Source of the DNA: Oxalicibacterium flavum
GTDB lineage: Bacteria; Pseudomonadota; Gammaproteobacteria; Burkholderiales; Burkholderiaceae_D
Length of the DNA stretch: 64,000 bases
Reading direction: 5' to 3'
Assembly (NCBI RefSeq): GCF_014635065.1
Contig: NZ_BMCG01000004.1
Location: 310,001-374,000 of the forward strand
The notes below the pieces were generated by a model. The model saw only the letters and a list, made by a program, of their open reading frames with translations. It had not been told where the DNA came from and did not search any database. Below, piece after piece: positions 1 through 64,000 of this stretch (its first letter is position 1; each line of letters begins with the position of its first letter). A program made the translations under genes and the position numbers.

Positions 1-62
1 ATGCTTTGCATCTCCCGCTTCTCCTCCCTGAGCGGGGCCATGCCGCTTCATGCGGGATGGCG

Positions 63-782
63 TTATTGCCCCGGAGATACTCCCCTTTCTCCGGGGCTTT
101 TTTTATCCTCTTCTTCCGTCTCGTTCAATCCCAGCAGTTCGATGATGCGGTCGTTCGCTTCCTCGATGCCGTCGCGTTTCAGCGCGGAAAACAATTGGGC
201 CGTGAAGGGGAAGGGTTGCCCCTCTTCATCGACGTAACTGTTCAGCAGCGTGCGCGCGGCGCGCAGGGCGTTGGTGGCCTCGTTGCGATTGAGTTTATCC
301 GACTTTGTCAGCAGACAATGAATGGGTTTGCCGGTTGGCGCAAACCATTCGAGCATCTGGATATCGAGATCGGTGAAGGGCCGGCGCGAATCGACGATCA
401 GCACCAGCGCCGCCAGTTGCTCGCGGCGTTGTACATAGTCACCCAGCAGGCTTTGCCAATGCAGCTTGGCCGAACCGGACACTTCGGCATAGCCGTAGCC
501 GGGCAGATCGACCAGCAAGGCGCGGATTTCATCGACCCTGGTGGCATCCTTGCGGTGCTGCCCCACATGCGCGCCGCCGATCGAGAAAAAATTGATGTGC
601 TGTGTGCGCCCCGGCGTCTTGGAGGCGAACGCCAGCTTTTTCTGGTTTGCGAGAATGTTGATCGCGGTCGACTTACCGGCGTTCGAGCGGCCGGCGAAGG
701 CGATCTCGGGGACTTGTGTATTTGGCAAATCACGGAGATGATTCACCGTGGTGAAGAAGCGGGCTTGCCAAAGTCGGGACAT
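63..782 (-). CDS. engB: EngB/YsxC-family ribosome-biogenesis GTPase
   Basis: This encodes a 239-aa Era/Obg-type GTPase of the EngB (YihA/YsxC) family, needed for late assembly of the large ribosomal subunit and septation. Visible motifs are the P-loop GRSNAGKST near residue 35, the G3 motif DLPGYG and the G4 motif TKSDKLNR; length is close to the family norm. I chose the ATG at 782 (MSRLWQARF) because family N-termini begin about 30 residues before the P-loop. An upstream in-frame ATG at 839 would add 19 residues rich in Phe/Ser without family resemblance. It is divergent from the cytochrome c4 gene. The last codons coincide with a plus-strand terminator at 68-104, so the C-terminal tail ([10 protein letters not shown]) is dictated by a hairpin sequence. 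Confidence 0.95.
68..104 (+). terminator. Rho-independent terminator overlapping the engB 3' end
   Basis: A perfect 10-bp inverted repeat (68-77 GCCCCGGAGA with 88-97 TCTCCGGGGC, 10-nt loop) is followed by seven T on the plus strand (98-104). The polarity means it ends a rightward transcript entering from left of the window, not engB itself, yet it lies inside the engB coding sequence. Confidence 0.75.
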
Positions 783-944
783 AGGGATGAGGGAGAAAAA
801 GCTGCGGGCTGGCAAAAATGCCGAAAAGCTATTGTACAATGCGGCGTTACATCGCGTTGCGCAAGGGAGTGAACTCGCACCTCAGTAGCTGCTAAAAACG
901 GTTGCCAACCTGGCAGATTTTAAACAAGTCTTCAAGGTGTCCGA

Positions 945-1607
945 ATGAATCGTATTTGCCTACCGGTCGTAAAAACGTTGTTCATCGCTATCCTGACGGC
1001 TGCTTTCTCTGCCCAGGCCGCCGAGCAGAAACCTGCTGCCAAGCCCGATCCCGCCAAGGGAGAAATGCTCTACAACATGGGTGACACGGCACGTAACGTG
1101 ATTGCCTGCATTACCTGCCACGGTCCGGCAGGCAACGCATCCCTTCCTGAAAATCCCAAGCTCTCGGCCCAGCACGGCGCCTACATCCACAAGCAGCTCG
1201 TCAATTTCCAGACTGGCGAGCGGCACAATCCGATCATGGAGCCCATCGCCAAGGGCATGACGGAGGAGGATATCCGCAACGTCGTGGCCTACCTGGCAAA
1301 ATCGTCCAAGCCTTCTCCAGGTGCGGCGCGCAACGCCGACACGGTGGAGCTCGGCAGGAAAATCTTCCGCGGCGGCATCGCCGAGCGCAGCGTGCCGGCC
1401 TGCGCGGCCTGCCACAGCGCCAACGGTGCCGGCATCCCGGCCCAGTTCCCGCGTCTGGCCGGCCAGCATCAGGCCTATACCGAAGCGCAACTGCTGGCTT
1501 TCCGTTCCGGCGCGCGCAAGAACAGCGAGCAGATGACGCAGATCGTCAAGCGCATGTCGGAGGAGGAAATCAAGGCGGTTGCGGATTACGTCGCCGGCCT
1601 CAAGTAG
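945..1607 (+). CDS. Diheme cytochrome c4-type protein
   Basis: This is a 220-aa periplasmic cytochrome with a cleavable signal peptide (hydrophobic residues 7-22, cleavage near AQA/AE at about 25) and two class-I cytochrome c domains. Heme attachment motifs are CITCH (Cys55/Cys58/His59) and CAACH (Cys153/Cys156/His157); candidate axial Met residues follow each motif. Length and two-domain layout match cytochrome c4, an electron carrier to terminal oxidases such as cbb3. It is followed by its own terminator and then by the CcsB/CcsA maturation genes that would attach its hemes, an arrangement common in Betaproteobacteria. Confidence 0.92.
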   Translation: MNRICLPVVKTLFIAILTAAFSAQAAEQKPAAKPDPAKGEMLYNMGDTARNVIACITCHGPAGNASLPENPKLSAQHGAYIHKQLVNFQTGERHNPIMEPIAKGMTEEDIRNVVAYLAKSSKPSPGAARNADTVELGRKIFRGGIAERSVPACAACHSANGAGIPAQFPRLAGQHQAYTEAQLLAFRSGARKNSEQMTQIVKRMSEEEIKAVADYVAGLK

Positions 1608-1629
1608 AACGATCACCGATCGCATGAAC

Positions 1630-1656
1630 AAGGGGCAGCCGGACTGCCCCTTTTTA
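1630..1656 (+). terminator. Rho-independent terminator after cytochrome c4
   Basis: A 9-bp perfect stem (AAGGGGCAG at 1630-1638 with CTGCCCCTT at 1644-1652, loop CCGGA) runs into a T-rich tract, 22 bp after the cytochrome stop codon. It separates the abundant cytochrome transcript from ccsB. Confidence 0.85.
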
Positions 1657-1725
1657 TTCTGGCGGCCGGCAAGACAGTAAAATCGACGCAGGCATGGATA
1701 GAGACAAAGAGGAGCAGGTCGCGGC

Positions 1726-3852
1726 ATGACGATGGAAGCGGATACGAGCACGACCGGCTGGCAACTGAATACGCGTCGCCGCTGGCTGGCGGAAAGTGTC
1801 GAATTGCTGTCGTCCATGCGTTTCGCCATCAGTCTGCTGACGCTGATCTCGATCGCTTCCGTGATCGGCACCGTGCTCAAGCAGAACGAGCCGATGTCCA
1901 ACTACGTCAACCAGTTCGGTCCGTTCTGGTTCGAGGTGTTCGGCAAGCTCGATCTGTACGCGGTCTATTCCACCTGGTGGTTCATGGCGATCATGGGATT
2001 CCTCGTGATCTCGACCTCGCTGTGCCTGATCCGCAACGCGCCAAAAATGGTGCGCGACATGCGCAGCTGGCGCGACAACGTGCGCGAACAGTCGCTGCGC
2101 AATTTTCATTACCGGCGGGAATGGCAGGCTGATGCCGCACCGGAGCAGGTAGTGGAGCAGGCGGCTGCATGCATCACCGCGCACGGCTACCGCAGCAAGG
2201 TGGTGGAAAAGGATGGCGGCACGCTGATTGCCGCGCGCAAGGGCACTGCCAACAAGTGGGGCTACATCTTCGCGCATGCCTCCATCGTCATCATCTGCCT
2301 CGGCGGTCTGCTCGATTCCGACCTGCCGATCCGCATCCAGCAGCTTTTGTACGACAAGACCCCGTTCGCCGGCAATGGCCTGATCGCGGAAATTCCGGCG
2401 CAGCACCGGCTCGGTATCGGCAATCCGAGCTTTCGCGGCAACACGATGATTCCCGAAGGCGGCAGCAGCAGCACCGCCATCGTGCCGCAGCAGGATGGCG
2501 TGCTGATCCAGGACCTGCCGTTCTCTATCCGGCTCACGCGCTTCGTCATCGAGTATTACTCGACCGGCATGCCCAGATTGTTCGCCAGCGAGGTGACCGT
2601 CACCGACCATGACAGCGGCGCCAGCTTCCCGGCCACCATCAAGGTCAACGAACCGCTTATTCATCGCGGGTTTGCCGTCTATCAGTCGAGCTTCGAGGAT
2701 GGCGGCAGCCAACTGGAACTGCAGGGTTATGCAATGCGCGGTGGCGCCTACAGAACGTTCGCTCTGGAGGGAACGGTAGGCAATGCGACGGAACTGGGGC
2801 CGGATCGCGGTGGCGACTACACAATCGAGTGGTCGGGATTTCGCCCCTTCAATGTCGAGAACATGGCGCAGGAGGGGCAGGATGTACGCGCCGTCAATCC
2901 GAATCAGGGCTTCAACCGCCGGCTGGCCGAAGGGCTCGATCGCCATCTCGGCTCGGCGGCGAAGACGGTGGATATCCGCGAATTCCGCAATGTCGGTCCC
3001 AGCGTGCAGTACAAGCTGCGCGACCGCAATGGTCAGGCGCGCGAATATCACAACTACATGCAGCCGGTCGAAGTGGATGGCGCTTACGTCTTCCTCGCCG
3101 GAGTACGCGAATCGCCGAATGAACCTTTCCGTTTTCTGCGCATTCCGGCCGACGACAACGATTCGGTCGAGGAATGGATGCGGCTGCGCGCGGCGTTGCT
3201 GAACCCGGCACTGCGCGAGCGTGCTGCGCGTGCCTATGCGGCGCGTGCGCTGCCGGATGCGCGCGCCGCGGCGGATGGCCTGCGCGTACAGTTGCAGGCG
3301 TCTGCCCTGCGTGGTCTGACGATCTTTGCCGGCGACGAGGAGAGTGCCGGCTATGTCGCGGTATCGCAATTCCTGGAACGGATTCCGGCACAGGAACAGG
3401 AGAAGGCGGCCGATATCTTCATGAAGATCCTGCATGGCAGCCTGTGGGATCTGTGGCAGTTTGCCCGTCAGCAGGACGGGCTGCCTGCGATTGCGGCTGA
3501 CGACCGGCATGCGCGTTTCCTGCAACTGTCGGCCAATGCCTATTCCGACGCGTTCTTCTATGGCTCCCCGGTCTATCTGCAGTTGCGCGGTTTCGAGGAG
3601 ATCAAGGCCTCGGTGCTGCAGGTGACGCGTTCGCCCGGCAAGAACATCGTGTATCTTGGTTGTCTGCTGCTCACGATTGGTGTGTTCTCGATGTTCTATA
3701 TTCGCGAACGCCGGCTGTGGATCTGGATCAAACCCGAATCCGGCGGCGGGACGCAAGCCATGATGGCGATGAGTTCGCAACGTCAGACGCTGGACTTCGA
3801 AAAGGAATTCGACACGCTCGGGCAGCAGCTTGCGCAATCGGGGCGCGATTGA
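1726..3852 (+). CDS. resB: System II cytochrome c biogenesis protein ResB/CcsB
   Basis: This 708-aa membrane protein belongs to the ResB (Ccs1) family. With CcsA it forms the system II cytochrome c synthetase, which carries heme across the inner membrane and ligates it to CXXCH motifs. Predicted membrane segments lie near residues 30-50, 80-105, 175-195 and 640-660, with a large periplasmic domain between the last two, the expected ResB topology. The start ATG at 1726 follows a purine-rich GAGGAG about 12 nt upstream; a second ATG lies two codons later. It is followed at 114 bp by ccsA. System II fits a betaproteobacterium. Confidence 0.93.
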   Translation: MTMEADTSTTGWQLNTRRRWLAESVELLSSMRFAISLLTLISIASVIGTVLKQNEPMSNYVNQFGPFWFEVFGKLDLYAVYSTWWFMAIMGFLVISTSLCLIRNAPKMVRDMRSWRDNVREQSLRNFHYRREWQADAAPEQVVEQAAACITAHGYRSKVVEKDGGTLIAARKGTANKWGYIFAHASIVIICLGGLLDSDLPIRIQQLLYDKTPFAGNGLIAEIPAQHRLGIGNPSFRGNTMIPEGGSSSTAIVPQQDGVLIQDLPFSIRLTRFVIEYYSTGMPRLFASEVTVTDHDSGASFPATIKVNEPLIHRGFAVYQSSFEDGGSQLELQGYAMRGGAYRTFALEGTVGNATELGPDRGGDYTIEWSGFRPFNVENMAQEGQDVRAVNPNQGFNRRLAEGLDRHLGSAAKTVDIREFRNVGPSVQYKLRDRNGQAREYHNYMQPVEVDGAYVFLAGVRESPNEPFRFLRIPADDNDSVEEWMRLRAALLNPALRERAARAYAARALPDARAAADGLRVQLQASALRGLTIFAGDEESAGYVAVSQFLERIPAQEQEKAADIFMKILHGSLWDLWQFARQQDGLPAIAADDRHARFLQLSANAYSDAFFYGSPVYLQLRGFEEIKASVLQVTRSPGKNIVYLGCLLLTIGVFSMFYIRERRLWIWIKPESGGGTQAMMAMSSQRQTLDFEKEFDTLGQQLAQSGRD

Positions 3853-3966
3853 CCGCAACAGCTTGAGAAACCGCCGTTGCCCGGACAGGGCGACCTGGCG
3901 TGCAGAATAAAAAAGCAGGCAACGATAAGGCAGGCGTCAAGGACGCGTTACCGAAAAGGAGATGGC

Positions 3967-5118
3967 ATGGAGATTGTTCAGGATCGCAGAATGGTGCAAC
4001 CTGTCGGCTATTTCAGGCGTTTGACGATTCCCGACTGGCTGTATGCAGCGGCATGGCTGATCGGTGCGGTGTTTGCACTGAACCGGTATGGCCATCACAT
4101 GGATGTCTATGAAGAAACCATTCTGCTGCTGACGGTGCCGACTTTCTCGTGGCTCGGTTGGCACTGGAAATCGGTGCGTTGGCTGTGTGTCCTGCTGGCG
4201 GTGTTGTCGCTGTTCGCCATCTCCCTGTACGACGGTTCGCTGGCGGTCGCAGAGCAGAAGTTCTTTCTCAAGTACCTGCTGTCGAGCCAATCCGCGATCC
4301 TCTGGATGAGCACGCTGTTCATTCTTTCCACGCTGTTCTACTGGGGCGGCCTGATTGCGCGCTCGGCCACTGGCGGCTCGATCGGCTCCCGCTTGTGCTG
4401 GGCGGCAGTGGTCATGGGATTCGTCGGCATGCTGGTGCGCTGGTACGAGTCGTACCTGATCGGCCCGGACATCGGCCATATTCCAGTTTCCAACCTGTAC
4501 GAAGTCTTCATCCTGTTCTGTCTGGTGACGGCGCTGTTCTATCTGTACTACGAACAGCAATACGCGACGCGCCAGCTCGGCCCCTTCGTGCTGCTGGTGA
4601 TCACGGCGGCGGTTGCCTTCCTGCTCTGGTACATGGTCTCGCGCGACGCCGGCGAGATCCAGCCGCTGGTGCCGGCGCTGCAAAGCTGGTGGATGAAAAT
4701 CCACGTGCCGGCCAACTTCATCGGCTACGGCACCTTTGCGCTGGCGGCCATGGTGGCGATCGCCTATCTGCTCAAGGCGCGCGGCATCTTCGTGGATCGT
4801 CTGCCGGCGCTGGAAGTGCTGGATGACATCATGTACAAGGCGATCGCCGTCGGCTTCGCCTTCTTCACCATCGCCACCATTCTCGGCGCGCTGTGGGCGG
4901 CGGAAGCCTGGGGCGGCTACTGGTCATGGGATCCGAAGGAAACCTGGGCGCTGATCGTCTGGCTCAATTACGCGGCATGGTTGCACATGCGCCTGATCAA
5001 GGGCCTGCGCGGGCAGGTCGCGGCGTGGTGGGCGGTGGTGGGTCTGCTGGTGACGACCTTTGCCTTCCTTGGCGTCAACATGTTCCTGTCTGGCCTGCAT
5101 TCCTACGGCGAGCTGTAA
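3967..5118 (+). CDS. ccsA: System II cytochrome c biogenesis protein CcsA/ResC
   Basis: This 383-aa polytopic protein carries the tryptophan-rich WWD-type motif [15 protein letters not shown] (from about residue 315), the heme-handling signature of CcsA/CcmC/CcmF proteins. Start: the ATG at 3967 has a good ribosome site (AAAAGGAG) directly upstream; the frame is open further 5' but without a better site. It partners with ResB upstream to deliver heme to apocytochromes, including the c4 protein next door. About eight hydrophobic segments are visible. Confidence 0.93.
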
Positions 5119-5154
5119 CTTTTCGGCGAGCGGCGACGAATTAAGGGGTAACCG

Positions 5155-5215
5155 TGTTTCATCGCGCCAAGGCGATGAAACATCCTGCGGGGTGCATGGT
5201 CTGACTGGTGCCCCG
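5155..5215 (+). promoter_or_regulatory. Structured leader before msrP
   Basis: Two consecutive stem-loops lie in the 121-bp gap between ccsA and msrP. The first is a perfect 11-bp stem (5155-5165 with 5172-5182, loop GCCAAG). The second is an 8-bp stem with two G-T pairs (5188-5195 with 5208-5215). There is no T tract, so it is not a standard terminator; the msrP ribosome site GGAG is at 5231. I do not recognise a known riboswitch class here. Confidence 0.45.
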
Positions 5216-5239
5216 AGCGTCGCCTTCAATGGAGTTGCC

Positions 5240-6214
5240 ATGCTGATCAAACGCCCCCCCAACGGACGCGACCTGCCGTTCGCCTCGGAAATCACGCCGC
5301 GCGCGGTATTCGAGTCGCGCCGTACCTTCATCCGCCAGCTGGCGCTCGGCTCGATCGCAGGCAGCGCGCTGTTCGAAATGGCAACGCGCGAAGCCTTCGC
5401 TGCGTCGGCGCAGCAACTGGCCACCAAGGCCAATCCGGCCTATACCGTGGCCGACAAGCAGACGGCATACAAGGATGCGACCACCTACAACAACTTCTAC
5501 GAGTTCGGCACCGACAAGGGCAGCCCGGCGCGCTACGCATCGGCCATGAAGACGCGGCCGTGGACGGTGTCCATCGAAGGCGAGGTCGGCAAGCCGATGA
5601 CGCTGGACATCGACGCGCTGCTGAAACTGGCGCCGCTCGAGGAACGCGTCTATCGCCTGCGCTGTGTCGAAGGTTGGTCGATGGTGATCCCGTGGATCGG
5701 CTATTCGTTGTCGGCGCTGATGAAGAAGGTCGAGCCGACGTCGAATGCGAAGTACGTGCAGTTCGTGACGGCGGCGGACCGGCAGGCGATGAACGGCCTG
5801 CGCTATCCGGTGCTGGATTGGCCTTACACCGAAGGCTTGCGCATTGACGAGGCCGCGCATCCGCTGACGCTGCTGACGCTCGGCATGTACGGCGAAGTGC
5901 TGCCGAACCAGAACGGCGCGCCGGTGCGCATCGTGGTGCCATGGAAATACGGCTTCAAGTCGGCCAAGTCCATCGTCGCCATCCGTTTCGTCAAGGACCA
6001 GCCGCGCACCGCGTGGAATCGCGCGGCCCCCGGCGAATACGGCTTCTATTCGAACGTCAATCCACAGGTCGATCATCCACGCTGGTCGCAGGCCAGCGAA
6101 AGGCGTATCGGTGAAGACGGCTTCTTCACGAAGAAGCGTCCGACCCTGATGTTCAATGGCTATGACGATGTGGCATCGCTGTACAGCGGCATGGACCTGA
6201 AGAAATTCTACTGA
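5240..6214 (+). CDS. msrP: Periplasmic protein-methionine-sulfoxide reductase catalytic subunit MsrP
   Basis: This is a 324-aa molybdopterin enzyme of the YedY/MsrP family that repairs oxidised methionines in periplasmic proteins. A twin-arginine signal is visible ([10 protein letters not shown], Arg27-Arg28), as expected for export with folded cofactor. The likely molybdenum-ligand cysteine is Cys142 in [10 protein letters not shown]. The start at 5240 follows a GGAG site and gives the family length (about 330 aa); the frame is open further upstream but overlaps ccsA. It is followed 1 bp later by msrQ, the membrane heme partner that supplies electrons. Confidence 0.95.
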
Positions 6215-6215
6215 G

Positions 6216-6863
6216 ATGGCGACCGGTTTCAATCCGGCGCCACGGCAACTGCTTGCCATCAAGGCCGGCCTGTTCGTGCTCGCCCTGCTGCCGTTCGGAC
6301 GCCTGCTGCTGGGAGCGCTAACCGACGCGCTCGGCGCGAATCCGCTCGAATTCATCACCTGGAATACCGGCGAATGGACGCTGTATTTTCTGACGATGAC
6401 GCTGGCGGTGACACCGCTGCGGCGCTGGAGCGGCTGGAACTGGCTGATCCGGTTGCGGCGCATGATCGGGCTGTTCGCCTTCTTCTATGCATTCCTGCAT
6501 TTCACGGCCTTCTTCTGGTTCGACCATTTCTTCGACCTGCGCGAGATGCTGCGCGACGCAGTGCGGCGACCGTTCATCCTGGTCGGGTTTGCCGCCTTCG
6601 TGCTGCTGATTCCGCTGGCCGTCACCAGCACCAACGCCATGGTGAAGCGGCTGGGCGGGCGGCGCTGGCAGTGGCTGCACCGGTTGATTTATGTGATCGT
6701 GCCGTTGGGTTTGCTGCACTTCTGGTGGATGCGCGCCGGCAAGAACAATTTTGCGGAGCCGCTGATCTTTGCCCTCATCGTCGGATTCCTGTTGGCGGTG
6801 CGGGTAGTGTGGGCATGGAGAAAGCGCGCAAGGGAACAGATGGCGCGCAGACCGGTGGCCTAG
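6216..6863 (+). CDS. msrQ: Heme-binding membrane subunit MsrQ
   Basis: A 215-aa ferric-reductase-like membrane protein (YedZ/MsrQ) with about six transmembrane helices and candidate heme-ligand histidines in helices containing FYAFLHFTAFF, WLHRLIYVI and GLLHFWWM. It passes electrons from the quinone pool or cytosolic flavin reductase to MsrP. Its start lies 1 bp after the msrP stop, so the two are translationally coupled. The C-terminus is a short basic cytosolic tail. Confidence 0.93.
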   Translation: MATGFNPAPRQLLAIKAGLFVLALLPFGRLLLGALTDALGANPLEFITWNTGEWTLYFLTMTLAVTPLRRWSGWNWLIRLRRMIGLFAFFYAFLHFTAFFWFDHFFDLREMLRDAVRRPFILVGFAAFVLLIPLAVTSTNAMVKRLGGRRWQWLHRLIYVIVPLGLLHFWWMRAGKNNFAEPLIFALIVGFLLAVRVVWAWRKRAREQMARRPVA

Positions 6864-6872
6864 CCAGGAAAA

Positions 6873-6904
6873 GAAAAAAGCAGATGATTTCATCCGCTTT
6901 TTTT
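6873..6904. terminator. Bidirectional terminator between msrQ and lysA
   Basis: An A-rich run (AAAAAAGC) and a matching GCTTTTTTT flank an imperfect hairpin (GATGA/TCATC core with one mismatch), between convergent genes. T tracts are present on both strands, so it can end both transcripts; it overlaps the lysA stop codon. Confidence 0.75.
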
Positions 6905-8190
6905 CATGGCAGCAGGGATTCCTCCGCAAACAGTTCGGCTGGCAATTCGCGCTTGCGGATCAAATGCACATCCTTGCCGTCGACCATGACTTCGGCGGCG
7001 CGGCCGCGTGTGTTGTAGTTCGACGCCATCGTCATGCCGTAGGCGCCGGCGGACAGGATCGCCAGCAGGTCGTCCTGCGCGATCGAGAGTTCGCGTGCGC
7101 GCGCCAGCCAGTCGCCCGATTCGCAGACCGGGCCGACCACGTCATAGACTTGTGCCGGCTGCTCGCCTGCCTGCTTGACGGTCTGCACGCCGTGCCAGGC
7201 TTCGTACATGGCGGGGCGCATGAGATCGTTCATGGCGGCATCAACGATCGCAAAGTTCTTGGTTTCGCCATGCTTGATGAACTGCACCTCGGTCAGCAGC
7301 ACGCCGGCATTGCCGACGATGGAGCGGCCGGGTTCGAACAGCACCTTGATCGGCGCGCCGTTGTGCCTGGCAGCCCGCCAGGCATCGATCTTGGCGAACA
7401 GGCGCGACAGGTAGTCGCCGACCGCGACCGGCTTGTCGCCGTTGTAGTCGATGCCGATGCCGCCGCCGATGTCGAGGTGATGCACCGTGATGCCTTCCGC
7501 CGCCAGCGTGTCGATCAGTTCGATCAGCTTGTCGACGGCCTCCAGCAGCGGCGCGTCGTCGAGCAGTTGCGAGCCGATGTGGCAGTCGATGCCGGTCACT
7601 TCGATGTGCGGCAGCGCGGCGGCGACGCGATAGGTCGCCAGCGCATCCTCATAGGCGACACCGAACTTGTTGTCCTTGAGGCCGGTGGAAATGTAGGGGT
7701 GGGTCTTGGCATCGACGTTGGGGTTCACGCGCAGTGAAACGGGCGCGCGCTTGCCAAGTTCGGCCGCGACTTCGTTGAGACGGTGCAGTTCGGGGATGGA
7801 TTCGACGTTGAAGCAGAGGATGTCGTGCGACAGCGCCAGCCGCATCTCGTCGCGCGACTTGCCGACGCCGGAAAAGATCACCTTGCGCGGCGAGCCGCCG
7901 GCGGCCAGCACGCGCAGCAGTTCGCCGCCCGAGACGATGTCGAAGCCGGAGCCGAGCCGCGCCAGTACGTCGAGCACCGCGATGTTGGAATTGGACTTGA
8001 CCGAATAGCAGACCAGCGCCGCCTCGTCGTTGCGGCCGTGGCGGCGGCAGGCGTCCGCATAGGACAGGAAGTTGGCGCTCAGGGCTGCCTTGGAATAGAC
8101 GTAGGTCGGCGTGCCGAAGCGGCGCGCGATATCGGCCAGCGAGACGCCTTCTGCATGCAGGACGCCGTCTTGATAGGAAAAATGCGACAT
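6904..8190 (-). CDS. lysA: Diaminopimelate decarboxylase
   Basis: This 428-aa PLP enzyme catalyses the last step of lysine synthesis (meso-diaminopimelate to lysine plus CO2). Visible are the PLP-lysine motif YSVKSNSN, HIGSQ, the glycine loop GGGIGIDY, the active-site CESGDW and the YNTRGRAAEV region. Start at 8190 (MSHFSYQDG) gives the family length; the frame is open further but that extension overlaps lptM. It is downstream of lptM in the same direction with a 17-bp gap, an arrangement conserved in many proteobacteria. Confidence 0.96.
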   Translation of the reverse strand: MSHFSYQDGVLHAEGVSLADIARRFGTPTYVYSKAALSANFLSYADACRRHGRNDEAALVCYSVKSNSNIAVLDVLARLGSGFDIVSGGELLRVLAAGGSPRKVIFSGVGKSRDEMRLALSHDILCFNVESIPELHRLNEVAAELGKRAPVSLRVNPNVDAKTHPYISTGLKDNKFGVAYEDALATYRVAAALPHIEVTGIDCHIGSQLLDDAPLLEAVDKLIELIDTLAAEGITVHHLDIGGGIGIDYNGDKPVAVGDYLSRLFAKIDAWRAARHNGAPIKVLFEPGRSIVGNAGVLLTEVQFIKHGETKNFAIVDAAMNDLMRPAMYEAWHGVQTVKQAGEQPAQVYDVVGPVCESGDWLARARELSIAQDDLLAILSAGAYGMTMASNYNTRGRAAEVMVDGKDVHLIRKRELPAELFAEESLLP

Positions 8191-8207
8191 GGAAAAGCGG
8201 GTTGGGC

Positions 8208-8432
8208 TTACTGGGTAATCGGTGAAGCCGACGGCGTGTACACCTCCGGCAATGTGCTGTCCGGTGCCTGCAATTGTTCGTCGGCCGGTGCTGCCGGCTG
8301 CGTGCCGGGCGCAGTCGGATAGGTCGGCATGTACAGCGGACCTTTCACGCCGCAACCGGCCAGCAGGCCAAGAGTGCCGATCACGATGGCAAGGGGGGGC
8401 ATGATGCGGCGCAAGCCGAAAGCGGACTTCAC
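8208..8432 (-). CDS. lptM: LptM (YifL)-type small lipoprotein
   Basis: A 74-aa lipoprotein: basic N-terminus, hydrophobic core and lipobox LLAGC followed by GVKGPLYMP, the hallmark of the LptM/YifL family. LptM assists oxidative maturation of the outer-membrane LPS translocon LptD. I prefer the GTG start at 8432 because it supplies the positive N-region (KSAFGLRR); an ATG at 8402 would leave a signal peptide with no basic residues. No strong ribosome site is visible for either. The Pro/Ala-rich tail after the lipobox is typical and weakly conserved. Confidence 0.82.
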   Translation of the reverse strand: MKSAFGLRRIMPPLAIVIGTLGLLAGCGVKGPLYMPTYPTAPGTQPAAPADEQLQAPDSTLPEVYTPSASPITQ

Positions 8433-8481
8433 GATTAGAATCCCGGTTTGGGTAAATGAACAAAACGACTTGGAGTGTAGC

Positions 8482-8820
8482 ATGACCGAATCCGAATTCC
8501 TGAAGCAGGCCGAGGCCGTGCTAAACCATATCGAGGCCGAACTGGAAGCGCTGGCCGATGCCGACGCGCTGGACGTCGAGTGCTCGTGCAGCGGCAACGT
8601 GCTGGAGATCGAGATCATCGCCAACGGCTCGAAGATCATCGTCAACAGCCAGGCGCCGATGCAGGAGCTGTGGGTGGCGGCGCGCTCCGGCGGCTACCAC
8701 TTCAAGGCGCAGGACGGCGAGTGGCGCAATACGCGCGACGGCAGCGAATTTTTCGAGGTGCTGTCACGCGCGGTCAGCGAGCAGGGCGGCGTCGCCGTCA
8801 CCATTGGCAAGCCGGCCTAA
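8482..8820 (+). CDS. cyaY: Frataxin-like iron donor CyaY
   Basis: A 112-aa protein of the frataxin family, involved in iron supply to and regulation of Fe-S cluster assembly. The N-terminal helix carries an acidic ridge (ESEFLKQAEAVLNHIEAELE) and the sheet includes GNVLEIE, the conserved QAPMQELWVA and GGYHF. Length matches the family (about 106-115 aa). It is divergent from lptM with a gap of about 50 bp, and convergent with the AT-rich orphan gene 8 bp away. Confidence 0.95.
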   Translation: MTESEFLKQAEAVLNHIEAELEALADADALDVECSCSGNVLEIEIIANGSKIIVNSQAPMQELWVAARSGGYHFKAQDGEWRNTRDGSEFFEVLSRAVSEQGGVAVTIGKPA

Positions 8821-8828
8821 GTAGTTTG

Positions 8829-9458
8829 CTACTGCCACTTTTCATAATTATTTACATCCATATGAACATTGTCCACGTGTGACAGGCGATATTCGTGAGT
8901 AAAAAATTGTTGCAACTCAATTTTGGTAGAGCCGACTCCCATGGCCTGAGCTTTCAATAGATATTGCTTCGCTGCTTGAAGATTTGGACGTAAAAACAGC
9001 TGAAGTCCGTACTTCAGAACCAAACCTTTCAAGAAATAGCCCATAGCATCGTCTTGTTGTATCAAGTAATCGATCGACTCCATTACGAAATCGGGATTGC
9101 TAAGGAAATTACTTCCTGAGGTGCTGGTTGAACCACCGGTGTACGCAGCCAAGGTCAATCCATATAACAGTGGAGCAGAGGTATGCTCAACATTTGTTGA
9201 TATTTGAGAGCCTATGCGTTTTTGGATGAATTTATAGAATGGTTGAATGCATTCTGCATCAAGTATTAGATGTCTATGTCGATTTACTAACGTAGTTAGA
9301 ATGTTTGATGCGCGGTCATATGCGACGTTGTAAGTTTGTCGATGGGTATCGGCACAAGTTGTGAGTACCTTTTCTTTGACTCGTACCCACTCGTGCTCCA
9401 GATTTTCATCTGTCATGGTGGCAGGATTCTTAAGGCTGCTGAGAAGAGTCCTAAACAT
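8829..9458 (-). CDS. Unrecognised AT-rich orphan protein (209 aa)
   Basis: I do not recognise this protein. It is hydrophilic, starts MFRTLLSSLKN, has no signal peptide or clear membrane helix, contains a Gly/Ser/Thr patch (AAYTGGSTSTSGS, about residue 105), and ends with helical segments whose wording (AMGYFLKGLVLKYG ... AAKQYLLKAQAMG) resembles TPR/Sel1-like helices. Base composition is plainly more AT-rich than all neighbours, and codons such as AAA, ATT and TTT are frequent. It sits between cyaY and mrcA, with its stop 8 bp from the cyaY stop and its start 45 bp downstream of mrcA, which is consistent with a recent insertion. Expression might depend on mrcA read-through. Confidence 0.65.
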   Translation of the reverse strand: MFRTLLSSLKNPATMTDENLEHEWVRVKEKVLTTCADTHRQTYNVAYDRASNILTTLVNRHRHLILDAECIQPFYKFIQKRIGSQISTNVEHTSAPLLYGLTLAAYTGGSTSTSGSNFLSNPDFVMESIDYLIQQDDAMGYFLKGLVLKYGLQLFLRPNLQAAKQYLLKAQAMGVGSTKIELQQFFTHEYRLSHVDNVHMDVNNYEKWQ

Positions 9459-9503
9459 GCGCGAAATCCTTAGATTGACAACTGTATTGCACCGGAAAGG
9501 CGA

Positions 9504-11852
9504 TTAGAACAACTCGTTCTTGACCTCGTCGCGCGTCGGCTGTCCCTGCCATTGTTCGCCCGGCACGTCGAGGCTGCGTACGCCGAGCCCCGGCGGATTC
9601 TCGGCATAGAAATAATCGCCATTGGCCTGGATGATGCCGTCCGGGATGTCGCGCGTGACCATGGGCACGCCCTTGAGCGCCTTTTCCATGTAGCTGATCC
9701 AGATCGGCAGGGCGAGGCCTCCGCCGGTTTCGCGGCTGCCCAGATTGCGCGGCTGGTCGAAGCCGATCCACGCCACGCCGACCAGCTCCGGCTGGTAGCC
9801 GGCGAACCACGCATCGAAGGAATCGTTGGTGGTGCCGGTCTTGCCGGCCAGATCGGTGCGATTGAGTGTCTTGGCGCGGCTGGCGGTACCGGAGTTGACG
9901 ACTTCCTTGAGCATGCTGTCCATCAGGAAGGCATTGCGCGCATCGATCACACGGTTGCTTTCGTCGCCGGCCTTGTCGGGCTTGGCCTGCGACAGCAGGC
10001 GGCCTTCGGCGTCGGTGATGCGCGAGATCAGGTAGGGATTGACCTTGTAGCCGCCGTTGGCGAAGACCGCGTAGGCGCCCGCCATCTGCAGCGGCGTGAC
10101 AACGCCGGCGCCGAGCGCCAGCGTCAGGTAGGGTGGGTTCCTGGCCGCATCGAAGCCGAAGCGCGTGATGTATTCCTGGCCGTACTTGGCGCCGATCTTG
10201 TGCAGGATGCGGATCGAGATCATGTTCTTCGATTTCGCCAGACCCTTGCGCATGGTCATCGGGCCGTCGTACTTGCCGTCGTAGTTCTTCGGTTCCCACG
10301 GCGGGCCGCCGGTGGTGCCGCTGCTGAAGCTGATCGGCGCGTCGTTGATCAGGGTAGATGGCGACAGTCCCTTTTCAAGCGAGGCGGAATAGATGAACGG
10401 CTTGAACGACGAACCCGGCTGGCGCCAGGCCTGCGTGACGTGATTGAACTTGCTGCGATTGAAATCGAAGCCGCCGACCAGCGCGCGGATCGCGCCATCG
10501 CGCGTATCGGCGGCGACGAACGCCGATTGCACTTCCGGCATCTGCGTCACGCTCCAGTCCTTGCCTTCCTGCATGACACGGATGACGGCGCCGCGCCGGA
10601 CCTTCTTGCCGGGGGGCGCATTGTCGCGCAGCAGTTGTGCGGCAAAGCGCAGGCCTTCGCCCTGGATGGCGAGCTCCTCGCCGGAAATCAATACGGCGCG
10701 GATCAGCTTGGGCGTGGCTTCCAGCACCACGGCCGCGACCAGGCCGTCGCTGTCCGGATGGTTGGCCAGTTCGACCTCGATCGCGTCCTCGGCCTCTTCC
10801 TTGCTGTCGGGGATCTCGATGAAGTTTTCCGGGCCGCGATAGGCTTGCCGCTTTTCGTAGGCCATCACGCCGCGCCGCACCGCCAGGTAGGCGGCATCCT
10901 GGTCGGCCTTGGTGATGGTGGTGAAAACGTTCAGGCCGCGCGTGTAGGTTTCTTCCTTGAACTGTTCATAGACCAGTTGGCGCGCCATTTCTGAAATGTA
11001 TTCGGCATGGACGCCGAACTCGCTGCTGTTGGTCTTGATCTTGAGTTCTTCCTCGCGTGCCTCGTTGTACTGCGGCTCGCTGATGTAGCCGAGCATGTAC
11101 ATGCGCTGCAGGATGTATTGCTGGCGCGCCTTGGCGCGCTTGGGATTGACCACCGGGTTGTAGGCCGATGGTGCCTTGGGCAAGCCGGCCAGCATGGCGG
11201 CCTCGGCCACCGTGATGTCCTGCAGCTGCTTGCCGAAATAGATCTGTGCGGCGGAGGAGAAGCCATAGGCGCGCTGTCCCAGATAGATCTGGTTCATGTA
11301 GACCTCGAGAATCTGGTTCTTCGACAGGTTGCGCTCGATCTTCCACGCCAGCAGGACTTCATAAATCTTGCGCTTCAGGGTCTGTTCGCTGGACAGAAAG
11401 AAGTTGCGCGCGACCTGCTGCGTGATGGTGGAGGCGCCCTGCCGCGCACCGCCGCCGAGGTTGTGCAGGGCGGCGCGCGCGATACCGAGGTAATCGACGC
11501 CGCCGTGTTCGAAGAAGCGGTCGTCCTCGATCGCCAGCACGGCCTTCTTCATGATGTCCGGAATATGGTTGATGCGCACCAGATTGCGTCTTTCTTCGCC
11601 AAATTCGCCGATCAGGACGTTATCTGCGGAGAAAATGCGCAGTGGAATCTTGGGGCGGTAGTCGGTCAGCGAGTCCAGCGCAGGCAGGTTCGGGTAAGCC
11701 AGCGCCAGCGCGAACACCAGGATCAGGGCGCCAATCGTTCCCAATCCGGCCACCAGACCGATGAATCCCAGGAACAGACGTAATGCGGTGGAAGATGCGC
11801 GTTTGGGCGCCTTGTCGGACTTGTCTTTGGAGGCGGATTTTTGGGAAGCCAT
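9504..11852 (-). CDS. mrcA: Penicillin-binding protein 1A (bifunctional class A PBP)
   Basis: A 782-aa peptidoglycan synthase: short cytosolic N-terminus rich in Lys/Ser, one membrane anchor (residues about 24-50), GT51 glycosyltransferase domain with EDDRFFEHGG and GASTITQQVARN, and a transpeptidase domain with SxxK (GSSFKPFIY), SxN (SKN) and KTG (GKTGTTNDSFDAWF) motifs. The ATG at 11852 (MASQKSASK) is chosen for the basic N-terminus; the open frame extends 50 codons upstream without family resemblance. It is divergent from pilMNOPQ, a conserved betaproteobacterial and gammaproteobacterial neighbourhood. Confidence 0.95.
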   Translation of the reverse strand: MASQKSASKDKSDKAPKRASSTALRLFLGFIGLVAGLGTIGALILVFALALAYPNLPALDSLTDYRPKIPLRIFSADNVLIGEFGEERRNLVRINHIPDIMKKAVLAIEDDRFFEHGGVDYLGIARAALHNLGGGARQGASTITQQVARNFFLSSEQTLKRKIYEVLLAWKIERNLSKNQILEVYMNQIYLGQRAYGFSSAAQIYFGKQLQDITVAEAAMLAGLPKAPSAYNPVVNPKRAKARQQYILQRMYMLGYISEPQYNEAREEELKIKTNSSEFGVHAEYISEMARQLVYEQFKEETYTRGLNVFTTITKADQDAAYLAVRRGVMAYEKRQAYRGPENFIEIPDSKEEAEDAIEVELANHPDSDGLVAAVVLEATPKLIRAVLISGEELAIQGEGLRFAAQLLRDNAPPGKKVRRGAVIRVMQEGKDWSVTQMPEVQSAFVAADTRDGAIRALVGGFDFNRSKFNHVTQAWRQPGSSFKPFIYSASLEKGLSPSTLINDAPISFSSGTTGGPPWEPKNYDGKYDGPMTMRKGLAKSKNMISIRILHKIGAKYGQEYITRFGFDAARNPPYLTLALGAGVVTPLQMAGAYAVFANGGYKVNPYLISRITDAEGRLLSQAKPDKAGDESNRVIDARNAFLMDSMLKEVVNSGTASRAKTLNRTDLAGKTGTTNDSFDAWFAGYQPELVGVAWIGFDQPRNLGSRETGGGLALPIWISYMEKALKGVPMVTRDIPDGIIQANGDYFYAENPPGLGVRSLDVPGEQWQGQPTRDEVKNELF

Positions 11853-11882
11853 GCAAGGGGAAATGAGAGAGGTATCCGCTCC

Positions 11883-11911
11883 ATTATAGCGGCGTGCCTG
11901 TGACGATTTAA
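11883..11911 (-). promoter_or_regulatory. Predicted sigma-70 promoter for mrcA
   Basis: On the minus strand TTAAAT (11911-11906) and a perfect TATAAT (11888-11883) are spaced 17 bp; transcription would begin about 25 nt before the mrcA ATG. The -35 matches consensus at only three positions. Confidence 0.5.
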
Positions 11912-11952
11912 CGAATCCCGCCGAATATCGGCAAAGGTGTTGCGTGGACATT

Positions 11953-11968
11953 TGGCAACGCATTTGCA
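11953..11968 (+). promoter_or_regulatory. Possible sigma-54 promoter upstream of pilM
   Basis: The sequence TGGCAACGCATTTGCA has GG at 11954-11955 and GC at 11966-11967 with the strict sigma-54 spacing (TGGCA-N6-TTGCA) and differs from consensus mainly at the sixth and seventh bases. Start would be near 11979, leaving a leader of about 180 nt before pilM. rpoN is encoded in this window. Confidence 0.4.
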
Positions 11969-11988
11969 AATTTCCGGAAGGAAATGTC

Positions 11989-12018
11989 TTTACACTTTCC
12001 AATTCTTGGCGCTAGGAT
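11989..12018 (+). promoter_or_regulatory. Possible sigma-70 promoter for pilM
   Basis: TTTACA (11989-11994) and TAGGAT (12013-12018) are separated by 18 bp, rightward towards pilM. It would compete with or supplement the sigma-54-like element about 25 bp upstream. Confidence 0.35.
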
Positions 12019-12161
12019 TTGGAGCAATGTTGCACACAGGCATGCAAATCGCCGGTTCCTGAATGCTTGTCGTCAAAACGCTGTGGCACGGATGTCGGCG
12101 CCAGACCGATACAAATAGCGTGACGTTTCAATCAGATAAGAAGATTTGAGGGAGAGTCAGC

Positions 12162-13235
12162 TTGGCCTTTGATTTCGGTGCCCTGTTCGGCAGGAAGAAG
12201 CTGCCGCTGGTCGGTCTTGACATCAGCAGTTCGGGGATCAGGCTGGTCGAGCTGTCCGATGCGGGCAAGAACCAGCTGCGTCTGGAATGTTTTGCCACCG
12301 AACCGCTGCCGCGCGGCGCGGTGGTCGACGGCAATATCGAGAACATCGAGCAGGTATCGGACGCAGTGGCCCGCGCCTGGAAGAAGAGCGGCACGCGCGC
12401 CAAACAGGTGGCGCTCGGCATGCCGCCAGCCTCCGTCATCACCAAGAAAATCATTCTGCCCGGTTCGCTGTCCGAGGATAACCTCGAGCTTCAGGTCGAG
12501 ACCGAGGCCAGCCAGTACATCCCGTTCGCGCTCGACGAAGTGCGTCTCGATTTCGACGTGATCGGCCCGGCCGACAATTCTCCTGAAGACATCGAAGTGA
12601 TGCTGGCTGCGACGCGCAAGGAGAAGGTCGAGGACCGCGTTGCGGTCGCGCAGGCGGCCGGCCTCAAGCCGACCGTGATGGATATCGAATCCTATGCGGC
12701 GCGCGCCGCCATCGAGCGCATCACGCGGCAGAAGTCGCAACGCGGCCAGATTCTCGGGCTGTTCCAGATCGGCACCAATGTCACGCACGTCTCCATCCTG
12801 CAGGACGGTGAGGTGCTTTATGAGCGCGAGCAGCCGTTCGGCGGTCATTCGCTGACGCAGGATATCGTGCGCAATTACGGCCTGTCCTACGAAGAGGCCG
12901 AGCTTCGCAAGAAAACCGGCGATCTGCCGGACGGCTATCAGACCGATATCCTGGAGCCTTTTCTGGAGAACGCCGCACTCGAAGTCACGCGCGCCATCCA
13001 GTTCTTCTTCACTTCCACGCCCTACAGCCAGATCGACCAGCTCTTTCTGGCTGGCGGCTGCGCCACCATTCCCGGCCTGGTTGAAACGGTCGCCGATCGC
13101 ACGCGGATATCGACGGCAGTCGTCAGTCCCTTTGCCGGTATGCAGCTCGGCCCGAATGTGCGCGAAAAGCAGTTGCGTGCCGAAGCGCCAGCCTATCTGG
13201 TGGCTTGCGGTCTGGCGATGCGGAGGTTCGACTGA
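12162..13235 (+). CDS. pilM: Type IV pilus assembly ATPase-like protein PilM
   Basis: A 357-aa cytoplasmic actin-like protein that docks on the PilN N-terminus and links the pilus motor to the PilNOP alignment complex. The actin-fold phosphate motif is near the N-terminus (GLDISSSGIRLVEL) and a second nucleotide motif follows later (GLFQIGTNVTHVSIL; FLAGGCATIPGL). The start is a TTG at 12162 preceded by GGGAG at good spacing; the encoded MAFDFGALFGRKK start matches PilM proteins. First gene of pilMNOPQ; overlaps pilN by 1 nt (TGATG). Confidence 0.95.
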   Translation: MAFDFGALFGRKKLPLVGLDISSSGIRLVELSDAGKNQLRLECFATEPLPRGAVVDGNIENIEQVSDAVARAWKKSGTRAKQVALGMPPASVITKKIILPGSLSEDNLELQVETEASQYIPFALDEVRLDFDVIGPADNSPEDIEVMLAATRKEKVEDRVAVAQAAGLKPTVMDIESYAARAAIERITRQKSQRGQILGLFQIGTNVTHVSILQDGEVLYEREQPFGGHSLTQDIVRNYGLSYEEAELRKKTGDLPDGYQTDILEPFLENAALEVTRAIQFFFTSTPYSQIDQLFLAGGCATIPGLVETVADRTRISTAVVSPFAGMQLGPNVREKQLRAEAPAYLVACGLAMRRFD

Positions 13236-13864
13236 TGATCCGTATCAATCTGCTCCCGCACCGGGAGGAAAGGCGCAAGCAGCGCAAGCAGGCATTTGTC
13301 GCATTGATGCTGGCCAGTGCCGTGGTCGGTGCGTTGATCGTGGCCGCGGTCGGCGGCTATTTCGCCAGCCGTCTGGCGAACCAGGAAACGCGCAACCAGT
13401 ACATCAAGGCCGAGAATGCGCGTCTCGATGTGCAGATCAAGGAAGTCGCCACCCTGCGGCAGGATATCGAGGCGCTGAAGGCGCGCCAGCAGGCGGTCGA
13501 AGATCTGCAGAGCGATCGCAACCAGCCGGTCTATCTGCTCGACGAACTGGCGCAGCAGGTGCCCGAAGGCGTCTATCTGAAGGCTTTCCAGCAGAACGGC
13601 CAGCGCGTGAAGCTCAACGGCTACGCGCAATCGAACGAGCGGGTCTCCGAGCTGCTGCGCAATCTGGGCAACCGTTCTCCGTGGCTCGAGAAGCCGGATC
13701 TGGTCGAGATCCGTTCGGTCAGTCTCGGTCAGGGCAGGGGCAACGACGCCAAGCGCGTCTTCGAATTCACCGTCAATGTCGATATCCGCCGCCCGCGTGA
13801 CATGGAGCCGGCTGCGGCCGAAACCGACAGCGGTGCGCCAGGCAAGCCTGCCAAACGTTCCTGA
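13235..13864 (+). CDS. pilN: Type IV pilus inner-membrane protein PilN
   Basis: A 209-aa bitopic inner-membrane protein. The cytosolic N-terminus MIRINLLPHREERRKQRK is the conserved INLLP motif that binds PilM; a single membrane helix (residues about 23-45), a periplasmic coiled coil (about 50-95) and a ferredoxin-like fold follow. It heterodimerises with PilO. The start overlaps the pilM stop by 1 nt. The Ala/Pro-rich tail is likely flexible. Confidence 0.95.
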   Translation: MIRINLLPHREERRKQRKQAFVALMLASAVVGALIVAAVGGYFASRLANQETRNQYIKAENARLDVQIKEVATLRQDIEALKARQQAVEDLQSDRNQPVYLLDELAQQVPEGVYLKAFQQNGQRVKLNGYAQSNERVSELLRNLGNRSPWLEKPDLVEIRSVSLGQGRGNDAKRVFEFTVNVDIRRPRDMEPAAAETDSGAPGKPAKRS

Positions 13865-13879
13865 CCGAAGAGATCGCAT

Positions 13880-14548
13880 ATGGCAGACCTGAAAAACATC
13901 GGTGAAACCGTCAGCGCCCAGTTCCGCGGACTCAACGGCCTGCATCCCGGACAGTGGCCGATCGTGCCGCGTGCGCTGTGTGCGCTCGGCGTGGCAGCGG
14001 CCGTGGTGGCACTGGGATGGTTCTTTTACTGGAGCGATCAGATGGAAGACATCGATCGCGCCGTGGCGCAGGAAGCGCAGTTGCGCGACGCCTACAAGAG
14101 CAAGGTGCAGCAGGCGGTCAACCTGGAAGCGCTGCGCAAGCAGAAGGAGCAGGTCAACCAGTACGTCTCGACGCTCGAAAAGCAGTTGCCGAGCAAGGCC
14201 GAAATGGATGCGCTGCTGTCGGACATCAATCAGGCCGGCCTTGGCCGCGGCCTGCAGTTCCAGTTGTTCAAGCCGGGGCAGGTGGTGGTGCGTGACTACT
14301 ATGCCGAGCTGCCGATCGACATCAAGGTGACCGGGACCTACCACGATGTCGGGGCCTTCACGAGCGACATCGCCAACCTGCCGCGCATCGTCACCCTGAA
14401 CAAGCTGAACCTGGTCGCCGGCAAGGACGGCGCGCTGACACTGGAGGCGGTTGCCAAGACCTTCCGCTATCTCGACGACGAGGAAATCGCGGCGCAGCGC
14501 AAGGCTGCTGCCGACAAGAAAAAAGCAAAGGGAGCACGGAAGAAATGA
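13880..14548 (+). CDS. pilO: Type IV pilus inner-membrane protein PilO
   Basis: A 222-aa bitopic protein with one transmembrane helix (about residues 35-53, ALGVAAAVVALGWFFYW), a periplasmic coiled coil (about 58-105) and a ferredoxin-like domain, the PilO architecture. PilN-PilO dimers transmit motor action and contact the lipoprotein PilP. It ends with a lysine-rich tail (KKAKGARKK) and overlaps pilP by 4 nt (ATGA), which indicates translational coupling. Confidence 0.94.
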   Translation: MADLKNIGETVSAQFRGLNGLHPGQWPIVPRALCALGVAAAVVALGWFFYWSDQMEDIDRAVAQEAQLRDAYKSKVQQAVNLEALRKQKEQVNQYVSTLEKQLPSKAEMDALLSDINQAGLGRGLQFQLFKPGQVVVRDYYAELPIDIKVTGTYHDVGAFTSDIANLPRIVTLNKLNLVAGKDGALTLEAVAKTFRYLDDEEIAAQRKAAADKKKAKGARKK

Positions 14549-15078
14549 ACGCCTTTCCGCTTCGTCTGACAGGAACCCTTGTGCTGCTTGCCGTCTTGTC
14601 CGGTTGCGGCGGCAGCGACACGGCGGAGCTGCGCCAGTGGATGGATCAGACCCGTGCGCAAAGTCGCGTCTCGATCAAGCCCTTGTCCGAACCCAAGAAA
14701 TTCACGCCCTTCACCTATGAGGCCAACGGCCGCGAAGACCCATACAGCGCGCGCAAGCTGGAGACTGCGCTCGCGAAGGCGGCCAAGACCGGCGGCATCC
14801 GGCCCGACCTCGACCGCCGCCGCGAACCGCTGGAAAGCTATCCGCTCGATACCCTGCACATGGTTGGCACCTTGCAGAAGCCTGGACTGACCTATGCGCT
14901 GCTGCAGGTGGACAAGATCATTCATCAGGTCAAGGTCGGCAATTACGTCGGATCGAACATGGGGCGCGTGATCAACATCACCGAATCCGAAGTGCAGTTG
15001 GTGGAAACAGTCCAGGACGCGTCCGGCGAGTGGGTCGAACGCGAAGCCAAGCTTGAATTGCAGGAGACGCAAAAATGA
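14545..15078 (+). CDS. pilP: Type IV pilus lipoprotein PilP
   Basis: A 177-aa inner-membrane-anchored lipoprotein: signal peptide with lipobox LSGC (Cys21), a disordered linker (with PFTYEANGREDPYS) that binds PilNO, and a C-terminal beta-sandwich (LDTLHMVGTLQKPG ... VGNYVGSNMGRV) that contacts the PilQ secretin. Overlaps pilO upstream and pilQ downstream by 4 nt each. Confidence 0.95.
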   Translation: MNAFPLRLTGTLVLLAVLSGCGGSDTAELRQWMDQTRAQSRVSIKPLSEPKKFTPFTYEANGREDPYSARKLETALAKAAKTGGIRPDLDRRREPLESYPLDTLHMVGTLQKPGLTYALLQVDKIIHQVKVGNYVGSNMGRVINITESEVQLVETVQDASGEWVEREAKLELQETQK

Positions 15079-17171
15079 TGGCGTATCAAAAACAGGTTTC
15101 GGGTATGCAGTTCGTGCGAAGTATGGGATGCATCCTGGCGTTCGCGTTCCTGGCAATGGCAGGCCGCACGGCGCTTGCCGCCTCCAATGAAATCCAGTCG
15201 ATCACCTCGACCCAGCAGGGCAGCAATGTGGTGGTCAAGATCGAACTGAAGAATCCGGTGGCGGCGCTGCCCATGGGGTTCTCGATCACCAGCCCGGCGC
15301 GCATCGCGCTCGACTTCGCCGATACGGCGAATGCGACCGGCAAGGGCATGCAGGAAATCGGACTGGGTGACGTACGCAACGTCAATGTGGTGCAGGCCGG
15401 CGAACGTTCGCGCCTGGTGTTCAATCTGCAGCGTTCCCTCAACTATGCCACCGCGATCGACGGCAATGCCGTGGTCGTGACCATCGATGGTTCGGGCGGC
15501 CCGGCCGCGGCAGTGAATGCATCTGGGCTGCCGGTCGCACCCGCGCAGCAGGCGGCTGGCCGGCATGCGCTGCGCGATATCGATTTCCGTCGCGGCAACA
15601 ACGGTGAGGGCCGCGTGGTGGTCGATCTGCCGGGCAGCCAGATCGCGGTCGATGTACGCCAGGTCGGCAAGAAGATCGAGGTAGATTTCCTCAAGGCCAG
15701 CCTGCCGCAGGTGCTGCGCCGGCGCCTCGACGTTGCTGACTTCGGCACGCCGGTCAACACCATCACCACCCAGCAGCAGGGCGACAACGTGCGCATGCTG
15801 ATCGAACCGCAAGGCAACTGGGAGCACAGTGCCTATCAGAGCGATACGCAACTGGTGATCGAGGTCAAGCCGATCCGCGAGGAACCCAACCGGCTCGGCA
15901 TGGGGACCCAGAATTATCGCGGCGAGAAGCTCTCGCTGAATTTCCAGAACGTCGATGTGCGCGCCGTGCTGCAGGTGATTGCCGACTTCACGGGTCTCAA
16001 CATCATCACCAGCGACACCGTCAGCGGCAATCTGACGCTGCGGCTGAAGGACGTGCCGTGGGATCAGGCACTCGACATCGTGATGCAGGCCAAAGGCCTG
16101 GATATGCGCAAGAACGGCACAGTGCTGTGGATCGCGCCGCGTGACGAACTGCTGACCAAGGAAAAGCTGGAGCTCGAGCAGCGCGCGCAGATCGCCGATC
16201 TGGAACCGGTGCGCACCGAAACCTTCCAACTCAACTACCAGAAGGCAGAAGCCTTCAAGCAGGTGTTCGGCATCGACGGCGGCAACCGCAGCATCCTGAC
16301 CAAGCGCGGCAGCGCGGTGGTCGACCCGCGCACCAACCAGTTGTTCGTGACCGACATCGCTTCCAAGCTCGAGGAAATCCGCGCGCTGGTGCAGAAGACC
16401 GATATCGCCAGCCGTCAGGTCATGATCGAGGCGCGCATCGTCGAAGCCAGCGATACCTTCAGCCGCGACCTCGGCGCCAAGCTGTCGTTCGGCGTGCGCA
16501 ACCAGGGCAACTACCAGCTTGGCGGTTCGCAGGCGGCGCCCGGCAGCAACGGCGCGCTGCCGACGCTGGGTAACAGCGCGGTCAGCCTGCCGGCATCGGC
16601 CATCAATTCGAACAACCCGGGCACCATCGCGCTGACGCTGTTCAACGCGGCGGCCACGCGTTTCATCGGGCTGGAGTTGTCGGCACTGGAAGCCGATGGC
16701 AAGGGCAAGGTGATTTCGAGTCCGCGCGTGATCACGGCCGACCAGTTGAAGGCATTGATCGAGCAGGGCACCGAACTGCCGTACCAGCAGGCGACGAGCT
16801 CGGGCGCGACCAGCATCTCTTTCCGCAAGGCCAACCTGAAGCTCGAGGTCACGCCGCAGATCACGCCGGACGGCAACGTGATCCTCGACGTCGACGTCAA
16901 CAAGGACAGCGTGGGTGCGGAGACGCGTGCCGGCTTCGCGATCGACACCAAGCACGTCAAGACGCAGGTGCTGATCGACAACGGCGGCACGGTCGTCATC
17001 GGCGGTATCTTCCAGCAGACCGAGCGCAACAACGTGGCCAAGGTGCCGCTGTTCGGCGACATTCCGGTGGTCGGCAACCTGTTCAAGAACACGCGCCGCG
17101 TTGACGAAAAAACCGAGCTGCTGATCTTCCTGACGCCCAAAATCCTCAACGACAAGGTGGCAATCAGGTAG
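15075..17171 (+). CDS. pilQ: Type IV pilus secretin PilQ
   Basis: A 698-aa outer-membrane secretin through which the pilus fibre passes. Domains in order: signal peptide (about 1-36), two peptidoglycan-binding AMIN domains (about 38-130 and 165-275), an STN/N0 domain beginning with LSLNFQNVDVRAVLQVIADF (about 285-360), an N1 domain, and the C-terminal secretin pore with GGTVVIGGIFQQTE and KVPLFGDIPVVGNLF signatures. Two ATG codons start the frame (15075, 15078); the first overlaps the pilP stop. No cognate pilotin is seen in the window. Confidence 0.96.
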   Translation: MMAYQKQVSGMQFVRSMGCILAFAFLAMAGRTALAASNEIQSITSTQQGSNVVVKIELKNPVAALPMGFSITSPARIALDFADTANATGKGMQEIGLGDVRNVNVVQAGERSRLVFNLQRSLNYATAIDGNAVVVTIDGSGGPAAAVNASGLPVAPAQQAAGRHALRDIDFRRGNNGEGRVVVDLPGSQIAVDVRQVGKKIEVDFLKASLPQVLRRRLDVADFGTPVNTITTQQQGDNVRMLIEPQGNWEHSAYQSDTQLVIEVKPIREEPNRLGMGTQNYRGEKLSLNFQNVDVRAVLQVIADFTGLNIITSDTVSGNLTLRLKDVPWDQALDIVMQAKGLDMRKNGTVLWIAPRDELLTKEKLELEQRAQIADLEPVRTETFQLNYQKAEAFKQVFGIDGGNRSILTKRGSAVVDPRTNQLFVTDIASKLEEIRALVQKTDIASRQVMIEARIVEASDTFSRDLGAKLSFGVRNQGNYQLGGSQAAPGSNGALPTLGNSAVSLPASAINSNNPGTIALTLFNAAATRFIGLELSALEADGKGKVISSPRVITADQLKALIEQGTELPYQQATSSGATSISFRKANLKLEVTPQITPDGNVILDVDVNKDSVGAETRAGFAIDTKHVKTQVLIDNGGTVVIGGIFQQTERNNVAKVPLFGDIPVVGNLFKNTRRVDEKTELLIFLTPKILNDKVAIR

Positions 17172-17230
17172 GATGCCGGTTGTAGGCAGCGCCATGTCGG
17201 CGTCTGCATCTGGCATGGAAGAGTGCGGTA

Positions 17231-18895
17231 GTGGCAGGAAACATATTTCTGGTCGGCCTGATGGGAGCCGGCAAAACGACGGTCGGCAAGGCGCTGGCCA
17301 AGCGTCTCAACAAGCGTTTCGTCGACTCCGACCATGAAATCGAGGCGCGTACCGGCGCCACCATTCCGCTGATCTTCGAAATCGAGGGCGAAGCGAGCTT
17401 CCGCCGCCGCGAGGCGGAAGTCATCCGCGATCTGACGGCGCAGGACGATATCGTTCTGGCAACAGGTGGCGGCGCCGTGCTCAATCCCGACAGCCGCGCC
17501 CTGCTCAAGGAGCGCGGTACCGTCATCTACCTGCGCGCCAGCGTCGGCAACCTGCTGCAGCGCACCAGCCACGACCGCAACCGCCCGCTGCTGCAGAAGG
17601 GCGATCCGCGCAAGACGCTCGAGGAACTCACGCGCGTGCGCGATCCGCTCTACAATGAGGTGGCGGACTTCATCATCGATACCGGACGTCCTAACGTACA
17701 ATTCCTGATGCAGTCCATCCTGTCGCAGCTCGACCAGGGCGCGCGCAAGCAGGCAGCGGACGCCTCCGCTCAACCAACATCCGGTCCGGCAACCGTCATG
17801 ACATTACCGCCTTCCACTTCCGAAGTGCTGCACGTCGATCTCGGCGAACGCAGCTATCCGATCACCATCGGCCATGCGCTGCTCGACGATCCGGCCATCG
17901 TCGCCGCGAAGATTCCGGGCAACCGCGTGGCCGTCGTCACCAATACCGTGGTGGCGCCGCTCTATCTCGAACAACTGTGCTTCACGTTGGCCGCGGCCGG
18001 CAAGAAGGTGACCCAGATCGTCCTGCCCGACGGCGAGGAAGAAAAGAACTGGGAAAACCTGATGAAGATCTTCGACACGCTGCTGACCGAGAAATGTGAC
18101 CGCAAGACCACGCTGATCGCGCTTGGCGGCGGCGTCATCGGCGACATGACCGGGTTTGCGGCAGCCGCCTACATGCGCGGCGTGCCCTTCGTGCAGATTC
18201 CGACCACACTGCTGTCACAGGTCGACTCTTCGGTCGGCGGCAAGACCGGCATCAACCATCCGCTCGGCAAGAACATGATCGGCGCCTTTTACCAGCCGCA
18301 GGCGGTGATCGCCGATACGCTGACGCTGAACACGCTGCCCGACCGCGAGCTGGCGGCAGGCCTGTCGGAAGTCATCAAGTACGGCGCCATCATCGACGTG
18401 CCGTTCTTCGACTGGATCGAACAGAACGTCGGCAAGCTGGTGGCGCGCGATGCCGCTGCGCTGACCTATGCGATCCGCCGCTCGTGCGAGATCAAGGCCG
18501 ACGTGGTGCGGCAGGACGAGCGCGAAGGCGGCTTGCGCGCCATCCTCAATTTCGGCCACACCTTCGGCCATGCGATCGAAGCCGGCATGGGCTATGGTGT
18601 CTGGCTGCACGGCGAGGCGGTTGGTTGCGGCATGGTGATGGCGGCCGACCTGTCGTACCGCCTCGGCTTCATCGACGAGGCGAGCAGGTCGCGCATCGCC
18701 GCCGTGGTCAAGGCCGCGGGCCTGCCGACCAAGGCGCCGAATCTGGGCCAAGCGCGCTGGCTGGAACTGATGGAAGTCGACAAGAAGAACGAGGGTGGCC
18801 AGATCAAGTTCATCCTGCTCAAGCCGCTCGGCACCTCGGTCATCATGCCGGTGCCGCAGGACAAGCTGCTGGAGACGCTGGCCGCATGCGTATGA
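17231..18895 (+). CDS. aroKB: Fused shikimate kinase / 3-dehydroquinate synthase
   Basis: One uninterrupted 554-codon frame encodes two shikimate-pathway enzymes. Residues 1-175 are shikimate kinase (P-loop GLMGAGKTT, substrate Asp in [18 protein letters not shown]). Residues about 190-554 are dehydroquinate synthase ([23 protein letters not shown], metal ligands in [17 protein letters not shown] and LHGEAV). Usually these are adjacent separate genes after pilQ; here a Gln/Ala/Ser-rich linker joins them with no stop. An internal in-frame ATG at 17798 ([10 protein letters not shown]) sits where a stand-alone AroB would start, but no ribosome site precedes it. The start at 17231 is GTG with GGAAGAG upstream. 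Both active sites look intact. Confidence 0.9.
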
Positions 18896-18937
18896 GTCTG
18901 ATCTTGCTACTGCCGTCGCCGTTGGAGACGGCATGAA

Positions 18938-20092
18938 ATGACGGACATCGAAGCGCACCTCGCGCCCTGTGCGGCGCGCTCCGAACTGTCCGCCGGCCGG
19001 CGCTATGCCGAAGCCGCGCCGTCCTCGCGCACCGAATTCCAGCGCGACCGTGACCGCATCATCCATTCCACGGCATTCCGCCGACTCGAATACAAGACGC
19101 AGGTCTTCGTCAACCATGAAGGCGACCTGTTCCGCACCCGCCTGACGCACAGCATCGAGGTCGCGCAGATCGCGCGTTCGATCGCGCGCAACCTGCGCCT
19201 GAACGAAGACCTGGTCGAAGCCATTTCGCTTGCGCACGATCTCGGCCACACCCCGTTCGGTCATGCCGGCCAGGATGCGCTGAATGCCTGCATGCAGGAC
19301 TACGGCGGCTTCGAGCACAATCTGCAGAGCCTGCGCACGGTCGATACGCTGGAACAGCGCTACGGCGCCTTCGACGGCCTGAACCTGACCTTCGAAACGC
19401 GTGAGGGCATCCTCAAGCACTGCTCGCTGAAGAATGCGCGCAAGCTCGGCGACGTCGGCCTGCGCTTCATCGAGAAGAAGCAGCCGTCGCTGGAAGCGCA
19501 GCTCGCCAACCTGGCCGACGAGATTGCCTACAACAATCACGACATTGACGACGGCCTGCGCTCGGGCTTGTTGACCACGGCCCAGCTCGACGAGATCGAT
19601 TTCTACGCGCGTCACCGCGACGAGGTCGAGCGCGCCTATCCGGGCATCGCCGGCCGCCGCGCGATCAACGAAACCATCCGGCGCATGATCAATGCACTGA
19701 TCGTCGATCTGATTCGCACCTCGCAGAACCGCATCCATGCGGCTGGTGTCGCCAGTCTGGAAGACGTGCGCAATGCGCCTCCGCTGATCGCCTTCTCGGA
19801 ACAGATGCAGGCGGAAGCGGCGCTGCTCAAGAAATTCCTGCGCGAGAAGCTGTATCGTCACTACCAGGTCAACCGCATGACCAGCAAGGCGCGCCGCATC
19901 GTCAGCGAACTGTTCGATGCCTTCATGCGCGAACCCGCATTGCTGCCGCCCGACTACCAGGTCAGCGGAGGCGATCCCGAACGCGCCGTGCAGCAGCAGG
20001 CGCGCCAGATCGCCGACTACATCGCCGGCATGACGGACCGCTACGCGATCCGCGAGCACAAGCGGTTGTTCCTGATCGACGAAATGGGTTGA
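18938..20092 (+). CDS. dgt: dGTP triphosphohydrolase-like HD-domain protein
   Basis: A 384-aa deoxyguanosinetriphosphate triphosphohydrolase-like protein. The metal-binding HD motif is complete ([13 protein letters not shown], then [13 protein letters not shown], and [13 protein letters not shown]). The N-terminal [27 protein letters not shown] is diagnostic of the family. These enzymes cleave dNTPs to nucleoside and triphosphate. The start follows GGAGACGGC and is 42 bp after aroKB, so it probably shares the transcript. Length is that of the type-2 (shorter) subfamily. Confidence 0.93.
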
Positions 20093-20107
20093 GGGAAGGC
20101 TGGCGGT

Positions 20108-21196
20108 TCAGGCCAGATCGCGCAGGGGATGCAGATGCGCGGGCCATGCCGGCTCGAAGAAGCGCTCCACCATCGTCTCGGTAACGGCGTCCAGATGCGC
20201 CGGCTGCCAGCGCGGCTGCCTGTCCTTGTCGATGATGGCGGCGCGTATGCCTTCCAGCACCTCGTCATGATCGAAGCAATGCCGGATCATGCTGCGCTCC
20301 ATGCGCAGGCAATCCGCGAGCGACAGTTCCCTTGCCCTCTTCAATTGCCTGAACGTCACGCACAGCATGAGCGGCGAGCGCTGCATCATCGCCGCCAGCG
20401 TGCGGCGCGCGAACGGTGAATCGTCGCGCCGCAATGAATCGGCGATCGCCGCCACACTGTCCTGCGCAAAGTGCTGCGCGATCGCGGAGCGGTTTGCCGA
20501 TAATCCTTCTTCTTCAATCCAGTCTGCATCCGCTACCGATACTGCCGCCTCTGCGATGCAGGCGCGGACATCGCCATCGCCCGCTTGCTGCAATGCGTCG
20601 AGCAATGCAGGCATGCGCGCCGACGGCAGCAGGAAATCGGCCAGGCCGATGCGTACCGCGTCGGCGGCACTCAACGCTTCGCCGCTGAGCGCCAGATACA
20701 GGCCGACATGATCCGGCAGGCGCGACAGGAAGCGGCCTCCGCCCACGTCCGGGAAGAGTCCGATGTTCACCTCCGGCATTGCCATGCGCGCGCGTTCCGT
20801 GACCACGCGCACGCACGAAGCGCCGCCCTGCGCCATGCCCATGCCGCCGCCCATGACGATGCCGTCCATCAGCACCAGCCAGGGTTTAGGGTAGTGGTGG
20901 ATCAGGTGATCGAGGCGATATTCCTCGGTGAAGAAATCCTCGAGCGCTTCGGCTCCGCCATGCAGGCCGGCGCGGCAGGCTTCGTGGAAGAAGCGCAGAT
21001 CGCCGCCGGCGCAGAAGGCACGCGGGGAACTGCTGCGGATGGCCACGGCCTGCACGGCGGGATCGGCGCGCCACGCGGTCAGCGCGCGGTACAGATCGCG
21101 CACCATGCCCAGCGACAGTGCATTCAGTGCCTGCGGCCGGTCCAGGACCACTTGGGCCAGGGTGCCGGTACGGCTGGTGGCGATGTGACTATCCAT
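20108..21196 (-). CDS. Enoyl-CoA hydratase/isomerase family, 3-hydroxyisobutyryl-CoA hydrolase-like
   Basis: A 362-aa crotonase-fold protein. Oxyanion-hole segments are FCAGGDLRFF and GIVMGGGMGMA, and the block MPEVNIGLFPDVGGGRFLSRLP matches the catalytic region of 3-hydroxyisobutyryl-CoA hydrolases (valine degradation), as does the length, longer than plain enoyl-CoA hydratases (about 260 aa). Start at 21196 (MDSHIATSR). It is divergent from the minor-pilin operon and convergent with dgt (15 bp apart). A plain enoyl-CoA hydratase is the alternative. Confidence 0.85.
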   Translation of the reverse strand: MDSHIATSRTGTLAQVVLDRPQALNALSLGMVRDLYRALTAWRADPAVQAVAIRSSSPRAFCAGGDLRFFHEACRAGLHGGAEALEDFFTEEYRLDHLIHHYPKPWLVLMDGIVMGGGMGMAQGGASCVRVVTERARMAMPEVNIGLFPDVGGGRFLSRLPDHVGLYLALSGEALSAADAVRIGLADFLLPSARMPALLDALQQAGDGDVRACIAEAAVSVADADWIEEEGLSANRSAIAQHFAQDSVAAIADSLRRDDSPFARRTLAAMMQRSPLMLCVTFRQLKRARELSLADCLRMERSMIRHCFDHDEVLEGIRAAIIDKDRQPRWQPAHLDAVTETMVERFFEPAWPAHLHPLRDLA

Positions 21197-21309
21197 GTGT
21201 GGCGGAAAACGGATGTGCGGAGTGAAATGCCGGACAGGCGGTGTGCCGGGCCTCATGCCTTTTCATTATGATCGTTGCCATCGAATAACAAACCTCTGCG
21301 GGGAGCGGC

Positions 21310-21840
21310 ATGCAAGGCAGAGCCCGAGGATTCACGCTGATCGAACTGATTGTGACGATCCTCGTCGCCGGCATCCTCATGGCGGTCGCCATGCCTTCCT
21401 TCACCCAGTTCATGAAAGACGCCGCCCTCGGCAGCCAGGCGCGCAGTCTGTTGTCGGACCTGCAGTATGCCCGAAGCGAGGCCGTCAGGCGCAACCTCAA
21501 CGTGGCGCTGTGTCCGAGCGCCGACGGTGCGAGTTGCGGCAGCGACGGCTGGAATACCGGGCGGCTGGTCTTCGTCGACGACGACCGCGACGGCAGTCGT
21601 GGGCCCGGTGAAGAACTGTTGCGCATTTCCGAGGCGCCTTCGGCGCCGAAGACGTTGACTGGCGAGGCGGCCGGTTCTGTTTCCTTCCGTTCGACCGGGC
21701 AGGTCAACAGTGCAACGACATTTATCGTCTGCGACGAGCGCGTCGGCAACTTCGGCCGGCTGGTCTCGGTCGAGACGTCCGGCCGTAGCGACGTCTCGGT
21801 CACCGACTGCGGAGAGGGCGGGGATGATGAGGATGAATGA
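21310..21840 (+). CDS. fimT: Type IV minor pilin FimT/GspH-like
   Basis: A 176-aa pseudopilin. The prepilin peptidase site RGFTLIELIVTILVAGILMA begins at residue 7 with Glu5 of the mature protein present; the globular part has the GspH/FimT pattern (ARSEAVRRNLNVALCPS, a Cys pair, VFVDDDRDG). It opens the cluster fimT-pilV-pilW-pilX-pilY1-pilE, whose products prime pilus assembly at the tip. GGGGAG precedes the ATG. The acidic C-terminus overlaps the pilV start. Confidence 0.9.
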   Translation: MQGRARGFTLIELIVTILVAGILMAVAMPSFTQFMKDAALGSQARSLLSDLQYARSEAVRRNLNVALCPSADGASCGSDGWNTGRLVFVDDDRDGSRGPGEELLRISEAPSAPKTLTGEAAGSVSFRSTGQVNSATTFIVCDERVGNFGRLVSVETSGRSDVSVTDCGEGGDDEDE

Positions 21841-22372
21841 CATCGCACGACGTCGGCGGGACGGTTCTACGCAGGGCGGCTTTACGCTGATCGAGGTGCT
21901 GGTCGCCATTCTCGTCTTCGCCACCGGCCTGCTGGCGCTCGCCGGCCTGCAACTGCAGACGCTGCGCTATGGCCACAGCGCAGGCTTGCGCACGGTGGCG
22001 ACCATGCAGGCGGCCTCGCTGGCCGACATGATCCGTGCCAACAAAGCCTTCGATTACCGCGAACTCGCCACGGCGGGCAGCGATGCCGAAACGCCGGATA
22101 CAGAAGTGCCCGACACGGGAGCGGCCGCGGCGGACGTGCCGGAAACCGAGGGCGGCGATACCGTGGCCGCCTGTTTCTCCGAGGACGGTTGCACGCCGGG
22201 ACAGATGGCGCGTCTGCATCTTGCCTTGTGGCGCGAGTCCAACAAGGTGCTGCCGAGCGGCGACGGCGCGATCTTGCTCGATGACGATGGCCGCTATTGG
22301 ATCGATATCTGGTGGAACGAACGCACCGACGATAGCAAGCCGACTCACTTCATCACGAGCCTGCAGCCATGA
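21824..22372 (+). CDS. pilV: Type IV minor pilin PilV
   Basis: A 182-aa minor pilin with prepilin motif GGFTLIEVLVAILVFATGLLALAG (the PilV-type signature with Glu5). Three ATG codons (21824, 21827, 21833) could start it; GGAGAGG at 21811-21817 best fits the first two. The middle carries an unusual acidic stretch (SDAETPDTEVPDTGAAAADV) before a Cys-containing region (ACFSEDGCTPGQ). Overlaps the fimT end and the pilW start (ATGA). Confidence 0.88.
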   Translation: MMRMNDIARRRRDGSTQGGFTLIEVLVAILVFATGLLALAGLQLQTLRYGHSAGLRTVATMQAASLADMIRANKAFDYRELATAGSDAETPDTEVPDTGAAAADVPETEGGDTVAACFSEDGCTPGQMARLHLALWRESNKVLPSGDGAILLDDDGRYWIDIWWNERTDDSKPTHFITSLQP

Positions 22373-23205
22373 CAGCAAGCCGTCCTTATCTCCGATTCGT
22401 TACCGGCTCCGGTCCCGTTCATGCCATGCGCGGTTTCGGCCTGATCGAACTGATGGTCGCCGTCGTCATTTCGCTGATGGTGGTGCTGGCGATCTCGTCG
22501 CTGTTTCTGGTGCAACGGCGCAGTTACGCGACGCAGGACGACTTCTCGAGAATGCAGGAGAACGCGCGCACCATGACGCAGACGCTGAGTCACGCGCTGC
22601 GCAATGCCGGCTACTGGGATGCCTCGACGGTCAACAGCTTTGGCGCCGATCCGGTGCTTGACGGCACTAACGGCAGCGGCAACGGAAGCGCTGCCAGCGA
22701 TACCTTCACTGTGCGTTTCTACGGTTCATCCACGCTCGACGATTCTGCGGTGCCCGACGACAGCATCGTCGATTGCGCGGGTACCGGCGTCGCACGCGAC
22801 AGCATGGTGGTGCAGACCTTTGCCATCCAGGACGTGGGCGGCGTGCCTTCGCTGACATGTCGGATCGGTGCTGCCGATCCGGTCCAGCTGTTCCCGGATG
22901 TGGAGAGCATGCAGCTTCTGTACGGCGAGGATACCGATGGTGACGGCTCCATCAATCGCCTGCGGCCGGCCGGTTCGGTCAACATGGCCAACGTCAAGAG
23001 CGTGATGCTGTCCTTCGTCATGCGTACGCCAACCAACAACCATCCAACTGCCGCCAACACCGTGTTCAACCATTTTGGCGCCGAGTATGCACCGGAGAAC
23101 GTGGCGCCTGCGGATGACGCCGGTAGTGTCTTCGTTCCTGCCGATGACCAGCGCATGCGCAGGCAGTTTGCATTCTCGGTCGGCGTGCGCAACCGGCTGA
23201 ACTGA
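22369..23205 (+). CDS. pilW: Type IV pilus assembly protein PilW
   Basis: A 278-aa minor pilin with a prepilin cleavage region RGFGLIELMVAVVISLMVV (about residue 22) and the PilW pattern after it (SLFLVQRRSYATQDDFSRMQENAR). The long leader before the cleavage site (about 22 residues) is normal for PilW. It overlaps pilV by 4 nt. PilW works with FimT, PilV and PilX as the pilus-tip priming complex that carries PilY1. Confidence 0.9.
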   Translation: MTASRPYLRFVTGSGPVHAMRGFGLIELMVAVVISLMVVLAISSLFLVQRRSYATQDDFSRMQENARTMTQTLSHALRNAGYWDASTVNSFGADPVLDGTNGSGNGSAASDTFTVRFYGSSTLDDSAVPDDSIVDCAGTGVARDSMVVQTFAIQDVGGVPSLTCRIGAADPVQLFPDVESMQLLYGEDTDGDGSINRLRPAGSVNMANVKSVMLSFVMRTPTNNHPTAANTVFNHFGAEYAPENVAPADDAGSVFVPADDQRMRRQFAFSVGVRNRLN

Positions 23206-23219
23206 CACGGGGCCGCTTC

Positions 23220-23858
23220 ATGGACATGACCCAGACAATGAAAGCGCGCGCGGCATACGTTCGTTTGCGGCTGCCGTCCCGTCAGCGCGGCGCAACGCTG
23301 TTGGTCGGTATCATCTTCCTGATCGTGCTCATGCTGCTGGGCATCTCGGCGGCGACCATCAGTTCGCTCGACGAGCGCATGGCACGCAACTATCGCGACC
23401 GCAACATCGCCTTTCAGGCAGCGGAAGCGGCGCTGGTACAGGCACGCGCGATGCAGGCGCAGAAGCTGAGTGGCTATTTCGGTTTTCCTTCGGTCGCCGG
23501 TTCCTGCAGCAGCGATGAGGATGCGGCAGGAAAAGGCCTTTGCCGCCCGGCGCAGGAAGGGCAGCCGGTATGGGAGGCAATCCTGCGCGACGACGACGGT
23601 GCCGATTTCTTCATCGAGTATGCCAGCAGCGAGGAATCTGCGGCATTCAAGACGGACGGCTCGCCCGGCAGTGTGCGGAAGCCGCCGCGCTATCTGATCG
23701 AAATCCTGCCCGATCTGGGGAGCACCGATGGCCTGAGTACGAGCGCCGAGTACGGCGCTTCCAAGGTAAGGGTGCTGTATCGCATTTCGGCGCTCGGCTT
23801 CGGTTCCAACGAAGGCACCCAGGTCCTGCTGCAGGAAGTGGTCAGGCCCCAGCCATGA
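23220..23858 (+). CDS. pilX: Type IV pilus assembly protein PilX
   Basis: A 212-aa minor pilin with the PilX N-terminus: RQRGATLLVGIIFLIVLMLLG followed by SLDERMARNYRDRNIAFQAAEAAL. As usual in PilX, Glu5 of the mature pilin is absent. It is placed between pilW and pilY1, the conserved order, and its stop overlaps the pilY1 ATG. The globular domain has two cysteines (GSCSSDEDAAGKGLC). Confidence 0.88.
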   Translation: MDMTQTMKARAAYVRLRLPSRQRGATLLVGIIFLIVLMLLGISAATISSLDERMARNYRDRNIAFQAAEAALVQARAMQAQKLSGYFGFPSVAGSCSSDEDAAGKGLCRPAQEGQPVWEAILRDDDGADFFIEYASSEESAAFKTDGSPGSVRKPPRYLIEILPDLGSTDGLSTSAEYGASKVRVLYRISALGFGSNEGTQVLLQEVVRPQP

Positions 23859-26800
23859 AGCATCCATCTATCGGAGGCAATGTGTTCCCGTCCATTCTCC
23901 TCAGTGCCATCGCATCCTTGCGCGCAAGGATGCGTCTCTGTGCGTTGTTCCTTTTGCTGACTGCGGTGCCGGCAATAGCGCAGCTGGATCTCTCGCAGCG
24001 GCCGATCTATTCGGGCGGCAACATCCCGCCATTGGTCATGATCGATCTGTCCAAGGATCACCAGCTTTACTTCAAGGCCTACAACGACTATTCCGATCTG
24101 GATGGCGACGGCAACCTCGAGACCACCTATACCCACTCCATCGATTACTACGGTTACTTCGATTCGTACAAATGCTACAACTACAATACGTCGGCCAATC
24201 GCTTTGTGCCGCACAGTATTACGGCCAATAAGTACTGTTCGGGCAACTGGAGCGGCAACTTCCTGAACTGGGTCGCGATGTCGCGCATGGATGCGGTGCG
24301 CAAGCTGCTGTATGGCGGCCTGCGCTCGACGGATGAGCCGGCCACGGTGGCGACCGGTTCGGGAACGGCAACGCGGTCAGGGATCACCGTGCTCGAACGC
24401 TCGTTCCAGCCGACCGACGCCCACGCATGGGCGAAGTTCTACAACGGCACTGATCTGACTCAACTCACGCCGGCAACCGCGGTGGGCAGCGGACTGACTT
24501 TCTGCAACATGACGCCGGGTTCGAGCAGTGGCGTCAACAAGTACTCTCAAACCAATACCAATGCGCCGCAGATACGGGTGGTGGAAGGCAATTACGCATT
24601 GTGGGCTTCCAACGAACGCTGGCAATGCACATGGAGCGAGGAACACAGTGCTTCCAATGCCAACAATTCCGCTTCTTCCGGCATCGCTGCCGCCGGCAGT
24701 AATCCAAAGCGCGCCGACAAGGGCTTTGGCACCGGGAGCGGAAAGGGGGAATACACGGCGCGCGTCCAGGTCTGCGTGCCGGATCTGATCGGCAAGGAAA
24801 AATGCGAGCAGTATCCCGATCTTAATTACAAGCCGGTCGGCCTGCTGCAGACATACGGCGAGCGCGGCCAGATGAAGTTTGGCCTGATGACCGGCTCCTA
24901 CACGAAGAACATCTCGGGCGGCGTCCTGCGGCGCAACATCTCCGATTTCTCGAGCGAGATCAATGTCTCTTCCAACGGCACGTTCAAGCTCGGCTCGAAT
25001 GCGGCGAGCGGCGAGGTGAAGGGAATCGTGCACAACCTCAACAAGATGCGCATCTATGGCTACAACTACGATGGAGGCGGCTACACGGAGGTAAGTGCCG
25101 ATTCGGAGAGTTGCAACTACCAGATGACAGGCATGGTTCTGACCGGCGGCGGCACCGGCCAGGGCGATGCCGCACCGGAAGGGAACTGTTCGTCGTGGGG
25201 CAATCCCATCTCCGAAATCTTCCTCGAATCGATACGCTACTTCGCCGGTCTGCAACCGACCGATGCCTTCAAATACACCTCGTCGGAAAACGGTACCAAG
25301 GACGACAAGCTCGGACTCACCATCGAAGCATGGCAGGACCCGCTGACGGCCACCAACTACTGCTCGCCGCTCAATACGCTGGTCTTCAATCCGGCCGTGT
25401 CTTCCTACGATGGCGACCAGATGAACATGACGGGCATCGGCGATGCGTCATCGACCACGGCGGCCACCTGGACCGACAGGGTGGGTGTAGACGAGGCGGT
25501 GACGAGCGGCTCCAAATGGCTGGTCGGCAGCAATGGCACCACCGATAACGGTTCATGTACGGCCAAGGAGCTTAGCGGACTGAGCGGCGCGCTCGGCATC
25601 TGCCCGGAAGCACCGACGCAGAAAGGCACCTACCTGATGGCTGGTGCTGCCTATTACGCGAAGACAAACCGGATACGTACCAGCGGCACAGTGGCAAGTG
25701 CGGTGCCGGCGGCCGATGCCAAGTCGCTCAAGGTGACGACCTACGGTATCCAGCTCGCCAGCAACACGCCGAGCATCACGATCAATGTCAATGGCCACCC
25801 GGTCAAGATCATTCCGTCCTACCGCGTCAATGCCGGCGGCAAAGGTGTCTATGCCAGCGGCACGCTGGTGGATTTCAAGGTCGTTGAACAGACGGCTACC
25901 AGCGGCAAGTTCTATGTGAACTGGGAAGATTCCAACCAGGGTGGTGACTTCGACCAGGACGTGTGGGGCATCCTGAGTTATTCCATCAATGGTGACGAAA
26001 TATCGGTGACCACGGAGGCGATCACCACGGCGTCGGCCAACGGCCAGGGCTTTGGTTACGTGATTTCCGGTACCAACAAGGATGGTGCGCATTTCCACTC
26101 GGGTGCCTACGGCTTCAATTACACCGATCCGATTGCCGGCGTGACGGGCTGTACCAATTGCCGCGCTGGCAGCGAAACGGCGAGTGGACAGAAAGGACCG
26201 ACGACCGTCACCTACACCGCGACCGGCGACAGTGGCGGACAGTTGCAGGACCCGCTCTGGTACGCGGCCAAGTGGGGCGGTTTCAACGGTACCAGCGGCA
26301 AGCCTGACGATCCTGCCAAATGGGATACCCGCCGCGCGGATGGCTCTCCCGGATCCGACGGCGTGCCCGACAACTATTTCTTCGTCGCCAATCCCGGCGC
26401 GCTCGAAACTGCGCTGGAGCGCGCCTTCATCTCGATTCTGGCGACGTCTTCCTCGTCTTCGGTGGCAACCAATTCCGCCTCGCTGCAGACCGGTTCGCGC
26501 ATTTACCAGGCGCGCTTCAATGCCACCGACTGGTCGGGGCAGCTGCTGGCCTTTCCCATCGATCTCGATGGCGTGATCGCGGATGTGCCGGAATGGGATG
26601 CTGCGCAGAAGATGCCGGCGCACGGCAGCCGCGTGATCGTGACCTATGACAACGACCCCGACTCGAACCGGGCCGGAATCCCGTTCCGCTGGAACGAGGC
26701 CTTCCCCTACAAGCTTGCGCTGCAGGCGGAGGGCGAAGCCGACCTGAGCAAGGCCGAGCAAAGGCTGGCATGGCTTCGCGGCGACCAGTCGCAGGAAGGC

Positions 26801-28354
26801 AACGGTCCGACCCAGATGCGCAGGCGATCAAGCCTGCTCGGCGACATCGTGAATTCGAACCCGCAGTTCGTCGGCAAGCCGGCCAGCGGACATGACGACA
26901 GCGCCTACTTCACCTTTGCCAATACCCACAAGGATCGTGAGCCGATGCTCTACGTCGGCGGCAATGACGGCATGCTGCACGGTTTCCTGGCAAGCAATGG
27001 GGTCGAGAAACTCGCCTACATTCCCTCCAGCGTGGTTCCCAATCTGAAGGAACTGACAGGACAGTCGTACGGACATCGCTATTTTGTCGATGGCACGCCG
27101 ACCATCGCCGACGTCAAGGTTGACGCAAGTACCTGGAAGACGCTGCTGATCGGCGGCCTCAATGCGGGCGGCAAGGGACTCTATGCGTTGGACGTGACGG
27201 ATGTGGGCACGTTCTCCGAAGAAAATGCCGGCAGCCTCGTGCAGTGGGAATTCACGGATGCCAACGATGCCAATCTTGGCTATACCTTCGGCCGGCCCTC
27301 GGTGGTGAAGATGGCCAATGGCCGCTGGGCTGCCGTATTCGGCAACGGTTATAACAGCACGACCGGCAAGGCGGCATTGTTCATCGTGTTCCTCGACCGC
27401 GAAGCCGGCAGCAAATCGTGGGTGGCAGGCACCGACTACATGCGCATCGATCTTGCAGGCCTGAGCGGTGTCAACGGTCTGTCATCGCCCACCGTCATCG
27501 ACAACAATGTCGATGGCGTGGCCGACTACATCTATGCCGGCGATCTGCTTGGCAACATGTGGAAGTTCGACGTGCGCGCGGCCGATGCTGCGCTGTGGAA
27601 GGTCGCCTACGGAACTACTGAAGCGGCGCAGCCGTTATATTCGGCGCGCAGTGCGGCAGGCGCGGTGCAGCCGATCACATCCGGTCCCGAGATCGTGCGC
27701 AATCCCGCCGGTGGCTTCGTGGTGCTGTTCGGTACCGGGCGTTACCTGGAGGCAGGCGATGCACGGACCACCGCGGCCCAGACCTTCTACGGAATATGGG
27801 ACGAGAACGCATCGACTACCCCGACCATCGATCGCAGCAGCCTGGTCCAGCAATCGATCATCGCCGAACTGACGGTCAGCAACATTGACTATCGTCTGAC
27901 ATCGGATGAAAGCGTCGTCTATGGCGATGTGTCGCCACGCGCGCGCGGCTGGTACATGGACCTCAGCACCCAGGGCGAACGCGTGATCTACAACCCCGTC
28001 GTCAGGAACGGCAGGCTCATCTTCACCACCATCGTGCCGTCCGAGAACGTCTGTACCTCCGGTGGCGGAAGCTGGCTGATGGAGCTCGATGCCGTGACCG
28101 GCGGCGCGCTCGACAGCTCGCCACTGGATGTCAACCGCGATGGCGTCATCAACGATGCCGACCGCTTGCTCTACAACGACACACTGAACGTCGTGGGCGG
28201 ACGCAAACTCAACGGCCTGGTGCCGTTCCCGACCATCATCAAGGGGCAGGAAGGCCAGGAACACAAGATATTCTCGGGCCCGGACCTTGAAAGCGTGCGC
28301 GAAGCCGATTCGAGTTCGAGCGGCCGGCTGTCATGGCGCGAGATCATGCAATGA
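23855..28354 (+). CDS. pilY1: Type IV pilus tip adhesin/anti-retraction protein PilY1
   Basis: A 1499-aa secreted protein of the PilY1/PilC family: signal peptide ending AIAQ, variable Ser/Thr/Gly-rich N-terminal half, and a conserved C-terminal beta-propeller from about residue 990 (LLGDIVNSNPQFVG, YVGGNDGMLHGF, GNGYNS). Two calcium-type loops are visible: DLDGDGN near residue 82 and DVNRDGVIND near 1425. It mediates adhesion and counters pilus retraction. Start is uncertain: the ATG at 23855 overlaps the pilX stop, while a GTG at 23882 has a better GGAGG site and a shorter signal peptide; an ATG at 23930 is also possible. It is the largest gene in the window. Confidence 0.93.
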   Translation: MKHPSIGGNVFPSILLSAIASLRARMRLCALFLLLTAVPAIAQLDLSQRPIYSGGNIPPLVMIDLSKDHQLYFKAYNDYSDLDGDGNLETTYTHSIDYYGYFDSYKCYNYNTSANRFVPHSITANKYCSGNWSGNFLNWVAMSRMDAVRKLLYGGLRSTDEPATVATGSGTATRSGITVLERSFQPTDAHAWAKFYNGTDLTQLTPATAVGSGLTFCNMTPGSSSGVNKYSQTNTNAPQIRVVEGNYALWASNERWQCTWSEEHSASNANNSASSGIAAAGSNPKRADKGFGTGSGKGEYTARVQVCVPDLIGKEKCEQYPDLNYKPVGLLQTYGERGQMKFGLMTGSYTKNISGGVLRRNISDFSSEINVSSNGTFKLGSNAASGEVKGIVHNLNKMRIYGYNYDGGGYTEVSADSESCNYQMTGMVLTGGGTGQGDAAPEGNCSSWGNPISEIFLESIRYFAGLQPTDAFKYTSSENGTKDDKLGLTIEAWQDPLTATNYCSPLNTLVFNPAVSSYDGDQMNMTGIGDASSTTAATWTDRVGVDEAVTSGSKWLVGSNGTTDNGSCTAKELSGLSGALGICPEAPTQKGTYLMAGAAYYAKTNRIRTSGTVASAVPAADAKSLKVTTYGIQLASNTPSITINVNGHPVKIIPSYRVNAGGKGVYASGTLVDFKVVEQTATSGKFYVNWEDSNQGGDFDQDVWGILSYSINGDEISVTTEAITTASANGQGFGYVISGTNKDGAHFHSGAYGFNYTDPIAGVTGCTNCRAGSETASGQKGPTTVTYTATGDSGGQLQDPLWYAAKWGGFNGTSGKPDDPAKWDTRRADGSPGSDGVPDNYFFVANPGALETALERAFISILATSSSSSVATNSASLQTGSRIYQARFNATDWSGQLLAFPIDLDGVIADVPEWDAAQKMPAHGSRVIVTYDNDPDSNRAGIPFRWNEAFPYKLALQAEGEADLSKAEQRLAWLRGDQSQEGNGPTQMRRRSSLLGDIVNSNPQFVGKPASGHDDSAYFTFANTHKDREPMLYVGGNDGMLHGFLASNGVEKLAYIPSSVVPNLKELTGQSYGHRYFVDGTPTIADVKVDASTWKTLLIGGLNAGGKGLYALDVTDVGTFSEENAGSLVQWEFTDANDANLGYTFGRPSVVKMANGRWAAVFGNGYNSTTGKAALFIVFLDREAGSKSWVAGTDYMRIDLAGLSGVNGLSSPTVIDNNVDGVADYIYAGDLLGNMWKFDVRAADAALWKVAYGTTEAAQPLYSARSAAGAVQPITSGPEIVRNPAGGFVVLFGTGRYLEAGDARTTAAQTFYGIWDENASTTPTIDRSSLVQQSIIAELTVSNIDYRLTSDESVVYGDVSPRARGWYMDLSTQGERVIYNPVVRNGRLIFTTIVPSENVCTSGGGSWLMELDAVTGGALDSSPLDVNRDGVINDADRLLYNDTLNVVGGRKLNGLVPFPTIIKGQEGQEHKIFSGPDLESVREADSSSSGRLSWREIMQ

Positions 28355-28383
28355 ACAACCGTGACCCATACCGGAGAAACACC

Positions 28384-28806
28384 ATGAAGAAAGCGAACGC
28401 CGGATTCACCCTGATCGAACTGATGGTGGTGGTGGTCATTGTCGGCATTCTGGCGTCCATCGTTTATCCCTCTTATGTCGAATACGTCAACAAGGGCCGG
28501 CGCGCCGAGTGCGCCTCGGCCATCCTGCAGACTGCCAATCTGCTGGAGCGGTATTACACCGTGAACAACAAGTACGTTGCCAATTTCAACGATATCGGCG
28601 GCTGGAATTTCTCGGGCAATAGCGCCGCCTCCAGCGCCTGTGGGTTGAGGATCGATCCCGAGGTAGCCGGCGGTTCCCAGGATGACGGGTTCCGCATCAC
28701 GGGCACCCCCCGAATTGCCGATGCCAAATGCGGCAATCTGACTTTCACCCACAAAGGCGTCAAGGGGGAAAGCGGCTCGGAGAGCGTGGATTACTGCTGG
28801 CGTTAG
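28384..28806 (+). CDS. pilE: Type IV pilin PilE-like
   Basis: A 140-aa pilin with a short leader (MKKANAG) and GFTLIELMVVVVIVGILASI, followed by the PilE-type helix YPSYVEYVNKGRRAECASAILQ. Cysteines at the C-terminal end (ACGLR, KCGN, DYCW) can form the D-region disulfide. The gene follows pilY1, the usual position for the PilE minor pilin rather than the major pilin. Start at 28384 gives the normal leader length. Confidence 0.9.
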   Translation: MKKANAGFTLIELMVVVVIVGILASIVYPSYVEYVNKGRRAECASAILQTANLLERYYTVNNKYVANFNDIGGWNFSGNSAASSACGLRIDPEVAGGSQDDGFRITGTPRIADAKCGNLTFTHKGVKGESGSESVDYCWR

Positions 28807-28808
28807 CA

Positions 28809-29570
28809 ATGCGATTCTTCACGCCGAACAGGCAGGCGGGCCTGCTGTTCCTGATCCTGTCAGCAGCCGTGCATGCGGGGCTGGTGCATGGTGCCTATCG
28901 CCCCGCTGTCGCGGTGCAGGATACCGTGGCGCCGCTGGAAGTCTCGCTCATTCGTGCGGCCGTCTCGCACTCCGCGCAAGCAGCAGGAAGTGGCAACGAA
29001 GCGGCATCCGCCGAATCATCATCGTCGCCAGTGGCTGCGCGCGCAGTGCGGCACATGGAACAAGAACCCGCGAGCGGCATGCATTCGGACGCGGTGGTGC
29101 CGGGCGAGGTGCTGATGCTGCCGATCCTGCAAGTCCAGGAGCTGTTGTATGACCGTCTCGCGAGCGCGGGATTCGACGCATCCGAATACCTGCAGGAACC
29201 TGCCGCCGACTCGCGTTATTACGGCGCGGCGGATGTGCAGCGGCGCGTCAAGGCGCGGCAGAATCTGTTGCCGGTCTATCCGAAGGAAGCCTATGACGCC
29301 AACCGCCAGGGGCGAGTGATGGTGGAGCTGTTGATCGATGCCGAAGGTGTTGTGGAAGAGATTCGCGTGATTGCGGCGACCGCAGGCTTCGATGTGTCGG
29401 CACGGGAAGCGCTGCGTGGCATGCACTTTCATCCCGCGGAACGACACGGCGAGAAGGTGGCGAGCCGGATGCTGATCGAGATGCAGTATCTGCTGGTAAA
29501 GGCATCTTCCGGGCAGGTGGACAATGAAAGCGTCATGCCGATCGGCTCTTTCGCACCTGCCAGTTCATGA
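28809..29570 (+). CDS. TonB C-terminal-domain protein
   Basis: A 253-aa protein with an N-terminal membrane anchor (AGLLFLILSAAVHAGLVHGAY), an Ala/Ser-rich linker and a C-terminal TonB fold (residues about 150-235; NLLPVYPKEAYDANRQGRVMVELLID ... HFHPAERHG). TonB proteins carry proton-motive energy to outer-membrane receptors. This one lacks the long Pro/Lys-rich spacer and has no ExbB/ExbD or receptor beside it. The ATG is 2 bp after the pilE stop, which suggests cotranscription with pilus genes. A structural rather than energising role is possible. Confidence 0.75.
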   Translation: MRFFTPNRQAGLLFLILSAAVHAGLVHGAYRPAVAVQDTVAPLEVSLIRAAVSHSAQAAGSGNEAASAESSSSPVAARAVRHMEQEPASGMHSDAVVPGEVLMLPILQVQELLYDRLASAGFDASEYLQEPAADSRYYGAADVQRRVKARQNLLPVYPKEAYDANRQGRVMVELLIDAEGVVEEIRVIAATAGFDVSAREALRGMHFHPAERHGEKVASRMLIEMQYLLVKASSGQVDNESVMPIGSFAPASS

Positions 29571-29591
29571 AAAAGGGCGCATCATGCGCCC
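29571..29591 (-). terminator. Terminator of the rpoN-hpf transcript
   Basis: A perfect 8-bp inverted repeat (29575-29582 GGGCGCAT with 29584-29591) is followed on the minus strand by TTTTTC. It lies between convergent TonB-like and hpf genes and has a T tract only for the leftward transcript. Confidence 0.75.
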
Positions 29592-29628
29592 CTTGTCTCC
29601 GCTGGCCTCTGGGGCCTGATTCCCCTTC

Positions 29629-29982
29629 CTAGGAAGCGGCTGCCTCCGATGCATCCGGCATGCGTTTGATGGTGTCGTGCTGGTGTTTCTGCTGCATGGT
29701 CTTGTACTTGATCACCTGGCGGTCGAGCTTGTCGATCAGGGTATCGATGGCGGCATACAGATTGGTTGCGATGCTTTCCGCATGCAGGTCCTTGCCGCGT
29801 ACACGCAGATTGATTTCCGCCCGTTGGCGTTTCTCTTTTTCTGGGAGATTGTCGACCGTCAGGATGACGGCAATGTCGATGACGTGATCGAAATGTCGTT
29901 TGATGCGTTCCAGTTTTCCATGCACGTACTCGCGAATGGCTGGAGTCAGTTCGAGATGATGTCCGCTGATGGTGAGGTTCAT
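29629..29982 (-). CDS. hpf: Ribosome hibernation promoting factor
   Basis: A 117-aa short-form HPF/RaiA-family protein (MNLTISGHHLELTPAIREYV; VRGKDLHAESIATNLYAAID) that inactivates ribosomes in stationary phase. Start at 29982 is supported by AGGAG 8 nt upstream. It follows rpoN by 94 bp in the conserved lpt-rpoN-hpf order. The usual next genes (ptsN, hprK, rapZ) are absent here, since a terminator and the convergent TonB-like gene follow. Confidence 0.95.
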   Translation of the reverse strand: MNLTISGHHLELTPAIREYVHGKLERIKRHFDHVIDIAVILTVDNLPEKEKRQRAEINLRVRGKDLHAESIATNLYAAIDTLIDKLDRQVIKYKTMQQKHQHDTIKRMPDASEAAAS

Positions 29983-30076
29983 ACAGAGTGCTCCTATTTG
30001 AACTCACTGGAGGTTCGCCGCACCTTGAGGCTGCGGGAACACAGCAAGGTAGAACAAAAACTGCAAAGGACGTTAT

Positions 30077-31543
30077 CTACAACGACTTGCGCAGATTGAC
30101 CGGAGGAATCTTCAGGGCTTCGCGATATTTTGCGACGGTGCGTCGGGCGACGACCATTCCCTGTTCCGCCAGCATGTCTGCAATCTTGCTATCGGAAAAT
30201 GGGCTTTTCGGGTCTTCGGCTCCTATCAGTTGCTTGATCAATGCGCGTATTGCAGTGGACGATGCCTCTCCGCCGGTTTCCGTTGCCACGTGGCTGCCGA
30301 AGAAATATTTCAGCTCGAACATTCCGTGCGGTGTCAGCATGTATTTCTGCGTGGTCACCCGAGAAATGGTGCTCTCGTGTAAACCCAGTGTATCAGCAAT
30401 TTCGCGCAAGACAAGAGGGCGCATGGCGACCGCGCCGTGCGAGAAAAAATTGCGCTGACGGTCGACGATGGCCTGCGCCACGCGCAGGATGGTATCGAAG
30501 CGCTGGCGCATGTTCTTGATCAGCCACTTGGCTTCCTGCAACTGCGCGCCGAGCGAGCCTTCTCCCTTGCTTTGCTTGAGAATATTGGCGTACATGCTGT
30601 TGACGCGCAGACGCGGCATGACGTCGTGGTTGAGCATGACCTGCCAGCCGTTGCGCGTGCGCTTGACGATGACGTCGGGCACCACGTAGTCGGATGTGTC
30701 TCCCGCGAAGGGTGCTCCCGGATGCGGATTGCATTGCTTGATGACGGCCTGTGCCTCGCGCAGGTCTTCGTCGTCGCAATTGAGTGCCTTGCGCAGCTTG
30801 TTGAAATCGCGCTGTGCGAACAGCGGCAGATGATGCTCGACGATTTCCAGCGCCATGCGGCGTGTGACGAACGGCACCTTCGGAAAGCGCTTGATCTGCA
30901 GCGCCAGGCACTCCGACGCATTGCGCGCGCCGACGCCGGCCGGATCGAAGCTTTGCAGCAGCGTCAGCGCGATGTGCAGTTCTTCCAGCTCGATCTCGAG
31001 CTCCTCGGGCAGGCGTGCGTGGATTTCTTCCAGCGATTCCTCGAGATAACCGTTGTCGTCGAGCGCATCGATGATGAGTTCGAGCAGCGCGCGGTCGCGT
31101 AACTCACGTACCGTCAGCGAAACCTGTTCGAGCAGGTGTTCGCGCAGGGTGACTTCATGTGCCTCCAGTTGCGGACGGCCGTCGTCATCTTCAGGTGCCT
31201 TGGAAGTGCGCGCCACATCGTCGAAGCTCCAGTCGGGTTCGCTGGCAGCCTGTTCGGGGGCATCGCCGGCTTCGTAGCTGGCTTCGCCATCCGCAGCCGG
31301 CGCCGGCGCATCGCCTGCGCCGTCGCCGGCCACGCCAGGCGCACCGATGGCGCCGTCGGCCAGCAGGCGGGTGGCATGATCGAGCGGATCGTCGGTGCGT
31401 TCCAGCATCGGATTCTCGGCGAGAATCTGTTCGAGCTCCTGATGCAGTTCGAGCGTCGACAACTGCAGCAGCCGGATCGACTGCTGCAGTTGTGGTGTCA
31501 ACGCCAGATGCTGTGAAACGCGTAATTGCAGCGATTGCTTCAT
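30077..31543 (-). CDS. rpoN: RNA polymerase sigma-54 factor
   Basis: A 488-aa sigma-54. Region I is glutamine/leucine-rich ([29 protein letters not shown]), followed by an acidic region II (about 60-120), the core-binding region, and the C-terminal RpoN box [12 protein letters not shown], which recognises the -24 element. It reads -24/-12 promoters with enhancer-binding proteins; candidates occur in this window at 54786-54801 and 11953-11968. Start at 31543; downstream of lptB with an 18-bp gap. Confidence 0.97.
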
Positions 31544-31561
31544 GAGCCCCTGTCTTCCCGA

Positions 31562-32302
31562 TTACATGCGGAAGTGTTCGCCGAGATAGACACGGCGCAC
31601 GGATTCGTTCTCGATGATGTCGTCGGGACGGCCGCTTGCCAGCACCGCACCCTGGTTGATGATGTAGGCGCGGTCGCAGATGCCGAGCGTCTCGCGCACG
31701 TTGTGGTCGGTGATCAGCACGCCGATGCCGCGTTCCTTCAGGAAGCGCACGATGCGCTGGATCTCGATGACGGCGATCGGATCGACGCCGGCGAACGGTT
31801 CGTCGAGCAGCACGAAGCGTGGATTGGTGGCGAGCGCACGCGCGATCTCGACGCGGCGGCGTTCGCCGCCCGACAGCGACATGGCCTGGTTCTCGCGCAG
31901 CTTTTCGATTTGCAGGTCCGCCAGCAATGTATCGAGCCGCTGTTCGAGCTGTTCGCGATTGAGCGACTTGCCGTTGATGCGCTGCAGTTCGAGCACGGCG
32001 CGGATATTGTCTTCCACGCTGAGCTTGCGGAATACCGAGGCTTCCTGCGGCAGATAGGACAGGCCGAGCACGGCGCGCTCGTGGATGGGGCGGCGCGAAA
32101 TGTCGACACCGTCGAGTTCGATGACGCCGGCGTCCGACGGCACCAGCCCCACGATCATGTAGAAGGAGGTGGTCTTGCCGGCGCCGTTGGGGCCCAGCAG
32201 GCCGACCACTTCGCCGCTCTCGACCTGCAGGCCGACATCGCGCACGACCTGGCGTGCGCCATAGCTCTTCTGCAATCCGCTGACGATCAGTTTGCTCGAC
32301 AT
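31562..32302 (-). CDS. lptB: LPS export ABC transporter ATP-binding protein
   Basis: A 246-aa ABC ATPase powering LPS extraction by LptB2FG. Walker [10 protein letters not shown], signature [15 protein letters not shown] and Walker [14 protein letters not shown] are intact. Located directly downstream of lptA (1 bp gap) and upstream of rpoN, as in most proteobacteria. Confidence 0.96.
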
Positions 32303-32303
32303 C

Positions 32304-32855
32304 TTATTGGGCTCCTGCCTCGTTGCGCGGCTGGATCACGGCACGGATGCGTCCGCCGCCTTCCTTGCTGCTGCCGTCGGCGGTGTTGTGCACGGTGAAG
32401 AATTCGGCACGCGTGTCATAGGAAATGTATTCGCCCTGTACCTCGTCGGTCGATTTCCCGCTTTCGAGGCGGCGCATTTCGGCGCGCACGAACAGCTTCA
32501 TGATCTCGGTCTTGTCGTCGTATTCGATGCGTTCGGCCTTGCCCTCGATCCACTGGTCGTTGCCGCCATCGCGCTTCTGGCGGAAGGTGGCGAGTCCGTT
32601 GGGCGGCGCGTACATGGTGACGAACTGGTAGCCTTCCGGATCCTGACGTACCACCATGCGCGCCGAGGTCATGCGGATGGTGCCGCGGGTGAGGACCACG
32701 TCGCCGGTGAAGACGTTGATCTGCTTGACGTCGTCGTATTCCATCTTGTTGGCTTCGACGTTGGTCGGCTTGGTCGAATCCGCCTTTTCGGCATGCGCTG
32801 CTGCGCCCGTGAGCAGGGCAGCAAGAACGAGGGCGGAGAAAAGAAGTCGTTTCAT
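32304..32855 (-). CDS. lptA: LPS transport periplasmic protein LptA
   Basis: A 183-aa periplasmic protein with a signal peptide ([22 protein letters not shown]) and an OstA/LptA beta-jellyroll ([21 protein letters not shown] ... [18 protein letters not shown]). It forms the oligomeric bridge between LptC and LptD. Start at 32855 is chosen for the signal peptide; the frame is open nine codons further. It lies between lptC and lptB. Confidence 0.94.
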
Positions 32856-32890
32856 GGAATGTCTCTGGTTGGGCGCCGCCAAGGCGGCGT

Positions 32891-33490
32891 TCAGTTTTTC
32901 CTGACAGCGGGCTGATACATGCCCTTGACGTCGCCGGACAGCGAGAATTCGCCGGTTGCATTGTTGGCCACCATGCCGACACCATTCAGAATGGAGCCGC
33001 CGAGCCGCAATTCAACGGCCTTGGGCGTCTTCATGATGTCTTCGTCGGGCAGCAGCAGCAGGTAGGACGTCTTCAACTGGAAATGCTGGGAGGTCGGCGA
33101 CGGCGGCCGGTCGATGTGCACATCGTCATACATGTGCACCTCGGTATTGTTGTTCTGCACGGTGGCGCGTTTGGATCGGCTCACCATCGGCGGTCGGTCG
33201 GTGCCGTAGCTGTGCATGATCGGATTCTGCACCAGATAGGAGTCGTCGGCCGGGTAATGCTGCATTTGCGAGCCGGTCAGGTTGTAGCGCGCCTCGCCAT
33301 TCTTCCCCATGCGCACGAAATTGAATTTCTCGACATAGAAGTCGGGATCGGTGCGCGCGGTTTCCGGCAGGATGTTGTCGGTCTGGCGCCGCATGACTTC
33401 CACCAGCCACAGGCTGCCGAGCGCCAGCGCCGCGGCCAGAACGACCAGCACCACCAGCCGCAGGGTATGGGTCGGACGGAGATTCTTCAT
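32891..33490 (-). CDS. lptC: LPS export system protein LptC
   Basis: A 199-aa bitopic inner-membrane protein with one N-terminal helix (LRLVVLVVLAAALALGSLWLV) and a periplasmic LptC jellyroll. It receives LPS from LptBFG and hands it to LptA. It overlaps kdsC by 4 nt and precedes lptA by 35 bp. Confidence 0.93.
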   Translation of the reverse strand: MKNLRPTHTLRLVVLVVLAAALALGSLWLVEVMRRQTDNILPETARTDPDFYVEKFNFVRMGKNGEARYNLTGSQMQHYPADDSYLVQNPIMHSYGTDRPPMVSRSKRATVQNNNTEVHMYDDVHIDRPPSPTSQHFQLKTSYLLLLPDEDIMKTPKAVELRLGGSILNGVGMVANNATGEFSLSGDVKGMYQPAVRKN

Positions 33491-34056
33491 GCCAGATACG
33501 GCGCCAAAGCCGCCTCATAGGTACCCTGCGCGCGCATGATGAAGTCGCACAGTTCGCGCGCCGCGCCGCGTCCGCCGCCGGCTTCGGTCACGTAGTGCAC
33601 GCGACTGCGCACTTCCGGGTGGCCGTTCGGCACGCTGGCGGCAAAGCCGACGCGCGAGAGGATGGGCAGATCGATCACGTCGTCGCCGACGAAGCCGCAC
33701 TCCTCCGGCTGCATGCCCGTTTTGTTCAGCAGGGAGTCGAAGATGGTGCGCTTGTCGTGCGCGCCCTGGAACACGTGCTGTACACCCAGATCGGTGGCGC
33801 GGCGCAGCACGATCGGCGACTGGCGCGCGCTGATGATGGCGGTTGCCACGCCCGACTGCTGCAGCAGCTTGATGCCGTGGCCGTCGAGCACGTTGAAGGT
33901 CTTCATCGTTTCGCCATCGGTACCGAAATGCAGGCTGCCGTCGGTCAGGATGCCGTCAACATCGAAAATCATCAGGCGCACGCGCGCGGCGCGTGCCACG
34001 GCGTCGGCGTTCATGGCGGCGCTGGCGGCGGCAGCGGGCAGGGAGGCGGCGCTCAT
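33487..34056 (-). CDS. kdsC: 3-deoxy-manno-octulosonate-8-phosphatase
   Basis: A 189-aa HAD-superfamily phosphatase that releases phosphate from KDO-8-phosphate. HAD motif I is FDVDGILTDG, motif II includes IISARQSP, and motif IV is GFVGDDVIDLPIL. The lack of a cap domain is typical of KdsC tetramers. It lies 1 bp after kdsD and overlaps lptC, forming one operon with them. Confidence 0.95.
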   Translation of the reverse strand: MSAASLPAAAASAAMNADAVARAARVRLMIFDVDGILTDGSLHFGTDGETMKTFNVLDGHGIKLLQQSGVATAIISARQSPIVLRRATDLGVQHVFQGAHDKRTIFDSLLNKTGMQPEECGFVGDDVIDLPILSRVGFAASVPNGHPEVRSRVHYVTEAGGGRGAARELCDFIMRAQGTYEAALAPYLA

Positions 34057-34057
34057 C

Positions 34058-35089
34058 TTAGATTACTTTCGCGCGGGTCAGATCATGAATGTGCAGGGCG
34101 CCGACCAGACGCTGCTGGCTGTCTGTCACCAGCAACTGGTTGATGCGGAACTGTTCCATCAGTTCGACCGCCTCGACCGCCAATTGCTCGGGCTGCACGC
34201 TACGCGGATTGCGGTGCATGACCTCGGAAATCGTCATCTTCGAGAAATCCTGCACGTTCTCGATCAGGCGGCGCAAATCGCCGTCGGTAAAGACGCCAAT
34301 GGCACGGCCGTCGCCATCGACGATGGCCGTCATGGCCATGCCCTTGCGGCTGATTTCGAGCAGGGCGGCATAGACGGTGGCGTCGACGCCGACCGTCGGT
34401 ACCGCGTCGCCGGTGCGCATGACGTCGCGGACATGGGTCAGCAGGCGGCGGCCGAGCGCACCGCCCGGGTGCGAGCGCGCGAAATCCTCTTCGCCAAAGC
34501 CGCGCGCATCGAGCAGCGCGACCGCCAGCGCGTCGCCGAGTGCCAGCGTGACGGTGGTGCTGGCGGTGGGCGCGAGGTTCAGCGGGCAGGCTTCCTTCTG
34601 CACGCCGACGTTAAGGTGCACGTCGGCCAGCTTGGCGAGGCTGGAGGCGTCGTTGCCGGTGATGGCAATCAGTGTGGCGCCCATGCGCTTGATGATGGGC
34701 ACGATCGCCAGCAGTTCGGCGGCTTCGCCCGAATACGAGATGGCGATCAGCGCATCCTTGGCGGTGATCATGCCGAGGTCGCCGTGCGAGGCTTCGGCCG
34801 CGTGCACGAACAGCGCCGGTGTACCGGTCGAGGCCAGCGTGGAAGCGATCTTGCGCGCAATGTGGCCGGACTTGCCGATGCCCGAGACCACTACGCGGCC
34901 CTCGCAATGCAGCAGCAGTTCGACGGCACGGACAAAAGGCGCACTGTCGTTGGCAATGCGTTGCTTCAAGGAAATGATTTCTTCGGCCTCGATCTGCAGC
35001 GTCGTGTCTGCGTATTGCAGCGCGCGCGCGACGCGCGTGGCATCGAGGCGAGGGGGCGAATCGGAATGGGGTGCTGTGGGAGCGGTCAT
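34058..35089 (-). CDS. kdsD: Arabinose-5-phosphate isomerase
   Basis: A 343-aa enzyme converting ribulose-5-phosphate to arabinose-5-phosphate, the KDO precursor. A sugar isomerase domain (SGIGKSGHIARKIASTLASTGTPALFVHAAEASHGD split around residues 50-90) is followed by tandem CBS domains (about 210-340; TVGVDATVYAALLEIS; VFTDGDLRR). Start at 35089 gives the normal length; a longer open frame upstream has no family similarity. First gene of kdsD-kdsC-lptC-lptA-lptB-rpoN-hpf. Confidence 0.94.
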   Translation of the reverse strand: MTAPTAPHSDSPPRLDATRVARALQYADTTLQIEAEEIISLKQRIANDSAPFVRAVELLLHCEGRVVVSGIGKSGHIARKIASTLASTGTPALFVHAAEASHGDLGMITAKDALIAISYSGEAAELLAIVPIIKRMGATLIAITGNDASSLAKLADVHLNVGVQKEACPLNLAPTASTTVTLALGDALAVALLDARGFGEEDFARSHPGGALGRRLLTHVRDVMRTGDAVPTVGVDATVYAALLEISRKGMAMTAIVDGDGRAIGVFTDGDLRRLIENVQDFSKMTISEVMHRNPRSVQPEQLAVEAVELMEQFRINQLLVTDSQQRLVGALHIHDLTRAKVI

Positions 35090-35436
35090 TCCCAAAGTAT
35101 AGCTGAATTCGTAAAGCAAAAAACCTGCCAGATATAAACTAAATAGAATGGCGCGGCATAAAAATGACAGCGGCATCTTTGTCCGCGAACGCATTGCGCA
35201 AGGATTGCCCGGGTTGACGGTGGCGTCCCTCTGCGCAAAGGTTGACGCTACCGACCCGAAGTCGGAAAATTGCCGGCCGGACCATGGCGGACGCCGACAG
35301 TGGCGATTCGCGGCCACGTGGAACGGGTGGGCGAGGACGCCGTTCGTCATGAAAGGCAAGAAGATGGCAGCCGCCGGCGCCATCGGGACGATCCCGGCCC
35401 GTCCCCGAACCCCAAACCTTGTTTCCAGGTGGTGAT
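35090..35436. other. kdsD / HAD-UbiA divergent intergenic region
   Basis: A 347-bp gap. The kdsD side (35093-35150) is AT-rich with a minus-strand TATACT at 35101-35096 just before the kdsD start. The middle contains a plausible rightward promoter (35242-35270). An open frame spans most of the region on the plus strand but its composition is not protein-like, and I do not call it. Confidence 0.5.
35242..35270 (+). promoter_or_regulatory. Possible promoter of the HAD-UbiA cassette
   Basis: TTGACG (35242-35247) and GAAAAT (35265-35270) are separated by 17 bp, reading towards the HAD-UbiA gene; the spacer contains a CCGAC/GTCGG inverted repeat. The -10 matches four of six consensus positions. 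Confidence 0.3.
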
Positions 35437-36951
35437 TTGAGCGTTTCCCCCGACAATCTGCCTCATGCCGCGTCTTCGGTGCCTGCGCCGGACGAGGGTG
35501 ACGCCGTTGCCACGATCCTGCACAAGGACGCGCCGCCGGTCTATGTCGATCTCGACGGCACCCTGACCTACAGCGACCTGCTGTTCGAGTCCTTCCTGCT
35601 TCTCATCAAACGCAGCCCTCTTTATCTGTTCGCCTGCGTGTGGTGGCTGCTGCGCGGGCGCGGCTATCTGAAGGCGCAGATCGCCGCGCGCGTGACGCTC
35701 GACGTCTCGCTGCTGCCCTACAACCAGGAACTGCTCGACTGGCTGCGCGTGCAGCACGCGGCCGGGCGCCGGCTGGTGCTGGCCAGCGCCTCGGACCGTC
35801 GGCTGGTGCAGCAGGTGGCCGATCACGTCGGCATTTTCAATGCCGTGCTCGGCAGCGACGAGGCCACCAACCTCAAATCGAGCGCCAAGCTGCGCGCGAT
35901 CCAGGCCGATGCCGGCGGCAGCTTCGCCTATGCGGGCAACGGCCGTCCCGACCTGGCGGTATGGGAGCAGGCGTCGGAAGTCATCGTCGTCAATGCGCCG
36001 GCCGCCATCGTGCGACGCGCTCGCGCGCTGCGCACGCCGGTCATGGTGATCGAGCCGCGTCCGGTGCCGCTGCTGCTGACCTTCAAGGCGCTGCGCCTGC
36101 ACCAGTGGTCCAAGAACGTGCTGATCTTCGTGCCGCTGCTGGCGGCGCACGAGCTTGACGGTGCGCGCTGGCTGATCACGCTGCTGGCCTTCGTCGCCTT
36201 CGGCATGTGCGCCTCGGCCACCTACGTCATCAACGATCTGTTCGACCTCGCCTCGGACCGCGCGCATCCGCGCAAGCAGCAGCGGCCGTTCGCCTCGGCA
36301 CGGCTGTCGATTCCATTCGGCGGCGCGCTGATCTGCGTGCTGCTGCCGCTGTCGCTGCTGTTGGCGGCCTGGATATCGCTGCCTTTCCTTGGCCTGATGC
36401 TGCTCTACGTGACGGTGACGCTGCTGTACTCGGCGCGCTTAAAGCAATTGGCGATCGTCGATGTGCTGGTGCTCGCCACCTTGTATACACACCGCATCCT
36501 GGCCGGCGGCGAGGTCAGCGACGTGGTGATTTCCAACTGGCTGCTGGCGGTGTCGCTGTTCATGTTCCTGAGCCTGGCGCTGGTCAAGCGCTGCGCCGAA
36601 CTCGAATTCATGAACGAGGATGGCCGCACCTCGGCCGCCGGGCGCGGCTACCGTACCAGTGATCTGTCGTACCTGATCTCGATGGGCATCGCCAGCGGTT
36701 TCGTCGCCGTGATGCTGATGGCGCTCTACATCGACCGTCAGGACAGCGGTGAGCTCTATCCGCAGTCCGACATCCTGTGGCTGCTGCTGCCGCTGATGCT
36801 GTTCTGGATCATGCGCCTGTGGCTCAAGATCTCGCGCATGGAAATCCACGACGATCCGCTGCTGTTCGCGATCACCGACCGCACCAGCTGGATCGTCGGC
36901 TTTCTGGTAGCCTGCGTGGCGCTGGCCGCCTCGTTCGGAGGCTGGCAATGA
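35437..36951 (+). CDS. HAD phosphatase - UbiA prenyltransferase fusion
   Basis: A 504-aa two-domain protein. Residues about 35-215 are a HAD hydrolase (motif I VYVDLDGTLTYSD; motif II LVLASASD; motif IV YAGNGRPDLAVWE). Residues about 220-504 are a UbiA-type membrane transferase with Asp motif NDLFDLASDRAHP then KQQRP, closest in style to phosphoribosyl-polyprenyl phosphate synthases rather than ubiquinone UbiA. One polypeptide could therefore attach phosphoribose to a polyprenyl phosphate and then dephosphorylate it. I chose the TTG at 35437 (after AGGTGG); an upstream TTG at 35419 is possible. It overlaps the next gene by 4 nt. The substrate is inferred. Confidence 0.8.
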   Translation: MSVSPDNLPHAASSVPAPDEGDAVATILHKDAPPVYVDLDGTLTYSDLLFESFLLLIKRSPLYLFACVWWLLRGRGYLKAQIAARVTLDVSLLPYNQELLDWLRVQHAAGRRLVLASASDRRLVQQVADHVGIFNAVLGSDEATNLKSSAKLRAIQADAGGSFAYAGNGRPDLAVWEQASEVIVVNAPAAIVRRARALRTPVMVIEPRPVPLLLTFKALRLHQWSKNVLIFVPLLAAHELDGARWLITLLAFVAFGMCASATYVINDLFDLASDRAHPRKQQRPFASARLSIPFGGALICVLLPLSLLLAAWISLPFLGLMLLYVTVTLLYSARLKQLAIVDVLVLATLYTHRILAGGEVSDVVISNWLLAVSLFMFLSLALVKRCAELEFMNEDGRTSAAGRGYRTSDLSYLISMGIASGFVAVMLMALYIDRQDSGELYPQSDILWLLLPLMLFWIMRLWLKISRMEIHDDPLLFAITDRTSWIVGFLVACVALAASFGGWQ

Positions 36952-37328
36952 GCCAGTTCGGCGCGCTCGGCCTGGCCCTGTTCTGCGTCTGCCTGACGGC
37001 GCTGGCGCAGGTGCTGCTCAAGATGGGCATGTCGACGCCGGTCATCCAGCAGGCGCTGGCGCAGGGGCTGCGTGCCGTGATCTGGCCGGCGCTCTGCAGT
37101 CCGCTGATCTGGGGCGGCATGGCGTGCTTCGGCGCCAGCGCGGGCTTGTGGCTGCTGGTGCTCGGCAAGCTCGAGGTCAGCATGGCTTATCCGCTGATCT
37201 CGCTCGGCGTGGTGCTGACCACGCTGGCCGGCATCTTCCTGCTCGGCGAATCGGTCAGCGTATACAAGATCGTGGGCGTGGCGCTGGTGGTGGCCGGTGT
37301 GCTGGTGCTGGCGATGAAAGCGCAGTAA
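36948..37328 (+). CDS. Small EamA/SMR-type membrane protein, ArnE-like flippase candidate
   Basis: A 126-aa protein with four hydrophobic helices in the drug/metabolite transporter fold (ALFCVCLTALAQVLLKMGM ... VSMAYPLISLGVVLTTLAG ... LGESVSVYKIVGVALVVAGVLVL), the half-size EamA pattern of ArnE/ArnF undecaprenyl-phosphate-aminoarabinose flippase subunits. It overlaps the HAD-UbiA stop (ATGA) and precedes an ArnT-like transferase, which supports a role in flipping a lipid-linked sugar. A homo-oligomer would be required because no second small gene is seen. Confidence 0.75.
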   Translation: MSQFGALGLALFCVCLTALAQVLLKMGMSTPVIQQALAQGLRAVIWPALCSPLIWGGMACFGASAGLWLLVLGKLEVSMAYPLISLGVVLTTLAGIFLLGESVSVYKIVGVALVVAGVLVLAMKAQ

Positions 37329-37389
37329 TAGGGTGTGCAGTAACAAGGTGCGGCAACCGCGCACGCAATAAGAGTTTTCAAGGAATCGA

Positions 37390-38916
37390 ATGAATCTGGA
37401 TTTGACGCGTTCGCTCTATGCCGACGCAGACCCGGTGCACGCGCGCAAGGTGTTCTTCCGCGTGTTCGTCGTCACCCTGCTGCTCAAGATGTGGCTGGCG
37501 GCAGCCTTCCCGATGACGGGCGACGAAGCGTTTTTCTATCAGTGGGGCGTGTTTCCCGACTGGGGTTATTCCGATCACCCGCCGATGGTCGGCTGGCTGC
37601 TCTACGTGCTCAACGGCATTTCGCCAAGTCCGTTGTCGATCCGCTTCTTCACCGTGCTGCTGTGGAGCCTGATCGCGCTCGGCATGGTCGATCTGCTCAA
37701 GCGCATGGCGCCGTCGCAGGAGGGCGCGGCATGGTGGATGGGCACGCTGTTCCTGCTGCTGCCGTTCACGCTGCTGCTGAACCTGGTGACCACCGATACG
37801 CCGCTGATCTTCTTCACGTTCCTGTCGGGCTACAGCTTCGTGCGCGGCACGCTGTCCGGCAAGCGGCTGTGGTTCGCGGCCGCCGGCGTCTTCCTCGGCG
37901 GCGCGCTGCTGTCCAAGTACTTCGCCGGCCTGCTGGCGATCGCCTACTTCGTCTATTTGTGCCGTTCGCGCAATGGCTGGATCAACCTGATCATCATCGC
38001 ACTGTGTTCGGCGCCGCTGTTCGCCATCACCGTCGTCTTCAATGCGCATCATTGCTGGACCAACGTGATGTTCAACCTCATCAACCGCAACGAGGATGCG
38101 CAATGGTCGCTGGCCACCGTCGGCCAGTATCTGGCGATGATGGTCTATCTGATCACGCCGTGGGCGCTGATCCGCATCGTGCGTTCCGGCCGCGCGCTGT
38201 GGCAGCACGGCGCACTGGTGGTGCTGTTCGTGGTGCCGTTCGCGCTGTTCCTGATCCTTTCGATGGAGAAGTCGATCGGCCTGCACTGGGTGCTCGGCTT
38301 CATGCCCTTTGTGTTCCTGTTCCTCGGCATGGTGGCCGGTGCGCGCGACCTGCGCCGCTACGCGATCTGGACCGCGCTCTACACGGTGCCGCCGCTGCTG
38401 TTCCTGCTGGCACTGATCCTGCTGCCGACCTCGCTGTGGCAGGGCCATACGCTGCACGACGACATCGTGTTCCATCGCGAGACCGACAGCATCGTGGCGA
38501 CGTTGCGCAAGGACCTGCCGCAGGACGGCATCGTCATGGGGCGCGCATTCACACCGTCTTCCATCCTCTCGTACCACGCCGGCGAATACTGGCCGACCTT
38601 CGGCCAGGGCAAGTTCCATGCGCGCCAGGATGATCTGCTGATCGATTTCCGCGACTATGCGGGCAAGACCATCCGCATCTTCGACCGCCGCGCGATCGAT
38701 GCCGCCGACCTGACGCCATACTTCTCGACGGTGACCGTGCATCGCTTCGAGATCGACGGCGTGCCGTTCTGGTATGCGGACGGCACCAACTTCAACTACG
38801 AGGTCTATCGCGAGCGCATCCTCAAGACGGTGGCCGAGCTCTACTACCGCATTCCGTCAGCGCTGCCGGTCCATGGCTGCGGCTTCCTCGAACGCTACGA
38901 CCTGCCGCGCCCCTGA
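37390..38916 (+). CDS. ArnT-like GT-C glycosyltransferase
   Basis: A 508-aa integral membrane glycosyltransferase of the PMT/ArnT group, using polyprenyl-phosphate-linked sugar in the periplasm. Catalytic acidic residues are in PMTGDEAFFYQWG (first periplasmic loop), followed by YSDHPPMVGWL, and about 10-12 hydrophobic helices; a soluble C-terminal part follows (about 385-508). It lies 61 bp after the small EamA gene and ends with a strong terminator. The acceptor could be lipid A, LPS core or a pilin; the sequence does not say which. Confidence 0.82.
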   Translation: MNLDLTRSLYADADPVHARKVFFRVFVVTLLLKMWLAAAFPMTGDEAFFYQWGVFPDWGYSDHPPMVGWLLYVLNGISPSPLSIRFFTVLLWSLIALGMVDLLKRMAPSQEGAAWWMGTLFLLLPFTLLLNLVTTDTPLIFFTFLSGYSFVRGTLSGKRLWFAAAGVFLGGALLSKYFAGLLAIAYFVYLCRSRNGWINLIIIALCSAPLFAITVVFNAHHCWTNVMFNLINRNEDAQWSLATVGQYLAMMVYLITPWALIRIVRSGRALWQHGALVVLFVVPFALFLILSMEKSIGLHWVLGFMPFVFLFLGMVAGARDLRRYAIWTALYTVPPLLFLLALILLPTSLWQGHTLHDDIVFHRETDSIVATLRKDLPQDGIVMGRAFTPSSILSYHAGEYWPTFGQGKFHARQDDLLIDFRDYAGKTIRIFDRRAIDAADLTPYFSTVTVHRFEIDGVPFWYADGTNFNYEVYRERILKTVAELYYRIPSALPVHGCGFLERYDLPRP

Positions 38917-38954
38917 GCGTCACGTGCAGCAGCGATATGCAGTAAGCTGACGCG

Positions 38955-38987
38955 TGCCGGGACGGGCTTCTCCGTTCCGGCATTTTT
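38955..38987 (+). terminator. Rho-independent terminator after the glycosyltransferase
   Basis: An 11-bp stem with one G-T pair (38955-38965 TGCCGGGACGG with 38972-38982) and a 6-nt loop is followed by five T. It closes the HAD-UbiA/EamA/ArnT-like cassette. Confidence 0.85.
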
Positions 38988-39003
38988 CATGTAGCGGAAC
39001 ATC

Positions 39004-39921
39004 ATGGAAATCTTCGAACGCATCCTCGGCATCATCCTGCCGGTGCTCATCATCATCGCGCTCGGTTACGGCTATGCGCGTCTGCGCGGCGAGGCCGTCC
39101 GCACCGACATGAGCGCCGTCAACCGTGTCAGCATGGACGTGCTGTGCCCGCTGCTGATCTTCACGGCACTGGCGGCCAAGGATTTCGACCTCGTGCACAA
39201 CGGCGTGCTGATCCTGGCCGGGGCGCTGATCTCGCTCGGCTCGGGTCTGCTGGCATGGCCGGTGGCGCGGCTGTTCGGCTACGACGTGCGCACCTTCGTG
39301 CCGCCGATGATGTACAACAACTGCGGCAACATGGGCCTGCCGCTGGCGGTGCTGGCCTTCGGTACTGCCGGCCTCGGTTCGGCGGTGGCGCTGTTCATGG
39401 CCTGCAACCTCGTCTATTTCTCGGTCGGCATCAAGATTCTCGAAAGCGGTACGCGCGACACGCCGATCCGCGCTTCGCGCTGGCAGTTCCTGCGCAATCC
39501 GATGATGGTCGCCATGCTGTTCGGCACCGCGTTCGCCGCCATCCACGTGCCGTTGCCGCAGCCGCTGTTCTTCGCCATGAAGATGCTGGGCGATGCCTGC
39601 ATTCCGCTGATGCTGTTCGCGCTCGGCGTGCGCATGGTCGATGTCAGCCTGAAGAGCTGGCACATCGGCCTGGTCGGCGCCGCCGTCTGTCCGCTCGCGG
39701 GATTGGCGGTGGCCGGCCTGCTCGATCAGTTGCTGGGCCTGACGCCAGAACAGCGCGGGCAGATGTACCTGTTCGCCGCACTGCCGCCGGCCGTGTTCTG
39801 CTTCATGATGGCCGAGCAGTACCGGCAGGAGCCGGACAAGGTGGCATCCATCGTCCTGCTCGGCAATCTGGCATCGGTGGTGTTCGTGCCGCTGGGATTG
39901 TGGCTGGGTTTGCCGAAGTGA
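39004..39921 (+). CDS. AEC-family (auxin efflux carrier-type) transporter
   Basis: A 305-aa membrane protein with about ten helices in the AEC/BASS-like fold. The N-terminal half has the conserved MYNNCGNMGLPLAVLAFG segment and the C-terminal half a matching ALPPAVFCFMMAEQY segment. Members export or import small organic acids, but the substrate is not readable. It starts 16 bp after a terminator, so is likely its own unit, and ends at a bidirectional terminator. Confidence 0.85.
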   Translation: MEIFERILGIILPVLIIIALGYGYARLRGEAVRTDMSAVNRVSMDVLCPLLIFTALAAKDFDLVHNGVLILAGALISLGSGLLAWPVARLFGYDVRTFVPPMMYNNCGNMGLPLAVLAFGTAGLGSAVALFMACNLVYFSVGIKILESGTRDTPIRASRWQFLRNPMMVAMLFGTAFAAIHVPLPQPLFFAMKMLGDACIPLMLFALGVRMVDVSLKSWHIGLVGAAVCPLAGLAVAGLLDQLLGLTPEQRGQMYLFAALPPAVFCFMMAEQYRQEPDKVASIVLLGNLASVVFVPLGLWLGLPK

Positions 39922-39934
39922 AGGGGCAGGTGGC

Positions 39935-39965
39935 AAAAAAAAGCGAACCGATGCGGTTCGCTTTC
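39935..39965. terminator. Bidirectional terminator between AEC gene and autotransporter
   Basis: A perfect 9-bp stem (AGCGAACCG 39942-39950 with CGGTTCGCT 39954-39962, loop ATG) flanked by eight A on the left and TTT on the right, between two convergent genes. The left A run acts as a strong T tract for the autotransporter transcript. Confidence 0.85.
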
Positions 39966-39989
39966 ATATGAATGCCAGTGCCGCCGGTC

Positions 39990-42900
39990 TTACCAGCTTG
40001 CCCGCAAGCCCAGCAGCAACCCCAGATTGGTTTGCCTGGCGTTGAACTCGCCCTGCACGTCGGCGAACAGCGACAGCCGTTCGCCCGGTTTGCCGGCCAC
40101 GGTCAGTCCGGCAATCAGCGCGTCGCGCGGCAGATCGACACCATAGGTGGTGAAGGCAATGGTCGGTGCGCCTTGCAACTGCGCCGTCATGCCCTTGTTG
40201 ACGTCGCCGAACTCATGCGCCCAGATCGCGCGCGGTTGCAGGCTGATGCCGTTCTTCAGTTCGAATAGCGCCTTGGCGCCGATCAGTGTCCTGATGGAGG
40301 TCGTGCTTTGCGCATCGACTTGCAGATTCAAGGCATCTGCGCCGGTTTCGGTGAAGCCATCGGTCTTGCCGTGCATCAGTGCGAGTCCTGCCAGCGGCTG
40401 CAGCTTCCAGCCGTCTTGTCGCACGTCGTAGGAGGCTTCTCCGTAGGCGGCAATCGTCTTGCTGTCGAAACGCGCGCTGGCGTTACGGTCGAGCGTTCCG
40501 ATCTGGATGCGGCGCTGCATGTTGTTGGCATGGCGCGCTAGTGTCAGATGTCCGGCGATGTTCCATGGCCCGCTGGCATAACTTGCATAGACGGCCACTG
40601 CATTGCCCCGCGACTTGCCGGTTTCCTCGAAGGTGGCGCGCACATCCGCATCGCCGTGGCTGAAGGCGGCGCCGATCACCAGATCATCCCGCACTCTGGC
40701 ATCCACGCCGACGCTGATGCCGGCTTCCTTCAGTCGCGTACTTGCCGCATTGCCGTCGCTATCGGTTTCCTGATGCGTGCCGTATCCGCGCAGCCAGAAG
40801 CCGTGTTGCGTGTTCTCGGCCGGGATGCCGCCTGCCAGCGTGAACTTCTCCGTGTCTGCCTGTGCCAGCGTCGGTAATAAGTCGGCAACGCGATCGTTGG
40901 CCGCCAGTTGCATGCCGTTGATCGATTGTGCCGATGCCACTGTCCCGACCGCGTTCAGGCGTGCCTGGATCTGGTTGCCAAGACCTGCGGCAAACGACGA
41001 TCCCGCCCGGCGCAGGGCGACCAGGCCGGCACCGCCGATCCGGTCGTAGGCGGCGGGTGCCTGTGCTGCCGACAGATTGTTGACGGCATTGAGTGCGGCG
41101 CCCATGTCGCCGGAAGGATCGAGAGATGCCTGCTGCAAGGCATCGGCCGTTGCCACCTGATTGCGCGTGCTGGCCATGCTCGCGTACGCGATGTCGTTGC
41201 GCCTCAGGCGCAGATAGACGTTGTTGGCATCGTAGGAAAGGTCGGGGGTCAGGAAGGCCAGATCGGACGATACGTCTGAAAAACTCGTGCCGTTGAATCC
41301 GCCGCCCGCATTCAGAATGGTATAGCGCGTGTTGGTCGCGTAATCGCCGGACGCCGGCAAGGCCATGACGCTGCCGTTGAGCAGCGCCGTGCCAGATACA
41401 TTGACGCGATCGCTGTTGCCCGCCGCATCGGCTTCGACGCGATAGATTGAACCGGGGGCAAAGGAGAGATTGCCGTCGATGGTGAGGGTGCCGATGGAAT
41501 TGCCCGGCGCCAGCGTGCCGCCGCTTTCCACATGGACGTTTCCTGTCGTACCGGTGCCGCCCAGCATGCCGCCGTTGAGGATGCGGGTGGCGGAGACGAT
41601 CGATCCGTTGACCGACAGCGTGCCGGCGGAAACGACGGTGTTGCCGGTGTAACTGTGGGTGCCTGTGAGGACGAGCCTGCCCGTGCCGTTCTGCGCAAGC
41701 GAACCGGCACCGCTGATATCGCCTCCGTATGCGAGGTCGTCGCTGCGATTGAAAACCAGCGCGGCGTCGTTGACGATGTTGCCCGTCACGGAACCGGTCG
41801 TGCCGCCATCGCCGATCTGCAGCGTGCTGTTGCTGATGATCGTATCGCCGCCATAGGTGTTGGCGCCGGAAAGCGTGAGTACGCCGCTACCGGTTTTGGT
41901 CAGGCCGCCAGTGCCGGCGATGCTGCCGGAAAAATTCGTACTGGTGTTGTTGCCGGTGGCAAGTTGTGCGGAACCCAGGATGACGTTGCCGCTGCCGGCG
42001 AGCGAAGCGAGGGTCTGGTCGAAATTGTTCAGATCGAGCGTTGCACCGGCATTGACGGTAGCAGAACTGTCGCCGAACACATTCGCGGCACCGGCTTGCA
42101 GCGTGCCGCCGCTGACAGTGGTGCTGCCGGAATGGGTATTGGCGCCGGAAAGGGTCAGCGTGCCGCTGCCTTGCTTGTCCAGGCTGCCGGTGCCGGAAAT
42201 GATGCCGGAGAAGGTCGTGTCGGCATTGTTCCCGACGGTGAGCAGTGCCGCCCCCAGCTTCAGGTTGCCGCTGCCGGCGAGCGAAGCGAGGGTCTGGTTG
42301 AAATTGTTCAGATCGAGCGTTGCGCCGGCATTGACGGTAGCAGAACTGTCGTTGTCGAACACATTCGCGGCACCGGCTTGCAGCGTGCCGCCGCTGACGG
42401 TGGTGCTGCCGGAATAGGTATTGGCGCCGGAAAGCGTCAGCGTACCGCTGCCTTGTTTGTTCAAGCCGCCAGTGCCGGAAATGATGCCGGAGAAGGTCGT
42501 GCTGGCATTGTTCCCGACGGTGAGCAGCGCGGAGCCCAGACTCAGGTTGCCGCTGCCGGCGAGCGAACCGAGCGTCTGGTTGAAGTTATTCAGATCGAGT
42601 GTCGCGCCACTCGCGACGGTTGTCGCGCTGCCATCACCGAATGCGTTGGCAGAGCCGGCTCGCAGGATGCCGCTGCTGACGTTGGTATCGCCCGTATAGA
42701 TGTTGACACCGGAAAGTGTCAGTATGCCTGCGCCCTGCTTGATCAGGTTCCCGCTGCCGCTGAGGACGCCGCTGTATGTCAATGCATTACTGCGATTGAA
42801 GACCAGCGAAGCGTCATTGATGATGTTGCCGCTGATTGCGCCGGAGGTGCCGCCGTTGCCGATTTGCAGCGTGCCGCCAGTGATCTGCCATGCTGTAGCC

Positions 42901-44237
42901 GTGCTGTCGGTGACGATCCAGGTGCTGCTGCCAGCTTTCTGGAAGTTGTTGAATCCTTGGTACTGGAGGCCGATCTGGGAAAGGTCGAAACTGGTATTGG
43001 CACTGCCGCCCAATACCAGCGTATCGCCGCCATTGGTCGTGCCGCTGCTGCTGACCACGTTACCATTGAATGTATAGCCGGCTTGCAGTTCCAGCGTGTT
43101 GCCGCCGCCGGATAGCGTCATGGCATTGGCGCGCGTCGTGCCGTTGGCAGCAAGTCCGCCGCTGATGCTGCCGCTGTTGACGATGGTATTGCCGCCGCCG
43201 CTGACGACGAGGCCGACACCGCCCACTCCGCCGCTTCCCGCGCCGCCGGTGCAAAAAGTGTCGCACGGGCCTGGCTGACCGCCATTGCCGCCCGCGATAC
43301 TGCCAGCATTGGTCAGTTGAATCTGGCTGCCGGACAACGCGATGCCATTGCCGCCGTTGCCGGCATTGCCGCCCCGACCATTGCCGCCGCCATCTCTGCC
43401 GCCATTCCCGCCATTCCCGCCGGTGACACTCCCATTATTCGTGATGGTCGTTGTGCCGGATGCCGTGGAAACGAATTGAACGCCGCCACCGCCACCGCCA
43501 CCGCTGCCACCGCCGCTGCCGTTATTCCCGACGGCGCCGCTGCCACCGCTGCCGCTGCTGTTGCCGCCGGCGCCGGACGTCGTGTTGTAGCCGCCGCCGC
43601 CGCTGGTGCCGCCGACCCCGCCGGCGCCGCCCGTGATGGCAGCATTGACGGTCAACGATGTGCCGGTGGAGTTGGTTTCCACATACAGCGCCGACCCGCC
43701 GCCGCCGCCACCGCCGCCGCCGTAACTACCCCATCCTCCAACGCCGCCCGTGCCGCCGGTAATGGTGGCATTGCTGTTCAAGTTGCCGCTGGCGTTTGAC
43801 AACACGATCCCGAAACCGCCCGCACCGCCGCCGGCACCATCGGCATCCTCCATGCCGCTGCCATCGTAGGCATTGCCGCCATTGGCGCCGCTGACCGGCG
43901 ACCCGCTCAAGGCGGTGCCGCCGTTGCCGCCGCCATTGCCGCTGCGGGAATCGGAGCCCGCAGTGGGGCCGGAGACGCCGGCATTGCCGCCGATTCCCCC
44001 GGCCGCCACGCCGTTGCCGGGCGAGCCGGAAGCGCCGCCGCCGCCATAGGCAATGCCGAGTGTCTGCGCATGCGACGGACTGCCGGCCAGCAGCATGCAT
44101 GTAAATGCGGCAAGACTGAACAGCGGCTTCACCCCGACGAATCCGCTGTCGAAGGTGGATGGCAACGGTCTGGATTTTGGCGAGCTGCCGCAGAAGGAGA
44201 TTGGTTGATCTGCCTGATGTCTGGAATTGCGGGTCAT
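39990..44237 (-). CDS. Type V autotransporter with Gly-rich and PATR-repeat passenger
   Basis: A 1415-aa classical autotransporter. In order: an extended signal peptide (about 1-58, hydrophobic core 38-50, ending SPSHAQ); a glycine-rich low-complexity region (about 64-390) of GGxGG and GGNGG blocks; a beta-helix passenger with passenger-associated transport repeats of the form GSGTLTLSGANTYSG, including three near-identical tandem units; and a C-terminal 12-strand barrel (about 1140-1415) starting HGFWLRGYG and ending LLGLRASW with terminal aromatic Trp. It is probably surface-exposed or secreted, in adhesion or biofilm. It is divergent from a two-component system that may control it. No protease motif was recognised. 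Confidence 0.9.
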   Translation of the reverse strand: MTRNSRHQADQPISFCGSSPKSRPLPSTFDSGFVGVKPLFSLAAFTCMLLAGSPSHAQTLGIAYGGGGASGSPGNGVAAGGIGGNAGVSGPTAGSDSRSGNGGGNGGTALSGSPVSGANGGNAYDGSGMEDADGAGGGAGGFGIVLSNASGNLNSNATITGGTGGVGGWGSYGGGGGGGGGSALYVETNSTGTSLTVNAAITGGAGGVGGTSGGGGYNTTSGAGGNSSGSGGSGAVGNNGSGGGSGGGGGGGVQFVSTASGTTTITNNGSVTGGNGGNGGRDGGGNGRGGNAGNGGNGIALSGSQIQLTNAGSIAGGNGGQPGPCDTFCTGGAGSGGVGGVGLVVSGGGNTIVNSGSISGGLAANGTTRANAMTLSGGGNTLELQAGYTFNGNVVSSSGTTNGGDTLVLGGSANTSFDLSQIGLQYQGFNNFQKAGSSTWIVTDSTATAWQITGGTLQIGNGGTSGAISGNIINDASLVFNRSNALTYSGVLSGSGNLIKQGAGILTLSGVNIYTGDTNVSSGILRAGSANAFGDGSATTVASGATLDLNNFNQTLGSLAGSGNLSLGSALLTVGNNASTTFSGIISGTGGLNKQGSGTLTLSGANTYSGSTTVSGGTLQAGAANVFDNDSSATVNAGATLDLNNFNQTLASLAGSGNLKLGAALLTVGNNADTTFSGIISGTGSLDKQGSGTLTLSGANTHSGSTTVSGGTLQAGAANVFGDSSATVNAGATLDLNNFDQTLASLAGSGNVILGSAQLATGNNTSTNFSGSIAGTGGLTKTGSGVLTLSGANTYGGDTIISNSTLQIGDGGTTGSVTGNIVNDAALVFNRSDDLAYGGDISGAGSLAQNGTGRLVLTGTHSYTGNTVVSAGTLSVNGSIVSATRILNGGMLGGTGTTGNVHVESGGTLAPGNSIGTLTIDGNLSFAPGSIYRVEADAAGNSDRVNVSGTALLNGSVMALPASGDYATNTRYTILNAGGGFNGTSFSDVSSDLAFLTPDLSYDANNVYLRLRRNDIAYASMASTRNQVATADALQQASLDPSGDMGAALNAVNNLSAAQAPAAYDRIGGAGLVALRRAGSSFAAGLGNQIQARLNAVGTVASAQSINGMQLAANDRVADLLPTLAQADTEKFTLAGGIPAENTQHGFWLRGYGTHQETDSDGNAASTRLKEAGISVGVDARVRDDLVIGAAFSHGDADVRATFEETGKSRGNAVAVYASYASGPWNIAGHLTLARHANNMQRRIQIGTLDRNASARFDSKTIAAYGEASYDVRQDGWKLQPLAGLALMHGKTDGFTETGADALNLQVDAQSTTSIRTLIGAKALFELKNGISLQPRAIWAHEFGDVNKGMTAQLQGAPTIAFTTYGVDLPRDALIAGLTVAGKPGERLSLFADVQGEFNARQTNLGLLLGLRASW
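41874..42716 (-). repeat. Three tandem 279-282 bp repeats in the autotransporter passenger
   Basis: Three direct repeats with periods of 282, 282 and 279 bp (93-94 aa each), delimited by recurring LSGANTYSG-type codons at about 42716, 42434, 42152 and 41873. The two downstream copies are nearly identical at nucleotide level (for example the block around 42002 and 42281), while the third is more diverged, consistent with recent duplication. Confidence 0.85.
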
Positions 44238-44311
44238 GTCTTCCTTCCTGCGGCCGGTCGGCCGATGCGCTGATTGATCGCCGAACTATATTGATTCGAC
44301 AAGGCATTGTC

Positions 44312-44331
44312 TGTCCCCTAAACAGAGGACA
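44312..44331. promoter_or_regulatory. Inverted repeat in the autotransporter/two-component intergenic region
   Basis: TGTCCCCT (44312-44319) and AGAGGACA (44324-44331) form an 8-bp inverted repeat with one mismatch around AAAC, in the 165-bp gap between the divergent autotransporter and response-regulator genes. It is a plausible binding site for the adjacent NarL-type regulator. Confidence 0.4.
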
Positions 44332-44402
44332 AGAGCCGGCGCAAAGGGGCAGGGCAATGCCGGTTTCAGCTACACTGCAAGCTCTGCGGGGAGGCGGAAA
44401 AA

Positions 44403-45056
44403 ATGATTGCAGTGGCCATGGTGGAAGACGATGTGTTGTTTCGCGATTCCGTCCGGAATGCGTTGGCAGACGCGCCGGACGTCGTCCTTGCCGCCGTTGC
44501 CGCCACGCAGGCGGAAGGCATGGCGCTGCTGGAGGCGGCAGTGGCCGATGTGATGATCGTCGATCTCGGTTTGCCTGACGGTTCCGGCATCGATGTGATC
44601 CGTGCCGCGCGGCGCCGCTGGCCGGCATGCGAGGTGATCGTGGCGACCGTCTTCGGAGACGAGGACAAGGTGCTGTCCGCCATCGAGGCCGGCGCGTCCG
44701 GTTATCTGTTGAAGGATGCGATGCCGGCCTTGCTGGTCGATGAGATCCGCAATGTGCATGCCGGCGGCAGCCCGGTCAGCCCGATGATCGCCCGGCAATT
44801 GCTGCGGCGTTTGCGGGCGGCGCCGATGGTCAGCGAGTGCGAAGGGAAGGAGCGTCTGTCTGCGCGCGAGATTCAGGTGCTGGAGCGCATGGCATTGGGC
44901 TATACGATGATCGAGACGGCGGCATATCTCGGCATCGCCGCCACGACGGTGCATACCTTCGTTCGGCGCATCTACAAGAAACTCGGCGTCTGCTCCAAGG
45001 TGGAGGCGATCGATGCCGGTTATCGCCAGGGTCTGTTGCAGCGGCGCGGACGATGA
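44403..45056 (+). CDS. NarL/LuxR-family response regulator
   Basis: A 217-aa two-component regulator: receiver domain (acidic pocket EDD at 8-10, phosphoacceptor Asp54 in VDLGLPDGSG, Lys in YLLKDAMP) and a C-terminal LuxR-type helix-turn-helix (about 150-205; LSAREIQVLERMALGYTMIETAAYLGI). A GGGAGG site precedes the ATG. The stop overlaps the ATG of the histidine kinase gene by 4 nt, and the gene is divergent from the autotransporter, its most obvious candidate target. Confidence 0.92.
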   Translation: MIAVAMVEDDVLFRDSVRNALADAPDVVLAAVAATQAEGMALLEAAVADVMIVDLGLPDGSGIDVIRAARRRWPACEVIVATVFGDEDKVLSAIEAGASGYLLKDAMPALLVDEIRNVHAGGSPVSPMIARQLLRRLRAAPMVSECEGKERLSAREIQVLERMALGYTMIETAAYLGIAATTVHTFVRRIYKKLGVCSKVEAIDAGYRQGLLQRRGR

Positions 45057-46987
45057 CGATTGCCCGCCTGTGCCTGTTGTTTTGGCTGCTCTGCGCGAGC
45101 GGATGTGCTGCGGCAGCCGATGCTGCAACAGTCGACGCTACAGCATCGGATGCAACGCATGCCGAGCATGTCGTTCGCACCGAACGCTTGATCCAGTTCG
45201 ATAAAACGTCATTGCCGGTTCCAGGAAAAATAGTACCGCCGCTGCCCGACGCAGGATGGCAGCAGGTCGATTTGCCGGACACCGCCATGCAGCGCACGCC
45301 GGGAGCGATGGCGGAGCTGCAGACGCAGACAACCTGGTACCGCTTCACGCTTGATCCGCAACTGGCAAAAAACAAGTCCGAGCTGTATTTCTATTTACCG
45401 CGCTGGCAAACGGTAGGGCAAGTCGCCTTGTACGGAGACGATCGACTGCTGTGGCGTTCGTCCGGCGATCCGGTATGGAACGGCTTCAACCAGCCGTTGT
45501 GGGTAGCGCTGAATGCGCCGGAGCTGACAACGCGGCCGCAAGTCCTCTTGTTGCGGATGGACAGTGTGCACGGAGCCGGCGCCGGTCTCTCGACAGCGTG
45601 GATCGGCACGCGATCCGAACTGGGCTGGCGTTACCAGACGCGTACGGCATTGCAGGTCTATCTGCTGCTGGCGACCGGTATCGCCTTTCTCGCGCTGGGT
45701 CTTTTCTGTCTCGGTGTCTGGTACAAGCGCCGGCATGAACATCTGTATCTGCTGTGCTTCCTCGCATCGCTGTGCTTTGCGGGGAGGCATCTGCATTACG
45801 TGACGCCGCTGAACACCGGCCTGATTTCTGCCGCCTGGTATGGCTGGATGAGCGTGAATGCGGTGAACTGGCTGGCGACCGTCATCCTGATCTTCAATTT
45901 TCGCCTGTGTCATCGACGCTATCGCTGGCTCGAACGCTGCATGATTGCCAGCGTCGTGCTGCACAGCGTGGCGACGTTGCCACTGCTGGAAAGCAGCGAG
46001 GCCATTGTTTCCCTGTCGCCCTACGTCTACCTGCTGGTACTGCTGTTCGCCATTCCGGCATGCGGGTTTGCGCTGTACGCGGCATGGCGGGAACGCGAGA
46101 ACGCCGGGCTGCTGCTGGCGTTGATCGCACTGGCAGGCATTCCATTGGGCGTGCACGACCTGATGCTGCACGGTTATCGGATCAGCGTCGAGCATCTGTA
46201 TCTGCTGCCGCTGGCGCAGATGGGTTTCTTCGTCGTGTTCGCCTGCATCATCCTGCAGCGCTATCTGAACGGCATCGAACACCTGGAGCAAAGCCGTGCA
46301 TTACTGGCGCAGCGCCTGCAGCAGCGCGAAACCGAACTTGCCGAAAGTTATGCCAGGCTGCGCGAGGTCGAGCAACGCGATCTACTGAGCCGCGAACGCC
46401 AGCGGCTGATGCAGGACATGCATGATGGCCTGGGCGGCGCGCTGGTCGGCATGATGCGCATGGTCGATCGCGGCGATGTGCAGTCCGCGCAGCTGAAGAC
46501 GGCATTGCAGGATTCGATCGACGAATTGCGCCTGACGATCGACTCGCTGGAGCCGGTCGGTTCCGATATCAGCGTATTGCTGGCCGGCTTGCGTTTCCGC
46601 CTGCAGCCGCGGCTGGACGCCGCCGGCATACGACTGCGCTGGCAGCCGGAAGCCCTGCCGCCGCTGCCATGGCTGACGCCGGGGCATGCGATGCACCTGA
46701 TTCGCATCGTGCAGGAAGCGGTGACCAATATCGTCAAGCATGCCGGCGCCAGCGAGATCGTTTTTGCGACCGATGCCGATGCGATGCATGCGCGCATCTG
46801 CATCAGCGACAACGGCGACGGATTTTCCGGAGCGGCGCGCGAGGACGGCGGCAAGGGGTTGCACAACATGCGTTATCGGGCGGACCGGTTGGGCGCCACA
46901 TTGCGCTGGCAGGAAGCTGCCGATGGCGGATGTGTGCGGGGGACGCGATTCACGGTGGAGTTGCCGCTGGCACGTGCCGGATCGTAA
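45053..46987 (+). CDS. 7TMR-DISM-type sensor histidine kinase
   Basis: A 644-aa sensor kinase. It has a signal sequence (LLFWLLCASGCAAA), a periplasmic beta-sandwich (about 40-200, with WYRFTLDPQL), seven transmembrane helices (about 205-405), a coiled coil (about 410-450), a HisKA_3 dimerisation helix with His457 in MQDMHDGLGGALVG, and an HATPase domain (EAVTNIVKHA; DNGDGF; GKGLHNMRYRADRLG). This is the standard partner of NarL-type regulators. The SGC near residue 18 could be a lipobox, though the rest of the architecture suggests a membrane-embedded sensor. Overlaps the regulator gene. Confidence 0.9.
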   Translation: MTIARLCLLFWLLCASGCAAAADAATVDATASDATHAEHVVRTERLIQFDKTSLPVPGKIVPPLPDAGWQQVDLPDTAMQRTPGAMAELQTQTTWYRFTLDPQLAKNKSELYFYLPRWQTVGQVALYGDDRLLWRSSGDPVWNGFNQPLWVALNAPELTTRPQVLLLRMDSVHGAGAGLSTAWIGTRSELGWRYQTRTALQVYLLLATGIAFLALGLFCLGVWYKRRHEHLYLLCFLASLCFAGRHLHYVTPLNTGLISAAWYGWMSVNAVNWLATVILIFNFRLCHRRYRWLERCMIASVVLHSVATLPLLESSEAIVSLSPYVYLLVLLFAIPACGFALYAAWRERENAGLLLALIALAGIPLGVHDLMLHGYRISVEHLYLLPLAQMGFFVVFACIILQRYLNGIEHLEQSRALLAQRLQQRETELAESYARLREVEQRDLLSRERQRLMQDMHDGLGGALVGMMRMVDRGDVQSAQLKTALQDSIDELRLTIDSLEPVGSDISVLLAGLRFRLQPRLDAAGIRLRWQPEALPPLPWLTPGHAMHLIRIVQEAVTNIVKHAGASEIVFATDADAMHARICISDNGDGFSGAAREDGGKGLHNMRYRADRLGATLRWQEAADGGCVRGTRFTVELPLARAGS

Positions 46988-47116
46988 AGAACCTTGTACT
47001 CGCCGACTGGCAGAAATGGCAGACTGAAAAAAGAAGAAACCTAGAAAAGCCAGTGCACCGCCAGCACCCAGTCGGGAACGATGCGCAGCGCACAGGCATG
47101 GCGCTGGCGCAGAAAA

Positions 47117-47141
47117 TAAAAAAGCGAACATCGTTCGCTTT
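47117..47141. terminator. Terminator between sensor kinase and acylphosphatase
   Basis: A 7-bp stem (AGCGAAC 47123-47129 with GTTCGCT 47133-47139, loop ATC) flanked by an A run on the left and TT on the right, between convergent genes. The stem is related in sequence to the one at 39942-39962. Confidence 0.65.
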
Positions 47142-47184
47142 CCTGTCCTGTATGACTCATTCCGGCAGTCGTATTGTGGGCCGC

Positions 47185-47463
47185 TTATTTGGTGGGACGA
47201 ATCGCAAAGCTGTCGGCGCCGATCTGCCTGTCGTCCGATTCCCTGACGTCGACATGATCGACGTGTGCCATCGCCGGACCGTGATGCGCCCATGCGATCA
47301 GTTGCTGCACCGAGGCATCGTTGCCGCGAATCATGGCTTCCACCGAACCATCGCGGCGATTGCGGACCCAGCCCGAGAGGCCGAGTGCGCGTGCCTGCGC
47401 ATCGAAGCCGGCGCGATAGCCGACGCCTTGCACGATGCCGTGGATGCGCAGGTGTTTCGCCAT
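47185..47463 (-). CDS. acyP: Acylphosphatase
   Basis: A 92-aa acylphosphatase, hydrolysing acyl phosphates such as carbamoyl phosphate. The phosphate-binding loop GIVQGVGYR and the catalytic Asn in WVRNRRDGSVEAMI are present; length is normal for the family. It lies 2 bp downstream of uvrA, so probably cotranscribed. Confidence 0.94.
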   Translation of the reverse strand: MAKHLRIHGIVQGVGYRAGFDAQARALGLSGWVRNRRDGSVEAMIRGNDASVQQLIAWAHHGPAMAHVDHVDVRESDDRQIGADSFAIRPTK

Positions 47464-47465
47464 CG

Positions 47466-50318
<2,853 letters not shown>

Positions 50319-50503
50319 TCACTCTTTCAGTCAGGCTGGTTCGGCCGCCACGCGATTTTTGTGAAGCCGCGCGGGAGGTTTAAACGGGTCAACCTGATAC
50401 TATAGCTGGTTTTGAAGGCACCCGTAAAAGCCTGTCCAGGTGTGCTTTTGGCTTGTCTGAGCGTCATTGTTACTGCAGCAAGTATCCAATCCGGTCTGCC
50501 TTG

Positions 50504-51724
50504 ATGACATCCTCTTCCTCCACTACCGGCATGACTGCCGGCGAACGGCGCGCCAGCATCTCGCTGGCTGGCATCTTCGCCTTGCGCATGCTCGGCCTGT
50601 TCCTGATCCTGCCGGTCTTCGCGGTCCATGCGAAAAGCATGCCGGGCGGCGACAGCGCGATGCTGGTCGGCCTCGCGCTCGGCGTCTATGGCCTGACGCA
50701 GGCGTGCGGCCAGATTCCGTTCGGCATCGCGTCCGACCGCTACGGCCGCAAGCGCGTGATCGTGATCGGGCTGCTGCTGTTCGCACTCGGTTCCTTCATG
50801 GCGGCGACGGCGACCAGCCTGGTCTGGGTCATCGTCGGCCGCGCGGTGCAGGGCGCCGGCGCGATCTCGGCCGCCGTCACCGCGCTGATCGCCGACAGCA
50901 CGCGCGAGGAGCAGCGCACCAAGGCGATGGCGATGATCGGCGCCTCCATCGGCATCTCGTTCGCCGCCTCGCTGGTGCTGTCGCCGCTGTTGTATCAGGC
51001 GATCGGCATGGGCGGTATCTTCGGCCTGACCGGCGTGCTGGCGCTGCTGGCGATCGTGGTCGTGCTGCGCGTGGTGCCGCCCGCGCCGGCGCTGCCCCGT
51101 GGCCGCGTCTCTATCCGCACGGTGCTGGCCGACCGCGAACTGCTGCGCCTGAACTACGGCGTGTTCGTGCTGCATCTGGTGCAGATGGCGATGTTCGTGG
51201 TGATGCCCGCCACCCTGATCCGCATCATGCATCTGCCGCTGGCCGAACACTGGAAGATTTACCTGCCGGTCATGGTGTTCTCGTTCGTGCTGATGCTGCC
51301 GCCGCTGCTGACTGGAGAAAAGCGCGGGCGCGCCAAGCAGGTCTTCCTCGGTGCCATCGCGCTGTTGTTGCTGGTGCAGCTCGGCATGTGGCGCCTGCTG
51401 TCGCAGCCGCAGCCCGGATGGTGGGCGCCGCTGGTGCTGCTGTTGCTGTTCTTCGTCGCCTTCAATATCCTGGAAGCCAGCCAGCCGTCACTGGTATCGC
51501 GTCTGGCGCCGCCGGCAGGCAAGGGCGCGGCGCTCGGCGTCTATAACACGCTGCAGTCGCTGGGCCTGTTCTGCGGCGGCGCACTCGGCGGCATACTGGT
51601 GCAATTCGCGGGGCCGGCTGCCGTATTCCTGCTTGGCGCCGTGCTCTGCATCGGCTGGCTTATAATTGCTGCCAACATGAAAAACCTGCCGCGGCGCGGC
51701 GCCGTCAGTCCCGCCGCCGTCTAA
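50504..51724 (+). CDS. MFS transporter (YajR-like)
   Basis: A 406-aa major facilitator with twelve helices; the loop 2-3 signature reads GIASDRYGRKRVIVIG and motif C-like sequence follows. The N-terminal block ISLAGIFALRMLGLFLILPVFAVHA resembles YajR-type exporters, without the C-terminal YAM domain. Start at 50504 (MTSSSSTTGMTAGERR). Divergent from uvrA and 12 bp upstream of ssb, an arrangement repeated in Burkholderiales. Substrate unknown. Confidence 0.85.
   Translation: MTSSSSTTGMTAGERRASISLAGIFALRMLGLFLILPVFAVHAKSMPGGDSAMLVGLALGVYGLTQACGQIPFGIASDRYGRKRVIVIGLLLFALGSFMAATATSLVWVIVGRAVQGAGAISAAVTALIADSTREEQRTKAMAMIGASIGISFAASLVLSPLLYQAIGMGGIFGLTGVLALLAIVVVLRVVPPAPALPRGRVSIRTVLADRELLRLNYGVFVLHLVQMAMFVVMPATLIRIMHLPLAEHWKIYLPVMVFSFVLMLPPLLTGEKRGRAKQVFLGAIALLLLVQLGMWRLLSQPQPGWWAPLVLLLLFFVAFNILEASQPSLVSRLAPPAGKGAALGVYNTLQSLGLFCGGALGGILVQFAGPAAVFLLGAVLCIGWLIIAANMKNLPRRGAVSPAAV
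51661..51666 (+). promoter_or_regulatory. Possible -10 element for ssb
   Basis: A perfect TATAAT lies within the last codons of the MFS gene, 71 bp before ssb; no good -35 is visible (CTTGGC is too far upstream), so it is only a candidate. Confidence 0.25.
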
Positions 51725-51736
51725 TCGGAGAAATCA

Positions 51737-52213
51737 ATGGCATCTGTCAACAAAGTCATCATCGTCGGCAACCTCGGCCGCGATCCTGAAACGCGCTACA
51801 TGCCCAATGGCGATGCCGTCACCAACATCGCCGTCGCCACGTCCGAATCGTGGAAGGACAAGAACACCGGCGAGAAGAAGGAACTCACCGAGTGGCACCG
51901 CATCACCTTTTACCGCAAGCTGGCCGAAATCGCCGGCCAGTACCTGCGCAAGGGTTCCTCGGTCTATGTCGAAGGCCGCCTGCAGACGCGCAAGTGGACA
52001 GACAAGGATGGCGTCGAGCGCTACACGACCGAAATCATCGCCGACACCATGCAGATGCTCGGCGGCCGTTCCGCCGGCGGCAGCGCCGGCATGGATGACG
52101 ACTACGGCAGCAGCGCCCCGGCCCCGCGCCAGAGCGCCGCACCGGCCAGCCGTCCGGCACCGCGCCAGCCGGCATCGAACTTCAACGACATGGATGACGA
52201 TATCCCGTTCTGA
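51737..52213 (+). CDS. ssb: Single-stranded DNA-binding protein
   Basis: A 158-aa SSB: N-terminal OB fold ([52 protein letters not shown]), an Ala/Pro/Ser-rich linker and the acidic protein-interaction tip DMDDDIPF. A strong terminator follows 46 bp downstream. It is near uvrA but not directly divergent from it because the MFS gene lies between. Confidence 0.97.
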
Positions 52214-52258
52214 CGTTCTTGCTGCACGCAAACTTGCGGCTCTGTTGCACACCTGAAT

Positions 52259-52290
52259 GAAAAGCCCTCCCGTCACACGGAGGGCTTTTC
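52259..52290 (+). terminator. Rho-independent terminator after ssb
   Basis: A 12-bp perfect stem (52259-52270 with 52279-52290, ending in AGGGCTTTTC) with an 8-nt loop. The T-rich right arm continues into ATTT. Confidence 0.85.
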
Positions 52291-52396
52291 ATTTGGTGCA
52301 ATCGTTCGTTGCAAAGCCCGCATGCACGGCGCGGCATTCTGTGTGAGGATGGCCGAATCCGTCCGGTGCGGTTGTTGCGCCGGTATCCGACGACTA

Positions 52397-52420
52397 GCAT
52401 GCCTGTCCCGTCAGGCATGC
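52397..52420 (+). promoter_or_regulatory. Perfect hairpin at the start of the nucleotide-exchange transporter gene
   Basis: GCATGCCTG (52397-52405) and CAGGCATGC (52412-52420) form a perfect 9-bp stem around TCCCGT, followed by ATGTTTTG. Two in-frame ATG codons (52399, 52417) are buried in the stem, and the preferred start (52435) is 14 nt after it, so it could modulate translation or act as a weak attenuator. Confidence 0.45.
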
Positions 52421-52434
52421 ATGTTTTGCGAAGG

Positions 52435-53763
52435 ATGGGCTTGAACGATTCCGGCATCCAGACGAGCAAGCGCACTGCCTGGTGGCAGGCATACATCACG
52501 CGCCTGCTCGATGTGCGGCCGGGCGAGGGTAGGCTGCTGGCGTGGGGCGGACTGTGCATCTTCAGCCTGATGACGGCGTATTACGTACTGCGGCCGGTGC
52601 GCGACATGCTGGGCGTGGCCGGCGGTGTCGAGAACCTGCCGTGGCTGTTCACCGGCACGCTGCTGGCGATGCTGGCGGTCACGCCGGCGTATGCCGCGCT
52701 GGTGCGGGCGCTGCCGCGGCGGCGCTTCATTCCGCTGGTCTATCTGTTCTTCATTTCCAACCTGGTGCTGTTTGCGTTCCTGTTCGCGCTGGCGTCCGCG
52801 CCGCAGCAGGTCTGGATCGGCCGTGGTTTCTTCATCTGGCTGTCGGTCTTCAACCTGTTCGTGGTCTCGGTGTTCTGGGCGCTGATGGCCGATCTGTTCG
52901 AACCGGTGCGGGCCAAGCGCCTGTTTGGCGGGCTGGCAGCCGCGGCCAGCGTCGGTGCGATTGCCGGTTCTGGCGTGACCGCGACCATGGCGCGCGCCTT
53001 GCCTCTGCCGGCGCTGATGCTGTGCGCGGCCCTGCTGCTGGCGCTGGCGATCCTGTGCGTGGCGCGCACGCTGGCAGCGGCCGGCGCGCTGCATGGCCGG
53101 TCCGCGCAGGCGGCGCGGGATGCGGAGGAACAGGCGATCGGCGGCGGCATCCTGGCCGGCATCACGCACACGTTGCGCTCGCCCTATCTGGCGAACATCT
53201 GCTTCTACATGCTCGCCTATTCGATCACCTCGACGTTCCTCTACTTCCAGCAGGCGACGATCGCGCGCGATGCGTTTGCCGACAATGCCGAACGCACGGC
53301 CTTCTTTGCCGCCGTCGATCTGACGGTCAATACGCTGACGCTGCTGGTGCAGCTGTTCCTGACCGGCCGCCTGCTGCGCGTGTTCGGCGTGACGGTGGCG
53401 GCCGCTTTTCTGCCGGCGCTGACCTTGCTCGGATTCGGCGTCTTCGCGGCGTTTCCGGTCCTGGCGGTGCTGGTGGCATTCCAGGTGTTGCGGCGCGTCG
53501 GCAACTTCGGCCTGTCGCGGCCGACGCGCGAATTGCTGTTCACGGTGCTGCCGCGCGAGGACAAGTACAAGGCCAAGAACGTCATCGATACCGTCGTCTA
53601 TCGTTTGGGCGATCAGCTCGGCAGCTGGTCGTATGCGCTGCTGGGCGCGCTCGGTTTCGGCATGGTCGGCGTGTCGCTGATCGCGCTGCCGCTGGCGTTC
53701 GCGTGGATGCTCAACGGCGTGTGGCTGGGACGCAGGCAGCAGGCGATGCAGATGCGGCGATGA
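52435..53763 (+). CDS. NTP/NDP-exchange (Tlc/Npt)-type MFS transporter
   Basis: A 442-aa protein with about twelve helices resembling bacterial ATP/ADP-translocase-like MFS members. The opening block RPGEGRLLAWGGLCIFSLMTAYYVLRPVRDMLG (about 24-56) and the C-terminal RPTRELLFTVLPREDKYKAKN are the family hallmarks. In free-living bacteria the substrate is uncertain. The start is ambiguous: ATG codons at 52399 and 52417 lie inside a hairpin, and 52435 has AAGG immediately adjacent rather than well spaced. Confidence 0.75.
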   Translation: MGLNDSGIQTSKRTAWWQAYITRLLDVRPGEGRLLAWGGLCIFSLMTAYYVLRPVRDMLGVAGGVENLPWLFTGTLLAMLAVTPAYAALVRALPRRRFIPLVYLFFISNLVLFAFLFALASAPQQVWIGRGFFIWLSVFNLFVVSVFWALMADLFEPVRAKRLFGGLAAAASVGAIAGSGVTATMARALPLPALMLCAALLLALAILCVARTLAAAGALHGRSAQAARDAEEQAIGGGILAGITHTLRSPYLANICFYMLAYSITSTFLYFQQATIARDAFADNAERTAFFAAVDLTVNTLTLLVQLFLTGRLLRVFGVTVAAAFLPALTLLGFGVFAAFPVLAVLVAFQVLRRVGNFGLSRPTRELLFTVLPREDKYKAKNVIDTVVYRLGDQLGSWSYALLGALGFGMVGVSLIALPLAFAWMLNGVWLGRRQQAMQMRR

Positions 53764-53793
53764 CGGAACAAGGCTTCCGTTTGGCCTGCGATC

Positions 53794-53827
53794 TACTCAC
53801 CTTGCCGGCCTGACTCTATAATGAGTC
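53794..53827 (+). promoter_or_regulatory. Promoter and overlapping palindrome of the gntR gene
   Basis: A perfect TATAAT (53817-53822) lies 17 bp after a weak TACTCA, and is embedded in the inverted repeat GACTC-TATAAT-GAGTC (53812-53827). A repressor bound there would block the -10, suggesting autoregulation. Because the -10 overlaps an ATG at 53821, that codon is unlikely to be the protein start. Confidence 0.5.
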
Positions 53828-53859
53828 GCATCCCCGCGTGCTTCAATCCGAAAATCATC

Positions 53860-54588
53860 ATGCCGCTGCCACCGTCTTCCACCGTCCCGCTGTATGCCCA
53901 GATCAAGGAGGCATTGCGGGCCAAGATCATCGATGGCACTTATGTCGCCCATCAGAAACTGCCTTCCGAGAGCGAGATGATCAATGCCTTCGGCGTCAGC
54001 CGCATCACGGTGCGCCAGGCCATGAACGATCTGCAGAAGGAAGGTTTTCTGTTCAAGGTGCATGGCAAGGGGACCTTCGTCGCCCGGCCCAGCGTGTCGC
54101 AGGAACTCACGCATCTGCAGGGCTTTGGCGAGGCCGTGCGCTATCTGGGGCACGAGACGTTTTCGGAAGTCCTGGGTTTGCGCACGATGGCGGGCAGCGC
54201 GCTGGTGTGCGGCAAGCTCGGCCTGCGCGAGGGTGACACGGTGACCGAAATCCGCCGCCTGCGCTACCTGGATCGGGAGCCGATCTCCATCGATCACTCA
54301 TGGGTGCGGCACGATATCGGTTCGCGTCTGACCGAAAAGAACCTGCGCGACAAGGATCTGTTCTCATTGCTGGAAAACGAACTGGGGCAGCGCCTGCATT
54401 CGGCCGATGTGGAGATCGATGCGACCGCTGCCGACGAGGAAATTGGCCGTCGCCTGAAAGTCCAGGCCGGCTCGCCCATCCTGCGCATCGAACGGCTGAC
54501 CTATGCCAGCGAGGATCGTCCGCTGGTATTCGAGTACATCCATTACCGCGCCGAGAGCTTCAAGTACAAGCTGAAGGTGCTGCGCTGA
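53860..54588 (+). CDS. GntR-family (HutC/UTRA) transcriptional regulator
   Basis: A 242-aa regulator. The N-terminal winged helix-turn-helix has the GntR signature (PLYAQIKEALRAKIIDG, LPSESEMINAFGVSRITVRQAM), and the C-terminal UTRA ligand-binding domain (about 85-240) has the FGE, RLRYLDREPISIDHSWV and ERLTYASEDRPLVFEY patterns of the HutC subfamily. The start at 53860 (MPLPPSSTVPLYAQ) is preferred over ATG 53821, which lies in the -10 box. It is immediately upstream of, and codirectional with, the AprA-like operon, and is likely its ligand-responsive repressor. Confidence 0.88.
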   Translation: MPLPPSSTVPLYAQIKEALRAKIIDGTYVAHQKLPSESEMINAFGVSRITVRQAMNDLQKEGFLFKVHGKGTFVARPSVSQELTHLQGFGEAVRYLGHETFSEVLGLRTMAGSALVCGKLGLREGDTVTEIRRLRYLDREPISIDHSWVRHDIGSRLTEKNLRDKDLFSLLENELGQRLHSADVEIDATAADEEIGRRLKVQAGSPILRIERLTYASEDRPLVFEYIHYRAESFKYKLKVLR

Positions 54589-54594
54589 TAAAAA

Positions 54595-54609
54595 TGAGAA
54601 TCATCCTCA
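54595..54609. promoter_or_regulatory. Fur-box-like inverted repeat
   Basis: TGAGAAT-C-ATCCTCA is a 7-1-7 inverted repeat with one mismatch between arms and three mismatches to the TGATAAT-N-ATTATCA Fur consensus. It lies just after the gntR stop codon. Iron control would suit an operon encoding several Fe-S proteins. Confidence 0.4.
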
Positions 54610-54785
54610 ATTTAGGAAAGATGCGTGACGTTGGCATCATCTTGCGCGATTTTGGATCGTTCGGTCTCACTGAATCGGGTCCCTTTTCTGGTCGCGATCC
54701 CCACAATGATCCATTCCTTTCCCTCTCCATCCGCAGTTCTCCCGCATATGGCCCGTAAACCGGGCCGCCAAGCCTGAAAATCCGC

Positions 54786-54801
54786 TGGCATACGTTTTGC
54801 T
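54786..54801 (+). promoter_or_regulatory. Predicted sigma-54 promoter of the AprA-like operon
   Basis: TGGCATACGTTTTGCT, preceded by C, fits the sigma-54 consensus (TGGCAYR-N4-TTGCW), with GG at 54787-54788 and GC at 54799-54800 at the strict 12-bp spacing. Transcription would begin near 54812, about 134 nt before the AprA-like ATG. Confidence 0.6.
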
Positions 54802-54810
54802 CAACTGGTT

Positions 54811-54828
54811 ATGACGAGTCATGACGAG
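54811..54828. promoter_or_regulatory. Repeat cluster at the predicted transcription start
   Basis: Two direct copies of ATGACGAG (54811-54818, 54821-54828) also create the palindromes ATGAC-GA-GTCAT and GTCATGAC. The shared GAGTC core recurs in the palindrome over the gntR -10 (53812-53827), so both may be GntR operators. Confidence 0.4.
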
Positions 54829-54945
54829 ATTGTGCGGACGTTGTGATTCGACACGAATATTTCATCGCTGACCGTTTGCTCGTCTTTGTTGTGGCGAGGC
54901 AATGCAGGACAGCGTGGCGTCGCATCACTCACTGGAAAGGCAGAT

Positions 54946-56676
54946 ATGAACACCATCGAACTGGAATACGACCTGGTGATCGTCGGGGGCGGAACCGGCG
55001 GCCCCATGGCGGCCGTCAAGGCCAAGGAAAAGAATCCAAAGCTGCGCGTGCTGGTGCTGGAAAAGGCCAACGTCAAGCGCAGCGGCGCCATCTCCATGGG
55101 CATGGACGGCCTGAACAATGCGGTGATCCCCGGCCATGCGACGCCCGAGCAATATACGAAGGAAATCACGGTCGCCAATGACGGCATCGTTGACCAGAAG
55201 GGCGTGTTTGCATACGCCAGCAACAGCTTCGCGATGATCGAGGAGCTCGACCGCTGGGGGGTGAAGTTCGAGAAGGACGAGACCGGCGACTATGCCGTGC
55301 GCAAGGTGCACCATCTGGGCAGCTATGTGTTGCCGATGCCGGAAGGACACCATATGAAAAAGGTCCTTTATCGCCAGCTGAAGCGCCAGCGTGTGGAGAT
55401 CACCAACCGCGTGGTGGCCACGCGCCTGATCACCGGCAGCAACGGCGAGATCGCCGGCGTCATGGGCTTCGATTGCCGTACCGCGGATTTCTACGTGATC
55501 AAGGCCAAGTCGGTGGTGCTGTGCACGGGCGCGGCCGGTCGTCTCGGCCTGCCGGCATCGGGCTACATGTTCGGCACCTACGAGAACCCGACCAATACCG
55601 GTGACGGCCATGCGATGGCCTTCCACGCCGGCGCCGAACTGACGAACCTCGAGTGCTTCCAGGTCAATCCGCTGATCAAGGACTACAACGGTCCCGCCTG
55701 TGCCTACGTGACCGGCCCGTTTGGCGGCTTCACGGCCAACTCGCAGGGCGCGCGTTTCATCGAATGCGATTACTGGAGCGGCCAGATGATGCTCGAGTTC
55801 TACAACGAGCTCGAAGGCGGCCGTGGTCCCGTTTTCCTCAAGCTCGATCACCTGGCCGAGGAAACGATTGCCGAGATCGAGCACATCCTGCACACCAACG
55901 AGCGGCCGAGCCGCGGCCGCTTCCACGAACGGCGCGGCAACGATTATCGCCAGAAGGCGATCGAGATGCACATCTCGGAGATCGGCTTTTGCAGCGGCCA
56001 CAGCGCATCCGGCATCTGGACCAACGAAAAGGGCGAGTGCTCGATTCCCGGCCTGTATGCGGCAGGTGACTGCGCGAGCATCCCGCACAACTACATGCTG
56101 GGCGCCTTCGTCTATGGCAAGTTCTGCGGCGAGAACGCGGCCGACTACGTGTCGGGCATGAGCGAGCCGGTCATCAACACCGACATGGTGGAAGCCGAGC
56201 GCAAGCGCATCATGGCGCCGCTGTCGCGCAGCGAGGGACTGACGCCGTTCCAGGTCGAGTACAAGACCCGCCGCATCGTCAACGACTATCTGCAGCCGCC
56301 CAAGATCACGCGCAAGATGGAAATCGCCCTCGAGCGCTTCGGCGAAATCCGCGAAGACCTCAACGACATGGTCGCCGAGAACCCGCACGAACTCATGCGC
56401 GCGATGGAAGCCCACACCATCCGCGACTGCGCCGAACTGGCCGCGCGCTCCTCGCTGTTCCGCAAGGAAAGCCGCTGGGGCCTCTATCACCTGTGTGTCG
56501 ATCATCCGGAAAAGGATGACGAAAACTGGTTCTGCCATACCAACGTCAAGAGCGACGGCAACGGCAGGATGGCGTTCCGCAAGCGCGAGATCGAACCCTA
56601 CATCGTCGAACTCAACGACGACGAGAAGGCCGCCTATCAACGTCTGCGTGTCGCCGGCGGCAAGCAGGCCAACTAA
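54946..56676 (+). CDS. AprA-like FAD flavoprotein (fumarate reductase/adenylylsulfate reductase superfamily)
   Basis: A 576-aa soluble flavoprotein. The Rossmann FAD motif is VIVGGGTGGPMAAVKA (residues about 10-25); further blocks are SGAISMGMDGLNNA, TGDGHAMAFHAGAEL, CFQVNPLIKDYNGPACAYV, GARFIECDYWSGQMM and GLYAAGDCASIPHNYMLGAF. The pattern is nearer to AprA, the alpha subunit of dissimilatory APS reductase, than to FrdA/SdhA. It is slightly shorter than typical AprA, and no sat, dsr or hdr genes are nearby. No signal peptide. Start at 54946 follows GGAAAGG. The next gene is an AprB-like ferredoxin 15 bp away. The true substrate is unknown. Confidence 0.85.
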   Translation: MNTIELEYDLVIVGGGTGGPMAAVKAKEKNPKLRVLVLEKANVKRSGAISMGMDGLNNAVIPGHATPEQYTKEITVANDGIVDQKGVFAYASNSFAMIEELDRWGVKFEKDETGDYAVRKVHHLGSYVLPMPEGHHMKKVLYRQLKRQRVEITNRVVATRLITGSNGEIAGVMGFDCRTADFYVIKAKSVVLCTGAAGRLGLPASGYMFGTYENPTNTGDGHAMAFHAGAELTNLECFQVNPLIKDYNGPACAYVTGPFGGFTANSQGARFIECDYWSGQMMLEFYNELEGGRGPVFLKLDHLAEETIAEIEHILHTNERPSRGRFHERRGNDYRQKAIEMHISEIGFCSGHSASGIWTNEKGECSIPGLYAAGDCASIPHNYMLGAFVYGKFCGENAADYVSGMSEPVINTDMVEAERKRIMAPLSRSEGLTPFQVEYKTRRIVNDYLQPPKITRKMEIALERFGEIREDLNDMVAENPHELMRAMEAHTIRDCAELAARSSLFRKESRWGLYHLCVDHPEKDDENWFCHTNVKSDGNGRMAFRKREIEPYIVELNDDEKAAYQRLRVAGGKQAN

Positions 56677-56691
56677 AGGAAGGAAATCATC

Positions 56692-56925
56692 ATGACCATT
56701 GCAACGACGAGAACACAGGCGCCGGTCGTCGTCGACCAATCCAAATGCATCGCGGAGAAGGGCTGCACCGTCTGCGTCGATGTGTGCCCGCTGGACGTGC
56801 TGGCGATCGACATGGTGTCGAACAAGGCCTTCATGAAGTTCGACGAATGCTGGTACTGCATGCCGTGCGAACAGGACTGCCCGACCGGTGCGGTGCAGGT
56901 CAACATCCCTTATCTGCTGCGCTAG
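56692..56925 (+). CDS. AprB-like 2[4Fe-4S] ferredoxin
   Basis: A 77-aa dicluster ferredoxin with cysteine patterns CIAEKGCTVCVDVCP and CWYCMPCEQDCP. The connecting block KAFMKFDECWYCMPC and PTGAV resemble the ferredoxin half of AprB; the C-terminal tail that wraps AprA in dissimilatory APS reductases is missing, so the protein is about half the AprB length. It is 15 bp after the flavoprotein gene and is probably its electron-transfer subunit. Confidence 0.88.
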   Translation: MTIATTRTQAPVVVDQSKCIAEKGCTVCVDVCPLDVLAIDMVSNKAFMKFDECWYCMPCEQDCPTGAVQVNIPYLLR

Positions 56926-56934
56926 GAGCCGGCC

Positions 56935-57882
56935 ATGATCGCCATGAGCATTCACGACAGACTCAAGAGCCCGGACGCGGCGGTACGCCGCATCGCCGTG
57001 ATCGATCTTCCCTATACCGAGGAGGAAGACGACATCGTGCCGTTGATGATCGCGGCCTTGTCCGATCCTGACGCCGCCGTGCGACTGGAAGCGGCAAAGG
57101 CCATCGAAGGATACGAAGAACCCGAAGTGCTGGAAGCGCTGGTGCCCCTGCTGAAGGACAGCGACGAGGAAGTGCGCAGGGCCGCCGCGCTGACGCTGGC
57201 AGAGCTGAAGGAAGCCGCATCGGCGTCGTATCTGCTGCCGTATCTGGGCGACAGCGATTCCCAGGTGAAGATCCATGCGCTGCATGCGATCAAGGCGCTG
57301 CGCTCGGAAGCCGCGTTCGAGCCTGCGATGGCGGCTATCGGCGATGCGCATGCCGGCGTGCGCCGGGAGGCGATCGGCGTCCTCGGCTATCTGAAGAAGC
57401 CGGAGGCAATCGGCGTACTGACCAATGCGGCGGCCAACGATGCCGATCCCGAGGTACGCCGCATCGCCATCGGCGCGCTCGGCTATTCCTCCGAAGTCAG
57501 CATCCAGCCGACCTTGAGCCGCGTGCTGTCCGATCCGGTCTGGCAAGTACGCGAAGAGGCTGCCACCACCATCGGCAAGCTCGGTCTGTCGCGCGGCATT
57601 CCCGATCTGGTCAAGGTGATGGACGACGAATTCTGGCAGGTGCGGGTCAAGGCGGCACGCAGCCTGGGCAAGCTGAAGGCCAGGCCCGCGGTGCCGGCCT
57701 TGTGCGATGCACTGGTGCATCCGATCAGCAATCTGCGCAAGGAGGCGGTGATTGCGCTCGGCGAGATCGGCGACGAACGCGCGATGCCGCATCTCGAGCA
57801 TGCGCTGACCGACGCCGATTCCGACGTGCGCAAGCTGTCCAAGCTTGCCATGGCGAGCATCCGCCTGAATGGAGGTGCGTGA
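56935..57882 (+). CDS. HEAT-repeat (PBS-lyase-like) protein
   Basis: A 315-aa all-helical protein of about ten HEAT-like repeats of about 31 residues (for example [76 protein letters not shown]). It has no signal peptide or catalytic motif. Such repeats form scaffolds or act in cofactor insertion (as in CpcE-type lyases). Placed between two ferredoxin genes and overlapping the second by 1 nt, it may assemble or hold the redox complex. Two ATG codons (56935, 56944) could start it. Confidence 0.85.
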
Positions 57883-58211
57883 TGACACACGTCGTTGGCG
57901 AAGCCTGCATCGGCTGCAAATACACGGACTGCGTGGCCCTGTGCCCGGTGGAATGCTTTCACGAAGGACCGAACTTCCTGGTGATCAACCCCGATGTCTG
58001 CATCGACTGCGGCGTTTGTGTGGCGGAGTGCCCGGTGGAGGCGATCTTTGACGAAAAGGATCTGCCGGAGGCGCAGCGCGAATACGTGGAATTGAACCTG
58101 CGGCTGGCGCAAAGCTGGCCGCTGATCACCGGTTCCAAGGAGCCCATGCCGGAAGCCGACGCATGGGCGGAAAAGAGCAGCAAGCGGGAGTATCTGGTGG
58201 AGATGGTTTGA
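57882..58211 (+). CDS. fdxA: FdxA-type seven-iron ferredoxin
   Basis: A 109-aa [3Fe-4S][4Fe-4S] ferredoxin of the Azotobacter FdI type. The signature is [21 protein letters not shown] followed by [17 protein letters not shown] (listed as two motifs), then the long C-terminal helix region [12 protein letters not shown]. Start overlaps the HEAT gene stop by 1 nt (TGATG); GGAGG precedes it. In Azotobacter this ferredoxin pairs with the NADPH reductase FPR, and an FPR-like gene lies at 61921 in this same operon. Confidence 0.92.
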
Positions 58212-58243
58212 AAGCGCCGCTTAGTGCGTCTGTAGTTCTCTCG

Positions 58244-58272
58244 TTGATTCAACGTGGCTCATTGTGCATAAA
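58244..58272 (+). promoter_or_regulatory. Possible internal promoter before the ABC genes
   Basis: TTGATT (58244-58249) and CATAAA (58267-58272) are spaced by 17 bp in the 76-bp gap before the binding-protein gene; each matches four of six consensus positions. It could give extra importer expression. Confidence 0.3.
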
Positions 58273-58287
58273 CAGGAAGGATTGAAC

Positions 58288-59757
58288 ATGACTATCTCGC
58301 TTTCATCACCCGCTCTTTCATCCCCGCGATCCGTCGGGCGTCTGCGCGCCGCGGCGGCTGGTATTGCCCTGCTGTCGGCCGCGCTGCTGTGCGCAGGCGT
58401 TGCGCAGGCGAGGGAGACCGTGACCATCGGTATCGGTACGCAGAACACGACCACCAACACCGTCACCGGCGGCATCGTCATCAAGGAACTGAAGCTGCTC
58501 GAGAAGTACCTGCCGAAGACCGGCAAGTATGCCGACATCGATTTTCGGCTGGACTGGCAGAATGCGACCTCCGGGCCGCCGATCACGAACGGCATGATCG
58601 CCAACAAGATCCAGATCGGCATGATGGGCGACTATCCGCTGCTGGTGAACGGCGCTACCGGTCAGCAGAACAAGGGCAACGAGACCGAGCTGGTGGCGGT
58701 GATTGCCTATAACGCCTTCGGTGCCGGCAACGGCGTGGTGGTGCACAAGGACAGTCCCTACTACCAGCTGTCGGACCTGAAGGGCACCACGGTCTCGGTG
58801 CCGTTCGGTTCGGCGGCGCACGGCATGCTGCTGCAGGCGATGCAGGCGCGCGGCTGGAACGATGGTTACTGGAATCTGGTCAGCCAGAGTCCCGAGGTGG
58901 GTACCACCAACCTGCAGGAAAAGAAGATCGATGCGCATGCGGATTTTGTGCCGTTCGCCGAGCTGCTGCCGTACCGCGGCTTTGCCCGCAAGATCTTCGA
59001 CGGCGCCGAAACCAAGATCCCGACCTTTCACGGCATCGTGATGCGCAAGGACTTTTCGGCTAGGTATCCGGAAGTCGCGGTGGCCTACATCAAGGCCATG
59101 ATGGAAGCCGACGACTGGGTGCGCAAGAATCCCAAGCTGGCGGCCGAAAAAATCCAGGAATGGACCAAGATCGAGAAGGAGGTCGCCTACATCTTCCTTG
59201 GCCCCGGCGGCATCCATACGCTGGACCCTTCGATCAAGCCGATGCTGGTTGACTCGGTTCGCACGGCCTACGGCGTGTTGAAGAAAATGAATCGCGTCAA
59301 GGAGTTCGATGTCGATGGCTGGGTCAACGAAACCTACGTGCGGCAGGCCTTCAAGGAGCGCGGGCAGGACTACGACGCGCAAAAGCAGACGCTGGCCAAC
59401 TATGACATCGGCGGCATCGACCCGGTGTGCAAGAAGCCCATCACGCGGCCGCGCGAAGCCGGCGAAATCTGGATCGAGGGCGGCGACATCGTTGCACTGA
59501 GCTCGACGGCGTGCACCTTCATGGGCATCAGGAAGTACGAGAGCGAAGGCAAGAAAATTGCGGTGTCGTATGTGTTCGACAAGGCGCTGGGCATCAAGGT
59601 CTTTGCCGACAAGGCGTTCTATTCGGTTGCAGGGACCGATCCGGCCAAGCTCGAGATCGTGCCCTTCCTGCTGAAGAAGGATGCCGAAGCGTATGCGGGC
59701 AAGGCTGGCGCGGTCGTTGCTACCTATACGGACGTACTGGCGAAAATGGGGAAATGA
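58288..59757 (+). CDS. ABC substrate-binding protein (NrtA/TauA type) with C-terminal NosL-like domain
   Basis: A 489-aa exported protein. Residues 1-43 form a signal peptide (cleavage near AQA/RE). Residues about 45-370 are a type-II periplasmic binding protein of the nitrate/sulfonate family (TNGMIANKIQIGMMGDYPLLV; GTTVSVPFGSAAHGMLL; KKIDAHADFVPFAELLP). Residues about 375-489 resemble NosL: DPVCKKPI with Cys381 in place of CGM, STACTFMG, FDKALGIKVFADKAFY and a terminal block KDAEAYAGKAGAVVATYTDV. The normal length without this tail is about 320-340 aa. The fusion suggests a copper- or thiol-related function at the receptor. GGAAGG precedes the ATG. Confidence 0.8.
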   Translation: MTISLSSPALSSPRSVGRLRAAAAGIALLSAALLCAGVAQARETVTIGIGTQNTTTNTVTGGIVIKELKLLEKYLPKTGKYADIDFRLDWQNATSGPPITNGMIANKIQIGMMGDYPLLVNGATGQQNKGNETELVAVIAYNAFGAGNGVVVHKDSPYYQLSDLKGTTVSVPFGSAAHGMLLQAMQARGWNDGYWNLVSQSPEVGTTNLQEKKIDAHADFVPFAELLPYRGFARKIFDGAETKIPTFHGIVMRKDFSARYPEVAVAYIKAMMEADDWVRKNPKLAAEKIQEWTKIEKEVAYIFLGPGGIHTLDPSIKPMLVDSVRTAYGVLKKMNRVKEFDVDGWVNETYVRQAFKERGQDYDAQKQTLANYDIGGIDPVCKKPITRPREAGEIWIEGGDIVALSSTACTFMGIRKYESEGKKIAVSYVFDKALGIKVFADKAFYSVAGTDPAKLEIVPFLLKKDAEAYAGKAGAVVATYTDVLAKMGK

Positions 59758-59759
59758 TC

Positions 59760-60695
59760 ATGGCTCTGACTGACCGACACGCAATCGACCCGCCCATGAA
59801 TCCGGCGGCGGCTCCCGTCCACACCGCGACCCAGCGGCCCGCATTGTCCGCGATCCAGGGCGGCAAATCGGCGGCAGCCGAGACGCCACGCCCGTTCAGT
59901 TTCGGCGACTGGCTTGATACCACGCTGGCCCGCATCGTCCTGGGGAGCATCTCGATCGGCGGCGTGCTGCTGGCGTGGTACCTGGCGACGCGGTATCAGC
60001 TCGACTTCTATGTGCGATTCGGCAATATCCCGACGCCGATGGACGTGCTGGACAAGATGCGTGAGGTCAATCAGTCCACCCGCTTCCTGACCAACGTCGG
60101 CATCAGCCTGCGGCGGGTGCTGATGGGATTTGCGATCGCCGGCGTGCTTGGCATCGGGCTCGGCATCCTGATCGGACGCTACCGCCTGTTCCGTTCGCTG
60201 ACCATGCCGGCGCTCGAGATCTTCCGTCCGATCCCGGCGATCGCATGGGTGCCGATGGCGATCATGCTGTGGCCGAGCAACGAGGTCAGCATCGTCTTCA
60301 TCACCTTCCTCGGCGCCTTCTTCCCGATCCTGATCAACACCATCCATGGCGTGGAGGAGATCGACGAGGTGCTGTTTCGCGCGGCGCGCAGTCTGGGCAC
60401 GCGGGAAATCGACCTGATCCTGTATGTGGTCGTCCCCGGCGCGCTGCAGCACATCTTCACCGGCCTGTCGGTCGGCATGGGCGTGGCATGGGTTTCACTG
60501 ATCGCGGCCGAGATGATCTCGGGACAGTTCGGCATCGGCTACTTCACATGGGAAGCCTATTCGCTGATCTCGTATGCGGAAATCGCGCTCGGCATGATCA
60601 CGATCGGCATTCTGGGTCTGCTGTGCAGCAAGGCGATCCAACTCACATCCAGACTGGCCATGCCGTGGATGGCGGCGGCGGGAGGCAAGAAATGA
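59760..60695 (+). CDS. ABC transporter permease (NrtB/SsuC/TauC family)
   Basis: A 311-aa inner-membrane permease with a long hydrophilic N-terminus (about 55 residues) and six helices; the EAA coupling loop is visible as EIDEVLFRAARSLGTREIDLILYVVVPGA (residues about 200-228). It belongs to the nitrate/sulfonate/taurine permease family and pairs with the binding protein just upstream. The ATG at 59760 has GGGG 8 nt upstream; ATG 59754 overlaps the preceding stop but has poor spacing. Confidence 0.9.
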   Translation: MALTDRHAIDPPMNPAAAPVHTATQRPALSAIQGGKSAAAETPRPFSFGDWLDTTLARIVLGSISIGGVLLAWYLATRYQLDFYVRFGNIPTPMDVLDKMREVNQSTRFLTNVGISLRRVLMGFAIAGVLGIGLGILIGRYRLFRSLTMPALEIFRPIPAIAWVPMAIMLWPSNEVSIVFITFLGAFFPILINTIHGVEEIDEVLFRAARSLGTREIDLILYVVVPGALQHIFTGLSVGMGVAWVSLIAAEMISGQFGIGYFTWEAYSLISYAEIALGMITIGILGLLCSKAIQLTSRLAMPWMAAAGGKK

Positions 60696-61549
60696 GCGCA
60701 TTGTCAGGACATATCGAGGTACGCGATCTCAACATCAGCTTCAAGGCCAGGAGCGGCACGGTCCAAGCGGTCAAGTCGGTTTCCATCGACGTGCAGCCAG
60801 GCGAATTCGTCTCGCTGATCGGCCCTTCCGGATGCGGCAAATCGACGCTGATGAACGCGGTCGCCGGCTTCACGCGCTTCAACAGCGGCACGCTGACGCT
60901 GGACGGCAAGACCATAGTCGGACCGGGTGCCGATCGCGGCGTGGTGTTCCAGCAGTACTCGCTGTTCCCGTGGATGACGGTGCGCAGGAACGTCGAGTTC
61001 GGCCTCAAGATGCAGGGCGTGGCGCAGAGCGAGCGGACCTCGCAGGCGCGCACGCTGCTGGGACTGGCCGGGCTGCTGGCGTTCGAGGACCACTATCCGT
61101 CGCAGCTGTCGGGTGGCATGAAGCAGCGCGTGGGCATCGTGCGCGCGCTGGCGACAAGCCCGCAGGTGCTGCTGATGGACGAACCGTTCGGCGCGCTCGA
61201 TTCGCAGACGCGTTCCGTCATGCAGGAAATCCTGACCAACATGTGGCAGCGCCTGCGCCTTTCGGTGCTGTTCATCACGCACGACATCGAGGAGGCGATC
61301 TTCCTGTCCGACCGCATCTATGTGATGACGGCGAGGCCGGGCCGCGTCAAGGCCGAGATCGTGGTGCCGCTGCCGCGTCCGCGCAAGCCGGAGATGATGG
61401 ACACGCCGGAATTCACGGCACTGATCCGCCAGATCAAGCGGCTGATCCGCGAGGAAAGTCTGGCGGCGATGGGCGGCGAATTGTCGCAGGGCGGCTGCGA
61501 AGGGCTGAGCATGGAGATCGGGCCGGAAGGAGTGCGCCATGTCCTCTAG
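60692..61549 (+). CDS. ABC transporter ATP-binding protein (NrtD/SsuB/TauB family)
   Basis: A 285-aa ATPase: Walker A GPSGCGKSTL, Q-loop QQYSLFPW, signature LSGGMKQRVGIVRAL, Walker B VLLMDEPFGALD, switch His in ITHDIEEAI. It completes the importer with the two preceding genes, overlapping the permease by 4 nt and the DUF971 gene by 11 nt. Confidence 0.93.
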   Translation: MSALSGHIEVRDLNISFKARSGTVQAVKSVSIDVQPGEFVSLIGPSGCGKSTLMNAVAGFTRFNSGTLTLDGKTIVGPGADRGVVFQQYSLFPWMTVRRNVEFGLKMQGVAQSERTSQARTLLGLAGLLAFEDHYPSQLSGGMKQRVGIVRALATSPQVLLMDEPFGALDSQTRSVMQEILTNMWQRLRLSVLFITHDIEEAIFLSDRIYVMTARPGRVKAEIVVPLPRPRKPEMMDTPEFTALIRQIKRLIREESLAAMGGELSQGGCEGLSMEIGPEGVRHVL

Positions 61550-61928
61550 CGCGGTGTGCGACGAGACCGATGTGCAGGAAGTGCCGTATCCCTACGCGCT
61601 CGAACTCGACCCCAGGGCGTGCCGGCTGGAAATGAAGTGGCCGGACCTGCAGGCCGCGGTGCCGTACAAGGTGCTGCGCCAGTCCTGCCGCTGCAGCGTC
61701 TGCGAAAGCGTGCGCCGCGCGCTCGACGACGTGCCGCCGGTGGATGCCGGCGTGACATTGCTGAAGATCGAATTGCTGGGATCGATGGGCGTGCAGCTGT
61801 TCTTCTCGGACGGCCACGAGCGCGGCATCTATCCGTGGACCTACCTGCGCCGCATTGCCGACGGCCGTGCCGCCGAAGGCGTTGATGACTTCCCGCAGGC
61901 ATTGATGAAAGGGTGGAAAGATGAGTAA
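61539..61928 (+). CDS. DUF971 (GBBH N-terminal-like) protein
   Basis: A 129-aa protein of the DUF971 family, related to the N-terminal domain of gamma-butyrobetaine hydroxylase. The cysteine motif CRCSVCES (about residue 50) suggests a metal site; the C-terminal GIYPWTYLRRI is typical. Its start lies inside the ATPase gene (11-nt overlap) and its end overlaps FNR by 8 nt, so it is tightly coupled. Stand-alone DUF971 proteins often neighbour Fe-S genes, but no enzymatic role is established. Confidence 0.85.
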   Translation: MSSSAVCDETDVQEVPYPYALELDPRACRLEMKWPDLQAAVPYKVLRQSCRCSVCESVRRALDDVPPVDAGVTLLKIELLGSMGVQLFFSDGHERGIYPWTYLRRIADGRAAEGVDDFPQALMKGWKDE

Positions 61929-62694
61929 TTTTTACCAGGCCGAAGTGCTGTCCGTCCATCACTGGACCGATCGCCTGTTTTCCTTCACGACCACGCGCGA
62001 GGCCAGCTTCCGCTACCAGAGCGGACAGTTCGCGATGATCGGACTCGAGGTTGACGGCAAGCCGCTGATGCGCGCCTACAGCATGGTCAGCCCGCATTAC
62101 GAAGAGACGCTGGAATTCCTCAGCATCAAGGTGCCGGACGGCCCGCTGACCTCGCGCCTGCAGAATATTCGCGTCGGCGATTCCATCCTGGTGGGGCGCA
62201 AGGCGTCCGGCACGCTGCTGACGCAGAACCTGCTGCCGGGCCGGCATCTCTACCTGCTCGGCACCGGCACGGGCCTCGCGCCGTTCATGAGCATCGTGCA
62301 CGATCCCGAAGTCTATGAACTCTACGAGAAGGTGATCCTGGTGCATGGCTGCCGGCAGGTGAGCGAACTCGCCTACCAACAGCGCATCGCGAAGGAACTG
62401 TTCGAGCATGAGTTCCTCGGCGAACTCGCGGCCGGTCGCTTGCTGTACTACCCGACCGTCACGCGCGAACCGTTCGAGAACCAGGGGCGCATTCCCGACC
62501 TGCTGCAAAGCGACCATTTCTTCGCCAGGCTGGGGCTGCCCGCCTTCTGCAAGGCAGACGACCGTTTCATGCTCTGCGGCAGCCCGGCCATGCTGAAGGA
62601 CACGGTGGCCGTGCTCGAATCGAGGGGACTCACGGAAGGCAACATGAGTCACCAGGGACATTACGTGATCGAGCGCGCGTTCGTCGAGAAGTAG
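61921..62694 (+). CDS. fpr: Ferredoxin-NADP reductase (bacterial FPR type)
   Basis: A 257-aa FAD enzyme. The FAD-binding motif RAYSMVSP and the block LEFLSIKVPDGPLTSRLQ are characteristic of subclass I FPRs of Azotobacter type; the NADP domain shows LLGTGTGLAPFMS and FMLCGSPAML, and the C-terminus is FVEK. It transfers electrons between NADPH and ferredoxin or flavodoxin. The pairing with a seven-iron ferredoxin in the same operon gives a complete NADPH-to-Fe-S route to the AprA-like flavoprotein. Confidence 0.94.
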   Translation: MSNFYQAEVLSVHHWTDRLFSFTTTREASFRYQSGQFAMIGLEVDGKPLMRAYSMVSPHYEETLEFLSIKVPDGPLTSRLQNIRVGDSILVGRKASGTLLTQNLLPGRHLYLLGTGTGLAPFMSIVHDPEVYELYEKVILVHGCRQVSELAYQQRIAKELFEHEFLGELAAGRLLYYPTVTREPFENQGRIPDLLQSDHFFARLGLPAFCKADDRFMLCGSPAMLKDTVAVLESRGLTEGNMSHQGHYVIERAFVEK

Positions 62695-62742
62695 CAGTCA
62701 TCCGCGGGCGGCTTCCGGTCGCCCATTCCATTGAAATGTTCA

Positions 62743-62781
62743 GACAGGTGCGTGCCGCATCGGGGCCGGTGCACGCCTGTC
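62743..62781 (+). promoter_or_regulatory. Hairpin in the leader of the YeiH-family gene
   Basis: GACAG (62743-62747) plus GCGTGC (62750-62755) pair with GCACGC (62771-62776) plus CTGTC (62777-62781), an 11-bp stem with a 2-nt bulge and 15-nt loop, in the 112-bp gap after the reductase gene. Without a T tract it is more likely a regulatory structure or operator than a terminator. Confidence 0.4.
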
Positions 62782-62806
62782 GAACCGCAAACGTGACGAG
62801 CATGGC

Positions 62807-63859
62807 GTGAAAGAAAAGAGTCTTCCATCGTGGACGTGGCAGCAACGGTCGCTGGCCCTGCTGTCGGTCTGGCGGCCGGCGGCCTTGCGCAGCAACTGGC
62901 GCGGCGTGACGATCTGCAGCGTGATCGCGCTGGCGGCAACCTTCGTCTCCACTACCTACGGCGGCCCGCAATTGCTCTATGCCCTGTTCTTCGGGCTGGC
63001 CTTTCATTTTCTCTCGCAGGATGCGCTGTGCCTGCCGGGCATCCAGTTCTGCAGTCAGACATTGCTGCGCACCGGCGTGGCGCTGCTGGGCGCGCGCATC
63101 ACCTTCGATCAGATCGCGCACATCGGCGTGCTGCCGCTGCTGCTGGTGCTGCTGGCGGTGGTTTCCACCATCGCCTGCGGCGGCCTCGTCGCCCACGTGC
63201 TCGGCAGGCCGCGCAGCGAAGGCCTGCTGTCGGGCGGTGCGGTAGCGATCTGCGGCGCGTCGGCGGCGCTGGCGATCTCGGCGGTTCTGCCGCGCACGCG
63301 CGAGAACGAGCAGTTCACGCTGCTGACGGTGGTCGGCGTCACGGCGCTGTCCACGGCGGCGATGATCGTCTATCCGTTGCTGGTGCACGTGCTCGCGCTC
63401 GGCCATACGGCGGCTGGCATCTTCCTCGGCGGCACGATTCATGACGTGGCGCAGGTGGTCGGCGCCGGTTATCTGATCTCGCCGCACACGGGAGAGATCG
63501 CCGCCATCGTCAAGCTCACGCGCGTCGCCATGCTGGTGCCGGTGGTGATCGCGGTCTCGCTGCTGTTTCGCACCCGGATGCAGGCCGAGGCCACGCGCAT
63601 GCCGCTGGTGCCGGTGTTTCTGGTGGGCTTCGCGCTGATGATGCTGGCCAACAGCCTGCACCTGATTCCGCCGGCGGTGGACGAGGGACTCAACGCGCTG
63701 TCGCGCGCCTGCCTGGTGCTGGCGATCGCCGCGCTTGGCGTCAAGACTTCGTTCCAGGCGCTGGCCTCGCTCGGATGGAAGCCGGTACTGATGCTGGTCA
63801 GCGAGACGGTATGGATCGCGGCGCTGGTCCTGCTCGCGTTGGCATGGATGGGATGGTGA
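62807..63859 (+). CDS. YeiH/UPF0324-family membrane protein, putative sulfate exporter family
   Basis: A 350-aa membrane protein with about ten helices: conserved [36 protein letters not shown] and [21 protein letters not shown] segments mark the YeiH family, sometimes annotated as putative sulfate exporters although the activity is unproven. The GTG at 62807 is the only plausible start (a nearby ATG at 62802 is followed by a stop). It continues the AprA-like operon direction and could export a sulfur product. Confidence 0.85.
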
Positions 63860-63879
63860 ATGGAACAAGGAGAACGAGC

Positions 63880-64000
63880 ATGAAGATTCTGGTGGCGGTC
63901 AAACGGGTCGTCGATGCCAACGTCAAGGTGCGCGTGCGTGCCGACGGCACCGGCGTCGATACGGCGAACGTCAAGATGGCGATCAATCCCTTCGACGAGA
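63880..64000 (+). CDS. etfB: Electron transfer flavoprotein beta subunit (5' end only)
   Basis: The first 40 codons of an EtfB protein ([19 protein letters not shown] ... AINPFDE), cut by the window end. EtfAB accept electrons from acyl-CoA or other dehydrogenases and pass them to ETF-quinone oxidoreductase. An AAGGAG site precedes the ATG; it starts 20 bp after the YeiH-family gene, so it may be the next gene of the same operon or the start of an etfBA housekeeping unit. Confidence 0.88.

Follow-up and report, generated by a model that had tools for sequence, protein, structure and literature searches.

A conserved operon combining an AprBA-like redox unit with a sulfonate-type importer in Oxalicibacterium flavum and other bacteria

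An AprBA-like redox unit, genes for NAD(P)H-type electron supply, a sulfonate-type ABC importer, a sulfur exporter and a regulator of their own make up a recurring gene set, which in Oxalicibacterium flavum is organized as a real, conserved operon. This gene set suggests a still uncharacterised route for removing sulfite from a sulfur compound. The best reading is NADPH-driven cleavage of an X-SO3 substrate followed by sulfite export, to which we tentatively assign somewhat less than an even chance. The window analysed here is the entire 64,000 nt stretch of the O. flavum assembly GCF_014635065.1 at NZ_BMCG01000004.1 positions 310,001-374,000, forward strand.

Gene order and conservation of the operon

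ORF and profile analysis of the window identified eleven ORFs between 53821 and 63859, all on the + strand, in agreement with the compact same-strand arrangement with overlaps and short gaps that had been proposed in a preliminary description of this DNA. The first gene (53821..54588) encodes a GntR/UTRA (HutC-type) regulator (Pfam UTRA 4.8e-34, GntR 6.9e-21). It is followed by the genes for an AprA-like flavoprotein of the PRK08275 family, with FAD_binding_2 and Succ_DH_flav_C domains (54946..56676), an AprB-like ferredoxin of 77 aa (56692..56925), a HEAT-repeat protein (56935..57882; Pfam HEAT_2 1.3e-66) and an FdxA-type ferredoxin (57882..58211; NF045490, 153 bits versus a cut-off of 135). 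The importer comprises an NMT1/SsuA-like substrate-binding protein with an extra C-terminal stretch (58288..59757) as well as a permease (59754..60695) and an ATPase (60692..61549), both matching profiles of the nitrate/sulfonate/taurine type. The last three genes encode a DUF971 (PF06155, GBBH-like_N) protein with a CxCxxC motif (61539..61928; Pfam 3.7e-16), an FPR-type NAD(P)H/ferredoxin reductase (FNR/FPR) with Pfam FAD_binding_6 and NAD_binding_1 domains (61921..62694) and a YeiH-family transporter (62807..63859). Neighbouring genes overlap by 1-11 bp or lie 9-112 bp apart, with the single exception of the 357 bp that separate the GntR stop from the flavoprotein ATG. A simple terminator scan found no terminator-like site between the operon genes; its 2 sites, against 6.5 expected by chance, lie within the FdxA and YeiH genes, and we regard the promoter/terminator scan as uninformative. 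Directly behind YeiH, the window edge cuts the start of an EtfB gene (63881..64000, + strand) that belongs to a second etfBA pair of the host; etfA and then a TauE-family permease lie beyond the window (host locus L180).

Co-occurrence was counted at 86 loci picked by their flavoprotein. The AprB-like ferredoxin is encoded at all of them (86/86), the HEAT protein at 85/86, the GntR/UTRA regulator at 83/86 and the ABC importer at ~70 of 86; FdxA (26/86), FPR (13/86) and YeiH (8/86 by BLAST, 9/80 by HMM) are optional members of the operon. The gene set is found across many genera, including on the Acidithiobacillus caldus plasmid pTcM1 (locus L016), and the AprBA-like unit is present in Proteobacteria, Cyanobacteria and Actinobacteria, often together with a sulfonate-type importer and, for some copies in Proteobacteria and Cyanobacteria, with sulfite exporters. 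Comparison across genomes upholds the earlier proposal of a recurring combination. The accompanying idea of a fully self-contained pathway is not supported: besides the three optional members, the dedicated importer itself is dispensable, and a copy of the binding protein was absent at E 1e-40 from 16 of the 17 genomes whose flavoprotein locus is without the importer. At one locus of this kind (L088), a binding protein encoded downstream passes the SsuA cut-off.

The flavoprotein and its redox partners

The flavoprotein passes the NCBIfam model PRK08275 (NF006131) with 1058.5 bits against a cut-off of 587, and fails both the aprA model TIGR02061 (165.8 bits, cut-off 641.75) and the SDH/FRD model TIGR01812 (171 bits, cut-off 567). 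The phylogeny against AprA, FrdA and SdhA, suggested earlier as a check, places it outside the SdhA/FrdA clade: it forms a clade of its own, the third next to those of AprA/PAPS reductase and SdhA/FrdA, with the SdhA/FrdA rows separating on a 100/100 branch. No AprA match was found in the whole host genome at 1e-100. The nearest solved structures, by both sequence and fold, are the M. thermolithotrophicus PAPS reductase alpha subunit and A. fulgidus AprA.

The column of the catalytic Arg265 of AprA, occupied by Arg in 9/9 AprA rows and in MtPAPSR, the PAPS reductase just mentioned, holds Leu243 in 26/26 rows of the flavoprotein family, and an active-site His of SdhA/FrdA is replaced by Asn at position 241. 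Because of these two changes, the flavoprotein is probably neither an AprA nor an SdhA/FrdA enzyme. The models, the tree and the residue columns disfavour its identification as a fumarate/succinate, APS or PAPS reductase, and the NCBI family name, fumarate reductase/succinate dehydrogenase subunit, is not supported by these results. Other columns are shared with one or the other family. Lys245-Asp246 and His381 align with Lys267-Asp268 and His446 of AprA, and Asn57 and His352 with Asn74 and His398, the Asn and His that in AprA contact the sulfate group of APS (PMC2211403); the latter two are not diagnostic, Asn being present also in the six SDH-like rows and His in every row of the alignment. 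Gln239, Arg270, His302, His515 and His531 are common to the flavoprotein, E. coli SdhA and FrdA, and are absent from AprA. The region of the PAPS-binding loop (Lys120, Arg121 and Ser122 of MtPAPSR) contains an insertion in the flavoprotein and is uncertainly aligned.

The AprB-like ferredoxin retains eight Cys and Trp54 at 92/92 loci, and with them the electron-transfer Trp of the CWxC motif known from AprB. Motifs for two [4Fe-4S] clusters are present, and the clusters are predicted from them. With 36.6 bits, the protein fails the aprB model TIGR02060 (cut-off 135.65). The HEAT protein is fused to the flavoprotein in Tsukamurella (fusion model NF010374), and the three Cys of the DUF971 CxCxxC motif are conserved at 0.97-0.99 in 67 loci. 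The FPR-type reductase scores below the NF008178 cut-off (148 vs 390 bits), and a GltD-like reductase occurs at 10/92 loci. EtfB is encoded at 4/92 loci; assignment of the ETF to a type was abandoned, every NCBIfam match being under its cut-off.

Compared with AprBA, the operon likewise pairs an FAD subunit with a ferredoxin carrying two cluster motifs, and retains the Lys-Asp and His446 equivalents and the CWxC Trp. It differs in the replacement of AprA Arg265, Trp234, Gly274 and Leu278, in the failure of the aprA and aprB models, and in a 77-aa ferredoxin that is devoid of AprB segments 2 and 3. The AprBA-like unit of the preliminary description stands, whereas a strict AprBA reaction is unsupported because Leu occupies the position of the catalytic Arg265. 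The PAPS reductase MtPAPSR from Methanothermococcus thermolithotrophicus (PDB 8a8o; PMC10322725), itself AprBA-like, is the best match of the flavoprotein by sequence (7.9e-63) and by fold, has a short ferredoxin subunit (104 aa) and shares the Asn and His columns. Nevertheless, identity in the fold alignment is 26%, the MtPAPSR Arg is Leu243 in the flavoprotein, His122 and Tyr127 are found in the flavoprotein only, and the operon is without sulfate-activation genes and includes an importer, a HEAT protein and an exporter.

Importer, exporters and a candidate operator

The top eight fold matches of the modelled binding protein are all TauA or SsuA, at 17-21% identity; its score against the SsuA model is 104 bits (cut-off 163.5), and the ligand is only predicted. 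Binding proteins for nitrate, bicarbonate and thiamin precursors share this fold and appear lower in the list. A role of the C-terminal stretch in metal binding, as in NosL, was rejected: the Pfam match is weak and limited to one cyanobacterial copy, and the cysteines of the stretch are not conserved. A relation to the SaoA/P/X transporter models was likewise dismissed, the scores being under cut-off.

The YeiH protein passes PF03601 (216.5 bits, cut-off 24.5) and fails the narrower TIGR00698 (130 vs 232.6 bits); the host genome has no second match to PF03601. The YeiH genes at 9/80 loci (1.62 Mb in total) are all on the operon strand, a frequency far above the background density, with 44 copies across 120 genomes from the order; the HMM search found none at the other 71/80, some of which are shortened by contig ends. 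Two publications connect YeiH with sulfite resistance or export (PMC12880088, PMC12423496). TauE-family genes are common (6 in the host genome) and occur at 7/80 loci, only ~2x their density. On two cyanobacterial plasmids, YeiH and TauE genes adjoin the core genes.

A candidate operator pattern, TYATRACNNGTYATRA, was derived by footprinting, its binding being predicted only. It has exactly two copies in the host genome, one upstream of the flavoprotein gene (TTATGACGAGTCATGA, 54809..54824, no strand assigned, ~120 bp before the start) and one upstream of the TauE-family permease gene. In Oxalobacteraceae, the operator is common to an SsuA-like ABC importer and amidases; the amidase genes share the operator or the neighbourhood in four Oxalobacteraceae-type genomes, and the co-regulated second binding protein comes closest to the SsuA models, yet stays under their cut-offs. 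Because the operator is common to these genes, the natural substrate may be an amide-linked sulfo compound or sulfamate, at the level of a hint. Matches beside integrase-like genes (L230, L231) and at L233 may be due to chance.

Possible reactions of the AprBA-like unit

Under the preferred reading, the GntR/UTRA regulator would control the operon, and a sulfonate-like anion would enter via the SsuA/TauA-type ABC system. A cytoplasmic AprBA-like enzyme, consisting of the FAD subunit, the two-[4Fe-4S] ferredoxin and a bound HEAT partner, would then release the sulfo group as sulfite using two electrons that NADPH supplies and that reach FAD by way of FPR, FdxA and the AprB-like ferredoxin. In its chemistry the enzyme would be similar to AprA, with the SO3 group going to FAD N5, but would have a different leaving-group pocket. 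Excess sulfite would be expelled by the YeiH and TauE-family permeases, and Fe-S assembly may be helped by the DUF971 protein or, in cyanobacteria, by Mrp. The more specific proposal that the PRK08275 flavoprotein, HEAT protein and ferredoxin constitute a new class of NADPH-driven, O2-independent reductive desulfonase, cleaving a C-S or N-S bond, we hold with low confidence.

The electrons could also flow outward. The second ETF pair of the host, directly behind YeiH, and the ETF-quinone oxidoreductase (ETF-QO) gene adjoining ETF genes in one relative (L181) fit such a direction too, as do EtfB relatives at L048, L049, L054, L105 and L181 and the columns common to the flavoprotein and SdhA/FrdA. 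The flavoprotein would then dehydrogenate the imported sulfonate, with ferredoxin, the additional ETF, ETF-QO and quinone as successive acceptors and a later elimination freeing sulfite for export. We consider this rather unlikely, given that EtfB (4/92) is rarer than FdxA, FPR and the GltD-like reductase and that the SdhA/FrdA His is Asn at position 241. A substrate without a sulfo group, such as an amide- or nitrogen-rich anion, with the sulfur exporters incidental or serving another step, would accord with the amidases and with the fold shared by nitrate, bicarbonate and thiamin-precursor binding proteins; the eight sulfonate-binding structural neighbours, the second binding protein nearest to SsuA models (though below cut-offs) and the linkage of YeiH to the loci make it distinctly unlikely.

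Still less probable is the joining of sulfite to an acceptor by the AprBA-like enzyme, a detoxification alongside the nearby sulfite exporters. Reverse operation of AprBA is thought to occur in sulfur oxidisers (PMC2211403), but the homologous PAPS reductase has no measurable reverse reaction (PMC10322725), and the sulfonate-type importer would be left unexplained. Finally, an ordinary APS/PAPS or fumarate reductase in a mixed neighbourhood, as database names and fold similarity would have it, is hardly credible in view of the model scores (166/642 bits for aprA, 171/567 for SDH/FRD), the separate clade and the altered active-site columns; the host, moreover, already has two PF01507 (CysH/CysD-type) genes.

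A literature search, with subscription journals mostly outside its reach, found no experimental study of the gene set. An organosulfonate role for such cargo on Acidithiobacillus caldus plasmids has already been published (PMC12375680); in the available part of that paper, it is given as a label for the cargo and as a prediction, with no analysis of active sites, regulon or distribution.

The SsuABC/TauABC uptake systems work with the SsuD/TauD oxygenases, and aerobic release of sulfur from sulfonates is mostly the work of oxygenases; enzymes of reductive desulfonation are, to our knowledge, largely unknown. The operon resembles SsuABC/TauABC in the binding-protein fold, the importer class and the presumed product, sulfite, and differs in that its conserved set includes no oxygenase and instead a ferredoxin-linked flavoprotein that is possibly O2-independent. 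The AprBA-like unit with its importer and exporters would be a concrete candidate for reductive desulfonation, and the candidate operator would offer a direct route to seeking the inducer.

Gene order and conservation of the set

The AprBA-like operon comprises eleven plus-strand genes at 53821-63859 of the window (C4:310001-374000, C4 being contig NZ_BMCG01000004.1 of the ~3.2 Mb host genome) that encode, in this order, a GntR/UTRA regulator, the flavoprotein (54946..56676), a 77-aa ferredoxin, a HEAT protein, FdxA, three ABC importer components, DUF971, an FPR-type reductase and YeiH. The genes overlap or are separated by at most 112 bp, with the exception of the 357 bp between the GntR stop codon and the flavoprotein ATG, which bears out the compact same-strand run of the preliminary description. 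A transporter-like gene (assigned by eye; 52309-53763) lies 57 bp upstream of the GntR gene on the same strand and is not among the conserved neighbours seen at the compared loci. Behind YeiH lie etfB (truncated by the window edge), etfA and the gene of a TauE-family permease, which scores 120 bits on PF01925 (cut-off 32.6). Another etfBA pair resides elsewhere in the host genome, so the pair behind YeiH is additional. The YeiH-etfB-etfA-TauE order is also found in a congeneric genome (locus L181), where the genes that come next encode a TetR-like protein (assigned by eye) and an ETF-quinone oxidoreductase, and EtfB relatives are present at L048, L049, L054 and L105. In the compared genome G115, a 47-residue etfA match alone separates YeiH from the TauE-family gene (L182:3517-5030), as would result from a loss of the ETF genes.

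The flavoprotein is encoded in 13 of the 145 genomes of the host family. Among 398 Pseudomonadota genomes, there are 31 matches at 1e-40, 21 of these with at least 63% identity; the remaining 10 are ~30% identical, and the six included in the phylogenetic tree all group with SdhA/FrdA. A plasmid search returned 83 matching records, 52 with 60-80% identity (Cyanobacteria at 62% among these); two actinobacterial matches show 55-57% identity, and much of the rest, among the 60 of 83 matches listed, is SdhA-like.

A scan of genome contigs yielded at least 594 flavoprotein relatives. The 80 best loci, all with proteobacterial or betaproteobacterial-type titles, were combined with six plasmid regions and queried with the window proteins. 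The preliminary description had proposed examining conservation of the gene set, and across these 86 loci, all selected by the flavoprotein, the ferredoxin (86), HEAT protein (85) and GntR regulator (83) are indeed nearly constant companions, followed by the ATPase (74), binding protein (70), permease (68), DUF971 (66), FdxA (26), FPR (13) and YeiH (8); the ABC counts are inflated by weak paralogues (binding protein at 1e-20: 71 of 92 loci). Two main arrangements of the genes recur. A single 893-aa protein of Tsukamurella joins the flavoprotein to the HEAT protein (fusion model NF010374, score 1568 against 1196), which suggests a physical partnership. Telluria antibiotica carries a further, more divergent copy of the system that has a putative operator of its own (L232:847-5074), and NtaA/DmoA-type FMN monooxygenases flank 7 of 92 loci (L014, L018, L081, L082, L086, L106, L107).

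The flavoprotein and its proposed electron supply

The flavoprotein matches PRK08275 (score 1058, cut-off 587) and scores under the cut-off on PRK06854 (292), SDH/FRD (171) and aprA (166). Its closest solved relatives are the alpha subunit of the Methanothermococcus thermolithotrophicus PAPS reductase (MtPAPSR; PDB 8a8o) and A. fulgidus AprA, the same two entries that top the fold search with a moderate model (mean pLDDT 70). In a 44-row tree with very long inter-group branches and a midpoint root only, the family lies on one side of a moderately supported branch (88/91), AprA and MtPAPSR group together (100/100), and so do SdhA/FrdA and six lower rows (100/100). Thus, in the phylogeny previously suggested as a check, the flavoprotein stands apart from both SdhA/FrdA and AprA plus MtPAPSR.

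Compared with the AprA contact residues given in the available part of PMC2211403, Asn74, His446 and the column taken as His398 are kept (Asn57, His381 and His352), with the caution that the six SDH-like rows likewise have Asn in the Asn57 column and that every row has His in the His352 column. Arg265, Trp234 and Gly274 correspond to Leu243, Tyr212 and Cys252, and Leu278 to Thr or Ala. As a further caution, the flavoprotein shares Gln239, Arg270, His302, His515 and His531 with E. coli SdhA and FrdA, not with AprA; at position 241, the His of SdhA/FrdA is Asn. His122, Tyr127, Arg320, Arg323, His327, Arg330 and Arg335 are invariant in all 26 family rows and missing from the others. Given these changed columns, the predicted pocket is unlike both known kinds; it may accommodate a sulfo group.

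All 92 loci keep the ferredoxin's eight Cys and its CWxC Trp; the ferredoxin matches are two polyferredoxins (1e-12 and 1e-11), AprB of D. gigas (6e-10) and the MtPAPSR beta subunit (6e-5), in that order. FdxA exceeds the NCBIfam cut-off. The simplest chain would run from NADPH via FPR, FdxA and the ferredoxin to FAD. The oxidative direction is a less likely possibility, raised by the ETF and ETF-QO of a few relatives, through which electrons could depart. At 10 of 92 loci, all of them lacking FPR, its place is taken by a GltD-like reductase of some 1190 aa (for example, L083:17226-20789 and L016:10574-14035; PRK06567-related, under its cut-off), so that provision for NAD(P)H comes up repeatedly in the set but not everywhere.

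Import and export

The eight best fold matches of the binding-protein model (pLDDT 80) are TauA and SsuA entries with 17-21% identity. The full self-containment that had been envisaged for the pathway is not supported: of 17 genomes with importer-less loci, one encodes a binding-protein relative elsewhere and 16 have none at 1e-40, whereas all three positive controls have one. At L088, a downstream binding protein above the SsuA family cut-off is present instead, with relatives at L086, L095 and L097. Dedicated import is therefore optional, and the core consists of the enzyme, HEAT and usually DUF971 partners, and the regulator. Cyanobacterial copies (L128:9676-11676, L129:8388-10424) include a LysR regulator with a C-terminal part resembling the binding protein of the system (a weak NMT1_2 hit in Pfam and BLAST matches to binding proteins of many loci), possibly a sensor of the same ligand.

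The proposed exporter is enriched, although it is part of only some loci. An HMM search placed YeiH at 9 of the 80 loci (1,618,433 bases), in each case on the strand of the operon, against about 0.2 expected from 44 copies in 120 genomes of the host's order (~0.1 per Mb, estimated for genomes averaging about 3.5 Mb); the loci are not independent. Some copies are 46-51% and others 30-33% identical to that in the window, they lie behind or before the operon, and two cyanobacterial plasmids also bear YeiH with the system, all of which argues for repeated recruitment. In the parts of the sources available, YeiH is linked to sulfite resistance in Salmonella and assumed to be a sulfite exporter in Hyphomicrobium (PMC12880088, PMC12423496). 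TauE-family genes are present at 7 of the 80 loci, a density roughly double that in the host genome.

A candidate operator and its putative regulon

The top two palindromes 5' of GntR occur at 25 and 12 of 84 loci, related and non-independent ones included, against at most 3 in mononucleotide shuffles. The candidate operator 16-mer TYATRACNNGTYATRA has exactly two copies in the host genome, at 54809 of the window and at C4:375653, directly upstream of the TauE-family gene. Across 24 genomes chosen as flavoprotein carriers, 11 without a site, there are 19 candidate sites against 2 for the reversed control pattern; by coordinates, 11 lie at the flavoprotein operon, 4 precede the TauE-family gene of the type present in the host genus, 3 adjoin a further SsuA-like ABC importer accompanied by amidase genes (two of these sites fall between that importer and a different TauE-family gene) and 1 is at a different GntR gene. 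In 50 further genomes, the contrast is weaker (13 against 5), with, again by coordinates, 7 sites at the flavoprotein operon, 1 at the second Telluria copy, 2 beside a different GntR gene and 3 at other positions. The amidase resembles allophanate hydrolase (536 bits against a subfamily cut-off of 487; 494, below the equivalog cut-off of 511), and Herbaspirillum has the same amidase-importer block next to its copy of the system (L126). At L212, L228 and L229, a matching palindrome neighbours a different GntR/UTRA regulator (about 35% identity), possibly a related regulon.

The host encodes two PF01507 (CysH/CysD-type) proteins and no AprA at 1e-100. A 2025 paper, in its available part, lists ferredoxin/APS reductase/GntR and a sulfonate ABC transporter among the cargo modules of A. 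caldus plasmids, predicted to serve organosulfonate uptake and assimilation (PMC12375680); L016 is one such plasmid, pTcM1. Our literature searches turned up no experimental study of this gene set that we recognised. We regard the system as a variant of the AprBA kind whose proposed mechanism is testable.
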